From Porticoccus sp. (GTDB taxonomy: Bacteria; Pseudomonadota; Gammaproteobacteria; Pseudomonadales; Porticoccaceae), in NCBI GenBank assembly GCA_018066715.1, contig JAGPWA010000013.1:1-35269 (forward strand): a stretch of DNA of 35,269 nucleotides, given 5' to 3'. The notes under the pieces are model-generated. The model did not search any database. It saw nothing but the letters and a program-made list of their open reading frames with translations, and was not told where the DNA came from. Below are positions 1 through 35,269 of this stretch, one piece after another. How positions within the stretch are numbered: the stretch's first letter is position 1; every line of letters begins with the position of its first letter. The translations under genes and the position numbers were made by a program.

Positions 1-179
1 ATACTGTAGGTGTCCCCTGGCTCCTTACTGACCATTGATAGTTCCAGACTGGCAATCATCTGCATATTGCTGTGCAGGAAAACCGTCGGATCACCATCTT
101 TGGTACCTTCCAGTACTTCACCAAGCTCATCCTGCATTTGGTAGTGAAAGGTAACCACACTATTTTTTTCAATTTTCAT
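1..179 (-). CDS. FKBP-type peptidyl-prolyl cis-trans isomerase, SlyD-like (5' part only)
   Basis: The first 59 residues of a protein that runs off the left edge of the window. The reading frame begins at an ATG (MKIEKNSVVTFHYQMQDELG) and continues with a GEVLEGT segment and a DPTVFLH segment, the order found at the N terminus of SlyD/FkpB-type FKBP prolyl isomerases. These small cytoplasmic proteins catalyse prolyl isomerisation and often act as chaperones. The usual 'iPGLE' segment of the active-site region is replaced by IASLE here, so catalytic strength cannot be judged. It lies 49 bases downstream of the ABC ATPase gene on the same strand and may be cotranscribed. The metal-binding tail typical of true SlyD would lie outside the window. 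Confidence 0.75.
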   Translation of the reverse strand, partial: MKIEKNSVVTFHYQMQDELGEVLEGTKDGDPTVFLHSNMQMIASLELSMVSKEPGDTYS

Positions 180-228
180 TGCTGATTAAGTCCTGGTCGG
201 AAAAAAAGCGAATTATGGTATGCCGGCC

Positions 229-1041
229 TTACGCTGGCAAGACCTGATAGAAACCATTAGAGGTGGTGACCTTCAGGGACATATCAAAAAGTTGTGACAT
301 CCACTGATCTGTGAGTAATTCTTCCTTGTGACCATCGGCCACCACACGTCCACCATCCATCAACACTACCCGCTGAATCTCAGGGGGGATTTCGTGAATA
401 TGATGGGTTGCCAGCAAAATAGTTTTGCCCTGCTGCAGTAACTGACGAATAGTGTTCAGGTAGTGGTAGGTCGCATTCAGGTCGAGGCCACTGGTGGGCT
501 CGTCAAGAATAAGGTGGTCGGGGTTATGAATCAGTGCCCGCCCCAACAGACAGCGACGTTGCTGCCCTGTAGACATTTGTCGATAGCGTCGGTTAGCTAG
601 GTCCACAATACCCAACTCTTGAAGTATTTCTCGCCCACGGACCAGCTGTGGCTCGGTGACATCCTGATAATGAAATAATCCAATAGAGTTGTGAAGCCCC
701 GAAACTACCACGCCTAGGCCACTGACCTCAGGAACAAACCCCTGCTGTAAATCAGCGGATACAAGTCCTATTTTTTCTCGAAGTTCCCAGAGCACCGGAC
801 GATCCTGACCCAGTATTCTCACATAGGCGTCATCCCGCACGACCGGGTACAGCTCTCGGGACAACAGCTTCAGCAGGGTACTTTTACCCGCACCATTAGG
901 GCCAATAATAGCGGTGCTTTGCCCCTGCTCTACCGAGAGAGAAAATCCATCAAATATTTTTTTCGTCTCACGATAAACAGTCGCATTGTGAATATCAAGA
1001 AGCCTGGGATGAGGCTGGGTAGTACACTTGGTATCTTGCAT
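229..1041 (-). CDS. ABC transporter ATP-binding protein (orphan, YlmA/ModF-like)
   Basis: A single-domain ABC ATPase of 270 residues. Walker A is GPNGAGKST (residues 47-55), the signature is the non-canonical MSTGQQRR (about 156-163) in place of LSGGQ, Walker B with its catalytic glutamate is LILDEPTSGLD (177-187), and the switch histidine is in LLATHH (about 213). The architecture resembles the cytoplasmic ATPases related to B. subtilis YlmA and the halves of E. coli ModF. No permease or substrate-binding protein gene is adjacent in the window, so substrate and direction are unknown. The gene follows lipA by 65 bases and precedes the SlyD-like gene. The ATG has no strong Shine-Dalgarno sequence. 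Confidence 0.85.
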   Translation of the reverse strand: MQDTKCTTQPHPRLLDIHNATVYRETKKIFDGFSLSVEQGQSTAIIGPNGAGKSTLLKLLSRELYPVVRDDAYVRILGQDRPVLWELREKIGLVSADLQQGFVPEVSGLGVVVSGLHNSIGLFHYQDVTEPQLVRGREILQELGIVDLANRRYRQMSTGQQRRCLLGRALIHNPDHLILDEPTSGLDLNATYHYLNTIRQLLQQGKTILLATHHIHEIPPEIQRVVLMDGGRVVADGHKEELLTDQWMSQLFDMSLKVTTSNGFYQVLPA

Positions 1042-1106
1042 TCTTTAGTCTCAGGAAGTAGTCCAAATAAGTAGCCCCAGTAAGACCCTTAACTGCTTTA
1101 CTTCTT

Positions 1107-2087
1107 TTATTTCACTTCTTCGCCCATGGCCTGCTTATCCGCATGATAAGAGGATCGTACCAATGGCCCGGAGGCCACCTGAGTAAATCCGAGACTGCGA
1201 CCGTACTCGGCGTACTCGGCAAATTCATCGGGGTGCACAAAGCGATCTACCGGCAGATGATTTTTGGAGGGTTGAAGGTACTGCCCTACGGTAATCATAT
1301 CCACATCATGCTCACGAAGGTCATCAAGGGTTCGCAGTAGCTCATCTTTGGTTTCACCCAGTCCCACCATCAAACCAGACTTGGTTGGGACCTTCGGGTT
1401 GCGGCGTTTGTACTCCTGCAACAAGGTGAGTGACCACTGGTAATTGGCACCAGGGCGGGCCTCACGATACAAACGAGGAATGGTTTCCATATTGTGGTTA
1501 AACACATCAGGAGGTGTTTCAGTAAGAATATCCAGTGCGGGTTCCATACGACCACGAAAATCTGGCACTAGGACTTCTACTTGTAGATTGGGGCTGAGAA
1601 ATTTGGATTCACGGATACAATCAGCAAAGTGCTGTGCACCGCCATCACGCAGATCATCACGATCCACTGAGGTGATCACAACATAACGCAACTGCATTTC
1701 GTGAATAGCCCGCGCCAAGCTTTTGGGCTCGCCTGAATCCAACGGGTTTGGCTTTCCATGACCGACGTCGCAGAAGGGGCAACGACGGGTACAAATCTCG
1801 CCCATAATCATAAAGGTCGCGGTGCCGTGACTGAAACACTCGCTGAGATTGGGGCAAGCTGCTTCTTCGCAGACGGTGGACAATTTATTCCTACGCAGGA
1901 TATCTTTGATTTCCTGAACTTTCGGTGAGGATGAGATACGAATTCTCATCCAATCAGGCTTGCGCTGAATCTCCCTAGTTGGAATCACTTTTACCGGGAT
2001 GCGCTCCACCTTGTCGGCACTACGCAGTTTCTCACCCTGTTTGATACGGCGTGTCCGCTTGGGAGGATTGGTCTTCGAGTCTGTCAT
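1107..2087 (-). CDS. lipA: lipoyl synthase
   Basis: This radical SAM enzyme inserts two sulfurs at C6 and C8 of octanoyl groups carried on the E2 and H proteins of 2-oxoacid dehydrogenases and the glycine cleavage system. The 326 residues show the auxiliary-cluster motif C73-x4-C78-x5-C84, the radical SAM motif C99-x3-C103-x2-C106 (CTRRCPFC), and the C-terminal RSSY segment (311-314), whose serine ligates the auxiliary [4Fe-4S] cluster. The length is normal, and a basic N-terminal extension of about 45 residues precedes the conserved core. It follows lipB by 60 bases in the same direction, so octanoyl transfer and sulfur insertion are encoded together. Function is very secure. Confidence 0.97.
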
Positions 2088-2147
2088 GTATTGATATCTG
2101 TTATGTGGTTAAGTCTGCTTGTAGGTAAGTCAACTATGTATGCCCAA

Positions 2148-2852
2148 TCATTTTGAGCACAGAAGCGGGTGGTCACCCTCAACGCGATGGTCATTATACC
2201 CCAGCTTTTTAGTCAGGATATTGGCAAGGTACTCAGCCACCTCGATCAAAGACACTGGCGTGTCCAACAGGTCTTTCATTTGAGTCATCTTAACCCCTAA
2301 CCCACAGGGGTTAATCCTTGACCAAGGGCTGAGATCCATGTCGATATTAAAATTGAGCCCATGGTAGCTGCAACCACGGCGAACCCTTAACCCCAAGGAG
2401 GCAATTTTACTGCCCTTGGCTATCTCAGGACTGGTCACACTGTCATTGACTACATAGACACCCGGCGCATCAGAGCGTGGTGTAGCATTGATACCCCAAT
2501 GATCCAAGGTTTCTACTAAGGATTCCTCTATCAGGGTGACCAACTCTCTCACCCCCAACCCTAGGCGCTTCAGGTCTATTAACAGGTAACCGGTGATTTG
2601 GCCCGGACCATGATAAGTAACATGTCCACCACGATCACTTTTCACTACAGGGATATCACCTGGCGTCAGAATATATTCTTCTTTCCCCGCCTGTCCCTGG
2701 GTAAAGACAGGTTCATGTTCCAGCAACCAGATTTCGTCAGGGGTCTTGTCGTTTCGTTCGGCAGTGAGGGCTTTCATGGCCTCAAAGGTATCAAGATATT
2801 GGCGGCAGCCTAAATAGCGGACAATTAATGGTAAATCGGGGACTTGTCCCAT
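2148..2852 (-). CDS. lipB: lipoyl(octanoyl) transferase
   Basis: LipB moves octanoyl groups from acyl carrier protein to lipoyl domains, making the substrate for LipA. The 234-residue protein has the family block [12 protein letters not shown] (74-85), the catalytic lysine K149 in [14 protein letters not shown], and the catalytic cysteine C183 in INPCGLGVK, so the Cys/Lys dyad is intact. The start ATG at 2852 lies 9 bases downstream of the ybeD stop, suggesting cotranscription from the dacA side. The gene order ybeD-lipB-lipA is conserved widely in gammaproteobacteria and supports the assignment. Confidence 0.97.
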
Positions 2853-2861
2853 ACCGGTAGC

Positions 2862-3131
2862 TTACAAAACCATTTGGACCAGAGGGCTAACCTTCAGGTC
2901 ATCAAATAGCGCCTGTAACTGGCTCTCACCAGTGGCCGTAATGGTGACAGTGATGGCCTGAAAGGTACCATTGCGACTATCCCGCACAGTAATTTGAGCT
3001 TGATCAAAACCAGGGGCATGGCACTCCATGACCTCTATCACCAGAGTGTGTAGCTCAGCCCCCGCCTTGCCCAACACCTTAACGGGGTAGTCACAGGGAA
3101 ATTCAATCTTGGGGGCTTCAGGGTCACTCAT
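2862..3131 (-). CDS. ybeD: YbeD/DUF493 family small regulatory-fold protein
   Basis: An 89-residue protein of the YbeD (DUF493) family. E. coli YbeD has an ACT-like alpha/beta fold and no firmly established function. The segments FPCDYPVKVLGKAG near the N terminus and NGTFQAITVTITATGESQLQALFDDL toward the end follow the family pattern. Its ATG overlaps the dacA stop by one base (TAATG at 3129-3133), which points to translational coupling. It sits between dacA and lipB, exactly as in E. coli and Pseudomonas, and the symbol is based on that position as well as on sequence. A regulatory role near lipoylation or cell-wall genes is only inferred from context. Confidence 0.88.
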   Translation of the reverse strand: MSDPEAPKIEFPCDYPVKVLGKAGAELHTLVIEVMECHAPGFDQAQITVRDSRNGTFQAITVTITATGESQLQALFDDLKVSPLVQMVL

Positions 3132-4288
3132 TAGTTAAACAGTCCATAGAAAAACTTTGATATGGCATCCCACAGACGAGCAAAAAAACCAGCCTCTTCT
3201 ATGGGGTGATCAGCAACCAAGGGTAAATCAAGCAGCTGTTCTCCCTCATAGCTCACAGACAACCGACCCAATTCCTGGTTCTCAGTTAATGGTGCTTCGA
3301 TGGTCTCATCTATCAGGATTTTGGCGTCCAGCTCATCCTTAGCACCACGAGGAATCGTCACATACACATCCTCGGGTACAACTAAGTTGACACTGTCCTC
3401 AACACCGTACCAAACCCGGACATTTTCCTGAATAGTATCACCAGCAGAATAGACCTTACCGGTTTCGAAATAACGAAACCCAAAGGCCAGTAATTTTTGT
3501 GCTTCTCTCGCCCTGGCCTCATCACTGCTGGTACCCATAACCACAGAAATAAGCCGCATCCCTTTACGTACAGCTGAAGCAACCAAACAATAACCCGCTG
3601 CTTCTGTGTGGCCCGTTTTAAGGCCATCCACAGAACTATCACGCCACAACAAACGGTTGCGGTTGGGCTGATTGATACTGTTGTACTCAAAATATTTTTC
3701 TGAGTAGATACCGTAGTGCTTGGGGTAATCCTGAATCAAAGCACGTGCTAATAACGATAGATCTCGTGCTGTTGTCAGGTGACCCTCTGCTGGCCAACCA
3801 GTAGCGTTATGATAGTTAGTGCCCACCATACCCAATAAGGTCGCCTGCTGGTTCATTACATCAGCAAATGCACCCTCACTACCCGCCAGGTATTCAGCTA
3901 AGGCCACAGAGGCATCATTACCAGACTGAATAACAACACCGCGCAATAAATCGATCAAAGGTACTTTGGTACCTTCGCGAACAAACATTTTTGAGCCACC
4001 CATCTTCCAGGCAGCCACACTAATAGGCACTTGGTCCTGTTCGCTGACTTTTCCGCTATGAAGCTCACTGGCAACAATATAACTGGTCATCATTTTGGTG
4101 AGGCTTGCTGGCGGTAATTGCTCGTCAGCATTGTGCTCCACCAGAACTTTTCCAGTGTTGGCATCCATCAAAATCCAGGCACTGGCAGCCAGTTGGGGTG
4201 GTGCTGGAATGAGAACCTTGGCGTGAGTCACTGAGGCTCCGACCAACAGGATCAGCAGTGCGCCAGCAGAAAGAATTTTTTTCAGCAT
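3131..4288 (-). CDS. dacA: D-alanyl-D-alanine carboxypeptidase (PBP5/6 family)
   Basis: A periplasmic DD-carboxypeptidase that trims the terminal D-Ala from pentapeptides of peptidoglycan. A signal peptide is visible at residues 1-23, ending THA/K. All three penicillin-binding motifs are present: S62-LT-K65, S122-G-N124 and K224-T-G226. The C-terminal end (about 365-385, FFARLWDAISKFFYGLFN) is an amphipathic helix of the kind that anchors PBP5 to the outer face of the inner membrane. The length of 385 is normal for the family. The gene follows rlpA after a 134-base gap and overlaps ybeD by one base. It could equally be named dacC in Pseudomonas-style nomenclature. Confidence 0.95.
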   Translation of the reverse strand: MLKKILSAGALLILLVGASVTHAKVLIPAPPQLAASAWILMDANTGKVLVEHNADEQLPPASLTKMMTSYIVASELHSGKVSEQDQVPISVAAWKMGGSKMFVREGTKVPLIDLLRGVVIQSGNDASVALAEYLAGSEGAFADVMNQQATLLGMVGTNYHNATGWPAEGHLTTARDLSLLARALIQDYPKHYGIYSEKYFEYNSINQPNRNRLLWRDSSVDGLKTGHTEAAGYCLVASAVRKGMRLISVVMGTSSDEARAREAQKLLAFGFRYFETGKVYSAGDTIQENVRVWYGVEDSVNLVVPEDVYVTIPRGAKDELDAKILIDETIEAPLTENQELGRLSVSYEGEQLLDLPLVADHPIEEAGFFARLWDAISKFFYGLFN

Positions 4289-4387
4289 AATGAACCGATT
4301 TTTCTCATGAGTTGATGACGATGAATTAATGGTTGTTAACTAATAACTAATGGTAACTAAAACAAAAGTACCTAATAGAAAAGGCAA

Positions 4388-4396
4388 ATTCTAACA
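4388..4396 (-). promoter_or_regulatory. candidate extended -10 promoter for dacA
   Basis: On the minus strand this reads TGTTAGAAT, an extended -10 element (TGn plus a hexamer matching TATAAT at five of six positions), about 100 bases upstream of the dacA ATG in an AT-rich gap of 134 bases. No convincing -35 hexamer is visible. It would allow dacA-ybeD-lipB-lipA to be expressed apart from rlpA. The assignment rests on pattern only. Confidence 0.3.
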
Positions 4397-4422
4397 TGCC
4401 CCTACCACCCTTTCAGGTAAAG

Positions 4423-5322
4423 TTACTCATAGACCACAAACGGGCTTAGATTCTCCGATTGCTTGAGTAAATCACGAAGGTCAAATAGTTTCAGTTGATC
4501 ATTCACGGGCCCCACCAATACTTTATACAGAGGCTGGGGCTCTTGAAGTTGACGCACTACCACAGGATATTCTGATACTCCCTGAAGGCGTTCCGATAAA
4601 TCAGCTGCTGCAACCTGGCTACTAAATGCACCCACCTGAAGATATTGATTACCTGACTTTCCAGCCGCTGGCTGTTTTCCTGTGGTGACCAAAGGCGCTT
4701 CATTCATGGCCGCCTCATTGATGCGCGGTTGTTCTACGGTATTTTTTTGGTAATCACTGGGGTCAATCGCGACCACTTCAACGGTAGCAGTACCCTTCGC
4801 TGAATAGTCCAATTTTTTGGCCGCAGCATAAGAAAGATCGATAATCCGTGCCCCATGAAAAGGCCCACGGTCATTGACTCGTACAATAACACTTCGATTA
4901 TTTGCCAAATTGGTCACGCTAACATAGCTGGGAATTGGCAGGGTTTTATGGGCCGCCGTCATACCGTACATGCTATAAATTTCACCATTGGAGGTTTTAC
5001 GACCATGAAACTTATTACCATACCAAGAAGCTACTCCACGCTCTTTATAGCCACGACTGGTAGGCAATAGTTCGTAGGTCTTACCCAGCACCGTATAGGG
5101 GCTCTTGTTGCCCGCCTTGGTAATAGGTTCTATCTTGGGCACTGCATCCGGAAGGCTACTGACATCGATATCCTTAGGCGGGGGGCCATCACCATAACCA
5201 TAGCCTCCACCACTACTGCCACTGCCTCCACTGCTACTCGCAGTGCCGCCACAACCATGCAGCAGTAGCGCTGACACCAACAACAGCCCATTCAGAACAA
5301 TACGGATATTGAATACCCTCAT
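4423..5322 (-). CDS. rlpA: septal ring lipoprotein / lytic transglycosylase RlpA
   Basis: An outer-membrane lipoprotein of 299 residues. The lipobox is LLHGC with the modified cysteine at residue 24, followed by a Gly/Ser-rich linker (25-50). A double-psi beta-barrel domain follows (about 95-185) with the family motifs GVASWYGNKFHGRKTSNGE and NDRGPFHGARIIDLS. The C terminus (about 223-299) is a SPOR domain that binds denuded glycan at division sites. In Pseudomonas, RlpA is a lytic transglycosylase acting on such glycan strands. The ATG overlaps the mltB stop by one base (TAATG), so the two are translationally coupled. Confidence 0.95.
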   Translation of the reverse strand: MRVFNIRIVLNGLLLVSALLLHGCGGTASSSGGSGSSGGGYGYGDGPPPKDIDVSSLPDAVPKIEPITKAGNKSPYTVLGKTYELLPTSRGYKERGVASWYGNKFHGRKTSNGEIYSMYGMTAAHKTLPIPSYVSVTNLANNRSVIVRVNDRGPFHGARIIDLSYAAAKKLDYSAKGTATVEVVAIDPSDYQKNTVEQPRINEAAMNEAPLVTTGKQPAAGKSGNQYLQVGAFSSQVAAADLSERLQGVSEYPVVVRQLQEPQPLYKVLVGPVNDQLKLFDLRDLLKQSENLSPFVVYE

Positions 5323-6305
5323 TACTCAGCTAACTCATCACCCACACGCTCTAGGATAAGCTGGCTCAGGTCATGTACCGCCATCGCATAGAGGCGACTG
5401 TGGTTATAACGGGTAATCACATAAAAGTTGTTTAGCCCCAGCCAGAACTCTTCACCTCGTTTACCATTCAAAAGCATCGGGAGTGCCTTTAGGTCGCCAG
5501 GTAATGGCTTAGTTGGGGTAAAGCCCATAACGGCTAATTCATCGAGTGTCTTTTCCAGCTTAAGTTGATTCAACCAAGTGGTATCGTAACCCTCTGTTGC
5601 ATGGGCTTGAATCACTACGTCTTTGCCAAGTTGCCAACCATGCTTGGAAAAATAATTGGCCACACTACCAATTGCATCCGTGGTGTTATTCCAGATATCC
5701 GCAAAACCATCACCATCGAAGTCCACGGCAAAACTACGATAACTGCTTGGGATGAACTGACCATAACCCATCGCCCCAGCGTAGGAGCCGGTCAAGCCTA
5801 GTGGAGCTTGGTTCTGCTCCCTGGCCAACAGTAGAAACTGCTCAAGCTGCTTGGTGAAGAAAGCACTTCGTTTTGGGTAGTCAAATGACAGTGTCGCCAA
5901 GGCATCGATGACACGATAACTGCCTTTAATGCGCCCATAGAATGTTTCCACACCAATAATGGCCACAATAACTTCCGGTGCCACACCATATTCTTTGGAT
6001 GCACGCTTAAGCGCATCACGATTTTCAAGCCAGAAGTTAACGCCCTGATCGATACGCTTCTCCTGGATAAATATTTTCCGATAATCCTTCCAGGGCTTAA
6101 CCCTTTCTGCAGGGCGTGTCATCGCATCTATGATGGACTGCTTCTTGGTTGCTTCGACGAGTAGTGCCTCTATTTCAGCACGATCGAACCCGTGCTCTGA
6201 CACCATTCGATCCGCAAAAACTTTGGCATCTGGATGCTGTAAATAGTCAGCACTGGCTGACAGCGAGAACAGCACCCCGGCAATGATCGTTAATATCTGT
6301 TTCAT
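5322..6305 (-). CDS. mltB: lytic murein transglycosylase B, soluble periplasmic form
   Basis: This enzyme cleaves the glycan backbone to give 1,6-anhydro-MurNAc ends. The catalytic glutamate is E120 in IIGVETFYG, followed by the family blocks GAMGYGQFIPSSYR and DFDGDGFADIWNN (about 180-215). Residues 1-19 form an ordinary signal peptide ending SASA/D; there is no lipobox cysteine, so unlike the E. coli MltB lipoprotein this one should be soluble in the periplasm, as with the SltB forms of Pseudomonas. It lies 40 bases downstream of rodA and shares one base with rlpA. At 327 residues it has normal length. Confidence 0.94.
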   Translation of the reverse strand: MKQILTIIAGVLFSLSASADYLQHPDAKVFADRMVSEHGFDRAEIEALLVEATKKQSIIDAMTRPAERVKPWKDYRKIFIQEKRIDQGVNFWLENRDALKRASKEYGVAPEVIVAIIGVETFYGRIKGSYRVIDALATLSFDYPKRSAFFTKQLEQFLLLAREQNQAPLGLTGSYAGAMGYGQFIPSSYRSFAVDFDGDGFADIWNNTTDAIGSVANYFSKHGWQLGKDVVIQAHATEGYDTTWLNQLKLEKTLDELAVMGFTPTKPLPGDLKALPMLLNGKRGEEFWLGLNNFYVITRYNHSRLYAMAVHDLSQLILERVGDELAE

Positions 6306-6345
6306 AACATACCTATTCTGGAAACTATGACCTATTTACTTCACC

Positions 6346-7488
6346 CTAAATAGAGCGCTTCCTCTCAGTGCTAATGGACATCAGCATACCAAACCCCAGC
6401 ATCAGGGTCACAATTGAGGTACCCCCATAGCTTACTAAGGGTAATGGCACCCCAACCACGGGTAGAATACCGGACACCATACCCATATTCACGAAAATAT
6501 AGACAAAGAATGTCAGTGTAATACTCCCTGCGAGCAATCGGCCAAACATACTCTGTGCTCTCAAGCAGATAATGACACAGCGAATGATAATCAGTAGAAA
6601 CAACCCTACCAGTAGGGTGACACCAATCAACCCGAACTCCTCTGCGAATACCGCAATGATAAAATCCGTATGACTTTCTGGTAGAAAATCCAGCTGTGAC
6701 TGGGTTCCTTGCATCCAACCCTTGCCATGAATACCGCCAGAGCCAATAGCAATCGTGGATTGAATAATATTCCAACCAGAACCAAGCTTGTCTGCTTCAG
6801 GATTGAACATGGTCAAAATCCGCTGCTTTTGGTAATCGTGCAAGACATAAAACCACATCAACGGTAGAACAACCGTGGCTGCCAGACCTGCAAACCCCAA
6901 ATAACGCTTGGGTAATCCCGCCAGAAAAAGTACAAAGAACCCGGAAATACCGATGAGAATGGCTGTCCCCAGATCAGGCTGTAACACGACAAGTACCGGC
7001 GGCACACCAATAAAGATCAGCGCAAAAAACACATGTTTAAAGTTTGGCGGCAATGCTCGTTTACCCAGGTACTGCGCAAGCATCAGCGGAACAGCAATCT
7101 TAAGTATTTCTGAAGGCTGAAAGCGGAAACCACCTATTTCCAGCCAGCGCTGTGCGCCCTTGGCACCCACCCCAAAAAACAACACGCCAACGAGCAACAA
7201 TACGCCTCCTAAATAAGGCAGCGCCCCCCACCTTTCCAGAATCCGTGGTGGTATCTGTGCTGTCACCAGCATGACCACCAGCCCCACGCCATAGTAGACC
7301 AGCTGGCGGTTAACATAGTGTGCGCTCTGACCACTGGCACTGTAGAGCACAAACAAACCCACACCAGCCAACAGCACCAGCAGAACCAGAAGGGGGAAAT
7401 CCATGTGAAGTTTTTGCCACTGACTGGGGGCACCATAGATGGCAGAACCACCGGACCCCATATGCCGAACAAAATCACTCCGACTCAT
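6346..7488 (-). CDS. rodA: rod shape-determining protein RodA, SEDS peptidoglycan glycosyltransferase
   Basis: RodA is the SEDS-family glycan polymerase of the elongasome, paired with PBP2. The polytopic protein has about ten hydrophobic segments and the SEDS signatures QPDLGTAILI in the middle and LPVVGVPLPLVSYGGTS near the C terminus. An upstream in-frame ATG exists at 7533, but I chose the ATG at 7488 (MSRSDFVRHMG, 380 residues) because AAGGAG lies six bases before it. That start overlaps the end of mrdA by 14 bases, fitting translational coupling of the polymerase and its transpeptidase partner. It is also called mrdB in E. coli. Confidence 0.96.
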   Translation of the reverse strand: MSRSDFVRHMGSGGSAIYGAPSQWQKLHMDFPLLVLLVLLAGVGLFVLYSASGQSAHYVNRQLVYYGVGLVVMLVTAQIPPRILERWGALPYLGGVLLLVGVLFFGVGAKGAQRWLEIGGFRFQPSEILKIAVPLMLAQYLGKRALPPNFKHVFFALIFIGVPPVLVVLQPDLGTAILIGISGFFVLFLAGLPKRYLGFAGLAATVVLPLMWFYVLHDYQKQRILTMFNPEADKLGSGWNIIQSTIAIGSGGIHGKGWMQGTQSQLDFLPESHTDFIIAVFAEEFGLIGVTLLVGLFLLIIIRCVIICLRAQSMFGRLLAGSITLTFFVYIFVNMGMVSGILPVVGVPLPLVSYGGTSIVTLMLGFGMLMSISTERKRSI

Positions 7489-9328
7489 CGGCAACTCCTT
7501 CTGGCTCAGGGTAATATTCCATAAAGGCATCAATCACTTTTCGTGCCACCGGCGCCGCCGCTGAGCTACCGTGTTCTCCGTTTTCTATAATGACCGATAC
7601 TGCAATTCTCGGGTTTTCAACTGGAGCAAAGGCAATAAATAAGGCATGGTCTCGATTTCGCTTTGCCACCATTTCGACATCGTATTCTTCGTCCTGCTTC
7701 ATACCTATGACCTGAGCCGTTCCCGTTTTTCCAGCCATATGATAGTTAAGCCCTCGATTGATACCTTGGGCGGTCCCCCGACGGTTATGAACCACATCTT
7801 GCATCGCCTGGTGAATATAATTCCAGTGGCTATCGGTTGCCTGGATTCTTCCTGCAGGAGGAGACACCGCATGCTGTTTTCTAACCAACTGAGGAGACCG
7901 CATTTCACCACGACTCGCCATTCTTGCTGTTGCCACCGCCAGCTGCATGGGTGTTGCCAAGGTAAACCCCTGACCTATGCTGGTGTTTACCGTATCCCCC
8001 GGGTACCAGGCTAAGCCCTTGGCACCCCTCTTCCATGCTCTTGACGGCATGATACCAGCCCGTTCTGTTGGCATATCAATGCCCGTTTTACGACCCAGTC
8101 CAAATCGTGTGCCGTATATTGAGAGCGTGTCGATAGTCATTCGCACACCCACATCGTAGAAAAAGGTATCACAGGATTGGACAATGGCATCACGCAAATA
8201 GATTTTGTTGCCATGCCCACCTTTCTTCCAATCCCGGTACTTTCGCTCTTCATTTTTTAACTGATAGAAACCGGGGTCATAGATTCGATGATCACTATTA
8301 ATAGTGCCGCTTTCCAATGCTGCCAAGCCATACAAAGGTTTAACCGTAGACCCGGGTGGATACTGCCCCTGTAACACCCGGTCAAACAGCGGCCGGTCGG
8401 GGGAATTGAGCAGCGCATCATAATTATCAAAACTAATCCCAGTGACGAACTCATTGGTATCAAAGGTGGGGGCGCTCCCCATAGCAAGAACACCACCCGA
8501 TGCAATTTCTATGGCAACGACCGCACCACGCTCTTCACCTAATGCCTCATAAATAACATGCTGAAGACGACTGTCCAGATAGAGGTGAAGATCCTTACCG
8601 GGTACGGGGTCTGTTCGCTCTAAATGCCGCATGACACGACCACGAGCATTAGTCTCTACAGTCTGGTAACCCACCTCACCCAGTAACTCACCTTCATAAT
8701 ATTTCTCAAGTCCTGTTTTTCCCACCACAAGGGTGCCGCTGTAACGAACAGGGTCTAACTCTTGAATTTCCTGATCATTAATTCGGCCTACATAACCCAG
8801 AACATGAGCCAACTCTTTCCCGAAAGGATAGTTCCGCAACAGCTGGACCGTCACCTCCACGCCCGGTAGATGGTATTCATTTACCGCCAATATCCCTTGT
8901 TCCCGCTCACTCAAATCGAGGCGCAAGGGTACTGGCTCATAGGGGCGACGACGACGTTTAAGTTGTTTATAAAAACGTTCTCTCTGAGTATCAGAGATTC
9001 CGATCAACCCCTCCACCTCGTCAAGAAGCGCTTCCAGATCATTGGCCCTCTCAGCCACGATGGACAAATTAAAACTGGGCCGGTTATCTGCCAGCAATAC
9101 GCCGTTGCGATCAAAAATTAATCCTCGGGTAGGCGGGGCTGGCTCCACCAGCACTCTATTACGGTCAGAGAGAGTGACAAAACCCTCATGGCGAGCCACC
9201 TGCAAATGGTAATACCGCCACACCAGCACGCCAGACAGCAACACAACGACCAATACCGCGAATAACAAGCGGGCAACAAACAGCCGGGTTTCGAGCAGGG
9301 GGTTTTTTAAGGCGTGGTCATCGTTCAT
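7475..9328 (-). CDS. mrdA: penicillin-binding protein 2, peptidoglycan DD-transpeptidase
   Basis: PBP2 cross-links new lateral-wall peptidoglycan in the elongasome with RodA. The frame is open up to a TTG at 9367, but the ATG at 9328 (MNDDHALKNPLLETRLF, 617 residues) gives the usual short cytoplasmic tail before the single membrane anchor (about 18-40). The pedestal domain contains the PTRGLIFDRNG block (66-75). The transpeptidase domain has the acylated serine in S327-TV-K330, the SCD motif near 385, and KTGTAQV in the C-terminal third. It is the first gene of the mrdA-rodA-mltB-rlpA-dacA run. The usual upstream neighbours of other genomes (nadD, rsfS, rlmH) are absent here. Confidence 0.96.
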   Translation of the reverse strand: MNDDHALKNPLLETRLFVARLLFAVLVVVLLSGVLVWRYYHLQVARHEGFVTLSDRNRVLVEPAPPTRGLIFDRNGVLLADNRPSFNLSIVAERANDLEALLDEVEGLIGISDTQRERFYKQLKRRRRPYEPVPLRLDLSEREQGILAVNEYHLPGVEVTVQLLRNYPFGKELAHVLGYVGRINDQEIQELDPVRYSGTLVVGKTGLEKYYEGELLGEVGYQTVETNARGRVMRHLERTDPVPGKDLHLYLDSRLQHVIYEALGEERGAVVAIEIASGGVLAMGSAPTFDTNEFVTGISFDNYDALLNSPDRPLFDRVLQGQYPPGSTVKPLYGLAALESGTINSDHRIYDPGFYQLKNEERKYRDWKKGGHGNKIYLRDAIVQSCDTFFYDVGVRMTIDTLSIYGTRFGLGRKTGIDMPTERAGIMPSRAWKRGAKGLAWYPGDTVNTSIGQGFTLATPMQLAVATARMASRGEMRSPQLVRKQHAVSPPAGRIQATDSHWNYIHQAMQDVVHNRRGTAQGINRGLNYHMAGKTGTAQVIGMKQDEEYDVEMVAKRNRDHALFIAFAPVENPRIAVSVIIENGEHGSSAAAPVARKVIDAFMEYYPEPEGVADESE

Positions 9329-9451
9329 GGAAAAGGATTGTAACTGCAAGCAGCCCTGTTTCACCAAAGGATTCCATCACACTGCCTCTATTGACAAAAA
9401 ATCCTGCTGGTTCAATGGTCAGGTGACTGACATAAAAAAAGTCACGCCCAT

Positions 9452-9480
9452 AAAAAAAGCGGGGCTTAGCCCCGCTTTTT
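9452..9480 (-). terminator. rho-independent terminator after pnp
   Basis: A seven-base stem GCGGGGC / GCCCCGC (9459-9465 with 9469-9475) around a three-base loop, with runs of A and T on either side. It lies 25 bases after the pnp stop and separates the rpsO-pnp transcript from mrdA. The symmetric A/T flanks mean it could work in both directions. Confidence 0.93.
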
Positions 9481-9504
9481 AATATGAACTAGATGTTATT
9501 CAGT

Positions 9505-11673
9505 TCATTCTTCTGTGGTCTCTGGTGCATCAACAGCAGGGGCCGGCTCAGTAGCAGGCTGCTCTTGAACAGCTTCTACAGTACCACCTTCTTCAGCAGA
9601 AACTTCTTTCATGGAAAGCTTGATACGCCCACGGGCGTCCACATCGAGTACTTTCACACGAACTTGCTGACCTTCCTTCAGGTAGTCTGTCACTTTCTCA
9701 ACACGCTCTTGAGCAATTTGAGAAATGTGCAGCAAGCCATCAGTACCCGGCATGATCGTCACGAATGCGCCAAAGTCGACAACACGAGCTACTGTGCCTT
9801 CGTAGATACGACCAATTTCAGCTTCTGCTGTAATCTCTTCAATGCGGAAGATTGCATCCTTGAGACCTTCAGCATCATCACTGTAAATACGAATAGTGCC
9901 ATCATCATTAATATCGATAGTAGCACCCGTTTCTTCAGTCAATGAACGAATGGTTGCACCACCTTTACCAATCACATCACGGATCTTATCGGGATCAATT
10001 TTCAGAATATGGTAACGAGGCGCAGTATCGGAAACTTCATCGCGAGCGCGGTCGAGAACCTTATTCATTTCACCAAGAATATGGAGACGGGCATGTAGCG
10101 CTTGCTCTAGCGCCTGTTCCATAATTTCTTCAGTGATACCCTCGATCTTGATATCCATTTGTAGAGCGGTCACACCTTTAGCGGTACCGGCCACCTTGAA
10201 ATCCATGTCGCCGAGGTGATCTTCATCACCCAAGATATCGGTCAAAATAGCGAAGCCATCTTCTTCTTTCACTAGGCCCATGGCGATACCGGCAACGGGT
10301 GCTTTAATAGGCACCCCAGCATCCATCAATGCCAAGCTTGTACCACAAACTGAAGCCATTGAGCTGGAACCATTAGATTCGGTGATTTCTGAAACAACGC
10401 GCATGGCATAAGGGAATTCTTCAGCAGAAGGCAAAACGGCAGCTATACCGCGACGAGCTAAACGACCATGGCCGACTTCACGACGTCCAGTGAAGCCCAT
10501 ACGACCACATTCACCTACGGAATAAGGGGGGAAGTTATAGTGCAGCATAAAGGGGTCTTCACGACGACCTTCCAAAGCATCAATCATCTGAGCATCGCGC
10601 ATGGAACCCAATGTCGCAGCAACCAATGCCTGCGTTTCACCGCGAGTAAATAGCGCCGTACCGTGAGCTTTAGCTAACACGCCTACTTCTACGTCGATGG
10701 CACGAACGGTTGTGCTATCACGACCATCAATACGAGGTTCACCACGAGTAATACGACCGCGTACAATTTTCTTCTCAAGCTTTTTAAAGGCGTCACGGAC
10801 ATCTTCACCACTGATTCCAGCGGCTTCATCAACCAATGTCATTGCGTCATTACGCAAGCTGTCGAGTTGTGCTACACGCTCTTGCTTGTCCGTTGTACGA
10901 TAAGCATTATCTAGGCCTTCACCAATTTTAGCCTTCAATGCTTCAGCCAAAACTTCATTTTCAACCGCAGGCTGCCAATCCCAGATGGGCTTGCCCACTT
11001 CACTGGCCAGCTCGGCGATGACTTGAACCACGGCTTGCATTTCCTGATGAGCGAAAAGTACGGCACCCAGCATGGTATCTTCCGCCAGCTCGCTCGCTTC
11101 GGACTCCACCATTAGCACCGCATCTTTAGTACCAGCAACCACCATATTCAAGTCAGACTCGGCCAGCTCGGAATAAGTTGGGTTCAACATGAAGCCCTTG
11201 TCAGCGCTGTAACCCACACGAGCACCACCGACTGGACCGCTGAACGGTACGCCAGAGATAGACAACGCGGCAGAAACACCAATCATGGCAACAATATCTG
11301 GATCAATATTTTTCTCAGCAGACATCACCGTACAGACAACCTGTACTTCATTCTTGAAGCCATTAGGGAACAGCGGACGAATGGGGCGATCGATCAAACG
11401 AGAGGTCAGTGTTTCTTTTTCATTAGGGCGACCTTCGCGCTTGAAAAATCCGCCGGGGATTTTACCGGCAGCATAGGCTTTCTCAATGTAGTGTACGCCG
11501 AGAGGGAAAAAGTCTTGTCCGTCTTTTGCTTCTTTGGCAGCAACCACGGTACAAAGTACCGAGGTGTTGTCCATAGTACACAACACGGCAGCCGTGGCTT
11601 GACGTGCAATACGGCCAGTTTCTAAAGTGACGGTATGGTTACCGTACTGAAATGTTTTTGTTACAGGGTTCAT
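9505..11673 (-). CDS. pnp: polyribonucleotide nucleotidyltransferase (PNPase)
   Basis: A 3'-to-5' phosphorolytic exoribonuclease, trimeric, and a partner of RNase E in the degradosome. The 722 residues comprise two RNase PH-like domains separated by an all-helical linker, then a KH domain (about 555-615, with [20 protein letters not shown]) and an S1 domain (about 622-692, ending [15 protein letters not shown]). The RNase PH2 core blocks [10 protein letters not shown] and [19 protein letters not shown] are intact. A short acidic, Ala/Pro-rich tail follows the S1 domain. It lies downstream of rpsO with a 245-base leader containing hairpins and a possible private promoter. Confidence 0.98.
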
Positions 11674-11772
11674 ATATTCAATATCCTATTGGTTCTTCTA
11701 TCATCTGAAGTCCCGACAAAACACCAACAATAAGCTGCTCGGGTTACCAATAACCACCTACCCGGCAATAAA

Positions 11773-11825
11773 CGCTCTACCAAAGAGCGCCTGCCTGACA
11801 ACTGTTAAACAGTTATCCAGATAAC
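11773..11825 (-). promoter_or_regulatory. hairpins in the pnp leader (possible processing or autoregulation region)
   Basis: Three short inverted repeats lie 100-150 bases upstream of the pnp ATG: CGCTCT/AGAGCG (11773-11789), AACTG/CAGTT (11800-11814) and GTTAT/ATAAC (11812-11825). The last two share bases and could not form together. In E. coli the pnp leader is cut by RNase III in a hairpin and then acted on by PNPase to repress its own synthesis. I infer a similar region here from position and structure; the stems are short and no folding energy was computed. Confidence 0.35.
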
Positions 11826-11860
11826 TATAAGAAACTCGATCAGCCATAACATACAGGTGT

Positions 11861-11888
11861 ATTATCTGACTTCACCATAAATCAACAA
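11861..11888 (-). promoter_or_regulatory. candidate sigma70 promoter for pnp
   Basis: On the minus strand TTGTTG (-35, plus-strand 11883-11888), a 16-base spacer and GATAAT (-10, 11861-11866, five of six consensus). The -35 falls in the T-rich tail of the rpsO terminator. It would give pnp its own transcript with a leader of roughly 180 bases, as with the second pnp promoter of E. coli. The -35 match is weak, so confidence is moderate. Confidence 0.4.
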
Positions 11889-11906
11889 CGGCTCCCGAAG
11901 GAGCCG
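11889..11906 (-). terminator. stem-loop after rpsO with a UUCG tetraloop
   Basis: On the minus strand a perfect seven-base stem CGGCTCC / GGAGCCG closed by TTCG, a C(UUCG)G tetraloop of exceptional stability, 12 bases past the rpsO stop. The following TTGTTGATTTATGG is only moderately T-rich, which suggests partial termination with read-through into pnp and protection of the rpsO 3' end. Confidence 0.75.
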
Positions 11907-11918
11907 CATGTGATTTTC

Positions 11919-12185
11919 TTAACGACGCAGACCAAGCTTTGCAATTAATTGCGTATAGCGAGTTGCATCTTTACTTTTCAGGTAGTCCAGTAATTTACGA
12001 CGCTGGTTTACCATGCGGATCAAACCACGACGAGAGTGGTGATCTTTTTTGTGATCACCGAAGTGACCTTGCAATTTATTAATGTTAACAGTTAACAGTG
12101 CCACTTGAACTTCAGGTGAACCAGTGTCGCCTTCTGCCTGGGCATGCTCTTTAACAATTGCTTCTTTTTCAGCTGCATTTAACAT
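11919..12185 (-). CDS. rpsO: 30S ribosomal protein S15
   Basis: S15 is a primary 16S rRNA binding protein that nucleates assembly of the 30S platform. The 88 residues match the usual length and carry the family blocks [44 protein letters not shown] and [12 protein letters not shown] at the C terminus. The ATG at 12185 has a GGAG sequence close upstream. It lies between truB and pnp as in most gammaproteobacteria. The 181-base gap upstream of it may hold a promoter, but I found no convincing -35/-10 pair there. Confidence 0.98.
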
Positions 12186-12366
12186 TGTTTACTTCTCCAA
12201 TATGCGGTTTAGGATTCAGGACACCCGCGCATATTTACAGGGGCCCTACGGTTTTTGGTCTAATCCCAGCCACCTATATTAGTCAGCTGAAATCAATCCC
12301 ACTTCTTGCCCAATTGGACAAATTCTTTACGCTCCGTTCTGCACACAGCGTATATTTATAAGACAC

Positions 12367-13305
12367 TTATTCAAAAACGACCAGCCGCTTGGGGGTCACT
12401 CGCCCATCATCGGTCACTTCACCGACACCCAAAAAAGGGCCTTCGGCCTCAAAGACGCGCACTATATCGCCTTCTTCGCTTTCGCGATAGACCTGAGGGA
12501 CCATCACTGCCTGCCCCTGACGGAAATAAAAGGCCATATCTTCCGACAAATCTACCGTATTCAGATGCTTTATTCCGGCATCCATTGGCTTCAACAGATA
12601 ATCCAACCCTTCAGCAGGGAGGTCTTGGCGTAAGGCCTCAAGCTCTGCCACGGTAATGGTCTCTGCCTCAACAAAAGGGCCCGCTATATGGCGATGCAAT
12701 TTCGACACATAGGCACCACAACCAAGTTTGGCGCCTATATCCTCTGCCAGAGTCCTGACGTAGGTACCCTTGCTACAATGAATTTCAACATCTACTTCAG
12801 GATATTCTCCTGAACGAAAATCGAGTATTTCAAAGGAGAAAATCGTCACAGGACGAGCGGCCCGCTCAATCTCGATACCCTCTCGGGCCAGTTTGTATAA
12901 TGGCTGACCGTTGTGCTTCAGGGCCGAAAACATGGAGGGCACTTGGAGAATATCACCGCGAAACCCAGCCAACTCCGAGTCAACCTGCTCAACTCGCAGG
13001 TTAGTAGCGCCGTCTTCACTCAGTATTTCACCGTCAGCATCACCACTGGCCGTAGCAATACCAAAGCGAAATGTTGCAAGGTAGTGTTTGTCCGCATCGA
13101 GTAAAAACTGGGTAAATTTGGTCGCCTCACCCAAACAGATCGGCAACACGCCTGTCGCCAGCGGGTCTAAACTACCCGTGTGCCCCGCCTTGGCAGCAGA
13201 GAACATATATTTTACTCTTTGAAGGGCTCCGTTAGAGGACATACCCAAAGGTTTATCCAGCAACAAAATACCGTTGACCAACCGGCCTTTGCGACGACGA
13301 GCCAA
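12367..13305 (-). CDS. truB: tRNA pseudouridine(55) synthase
   Basis: TruB converts U55 in the T loop of tRNAs to pseudouridine and also helps tRNA folding. The N-terminal catalytic domain contains GILLLDKPLGMSSN (12-25) and AGHTGSLDPLATGVLPI, with the catalytic aspartate at D47. A C-terminal PUA-like domain ends the protein (about 245-312). The frame has no ATG at the expected place: translation appears to begin at a TTG (13305), two bases after the rbfA stop, with GAGG about ten bases upstream. Protein length (312) agrees with the family. Coupling to rbfA would help a weak TTG start. Confidence 0.95.
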   Translation of the reverse strand: MARRRKGRLVNGILLLDKPLGMSSNGALQRVKYMFSAAKAGHTGSLDPLATGVLPICLGEATKFTQFLLDADKHYLATFRFGIATASGDADGEILSEDGATNLRVEQVDSELAGFRGDILQVPSMFSALKHNGQPLYKLAREGIEIERAARPVTIFSFEILDFRSGEYPEVDVEIHCSKGTYVRTLAEDIGAKLGCGAYVSKLHRHIAGPFVEAETITVAELEALRQDLPAEGLDYLLKPMDAGIKHLNTVDLSEDMAFYFRQGQAVMVPQVYRESEEGDIVRVFEAEGPFLGVGEVTDDGRVTPKRLVVFE

Positions 13306-13307
13306 AA

Positions 13308-13733
13308 TCAGTTATCCTCAGATGTATCCGAAGAGCTGTCTGAGGAAGAGGCGTCTGAGTCCAAACGCCTAGCATTATCAGTTTTCACAACAGTATCGAT
13401 CAGTGCTGAAAGATCCTGTCCGCGCTTACTGCTAGGGTCGTAAATAAAATGTAACCGTGGCGTAGTTCGCATCTGCATTCGCTTGGCTAGCAGTGATCGT
13501 AAAAAACCCGACGCACCATTTAGTATTTTAGCCGCCTGCATGGACTCATCTTCGGAATCAGAGCCCACAAAAGTGACGAATACCTTGGCATTAGCTAGGT
13601 CACGATTGACCTCCACACCCGTAATATTGACCATCTTCAGTCGTGGATCACGCACTTCATCGCGAATCAACTCTGCTAGCTCTCGCTGCAGAGCATCAGA
13701 CACCCTGTCATTACGTGTAAATTCTCTTGGCAT
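13308..13733 (-). CDS. rbfA: 30S ribosome-binding factor A
   Basis: A small KH-fold assembly factor that binds the 30S subunit near the 5' end of 16S rRNA during late maturation and cold adaptation. The 141 residues start MPREFTRNDRVSDALQRELAELI and contain DPRLKMVNITGVEVNRDLANAKVFVTF and MRTTPRLHFIYDPS, all family hallmarks. The tail (about 118-141) is rich in Ser, Asp and Glu and probably disordered. It is 18 bases downstream of infB and two bases upstream of truB, a standard infB-rbfA-truB operon. Confidence 0.97.
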   Translation of the reverse strand: MPREFTRNDRVSDALQRELAELIRDEVRDPRLKMVNITGVEVNRDLANAKVFVTFVGSDSEDESMQAAKILNGASGFLRSLLAKRMQMRTTPRLHFIYDPSSKRGQDLSALIDTVVKTDNARRLDSDASSSDSSSDTSEDN

Positions 13734-13751
13734 ATCAATTCGCCGCTAGAG

Positions 13752-16304
13752 CTAAAGCTCCCGCGCCACTTCCTTGATCTCGAAGACTTCGATTTGATCG
13801 CCCGGTTTAATATCGTTGTAATCTTTAACGCCGATACCACATTCCATACCGTTGCGAACATCATTCACATCATCTTTAAAGCGACGTAGAGACTCCAGCT
13901 CACCCTCGTAAATCACCACGCTGTCGCGTAGCACTCGAATAGGCTTGCTACGGTGAACTGCGCCCTCGATAACCATACAACCGGCAACCGCACCAAATTT
14001 TGGCGAACGGAACACATCTCGAACTTCCGCAATACCAACAATCTCTTCTCTCTTCTCTGGTGTCAGCAATCCACCCAATGCCTGCTTCACATCGTCCAAC
14101 AGGTTATAGATGATGCTGTAGTATCTAAGGTCTAAGCCTTCGTTTTCCGCCAAGCGACGGGCAGCGCCATCAGCTCGAACGTTAAAACCAATCACTGCTG
14201 CACCTGCGGCAACGGCCAGATTAATATCGGATTCATTAATGCCACCGACACCAGAAGCAATGACATTAACTTCCACTTCGTCGTTACCGATATCGCTCAA
14301 TGTAGACAAAATGGCTTCTAGGGAGCCACGTACATCGGCCTTAACCAAAACAGGTAGCAAACCTTTTTCTTCACCACCTTCAAAAGTGGTAAACATATTT
14401 TCGAGCTTGGCAGCCTGTTGACGGGTCGCTTTTTCATGGCGAGCTTTGTCCTGGCGTCTTTCGGCCAAATCACGAGCCTTGCGCTCATCTTCTACCACCA
14501 AGAATTCTTCACCGGCAGCAGGCGGCTTATCCAAACCAAGAATTTCTACAGGAATCGATGGGCCGGCATCAGTAATCGAACGGCCCGCTTCATCATTCAT
14601 GGCACGAATTTTACCGACACTTTCACCCGCTAGAACAAGGTCACCCTTGCGCAGAGTACCGGCCTGAACCAATGCCGTGGCAATAACACCACGACCCTTC
14701 TCAAGTCGAGATTCTACAATCACGCCTTTACCAGGCACATTCCTGGGCGCCTGCAGTTCTAGCAACTCGGATTGTAGGAGTACCGCTTCAAGCAACTCGT
14801 CGATACCCTCACCAGTGTGGGCAGAAACTTTCATAAACTGAGTGTCGCCGCCCCACTCTTCGGGAATGACGCCTTTGGCAGACAACTCATTAGTCACCCG
14901 ATCAGGATCGGCGCCTTCCTTATCCATTTTATTAATCGCAACAACTATGGGCACACCCGCGGCACGAGCATGCTGAATGGCTTCTTCTGTTTGTGGCATC
15001 ACACCATCATCTGCGGCCACCACCAAAATAACCACATCGGTACTCTGAGCACCACGTGCTCGCATAGCTGTAAAGGCGGCATGTCCAGGCGTGTCCAAGA
15101 AGGTCACCATTCCTTTCGGTGTATCCACATGGTAAGCACCAATATGCTGGGTAATACCACCCGCCTCACCTGATGCGACTCGGCTTTCACGAATATAGTC
15201 CAGTAATGAAGTTTTACCGTGATCTACATGCCCCATCACTGTCACTACCGGTGCGCGAGGTTCCAGTGCTTCTTCCATCGTGGCCTGTAGTGCATCAATT
15301 AGCTTTTGTTCTACTTCCTCTTCAGAAATTGGTACCGGGTTATGCCCCAGCTCTTCCACCATCAAAATGGCAGTGTCCTGATCAATGACCTCATTAAGCG
15401 AAGCCATGGTACCCATCTTCATCAATCCTTTAATGAGAACAGCCGCTTTTACCGACATCTTCTGGGCCAGATCACTGACGGTAATTTCTTCCGGGATTTC
15501 CACATCGTGGACAATTTTGTCCGTCGGTCTTTTGAATTTGTGTTTGTTTTCAATCTTGATGGATTTCTTTCCACCAGATCGAAGACGAGGCTTCTTCTCG
15601 TCATCTGCCTCGTCAACAACAGCCTTCATCAGGTCTTCATTTTTACGCTTGACTGCTTTGACTGCACCACGCTTTTTCGGCTTTTTAGGTTTTTCTTCTG
15701 TATCAACAGCAGCACTCTCATCCACCTTCGTATACGTTTTCACATGCTTGGTGGCAGGGGCTTCAGCGGGAACAGTAGGCGTAGGCTCTACTGGCGCTTG
15801 AGTGGTTACTTCTTGTTTCTGCTGCTCTTCCTCTGCTTTACGCTGAGTTTCTTCCTCCGCTTTGAGGCTGGCAGCTTCTTCTGCCTTGCGACGTGTTTCA
15901 ATCGCTGCTTGTCGCTGCAACTCCACATCATCTGTACGAGAAGATGTTATTTCTACTGGAGCACTCTCAACTACTGGCTCTTCAGTATCCGGTTGACCGC
16001 TCAGGTCTTCCTCACTGCGCTTCACATAGGTTCGTTTTTTACGAACCTCAACATTGACTGTTTTACGGCCAGCACCCGTTTTGAGCGTGCTAACTGTTTT
16101 ACGCTTAAGAGTAATTTGCTTTGGCTCACGCGATGCTTCACCGTGCAGGCCTTTTAAATAAGCCAGCAACTTCTGTTTTTCTTCATCATCGACAGTCGCA
16201 TCAGCAGAATTATGCGATAAACCCGCCTCCTGCATTTGACTCAGCAGGCGGTCGACGGATGCCCCAACAACCTTGGCAAGTTCGCTTACAGTAACTTCAG
16301 CCAT
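13752..16304 (-). CDS. infB: translation initiation factor IF-2
   Basis: IF2 is the GTPase that brings initiator fMet-tRNA to the 30S subunit and promotes 50S joining. At 850 residues it is a long proteobacterial form: an N-terminal IF2-N domain (1-52), a charged and coiled-coil-prone linker (about 60-260, with RKAEEA-type runs), a second IF2-N domain (about 270-320), then the G domain with GHVDHGKTS (358-366), DTPGH (404-408) and NKMD (458-461), followed by domains II, III and the tRNA-binding C-terminal domain. It is cotranscribed with nusA upstream (29-base gap) and rbfA downstream. The initiator tRNA gene is in the same operon. Confidence 0.98.
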
Positions 16305-16333
16305 CAGTATTCCTCGATTTTTCGCCTTCGTGT

Positions 16334-17827
16334 TTAATTATTGTCGCCTTCTTCGGCAAACCAGGGTGCGCGGGCTGTCATGATTAATTCAGCCGCTCGC
16401 ACTTCATCAATAGTGTCGATATCCAGCAAGTCATCAACGGCTTGCTCTGCCAAGTCCTCCATGGTGACAATACCGTGAGCTGCCAGTACTCGAGCCAGCT
16501 CCTCGTCCATGCCGTCCATGGTCAGCAAATCTTCTGCTGGCTCAGCAATACTCTCTTCCGAGGCCAAAGCCATGGTTAACAGTGCATCCTTAGCTCGAGC
16601 ACGCAAGGCTTCGGCTATATCTTCATCAAACCCGTCAATACCTGCCATTTCCTCGAGGGGGACATAAGCCACTTCCTCGATAGAAGTGAAACCCTCTTCA
16701 ACCAGAACAGTGGCGACGTCTTCTTCCACATCCAGTTTGCTCTCGAAGATTTCGATCAGAGAACTCGACTCTTCCTGCTGCTTACCTTCAGCTTCATCGA
16801 CACTCATGACATTAATTTTCCAGCCAGTCAGCTCCGAAGCTAGACGAACATTCTGACCGTTCCGCCCAATGGCCATCGCCAGAGAACCTTCGACTACGGC
16901 CACATCCATCGAGCGAGTATCTTCATCAACAACAATGGATTCTACTTCTGCCGGTGCCATGGCATTAATCACTAGCTGGGCAGGGTTGTCATCCCAGAGC
17001 ACAATATCGATACGCTCTCCGTCCAGCTCATTAGAGACAGCTTGAACACGAGCACCACGCATACCAACACAGGCACCAACGGGGTCAATACGCCCATCAT
17101 TGGTTTTAACGGCAATCTTGGCTCGTGATCCATGATCACGAGCACTACCACGGATTTCAATCACTTCCTCGGCAATCTCAGGCACTTCAATCCGGAAAAG
17201 TTCGATCAACATCTCGTTACATTTACGGCTTAAAAATAACTGAGGGCCTCGGTTTTCCGAATTAATCTCCTTCAGAACAGCTCGCACTCGATCATTGATA
17301 CGAAAAACTTCCCGACCCACCAACTCTTCGCGGGTCATCAATGCTTCAGCATTATTGCCTAAGTCCACAATAATGTTATCGCGGGTAACTTTCTTGACAG
17401 TACCACTGACAAGTTCACCAATCTGATCTTTATACTGCTCAACCACTAGAGCGCGTTCAGCATCACGCACCTTCTGAACAATAACTTGCTTGGCAGTTTG
17501 TGCGGCGATTCGACCAAAACCGATGTTTTCCACAGGTTCCTCGAAGGTGTCACCAGCCTTGAGTGCGGTATCTTTTTCGTGTGCTTCCTCCAGCGTAAAC
17601 TGGGTACCAAGCTCTGCCAGAGTCTCGTCATCAACAACATCCCACCAGCGGAAAGAATCGTAACCGCCCGTATCACGATCAATTGACACGCGGATATTCG
17701 CATCCTCGTCATAACGTTTTTTGGTTGCCGTAGCCAGTGCCTGTTCAATGGCCTCGAATATAACGTCCGGGGCAACGCCCTTTTCATTAGAAACAGCTTC
17801 CACCACCATCAAAATTTCTTTGTTCAT
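16334..17827 (-). CDS. nusA: transcription termination/antitermination factor NusA
   Basis: NusA binds RNA polymerase and nascent RNA, modulating pausing, termination and antitermination. The 497 residues comprise the N-terminal polymerase-binding domain (1-130), an S1 domain (about 135-200), two KH domains (about 205-350, with [21 protein letters not shown] and [17 protein letters not shown]) and two acidic C-terminal helix-hairpin-helix repeats (about 365-425 and 440-490), which are typical of the gammaproteobacterial protein. It follows rimP by 21 bases. The start [18 protein letters not shown] is the family start. Confidence 0.98.
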
Positions 17828-17848
17828 TTGTCAGCCTCGCAATCGTTC

Positions 17849-18307
17849 TCAAAACTTGGGAACGATATTCGCCTTTTCAATACTATCTATGGGAAAGAGG
17901 AACTCATGGTCATCAACAACCAACAAGACATCGTCTCCCTCTACACCGCTCAGACGGCCCTTAAAGTTTCGTCTTCCCTCGTAGGGGAAGCGCAGCCGCA
18001 ATGCAACATCTTCACCTACATACATCTCAAACTGGGCAAGAGTATACAGTGGTCTGTTCATCCCAGGAGAAGAAACCTCAAGGGTGTATTCTCCACTGAT
18101 CAGATCTTCCACATCCATCAAACTACCGACTTGACGACTGATTTTTGCGCAGTCCTCAACCCCGACAATGCCTTCATTACGATCAATATAGATACGCAAC
18201 ATAGCACTGCGGCCCGACGACAAATATTCCAACCCCCAAAACTCGCACTCCATGGCTTCAACCACCGGCACGATCAACGCTTTGAGTATTTCCTGTCTTG
18301 TCGCCAC
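17849..18307 (-). CDS. rimP: ribosome maturation factor RimP
   Basis: RimP is needed for maturation of the 30S subunit. The sequence includes WGLEYLSSGRSAMLRIYIDRNEGIVGVEDCAKISRQVGSLMDVED and VSSPGMNRPLY, the family core. No ATG is available. The frame is open from TTG codons at 18322 and 18319, but I chose the GTG at 18307 (MATRQEILKALIVPVVEAM, 152 residues) because it gives the same N-terminal length as Pseudomonas RimP and has a GGAAG eight bases upstream. A TTG start would add four or five residues. It follows tRNA-fMet and a weak terminator, and precedes nusA. Confidence 0.93.
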   Translation of the reverse strand: MATRQEILKALIVPVVEAMECEFWGLEYLSSGRSAMLRIYIDRNEGIVGVEDCAKISRQVGSLMDVEDLISGEYTLEVSSPGMNRPLYTLAQFEMYVGEDVALRLRFPYEGRRNFKGRLSGVEGDDVLLVVDDHEFLFPIDSIEKANIVPKF

Positions 18308-18401
18308 AGTAACTTCCAACAAACCTAATCAAAAATTTCAGCAAATCCAATCAAAAAATGGGCACTAGGCCCACTTCTACGGCAGCTTGAGCCACCTAAC
18401 A

Positions 18402-18427
18402 AAAAGCCCCTAAGAAGGGGCCTTTCG
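18402..18427 (-). terminator. hairpin with T-run between tRNA-fMet and rimP
   Basis: On the minus strand GCCCC, a six-base loop, GGGGC (18418-18422 with 18407-18411) then TTTTTG. It lies about 55 bases past the tRNA-fMet 3' end and about 95 bases before rimP. As the only good promoter found is upstream of the tRNA, this would act as a partial terminator that sets the ratio of tRNA to rimP-nusA-infB mRNA. Confidence 0.7.
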
Positions 18428-18482
18428 AACGCGCATTTTACCAGCGCATTGATATTGCTTCAAAAGAACCAATATCTAAATT

Positions 18483-18559
<77 letters not shown>

Positions 18560-18569
18560 TCAAATCACT

Positions 18570-18585
18570 TTGACTTCCTAGTCAA
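18570..18585 (-). other. short hairpin just upstream of tRNA-fMet
   Basis: A six-base inverted repeat TTGACT / AGTCAA with a four-base loop, ending 11 bases before the tRNA 5' end in the transcript. It could shape 5' processing of the precursor by RNase P, but this is only a guess from position. Confidence 0.3.
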
Positions 18586-18675
18586 GAGGCCTTAAAGAAC
18601 CTCCAACACCCACCAGATCATAACTTCCGGCTTTGCCCTTCAGCTGCTCCTACGGGGCTACTTCAAGGGCCGAGG

Positions 18676-18704
18676 ATTATAGGTCTGCCCTACCCTAGGG
18701 TCAA
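18676..18704 (-). promoter_or_regulatory. strong sigma70 promoter of the tRNA-fMet-rimP-nusA-infB operon
   Basis: On the minus strand TTGACC (-35, 18699-18704), a 17-base spacer, and a perfect TATAAT (-10, 18676-18681), with transcription expected to begin near 18669. Bases between -10 and the start are CCTCGG, a GC-rich discriminator typical of tRNA and rRNA promoters under stringent (ppGpp) control. It lies about 110 bases before the tRNA 5' end. This is the best promoter match in the window. Confidence 0.85.
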
Positions 18705-18865
18705 GGCCCCATTCCGTTATTTTGACACTTACTTCGAACCCTTTTGTGTATCCCTATAATTTAATAAATTCAGAGACAATTCCCCTCTACCTATTGTCTA
18801 TTTTTTAGCAAACGGCTTACCTGACAGAGGCTGAATAAATACAGGGGTTTAATTTAAACCGCCAT
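18705..18865. other. AT-rich intergenic stretch between operon promoter and terminator
   Basis: This is the gene-free middle of the spacer between the two tRNA genes. I see no ORF or RNA gene here. It may hold upstream promoter contacts for the tRNA-fMet promoter. A plus-strand TTGACA (18722-18727) and TATAAT (18755-18760) are 27 bases apart, too far to act together. Confidence 0.4.
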
Positions 18866-18894
18866 AAAAAAAGCCCGCAAATGCGGACTTTTTT
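18866..18894 (-). terminator. terminator after secG-tRNA-Leu
   Basis: An A-run, AGCCCGC / GCGGACT stem with one internal mismatch, four-base loop and T-run (stem arms 18872-18878 and 18883-18889). It lies about 26 bases past the tRNA-Leu 3' end and closes the ftsH-side transcript before the next promoter. Symmetric A/T tracts make it potentially bidirectional. Confidence 0.88.
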
Positions 18895-18919
18895 GACCAG
18901 GATGTTATCTGGATTTAGA

Positions 18920-19004
18920 TGGTACCCAAGGCCGGACTTGAACCGGCACGGCTTTCGCCACTACCCCCTCAAGGTAGCGTGTCTACCAATTCCACCACTT
19001 GGGC
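18920..19004 (-). tRNA. tRNA-Leu (anticodon GAG)
   Basis: An 85-base class II tRNA on the minus strand with encoded CCA. The anticodon arm is CTACC-TTGAGGG-GGTAG (anticodon GAG, decoding CUC/CUU), the variable arm is long, and the T arm is CCGG-TTCAAGT-CCGG. The acceptor GCCCAAG pairs with CTTGGGT, giving the G1-U72 pair also seen in E. coli tRNA-Leu(GAG). It begins 13 bases after the secG stop, so it must be processed from the secG transcript, a conserved arrangement. Confidence 0.97.
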
Positions 19005-19017
19005 AATAATTCACTGA

Positions 19018-19416
19018 CTACTCAACACCAGACGCAGGCACTTCCAGGCTAGACTCTGTCACTTCGTCTTCCAGCACGGGAATGTCATCTGTAACAGTAG
19101 CGGTAGTTTCTACCTCAGGAACTGCCGACTCCAACGACTGCTGAACCGCTTCCAATTCTGGAAGAATAGCATTACCAACCTTAGCTGAATCTTTAGCGAT
19201 AACAGCCAAACCAAAGCTGGTAATAAAAAATACTGTCGCCAAAATTCCGGTTGCCTTACTAAAGAAGTTCCAGCCACCAGCACTACCTAGCATTGTCTGC
19301 GATGCGCCAGAGCCAAAAGATGCGCCAGCTTCAGCTCCCTTACCTTGCTGCAGCAGGATCATGCCAATAATGGCCAGTGCTGTGAGCAGGTGAATAATTA
19401 GTATGATCTTTTCCAT
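19018..19416 (-). CDS. secG: preprotein translocase subunit SecG
   Basis: SecG is the small inner-membrane subunit of SecYEG that aids protein export. Two membrane segments are visible (about 3-23 and 52-72) with the family block MILLQQGKGAEAGASFGSGASQTMLGSAGGWNFFSKATGILATVFF between and across them. The 132 residues are somewhat longer than E. coli SecG (110) because of an acidic, Val/Thr-rich C-terminal tail (about 80-132) that is probably disordered. It lies 51 bases after tpiA and directly before tRNA-Leu. Confidence 0.96.
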   Translation of the reverse strand: MEKIILIIHLLTALAIIGMILLQQGKGAEAGASFGSGASQTMLGSAGGWNFFSKATGILATVFFITSFGLAVIAKDSAKVGNAILPELEAVQQSLESAVPEVETTATVTDDIPVLEDEVTESSLEVPASGVE

Positions 19417-19467
19417 TCGATTAATTCAGCCAATCTAATAGTTAACTATCATTAATGCCGACTTCAT

Positions 19468-20196
19468 TTACGCCAGCTTACAAATCTCTTTGAACTCTTT
19501 CGCATCCAGCGAAGCGCCTCCGACCAATGCGCCATCAACATCTGGCTGCATAAATAGCTCAGAGGCATTGGCGGCCTTAACACTGCCACCATACAATATT
19601 CGGGTCTTGGCACCAGAATCGCCTAACTGCTGACGAATGGCCTGATGCACTACCTGTGCCTGTTCAGCGCTGGCAGTTTTACCCGTACCTATAGCCCAGA
19701 CCGGTTCGTAGGCAATCACTGCCTCGCAAACAGCACCCAGACCACTACCCTTTATCACTGCATCTATCTGGGCTGCGATGATAGCCAGAGTCTCACCCTG
19801 TTCACGTTGCTCAAGGGTCTCACCGACACAGAGTACGGGTATTAATCCACCCGCCTGAGCGGCGGTAAACTTCTCCGCAACTTGCTGATTCGTTTCGCCA
19901 TAAATACTGCGTCGTTCAGAGTGTCCGACAATCGCATATCGACACCCAACTTCACGTAGCATTTGACCGGACACTTCTCCAGTAAAGGCACCAGAATGTT
20001 GCTCAGAGACGTTCTGGGCTCCAACTGAAATACCTGCGCCTTCTATTCCTGCAACTACCAATGGTAGGTATACATAGGGCGGAAAAATGACAACGTCTGC
20101 ATCGCTTCGTATTTCAAGCAAACTGGCAATCAGAGCGGCAATCGATTCATGATTACCATTCATTTTCCAGTTGCCTGCCACCAGCGGATGACGCAT
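19468..20196 (-). CDS. tpiA: triosephosphate isomerase
   Basis: It interconverts dihydroxyacetone phosphate and glyceraldehyde 3-phosphate in glycolysis and gluconeogenesis. Catalytic residues are all present: K11 in GNWKMNG, H92 in IVGHSERR and E164 in AYEPVWAIGTG. The phosphate-binding YGGSVKAANA block lies near the C terminus. The length of 242 residues is normal for proteobacterial forms. It sits between glmM and secG, as in Pseudomonas. A GC-rich hairpin (20214-20231) lies just upstream of its ribosome binding site AGGA. Confidence 0.98.
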   Translation of the reverse strand: MRHPLVAGNWKMNGNHESIAALIASLLEIRSDADVVIFPPYVYLPLVVAGIEGAGISVGAQNVSEQHSGAFTGEVSGQMLREVGCRYAIVGHSERRSIYGETNQQVAEKFTAAQAGGLIPVLCVGETLEQREQGETLAIIAAQIDAVIKGSGLGAVCEAVIAYEPVWAIGTGKTASAEQAQVVHQAIRQQLGDSGAKTRILYGGSVKAANASELFMQPDVDGALVGGASLDAKEFKEICKLA

Positions 20197-20213
20197 ATCT
20201 TATGTTTTCCTGG

Positions 20214-20231
20214 CCCCGAAAAAGGGGCGCA
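20214..20231 (-). promoter_or_regulatory. GC hairpin in the glmM-tpiA spacer
   Basis: On the minus strand GCCCC, a TTTTT loop and GGGGC, followed at once by CAGGAAAACATAAG before the tpiA ATG at 20196. It has no T-run, so it is not a good terminator. It may protect the mRNA 5' of tpiA or affect its translation; the role is inferred from position only. Confidence 0.35.
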
Positions 20232-20303
20232 ATCTTAGCTGAGTTACCAGCAACATACAACCAGAGGGAAGAGCAAAACATATCCTAAGTAGCACACTGA
20301 TTC

Positions 20304-21656
20304 TTAGGCTGCTTCACTGCCCACTTCGCTCTCAACCACATCGGCCACCTGGCGTACCAACTTGCTAACTAAAGCAGCATCTTCGGCTTCCACCATTACC
20401 CTCACCAGAGGTTCTGTGCCTGAGGGCCTCAATAACACACGACCAGTATTCTGAAGCTCATTCTCGGCGGAGGCCACTGCCTGCTGGATAACCGGAAAGT
20501 CCTCGAGTTTGAATTTTTGTTTTATGCGGACATTCACCATGCTCTGAGGGTATTTTTTCATGCCTTTTTTAAGCGTATTTAACGGCGCATCTGTTTCCCC
20601 CATGGCATTCAGTACCTGCAACGCCGCCACAACACCATCACCCGTGGTGGTCAGGTCACTACAAATAATGTGACCGGAACTTTCACCACCAAGCTGCCAG
20701 TCATTTTCTCGCAACGCTTCAATCACATATCGGTCGCCTACATTGGTACGCACAAAAGGGATACCCAAATCACGCAGTGCGACTTCCATCCCAAAATTAC
20801 TCATTAGGGTCCCAGCAACACCGCTGCACCCACCCTGTTGATGACGGTGCTTAGCAATAACAAAGAGCAATTCATCGCCATCAACGGTATGACCTTTGTG
20901 ATCCACAAATAGGACTCGGTCACCATCCCCGTCAAGAGCAATACCCATATCAGCGCCTTCGCGGACAACCGCATCCTGTAGCAATGCTGGCTGTGTCGAG
21001 CCACAGTTTTTATTGATATTAAAACCATCGGGCTCAACGGCCATTTCAACCACATCGGCTCCAAGCTCTCTAAAAACATTCGGCGCCGTGTGATAGGTAG
21101 CACCATTGGCACAATCCACGACTATTTTCAGGCCCTCCAAACTACTGCCTGAAGGCAGGGTACCCTTACAAAATTCAATATACCGCCCAACAGCATCAGT
21201 CACTCGGTGAGCTTTCCCCAGCTTGCTAGACTCTTCTGTCACCAAGTCATTCTGCAAATAGCTTTCTATAGCTTCTTCCACATCATCGGGCAGCTTAAAA
21301 CCATCTGCGCCAAAGAATTTGATGCCATTGTCATAATAAGGATTGTGCGAAGCACTGATCACAATGCCAGCCTGGGCACGAAAGGTTCGGGTGAGGTAGG
21401 CAATAGCGGGGGTCGGCATAGGGCCCAACAGCGCGACATCAACACCTGCGGCGATTAACCCAGCCTGCAGTGCAGACTCAAACATATAACCGGAAACACG
21501 AGTGTCTTTTCCCATCAAGATCAGCTTACGGCCTTTAGTCCGCTCACTGAATACTTTGCCTGCAGCCCAACCGAGTTTCAGTACAAAGTCCGCTGTAATA
21601 GGGGCAGTACCAACGCGCCCACGAATCCCGTCTGTACCAAAAAAACGTCTACCCAT
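20304..21656 (-). CDS. glmM: phosphoglucosamine mutase
   Basis: GlmM converts glucosamine 6-phosphate to glucosamine 1-phosphate for UDP-GlcNAc, hence for peptidoglycan and lipopolysaccharide. The active-site serine is S103 in ISASHNP, aligned with S102 of E. coli GlmM; the metal loop is DGDGDRV and the phosphate-binding loop [12 protein letters not shown] lies near the end. The frame extends to 21677, but ATG at 21656 ([13 protein letters not shown], 450 residues) matches the family N terminus and follows GGAAAGGA. This start lies inside the last codons of folP (8-base overlap), so the two are coupled. Confidence 0.97.
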
Positions 21657-22497
21657 TATTCCTTTCCTCAACAGCATTCATTATTTTCAGTGCATCTACC
21701 GTAGCAGCTACATCATGAACTCGAAGAACCCCAACCCCTTGCTGGGCAGCCAGCATGGCCAACGCCACACTGCCGACCATTCGCTGGTCGACCGGCTTAT
21801 CGAGAATCGCACCAATCATAGATTTTCGTGACACCCCCACTAGCAGAGGGAAACCTAGAGAACCTAATTCTGGCAAAGCACGAAACAGGGTTAGATTGTG
21901 CTCCAGAGTTTTACCAAAGCCAAATCCAGGGTCTAGTAAAATATTGTGTCTAGCTATACCCGCTTGCTCACAGGCATCCACTCGCGTCAGAAGAAACTCT
22001 ATCACTTCTTTTACCACATCCTTGAAGCGGGGATCACGCTGCATGGTCTCAGGCTCTCCGGCCATATGCATCAAGCAAACAGGAAGTCCTGTAGAGGCCG
22101 CGGCAGCCAAAGCATCAGGACGTTGCAGGGCCCGAACATCATTAATCATGACCGCGCCAGCTCCAGCAGACTCTTGGATCACTACTGGAGTACTGGTATC
22201 CACTGAAATTGGCACATCAAAATTTGCGGTAATGCCTTCAATAATGGGGACGACTCTATCCAGTTCTTCATCAGCGCTGACCGGTACTGAATTCGGACGA
22301 GTTGACTCCCCACCCACGTCGATAATGTCTGCACCCTCTGCTATCAGGGTTTCAACACGCCCCAGTACCAGCGACATATCTAGGCAATCACTATTCCCAT
22401 ACAGTTGCCCCCCATCTGAAAAGGAATCTGGCGTGGTGTTAAGCACTGCCATAATACGAGGAGAGGAGAAATCTAGCTGGTATTGACCAAGGTTCAT
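21649..22497 (-). CDS. folP: dihydropteroate synthase
   Basis: FolP condenses p-aminobenzoate with dihydropterin pyrophosphate in folate synthesis and is the sulfonamide target. The TIM-barrel signatures are intact: [15 protein letters not shown] (16-30), [11 protein letters not shown] (60-70), DPGFGFGKT in the middle and GVSRKSMIG after it. The 282 residues are of usual length. It follows ftsH by 83 bases, across a GC-rich hairpin, and overlaps glmM. The ftsH-folP-glmM order is conserved across gammaproteobacteria. Confidence 0.97.
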
Positions 22498-22550
22498 CTA
22501 ACATCCAGAAAGAAGGGCAAAAAAATGGCTCAATTCATTACAACGAAACA

Positions 22551-22570
22551 CCCCGGCGCTGAGGCCGGGG
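22551..22570 (-). terminator. GC-rich hairpin after ftsH
   Basis: A perfect seven-base stem CCCCGGC / GCCGGGG with a six-base loop lies about 10 bases past the ftsH stop. On the minus strand it is followed by TGTTTCGTTG, a poor T-run, so termination would be partial and folP-glmM could still be reached by read-through. A run of nine G (22567-22575, plus strand) abuts it. Confidence 0.55.
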
Positions 22571-22580
22571 GGGGGTATTA

Positions 22581-24482
22581 TCAGTGCTCTTCGGCAGGGC
22601 CACCCACAGTGCCCCTGTCATCAGAATCATCATTCTCCTGGTCACCAGAATGGCCACCAAAATCTTCATCACGCCAGTCGTGAGGTGGACGTACCGGCTC
22701 ACGCGACATCAAATCAGCTACCTGGTCCGAATCAATAGTTTCATATTCCATTAATGCATCCTTCATAGCATGAAGAATATCCATATTGTCTTTCAAAACT
22801 TGTTCTGACCGCCCATAGCATTCATCGAGCATTCGACGAACTTCAATATCAATTTCTCTGGCAGTATCACTGGAATAGGTAAGCTGCCCAGCACCTGGCA
22901 TTTGCCCTTCGTCTTCACCATAAAGAACAGGACCCATTTTGTCAGACAAGCCCCAGCGCCCGACCATATTCCTAGCCATTTGCGTGGCACGCTCAATATC
23001 ATTGGAAGCTCCAGTGGTCACACCATCCGCTCCATGAATCAGCTCTTCTGCAATTCGACCGCCAAATAAGCTACATAACTGGCTCTCTAGCTGGCGCTTG
23101 CTAAGGCTGTACTTATCTTCCTCAGGCAAAAACTGGGTAACGCCCAGCGCTCTACCGCGAGGGATAATAGATACCTTATGTACTGGGTCGTGCTCTGGCA
23201 TCAACCGACCAATAATGGCGTGACCGGCCTCGTGATACGCAGTATTTTCCTTTTCTTTCTCCGACATCACCATGGAACGGCGCTCCGCGCCCATCATGAT
23301 TTTGTCCCGAGCCTTTTCAAACTCTTCCATGGTCACAATCCGCTTGTTGGCTTTAGCCGCAAACAGGGAAGCCTCATTGATCAGGTTTGCCAAATCAGCA
23401 CCTGAAAAACCGGGGGTACCCCGTGCCACGATACCCAGGTCAACTTTTTCATCCAGAGGTACCTTGCGCACATGAACTTTCAGGATTTGCTCACGACCAC
23501 GAATATCTGGCAATCCCACATAAACTTGCCTATCAAAACGACCAGGACGCAGTAAGGCTTTATCCAACACATCGGGACGGTTAGTAGCCGCAATGACGAT
23601 AACGCCTTCACTTCCCTCAAAACCATCCATCTCTACCAACAATTGGTTCAGAGTCTGCTCACGCTCATCATTACCACCACCATAGCCACCACCACGATGA
23701 CGACCTACGGCATCAAGTTCATCAATGAAGATAATACAAGGCGATTGTTTTTTAGCCTGATCAAACATATCTCGAACACGGGAGGCGCCCACACCCACAA
23801 ACATTTCTACAAAATCAGACCCGGAAATGGAAAAGAACGGCACCTTGGCTTCGCCAGCAATCGCCTTAGCCAACAAAGTTTTACCGGTACCAGGAGGACC
23901 CACCATCAATACACCCTGGGGAATACGGCCACCAAGACGTTGAAAGCGGGAGGGATCGCGCAGGAAGTCTACAAGCTCGTGAACATCTTCTTTCGCCTCA
24001 TCGACACCAGCCACATCAGCAAATGTTGTATTGATTTGATCTTCACCCAACAACTTCGCTTTGCTTTTGCCAAATGCCATAGGGCCACCACGGCCGCCGC
24101 CTCCACCGCCCTGCATTTGGCGCATAAAGAACATGAAAATGGCAAGAATTAACAATATGGGAAAGGCCGCCACCAGCAGCTGAGACCACAAGCTCTGTGG
24201 TTCAGGCTCACGACCCTCAACATTGACATTATTATTGAGCAGGTCTGACATTAAACCCGTATCTGGCACGTCTGGACGAGTTGTTTTAAACGTGCTGCCA
24301 TCTGCGCGACTCACCTCAACCGTAAGCCCCTCAAGAACCACACTATCAATACGACCCGTCTGCACTTCTTCAATAAAGGAAGAATAGCTAACACTCTCCT
24401 CCTTGGCGGTCGGACTGAAATTCTGGAACACAGACAGTAACACCGCGGCAATAATCAACCACAATACAAGATTCTTCGCCAT
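22581..24482 (-). CDS. ftsH: ATP-dependent zinc metalloprotease FtsH
   Basis: A membrane-anchored AAA+ protease that degrades unassembled membrane proteins and short-lived regulators such as LpxC. I start at the ATG at 24482 ([16 protein letters not shown], 633 residues), which matches E. coli FtsH; a GTG at 24497 would add five residues. Membrane segments lie at about 4-20 and 100-120 around a periplasmic domain, then a Gly-rich linker. Walker A is GPPGTGKT (195-202), Walker B IIFIDELD (to 257), and the zinc site is H417-EAG-H421. It follows rlmE by 94 bases. Confidence 0.98.
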
Positions 24483-24576
24483 GTCGTTCAAGTACACATC
24501 CTCGTTTGATACGCTACCGGCTAACGGTAGCCATAATATTGGGCTGCATCACAATGACAAACCCCATTAAATTAAT

Positions 24577-25203
24577 CTAATCTTGACTCTTCAGCCCCTT
24601 CGCCACCAGATAAACCTCTCGCGAACGAGACCTCGATGCATCGGGTTTGCGCGTAACCACACGCTCAAATTTACCTCTTACTTGCTGTAGAAGCTCATCA
24701 AAACCTTCCCCATGAAATACTTTGGCAACGAAATCACCACCAGGTTTCAATATCTGGCAGGCCAAATCCAGCGCCAACTCAACCAAATACATCGCCTTCG
24801 GCTGATCGACAGCCCTCATACCACTCATATTGGGGGCCATATCCGAAATTACAAGGTCTGCAAGGTCGCCACCAAGGACATCAAGAATCTCACTGAGCAC
24901 TGATTCCTCGGTAAAGTCGCCTTGCACAAAATCTACATCAGCTATGCTATCCATGGGCAAAATATCAGACGCCACAACACGGCCCTTAGTTCCCACTAAC
25001 TTTGCTGCCACTTGCGACCAGCCCCCTGGCGCCGCGCCCAGATCAACCACTGTCATGCATGGCTTAAATAAGCGGTCTTTATTATCCAACTCAATAAGCT
25101 TATAGCTGGCACGTGAACGATAGCCCTCCAGCTGGGAGCGCTTTACGTATTGATCACTATTATGTTCCTGTAACCAACGCTGGCTACTTTTTGAACGTCC
25201 CAT
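24577..25203 (-). CDS. rlmE: 23S rRNA (uridine(2552)-2'-O)-methyltransferase RlmE
   Basis: RlmE (FtsJ/RrmJ) methylates U2552 in the A loop of 23S rRNA late in 50S assembly. The SAM site is [10 protein letters not shown] (53-62), and the catalytic tetrad K35, D121, K161 and E196 is complete, at a constant offset of three from E. coli numbering. I use the ATG at 25203 (208 residues) with AGGTG just upstream; a GTG at 25209 would add two residues but would overlap its own ribosome binding site. It is the promoter-proximal gene of the rlmE-ftsH run and is divergent from yhbY. Confidence 0.96.
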
Positions 25204-25299
25204 ACTCACCTATCTATTTGTGGGCCGCCCGAAATAGAGCAGCCACCATCAAAATTTTAACGTTTTACCCTTTTTTACCCCTGCTAAATCGGCTCAAAC

Positions 25300-25320
25300 C
25301 CAGAGATTATACGAGACTCA
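25300..25320 (-). promoter_or_regulatory. candidate -10 region for rlmE-ftsH
   Basis: On the minus strand a perfect TATAAT (plus-strand ATTATA near 25309-25314) lies about 105 bases upstream of rlmE in the divergent spacer with yhbY. No good -35 hexamer lies at 16-18 bases, so this may depend on an activator or be fortuitous. Confidence 0.35.
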
Positions 25321-25389
25321 GGTAAATATTAGCGCACTGGCGCCTTATTCAGGATAAAATACGCGCCGCTTTGAACGGACGGCTATTCT

Positions 25390-25692
25390 ATGACACTTTC
25401 CAATAATGACAAAAAACATCTGCGACGCCTAGGCCACAATTTAAACCCAGTGGTAACGGTTGCGGGAAATGGCTTGAGCGATAATGTACTGACTGAAATT
25501 GAGCGAGCACTCAATGATCACGAGCTGATCAAAGTAAAATTAGCCGTAGGTGATAATGAAGCAAAACAGCAGGCTATTGGTGCTATTTGTGAGAAACTTC
25601 GTGCCGAAGTAGTGCAATCCATTGGCCATATCGTTTTGTTACTGAGAAAGGCGGACAAACCTAACCCTAAGCTATCGAACCTGCTCCGATAG
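25390..25692 (+). CDS. yhbY: YhbY family RNA-binding (CRM domain) protein
   Basis: A 100-residue protein made of one CRM (KH-like) domain. E. coli YhbY associates with pre-50S ribosomal particles and is thought to help assembly. Visible hallmarks are the helix LSNNDKKHLRRLGHNLNPVVTVAGNGLSDNVLTEIERALNDHELIKVKL and the C-terminal LLRKADKPNPKLS. It is coded on the plus strand, divergent from rlmE, as in Pseudomonas and E. coli. In those genomes greA lies on its other side; here a greA remnant and a diguanylate cyclase gene lie there. A TAAAAT at 25355-25360 may be its -10. Confidence 0.95.
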   Translation: MTLSNNDKKHLRRLGHNLNPVVTVAGNGLSDNVLTEIERALNDHELIKVKLAVGDNEAKQQAIGAICEKLRAEVVQSIGHIVLLLRKADKPNPKLSNLLR

Positions 25693-25759
25693 GCCGTACC
25701 GCTCACAACAAAGTCATTTTGAAAAATAGTGGTATTGGAAGGCTTGGCTAAAAAAATTA

Positions 25760-26149
25760 TACGCTTGAAATATGTCAATATTTTCTCTCGAAACTGAGAA
25801 ATAACCTCATCACCAACAATGTGACAGGCCACAGCTTCACCCATTCCCAAATTGATAATATTAACGGTCAACCAAAAATGACTTTACTGCCCTCATCCAT
25901 TGGCCTGATATCAATAAGAGCATAACCGAACTTACCTTCAACATCCGGGATACGGCCTTCGGCTAATAGAATGAGGCCTTAACCTCTCTCTTTCTCTCGC
26001 ACAGCAATCATGCGCCAAAACCACGAGCCTTGATAATAGGCTGCATACTTTGAATGATGGCAAAGCAATAACCCATGCACCCGGAGACCTACTGCAATGC
26101 TTCTTCCAACGGCACCCAGTAAACGTAAGGGCTTAGACGTTGCCTGCAT
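25760..26149 (-). pseudogene. decayed second copy of greA
   Basis: The minus strand here is homologous to the intact greA at 27678-28154. The clearest block is 25812-25979; over about 120 aligned bases roughly four in five are identical by hand count. Translated pieces are LAEGRIPDVEGKF and then, in another frame, TVNIINLGMGEAVACHIVGDE, matching [13 protein letters not shown] and [21 protein letters not shown] of GreA. A one-base deletion near 25869, a stop and an insertion of about 17 bases near 25965-25985 break the frame. Weaker matches (TCAAGG, GCTGxxCGxGAG) extend toward 26149, where an ATG sits at nearly the correct distance, so the copy may once have been full length. The C-terminal end is unclear. 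Confidence 0.75.
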
Positions 26150-27524
26150 AAAACTGATAGCAACCGCGGCCCTGGTTTTTTGCTTCATACATGGCGATAT
26201 CCGCTTTACTCAACAGCCCATCAACATCACTACCATCCTCAGGGAACATAACAATACCGATACTGGAAGTGATGACAAACTCTTGAGATTCAACAGTTAT
26301 GGGAATAGACACTGCCTTCAGAATGCGCTCTGCCACCAAAATAACACTAGCCTCATCGATCACCTGGCTTAGAAAAATCGCAAACTCATCACCACCAAAC
26401 CTTGCCAGACTATACTCGGCACGAAGCCCAACCACATCACTGGCACGAATACAGGTATTGAGCGCTGCGGATATCTCACACAAGAGCACATCACCCGTGT
26501 TGTGCCCTAAGGTATCATTCACATATTTGAAATTATCCAAATCCACAAACAACAATGCGGCTTGATTACCATTTCGTTTGCTAATAGCTAATACTTTTTT
26601 AAAATTCTCAACAAACAGCTCTCTACTGGGTAAGTTCGTCAAGCTGTCGTAATAAGCCAGATGCTGTATCTGCGCTTCAGTCTGCTTCCGATGGCTCACA
26701 TCTTCAAAAACACACGCAATATCAATTTTTCCAGAATGATTATTTAACGATGCGTAGGCACAGCCTTCCACTGGGTAAAATGTACCATCTTTTCTGAGCA
26801 TGCTGGCTGCACATCGAACCTCCTTACTGTCACCATTAATCAGGGCCTCCAACTGATCAATAATTGACTCTCCAGCCTCAGCATTAGCCAGAACAATATC
26901 ACCCAAGTGAAGCCGCGTGACTTCTTCTTTGGTAAAACCAAGGTTTCTCAGCCCAGAATTATTTAGCTCAGTAAAACGGAGTGTTTCGCCGTCTATAAAC
27001 AATATCTCACTAGACGAGTTGTCCAACACTTGCCCAAGCCTGTACAACTGGCTTTCGGTTTTTTTCCATTCCATGAACGTATCGTGAGTTCGCAACATAT
27101 AACGCACACGATGAACCAATACCGCGTAAATAATTGGCTTTGATATAAAATCTGTCGCTCCGGATCGAAAGGAACCTTCCACAGAATCAACATCATCTGA
27201 ACCGGTCATCATCAAAAAAGGAAGAAAACGCCCCTTTTCAGTAGCGCGGATATCAGCACACAACTCAAAACCGTTTTTCTCTGGCATGCGAATATCTGAA
27301 ACCACCAAATCAATAGGGTTTTCTAGGAATAAATTGAAGGCCTCGACACCACTGGAGGAAATAAACACTTGGTAACCAGCATCAGACAATGTCTTTTCCA
27401 GAAGAAGACAGGTCGTGGCATCATCGTCCACCACCAGCACATTAACTACAGGCTGACCACGCAAGTGATTATCCAAACTTGACTCTTTTTTCTTGTCATA
27501 TGAACGACCTAAAATACTGACCAT
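26133..27524 (-). CDS. response regulator with REC-PAS-GGDEF domains, diguanylate cyclase
   Basis: A 463-residue cytoplasmic protein without membrane segments. The receiver domain (about 27-142) has the acidic pocket D33-D35, phosphoacceptor D77 in LVVSDIRMPEKNG, T107 and K129, so it should be phosphorylated by a histidine kinase. A PAS domain (about 160-280) follows. The GGDEF domain (about 285-460) has intact GGDEF (377-381) and the metal residues in FVDLDNFKYVND, so it should make cyclic di-GMP. No EAL domain is present. Between the I-site-like RASD (361-364) and GGDEF there are 13 residues where five are usual, so product inhibition is doubtful. No kinase gene is adjacent. It is inserted between greA and yhbY, and its 3' end overlaps the greA remnant. 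Confidence 0.93.
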   Translation of the reverse strand: MVSILGRSYDKKKESSLDNHLRGQPVVNVLVVDDDATTCLLLEKTLSDAGYQVFISSSGVEAFNLFLENPIDLVVSDIRMPEKNGFELCADIRATEKGRFLPFLMMTGSDDVDSVEGSFRSGATDFISKPIIYAVLVHRVRYMLRTHDTFMEWKKTESQLYRLGQVLDNSSSEILFIDGETLRFTELNNSGLRNLGFTKEEVTRLHLGDIVLANAEAGESIIDQLEALINGDSKEVRCAASMLRKDGTFYPVEGCAYASLNNHSGKIDIACVFEDVSHRKQTEAQIQHLAYYDSLTNLPSRELFVENFKKVLAISKRNGNQAALLFVDLDNFKYVNDTLGHNTGDVLLCEISAALNTCIRASDVVGLRAEYSLARFGGDEFAIFLSQVIDEASVILVAERILKAVSIPITVESQEFVITSSIGIVMFPEDGSDVDGLLSKADIAMYEAKNQGRGCYQFYAGNV

Positions 27525-27545
27525 GCATCATACCTCTCCCTCCAG

Positions 27546-27575
27546 AGGCTACCCTCTGCACCCCCAGTATGTAAA
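27546..27575 (-). promoter_or_regulatory. weak candidate promoter for the GGDEF gene
   Basis: On the minus strand TTTACA (27570-27575), an 18-base spacer and TAGCCT (27546-27551), just downstream of the greA terminator and before the ribosome binding site GGAG/GAGAGG. The -10 matches consensus at only three positions. Some promoter is needed here because the preceding terminator is strong. Confidence 0.25.
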
Positions 27576-27584
27576 GAGCTACAC

Positions 27585-27616
27585 AAAAAAAACCATGACA
27601 TCTGTCATGGTTTTTT
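27585..27616 (-). terminator. strong terminator after greA
   Basis: A near-perfect palindrome: A-run, CCATGACA, two bases, TGTCATGG, T-run. It lies about 60 bases past the greA stop and closes the carA-carB-greA transcript. The symmetric flanks could also stop transcription coming from the other side. Confidence 0.92.
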
Positions 27617-27677
27617 CTTGATAAGTAAGTCGTTCAACACTGTCACGTCAATGCCTATGTACGATATCCCCTAACCC

Positions 27678-28154
27678 CTAGAGGTGCTTCACATCATCCA
27701 CTTCATATTCAATATCTCCAGAGGGCGCTTTTACTACCACCTCATCACCAACCTCTTTGCCAATTAATGCTCTGGCAATAGGGGACTGATAGGAAATTTT
27801 ATTTGCTTTTACATCCGACTCGTCGTCCCCAACAATTTTGTAGGTCACGGTTTCATCTGTTTCCAAATTGATAATGTTGACAGTGCAGCCAAAAATGACC
27901 TTATCGCCTTCTTCAATTGCAGTGATATCAATAATCTGAGCATGACTGAGCTTACCTTCAATATCCTGAACACGGCCTTCGGCAAACCCCTGCTGCTCAC
28001 GTGCAGCATGATATTCAGCATTTTCCTTGAGGTCGCCGTGCGCTCGAGCTTCAGCAATGGCAGCCACAATCCTTGGGCGCTCCACCTTTTTTAGGTGATC
28101 CAGCTCTTGACGCAGGTTTTCTGCCCCTTCGACTGTCATTGGTATTTTTTGCAT
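27678..28154 (-). CDS. greA: transcription elongation factor GreA
   Basis: GreA rescues backtracked RNA polymerase by promoting cleavage of the 3' end of nascent RNA through the secondary channel. The N-terminal coiled coil contains [18 protein letters not shown], with the conserved acidic tip, and the C-terminal globular domain runs from about 80 to 158 and ends VDDVKHL. The ATG at 28154 ([14 protein letters not shown], 158 residues) shares its A with the carB stop (TGATG), so it is translationally coupled to carB. GAGG lies eight bases upstream. A second, broken copy of this gene lies 1.5 kb downstream. Confidence 0.97.
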
Positions 28155-31100
28155 CAACCGTTCCTCTGATGAAGATCTTGCAGTCGGTGAACCTTAATAT
28201 CGCCTGTCTGCTTGAGTGCCATACAAACCGCTTCACCACCAGCCAGAGTGGTAGTGTAGTAAACGCCGTGCTGTTCTGCACTGGAGCGAATCGTGGCAGA
28301 GTCAGCAATTGCCTGACGGCCCTCAGTAGTATTAACAATCAGATCAATTTTATCGTTTTTGATCATATCGACAATATGAGGACGGCCCTCTTGAACCTTA
28401 TTGACCGTCTCCACCGCACAACCCGCTTCCTGTAAAATCTTGGCCGTTCCCTGAGTTGCTACGAGTTTAAAGCCGGTATCGATCAAGCTCTTTGCCACAT
28501 TGGCAATGCCCTTCTTATCAGGCTCACGAACACTGAGAAAAGCTGTACCGGATGTGGGTATTGGATCACTGGCACCTAGCTGAGCCTTCGCATAGGCTTC
28601 AGCAAAGGTATCGCCCACACCCATAGCCTCACCGGTGGATTTCATTTCAGGGCCAAGAATCGGATCAATACCCGGGAATTTGTTGAAGGGTAGCACCGCT
28701 TCTTTAACACTGAAGTAATTAGGGACTATTTCTTTGGTAAAGCCCTGATCCTCCAAAGTAACACCTGCCATACAGCGAGCAGCCACTTTTGCCAGTGATG
28801 TTCCTATGCATTTGGACACAAAAGGAACGGTACGGGAAGCGCGAGGATTGACTTCAATCACGTAGATTTTTTCGTCCTGCCAGGCCAACTGTACATTCAT
28901 CAGACCTTTTACTTTTAGCTCTACGGCCATGGCTTTTACAACCGCACGCATTTCATCCTGCACATCGTCCGGCAGACTGTAAGGCGGTAGAGCACAGGCA
29001 GAATCACCCGAGTGAATACCCGCTTGCTCAATGTGCTGCATAATCGCGCCAATCACCACATCCTTACCATCTGAAACCGCATCGATGTCCACCTCAACTG
29101 CAGAGGACAAGAAATAGTCCAGCAACACAGGGGCATCATCAGAAACATGAACCGCTTCACGCATATAACGCGCCAGCTCTTCTTCCTTATAAACAATTTC
29201 CATGGCACGACCGCCCAATACATAGGAAGGGCGCACTACCAATGGATAACCAATACCTGCCGCCGCATCCACCGCCTCTTCTGCAGAACGGACGATGGCA
29301 TTAGATGGCTGCAACAATTCCAGCTTATGAATCATTTGCTGGAAACGCTCGCGATCTTCTGCCCGATCAATGGCATCTGGTGTGGTGCCAATAATTGGCA
29401 CACCTTCCGCTTCCAGAGCACGAGCTAACTTCAAGGGTGTCTGACCACCAAACTGGACGATCACACCCTTGGGTTTTTCTATATGAACAATCTCCAATAC
29501 ATCCTCTAAGGTCACTGGCTCAAAATATAAGCGATCCGAGGTATCGTAATCGGTGGAAACCGTTTCGGGGTTACAGTTGACCATAATGGCTTCGTAACCA
29601 TCTTCACGCATAGCCAGCGCGGCATGCACACAACAGTAGTCAAACTCAATCCCTTGACCAATACGGTTGGGGCCCCCGCCCAGCACAAGAATTTTATCTC
29701 GACCAGATGGCTTAGACTCACACTCCTGCTCATACGTGGAATACATGTAAGCCGTCGCTGTTGAGAACTCGGCTGCGCAGGTATCCACGCGCTTAAATAC
29801 AGGTCTTATATTGATGGACTGACGCGCATCTCTCACTCTTTTCTCGTCAGTATTTAACAAGACAGCCAATCGTTTATCGGAAAAACCCTTGCGTTTAAGG
29901 CGAAGCAGTCGGTCTGCAGAGAGCCTATATAGTGACTCATCAGCCAGACGAATTTCATCAAGAATAATGTCTTCTATCTGCACTAAAAACCAAGGATCAA
30001 TGGCAGAAAGTTTAAAAACTTCGTCCACGGACAAACCCGCACGGAAAGCATCACCCACATACCAAATCCGCTCAGCCCCCGGATCTCTTAATTGTTGGCG
30101 CAGCTCAACCAACCCCTCTTCCGTTGTAACATCGACTTTAGGCTCAAAACCGGCGGAATCAACTTCCAACCCTCGAAGGGCTTTTTGGAGAGACTCTTGG
30201 AATGTACGCCCAATGGCCATCACTTCGCCCACTGACTTCATTTGAGTAGTCAGCTTCGCATTAGCCTGATTAAATTTTTCGAAAGCAAACCGAGGTATCT
30301 TGGTGACCACATAATCAATACTGGGTTCAAAGGACGCCGGTGTTGCGCCGCCGGTAATATCATTCTGCAACTCATCAAGGGTGTAACCCACGGCTAGTTT
30401 TGCCGCCACCTTGGCAATAGGAAAGCCGGTCGCCTTGGAAGCCAGCGCCGAGGAACGAGAGACCCGAGGGTTCATCTCAATAACCACCAGCCGACCATCT
30501 TCCGGGTTCACCGCAAACTGAACATTGGAACCGCCCGTTTCAACACCAATCTCTCGCAACACCGCGATCGAGGCGTTACGCATAATTTGATATTCTTTAT
30601 CGGTCAGAGTCTGGGCAGGAGCAACCGTAATTGAGTCCCCAGTGTGAACACCCATAGGATCAATGTTTTCAATAGCGCAGACAATAATGCAGTTATCATT
30701 CTTATCCCGCACCACCTCCATCTCGAACTCTTTCCAGCCGATCAGGGATTCATCAATCAACAATTCATTGGTCGGCGATAAATCGAGTCCGCGCTGGCAT
30801 ATTTCAACAAATTCTTCCCGGTTGTAGGCAATACCACCGCCCGAGCCACCCATGGTGAACGAGGGGCGAATAATACAGGGGTAGCCAAAACGATCGGGTA
30901 CTTGAAGCGCTTCTTCCAGACTATGCACGATGACAGCTTGCGCCGTTTCCAGACCAATCTTTTTCATCGCCTTATCAAAACGACTACGGTCCTCAGCTTT
31001 ATCGATAGCATCTGCATCGGCGCCAATCATATCGACACCAAACTTCTCAAGCACACCTTCTCGGGCTAGATCCAGAGCACAATTAAGCGCTGTCTGCCCA

Positions 31101-31372
31101 CCCATCGTTGGGAGCAATGCATCGGGGCGTTCGTCCTCAATGATTTTTGCGACAGTACGCCACTCCACCGGCTCAATGTAGGTCGCATCAGCCATAGAGG
31201 GGTCAGTCATGATTGTGGCCGGATTGGAGTTCACCAGAATAACCCGGAAACCCTCCTCCCGAAGTGCTTTACAAGCCTGAGCACCAGAGTAATCAAACTC
31301 ACAAGCCTGCCCAATGACAATGGGGCCAGCGCCGAGGATTAGAATGCTTTTGATATCAGTTCTTTTTGGCAT
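28154..31372 (-). CDS. carB: carbamoyl-phosphate synthase large subunit
   Basis: CarB makes carbamoyl phosphate from bicarbonate, ammonia (from CarA) and two ATP, feeding arginine and pyrimidine synthesis. The 1072 residues have two homologous ATP-grasp halves: the carboxyphosphate half (about 1-400) and the carbamoyl-phosphate half (about 550-935), each with a GQxxxFDYxxxxA block ([13 protein letters not shown] and [13 protein letters not shown]). An oligomerisation region lies between, and a C-terminal MGS-like allosteric domain (about 936-1072) binds effectors such as UMP and ornithine in E. coli. It follows carA by 63 bases and overlaps greA. Confidence 0.98.
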
Positions 31373-31435
31373 AAGCTATTGTTTATTCTGGTATAAAGTT
31401 AATGTTTCTTCCGGCGTACAGCACGATTCACAACA

Positions 31436-32584
31436 CTACTTTTCTTGTCCGTCGCGGTTTCGGATCAGCTCAAAAAAGTGGTCAAACAATGGGGCGGCAT
31501 CATGGGGTCCAGGGCTAGCTTCCGGGTGCCCCTGAAAACTAAACGCAGGCTTATCTGTGCGATGAATGCCCTGAAGCGACCCATCAAACAACGAGCTGTG
31601 TGTAGCGCGAAGATTTTCTGGTAGCGAGTCTTCATCTACAGAAAAACCATGATTTTGACTGGTAATCATCACCGTACCTGCATCAAGGTCTTTTACTGGG
31701 TGATTGGCCCCATGGTGACCAAACTTCATTTTTACTGTTTTGGCACCACTGGCCAAAGCTAATAACTGATGCCCCAGACAAATACCAAATACAGGGATAT
31801 CTGTTTCAAGAATTTGCTGAATCGCCTCTATGGCGTAATCACAAGGTTCGGGATCACCTGGGCCATTTGACAGGAAAACACCGTCAGGATTCATGGCCAA
31901 CACCTCAGATGCAGGCGTTTGCGCTGGAACAACAACAAGGTCGGCCCCGCGATCTACCAGCATCCGTAATATATTACGTTTGGTACCAAAATCGTAGGCA
32001 ACGACCTTGTAGGGCTTTTCTGCCGGTTGCGTATAACCCTTACCCAGAGCCCAGCTGCCCTCGCCCCATTGGTAGGCTTCTTGAATCGACACCTGTTTAG
32101 CGAGATCTACACCCTTCAATCCAGGAAATTTTCGCGCAGCCGACAACGCCTTATTTTCGTCCAGATCACCCGCCATGATGCAGCCATTTTGTGCACCTGT
32201 CTCACGAAGAATCCGAGTTAGCCTGCGGGTATCGATTTCCGCAATACCTAGAATATTATTGGCTTTAAGGTAGCTATCCAGATTCTGCTCAGAGCGGAAG
32301 TTACTCGCCAACAGAGGTAGGTCACGTATCACCAGGCCGGCAGCCCAAATACGATCTGACTCTTCATCCTCAGTATTGACACCAGTGTTGCCGATATGAG
32401 GGTAAGTCAGCGTAACAATCTGCAGAGCATAGGATGGATCAGTCAGGATTTCCTGGTACCCGGTTAATGCTGTATTGAATACCACTTCACCACTGGAAAT
32501 ACCTTCAGCACCAATGGAAACGCCCCTAAAAACCGTGCCATCCCCAAGGACGAGAATAGCGGGCCGGCGGGTATGGGTATTCAA
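31436..32584 (-). CDS. carA: carbamoyl-phosphate synthase small subunit (glutaminase)
   Basis: CarA hydrolyses glutamine and passes ammonia through a tunnel to CarB. The N-terminal CPSase domain (about 8-150) contains [17 protein letters not shown]. The class I glutamine amidotransferase domain (about 193-375) has nucleophile C269 in FGICLGHQ, with H353 and E355 in [11 protein letters not shown] completing the triad. The start is a TTG at 32584 ([17 protein letters not shown], 382 residues) preceded by a very strong GAGGAGG at five bases; there is no ATG at this place. A terminator-like hairpin lies about 93 bases upstream in the leader. Confidence 0.97.
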
Positions 32585-32898
32585 TGCAACCTCCTCAAAT
32601 CAATTGCGGATATAAACCACTCTACACCGCTGACTCAGTGCGCGGCCTAAGAGTGAATTTAACCAAGAACAAACTGTAAAAAAGCGAGATGAAACCGTAT
32701 GTCTCACCTCGCTTTAAAATTTTCTATTCTGCCAACACCCCCTGTGTTTACGAGGCATTTCGCACCGGCAGAAACTAGCCGAACATTCTAGGCTAAGCAC
32801 TACAATCTGTCTAGCCAATCTGCCTCATACACCTCAATTAATCCAGCGGGAATGCCCTACAGATCCTGCTACCCAATCACTTTATAATCCCGCCCAAA
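32585..32898. other. gene-free carA leader and spacer
   Basis: This 314-base gap holds the carA ribosome binding site, the terminator-like hairpin described separately, and the region upstream of the plus-strand TonB-receptor remnant. I see no convincing sigma70 pair for carA. A TGAAT half-site near 32653 recalls an arginine-repressor box but has no partner half. Repeats of CTAGCC/GGCTA occur near 32774-32815 without clear meaning. Confidence 0.4.
32678..32716 (-). terminator. terminator or attenuator hairpin in the carA leader
   Basis: On the minus strand a 15-base-pair stem with two G-U pairs (arms 32701-32715 and 32681-32695), a five-base loop and a run of six T. Strong enough to be an intrinsic terminator, it lies about 93 bases before the carA start and well past the dapB terminator, so it is not needed to end dapB. 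It may be an attenuator controlling carAB, or a relic; on the plus strand its tail is TTTAAAATTTT, so it may also work that way. Confidence 0.7.
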
Positions 32899-32913
32899 AT
32901 GATAATAATCATG
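32883..32913 (+). promoter_or_regulatory. -10 element and Fur-box-like palindrome before the TonB-receptor remnant
   Basis: A TATAAT (32883-32888) is followed at 32899-32913 by ATGATAATAATCATG, a palindrome with ATGAT / ATCAT arms and a GATAAT hexamer, similar to Fur boxes. The arrangement, an operator covering the start of transcription, is that of iron-repressed genes. There is no clear -35. As the downstream ORF resembles a TonB-dependent receptor, iron control would make sense, but this is inference. Confidence 0.4.
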
Positions 32914-33168
32914 CAAAGAATTTACCCATCGTCACATTTTCATGTGTGCTTGCTGTTGCTGCTCGTCAACCAGGTCACGCTTGCCGGGGTTTCCACTCGA
33001 GAGATGAACAGTAAGTTCCCCCGTGATCTGGAGGTCATGATTGACGGCCAGTCCATTTATGACCCTTTACTTTCAGGGTTAGAGTGGCGCTCTACCGGTA
33101 TTACTGTTCATGACATCATCAACCAGTATGAAGACACGCTCACCTTTGGATTAACACTGAATTTTTGA
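32899..33168 (+). pseudogene. collapsed TonB-dependent receptor remnant (signal peptide, plug piece, last strand)
   Basis: An 89-residue open frame on the plus strand. Residues 5-30 (MQRIYPSSHFHVCLLLLLVNQVTLAG) look like a signal peptide; the upstream ATG lies inside the Fur-like palindrome, so the ATG at 32911 may be the real start. Residues 32-68 (STREMNSKFPRDLEVMIDGQ, then SIYDPLLSGLEWRST) match the plug domain of TonB-dependent receptors, where FxRxLxVxIDGxSxYxPLxxGxxW is typical. The end, TLTFGLTLNF, looks like the final beta strand with terminal Phe. A receptor is normally 600-900 residues, so about 70 residues before the plug piece and several hundred after are missing, yet the frame is kept. 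No Shine-Dalgarno sequence is visible. It may be a relic or a small exported protein. Confidence 0.6.
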
Positions 33169-33181
33169 TCTATTCATCAAC

Positions 33182-33213
33182 AAAAAAGGCCACCCCTAGG
33201 GGTGGCCTTTTTT
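33182..33213. terminator. perfect bidirectional terminator between the receptor remnant and dapB
   Basis: A fully palindromic element: six A, GGCCACCCC, TA-centred turn, GGGGTGGCC, six T. It lies 14 bases past the remnant stop on the plus strand and 15 bases past the dapB stop on the minus strand, so it serves both convergent transcripts. Confidence 0.95.
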
Positions 33214-33228
33214 GTAAAAATCTACAGC

Positions 33229-34053
<825 letters not shown>

Positions 34054-34075
34054 TCAGAAACATGCATTGAAGAAA

Positions 34076-35218
34076 CTATATCGTAAACCCATCAAAGAAC
34101 TTTTTCACACCTTCAAACCAGGACGCTTTCCTTGGCGAGTGCTTACCGCTCTCAAGGCTTTCCTGTAACTGGCGAAACAATTCTTTTTGATCACTGCCAA
34201 GGTTAACGGGTGTTTCCAGCACAACCCGGCACATCAGGTCTCCGGGGCCACCACCCCTTACACTAGTAACGCCCTTACCCTTCAGACGAAATAGACGGCC
34301 CGTCTGTGTTTCTGCAGGCACTTTCAATTTCACTCGACCATTGAGTGTCGGCACCTCCAACTCACCCCCTAGCGCAGCATCCACAAAACTAATAGGGACT
34401 TCACAATACAGGTTCCGGCCATCTCTCTGGAACAGAGCATGCTCTCGCACATTCATCTGTACATAAAGATCTCCAGTCGGGCCACCATCCGGCCCCGCTT
34501 CACCTTCACCCGCCAAGCGAATGCGATCACCGGTATCCACACCAGGCGGCACTTTGACTGACAGTGTTTTTGTTTCCTTCACTCGACCTTGGCCATAGCA
34601 GGTGGCACAGGGATCGCTGATCACCTGACCACGCCCGTGACACTTGGGGCACGTTTGCTGAACGGAGATAAAGCCCTGAGACATGCGTACTTGACCATGA
34701 CCACCGCAAGTAGCACAGGTATCAGGCGTCGCTCCTTTTTTGGCACCAGAACCACCACAACCTTCACAGACACACAAGGTAGGCACCTTGATCTTAATGG
34801 TTTTACCCCTAACGGCATCCTCAAGATCCAGGTCTAGGTTATATCGTAGATCCGAACCCCGTGCTGGCCCCGCTCGTCCACGACCACCACCTCGGCCACC
34901 ACCGCCAAAAATGTCGCCAAACACATCACCAAAAATATCACTGAAATTGCCATGGTCCCCACCCGGACCACCACCGCCAAACCCGCCACTGGGGTCGACA
35001 CCGGCATGACCGTACTGGTCATAGGCAGCTTTCTTCTCTTTGTTAGAGAGAACCTCGTAAGCCTCGGTAGCCTCCTTGAAAACATCTTCAGCTTTTTTGT
35101 TATCCGGATTGCGATCGGGGTGATTTTTCATCGCAATGCGGCGATAGGCTTTTTTGATTTCTGGTTCGGAAGCACCTTTGGCCACACCGAGTATTTCGTA
35201 GTAATCGCGTTTGGACAT
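34076..35218 (-). CDS. dnaJ: chaperone protein DnaJ
   Basis: DnaJ (Hsp40) delivers substrates to DnaK and stimulates its ATPase. The J domain (1-70) has the HPD tripeptide at 33-35. A Gly/Phe-rich region (about 75-120) contains the repeat [12 protein letters not shown]. The zinc-binding domain has four CxxCxGxG units: [24 protein letters not shown] and CATCYGQG (about 148-215). Two C-terminal substrate-binding barrels follow. The length of 380 is normal. dnaK would be expected just beyond the right edge of the window; only 51 bases remain upstream and no sigma32 promoter is visible in them. Confidence 0.98.
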
Positions 35219-35269
35219 TCTCTGTCAGCTTCTTATATCAAGTTATATTCAATTTTTACGCAGGCGGTT

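Follow-up and report, generated by a model that had tools for sequence, protein, structure and literature searches.

A short open reading frame between carA and dapB in a Porticoccus genome is very probably the in-frame relic of a TonB-dependent receptor gene

The open reading frame (ORF) at 32899–33168 on the forward strand of the window (the whole stretch of 35,269 nucleotides of Porticoccus sp. analysed here) runs from ATG to TGA over 89 codons and is very probably an in-frame pseudogene relic of a TonB-dependent receptor, left by ordinary gene decay. A close relative (G016) has an intact homologue at this locus, the ORF consists of collinear fragments of that homologue with losses between them, and its dN/dS of 0.46 compares with 0.055–0.118 in neighbouring genes and intact receptors. 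The original prediction had weighed such a relic against a small exported protein; the relic is strongly supported by the intact gene, by an alignment in three blocks, and by an independent wreck of the same gene in a second relative (G009). In the part of the literature that our search reached, we found no publication on the subject.

The ORF lies within the 644-base spacer that separates carA (31436–32584, reverse strand) from dapB (33229–34032, reverse strand). The names carA, dapB and dnaJ were read from the translations, the first two in agreement with the original prediction. A Pfam search of the 89 residues returned no family at E 10, though the plug similarity that had been predicted was recovered by profile in NCBIfam, where the ORF matched NF053590 (TOL_0244 family TonB-dependent receptor) at E 1e-7. 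This match places ORF residues 31–73 on profile positions 70–112 of 604, scoring 31 bits where the cut-off is 645, so that a complete plug domain (PF07715) is lacking. The beta-barrel (PF00593) is likewise missing, with 1614 nt absent relative to G016 and about the last 17 residues remaining. When the ORF was compared with 58 genomes (its own included), 37 gave matches at a threshold of E 1, for the most part to the plug block (residues ∼29–73), and a scan of genome contigs found 10 loci in Colwellia, Psychromonas and Vibrio records that matched residues 30–73 only (36–41%).

The genes dapB and carA are both present in all 17 genomes of the genus (own included), among which G016 is the nearest to the window genome by either gene (97% and 96% respectively). 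Its carA–dapB spacer is 2476 bases long and holds an intact receptor of 701 aa (L049, 7185–9290) within a single open frame of 720 aa that takes in all three blocks. Pfam recognizes both Plug (E 2.9e-15) and barrel (E 1.2e-20) in this protein, and its best match among solved structures is to colicin I receptor chains (E 7.2e-19). Its best NCBIfam match is again NF053590 (E 4.8e-59), and even this intact receptor, at 200.5 bits, scores under the 645-bit cut-off. The plug piece of the window ORF and the plug and barrel of the G016 protein thus resemble the TOL_0244 family and CirA-like receptors, from which the window ORF differs in retaining only ∼85 of 701 residues, with neither a full plug nor a barrel.

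The search for full-length homologues that align in two or three blocks, suggested with the original prediction, yielded the G016 receptor in three. At the protein level, window residues 2–35, 29–73 and 69–89 align collinearly with the G016 receptor frame at 68%, 71% and 67% identity, and the three elements that had been predicted (a signal-peptide-like start, a plug piece and a terminal strand ending in Phe) all fall within this alignment. DNA alignment and codon offsets reveal three gaps, each a multiple of three in length: 6 nt near the start, 216 nt between the signal-peptide stretch and the plug piece, and 1614 nt between the plug piece and the last strand. This is in keeping with the proposal of two large deletions that both preserve the frame. 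Block 1 (32911–32985, forward strand like all parts of the ORF) corresponds to receptor residues 7–31, and the hydrophobic beginning of the ORF is signal-peptide-like on the strength of its homology to the G016 receptor start. The first large deletion junction (32986–32988), where GG fits both sides, leads into block 2 (32986–33113), the plug piece matched by NF053590, which corresponds to residues ∼104–146. The second (33113–33117), inspected for a shared repeat, has no clear one, and is followed by block 3 (33117–33165), the C-terminal strand made of about the last 17 residues.

Comparison of the dapB–carA spacer among relatives, also proposed at the outset, revealed a different wreck in G009 beside the intact gene of G016. 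The G009 spacer (648 bases) contains a gene-like beginning and then jumps to receptor residues 634–701; this C-terminal piece of 68 residues has 60–64% identity, is split over two frames and contains an internal TAA, while the ORF at the start breaks off after 45 aa as listed from GTG, or after 29 aa if counted from the ATG corresponding to block 1. Receptor sequence occurs in three of the 17 genus spacers (window, G016 and G009), and tblastn with the receptor gave chance-level matches only in the other 14 (best E 1.1). With the short ORF as tblastn query, the window and G016 alone matched among the 17 spacers, the latter through its long gene. The window ORF lacks residues 634–681, and no trace of residues 104–146 was found in G009. 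Because different pieces are kept, neither short form derives from the other, which points to an ancestor with the long gene and to independent losses; judging from these spacers, the receptor gene was lost twice, and the retained pieces speak against the short form as the ancestral state.

We compared substitution patterns using Nei–Gojobori counts between the window and G016, that is, for one sequence pair with the one collapsed sequence known here. The 83 codons compared in the ORF carry 13 synonymous and 21 nonsynonymous changes, with dN/dS of 0.27, 0.45 and 1.5 in blocks 1 to 3. The same measure gives 0.059 for dapB, 0.067 for carA and 0.055 for dnaJ. As further controls, five of the six plug-bearing receptors of the window genome (the sixth, on C110, was left out) were each compared with the best-matching one of six stretches of G016, giving 0.080, 0.098, 0.095, 0.118 and 0.103; in the first of these pairs dS is saturated (2.16), identity is 74% and orthology is uncertain. 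These intact receptors range over 0.071–0.141 in their first 170 codons and 0.07–0.34 in their last 20, and since they too are higher at the end, the block 3 ratio says little. The first control pair alone, trimmed to a composite with the layout of the window ORF, gave 0.079. The excess of nonsynonymous change in the ORF is significant by Fisher's test both against the neighbouring genes taken together (p 6e-7) and against the two receptor pairs with the least divergence (p 0.004 and 0.0004).

Half-neutral divergence predicts 21.7 nonsynonymous changes among the 34, close to the 21 observed, while full neutrality on both branches predicts 25.9 and is mildly rejected (P 0.04). The shortfall is expected with G016 intact and its branch constrained, but it also fits weak constraint in the window, which a single pair cannot separate. 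Conservation was scored over 28 relatives (loci L003–L030, with the window, L001, and G016, L002, left out), a scoring that covered the sequence ahead of the C-terminal block. Of 30 scored columns with conservation of 60% or more, 21 are matched by G016 and 18 by the window, which gains none; the plug residues changed in the window only are Gly109 (79% conserved), Arg125 (96%) and Phe132 (71%). On these comparisons, constraint on the ORF is relaxed.

The original prediction had judged the ORF too orderly for the usual outcome of random decay, a view that these estimates do not bear out. Two large deletions would both keep the frame by chance once in nine cases, or once in 27 if the 6-nt gap is included, and the chance that 17 or 34 neutral substitutions introduce no stop is 0.60 or 0.38, a figure that ignores small frameshifting indels and is in truth somewhat lower. 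The joint chance of an open frame is thus ∼4–7%, or 1.4–2.2% if the small gap is counted, and since the ORF was noticed precisely for being open, its open frame is no strong evidence of function. The terminator counted as part of that order is also intact in the wrecked G009 locus.

The features around the ORF had been counted towards that order, and the predicted −10 element is indeed present: TATAAT at 32883–32888 (forward strand) is common to the window and the intact G016 gene, and altered in G009. A promoter scan did not return it as a second hexamer, and the number of sites found was about one above the shuffle mean of 1.0. For the predicted Fur-like palindrome, the best 19-mer, at 32895–32913 (forward strand), agrees with a Fur consensus at 14 of 19 positions; G016 also reaches 14 of 19, at an overlapping but non-identical position, and G009 reaches 11. 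A score of 14 of 19 is attained in two of 440 80-base stretches of the window, one of them presumably the ORF's own. The resemblance is weak, though it would fit an old iron-regulated receptor promoter. Any transcript of the ORF would presumably arise from that old promoter.

The predicted terminator is likewise real as a structure, a terminator-type hairpin with an A run and a T run at 33180–33215, between the ORF and the convergent dapB, although a pattern scan for terminators does not list it. It is no evidence that the ORF is still a transcription unit, since it is flanked on either side by A and T runs, faces the convergent dapB, and survives intact not only in the window and G016 but also in G009, where the ORF is destroyed. 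To call it simply dapB's own terminator goes too far: it is degraded in G011, and in the 13 other genus members inspection by eye of the last 120 spacer bases revealed no comparable hairpin followed by a T run; a hairpin in G006 has no such run next to it.

A small exported protein with its own role, still induced at low iron, would account for a frame that two large deletions and 34 substitutions have left open, for a signal-peptide-like start common to G016, and for TATAAT and the Fur-like stretch, both shared with G016. We nevertheless consider it very unlikely, given the relaxed substitution pattern, the loss of the plug Gly, Arg and Phe, the absence of most of the plug and barrel, and the broken frame in G009. 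A protein of this kind also has no short open counterpart: in a search of 112 genomes of the family at E 0.01, 64 had a match, no short open frame besides the window's was found, and among the matches listed all non-window frames were at least 570 aa, with the one exception of a 120-aa stretch in G016 (C24) that contains three stops. At E 1, in the 58 genomes, a few weak matches to shorter frames appear (E 0.06–0.8; e.g. 179 aa at E 0.3, 266 aa at E 0.36 and 376 aa at E 0.07). More specifically, the in-frame collapse might have created a new Fur-regulated exported peptide of 89 aa, kept for its own role, for example in binding the old receptor's ligand or in engaging the outer-membrane assembly machinery via its terminal strand; this seems to us most improbable.

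It is hardly credible either that the assembly created the short form and that the gene is longer or intact in the organism itself: the genome is assembled in 153 contigs, but the two separate in-frame gaps and the changes at conserved plug residues point to real decay, an independent wreck stands at the same place in G009, and receptor matches elsewhere in the window genome reach at most 46% identity.

Decay of a single ancestral gene would thus account for the locus as follows. The three genomes (window, G016 and G009) would descend from an ancestor with a full-length receptor of ∼700 aa, plug and barrel included, encoded on the forward strand of the dapB–carA spacer. On the way to the window genome, two deletions (216 and 1614 nt) and the 6-nt gap would by chance have fallen in frame, leaving the signal-peptide-like start, a piece of the plug and the last strand, while in the G009 lineage another deletion, a frameshift and a stop would have ruined the same gene. 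We infer that the remnant in the window has no function.

Pseudogene relics can read as small hypothetical proteins. The ORF resembles such relics in being made of collinear pieces of a gene that is intact at this locus elsewhere, in its relaxed constraint and in the independent wreck, and differs in that both large deletions are in frame, hence it passes for a small gene. The locus exists in three states among related genomes, with the receptor gene intact in one, collapsed in frame in another and independently wrecked in a third. A small ORF that is open, begins like a signal peptide and has promoter signals can evidently be debris, which calls for caution in small-protein annotation. The case opens no new question.

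Searched with the G016 receptor at E 1e-30, the window genome gave no match, so the idea that a close paralogue had made the receptor dispensable finds no support. At E 1 it yields the two relic pieces, plug and barrel matches at 25–35%, a piece at 46% at the end of contig C28, and a further weak match. Receptor pieces lie at the ends of contigs C28 and C133. G016 has a second receptor (C5, 711 aa) that is 35% identical to the lost one, and the window genome may, from these searches, lack a receptor of this type too.

The carA end of the spacer has features of its own. A terminator-like hairpin on the carA strand (32680–32721, reverse) lies ∼95 nt upstream of the carA start, with 15 pairs followed by a T run; Rfam at the gathering threshold returned nothing for it. 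The most stable 42-nt stretch in the 260 bases upstream of carA is such a hairpin in all 17 genus genomes, 82–149 nt from the start (compared without a shuffle control), and in G014 an apparent C–G to T–A exchange was noted by eye. Upstream of the hairpin is a promoter-like TAGACA-17-TAGAAT (10/12; 32785–32813, reverse), one of two sites in the stretch against a shuffle mean of 1.0; with this candidate promoter, the hairpin, which could be a carAB leader attenuator, would sit in the carA leader. Among the BLAST matches listed, the first 15–20 bases of the G016 spacer find a counterpart in 15 of the 16 other genus spacers, G013 being the exception. The carA start itself is apparently TTG at 32584 (reverse), with GGAGG a few bases upstream.
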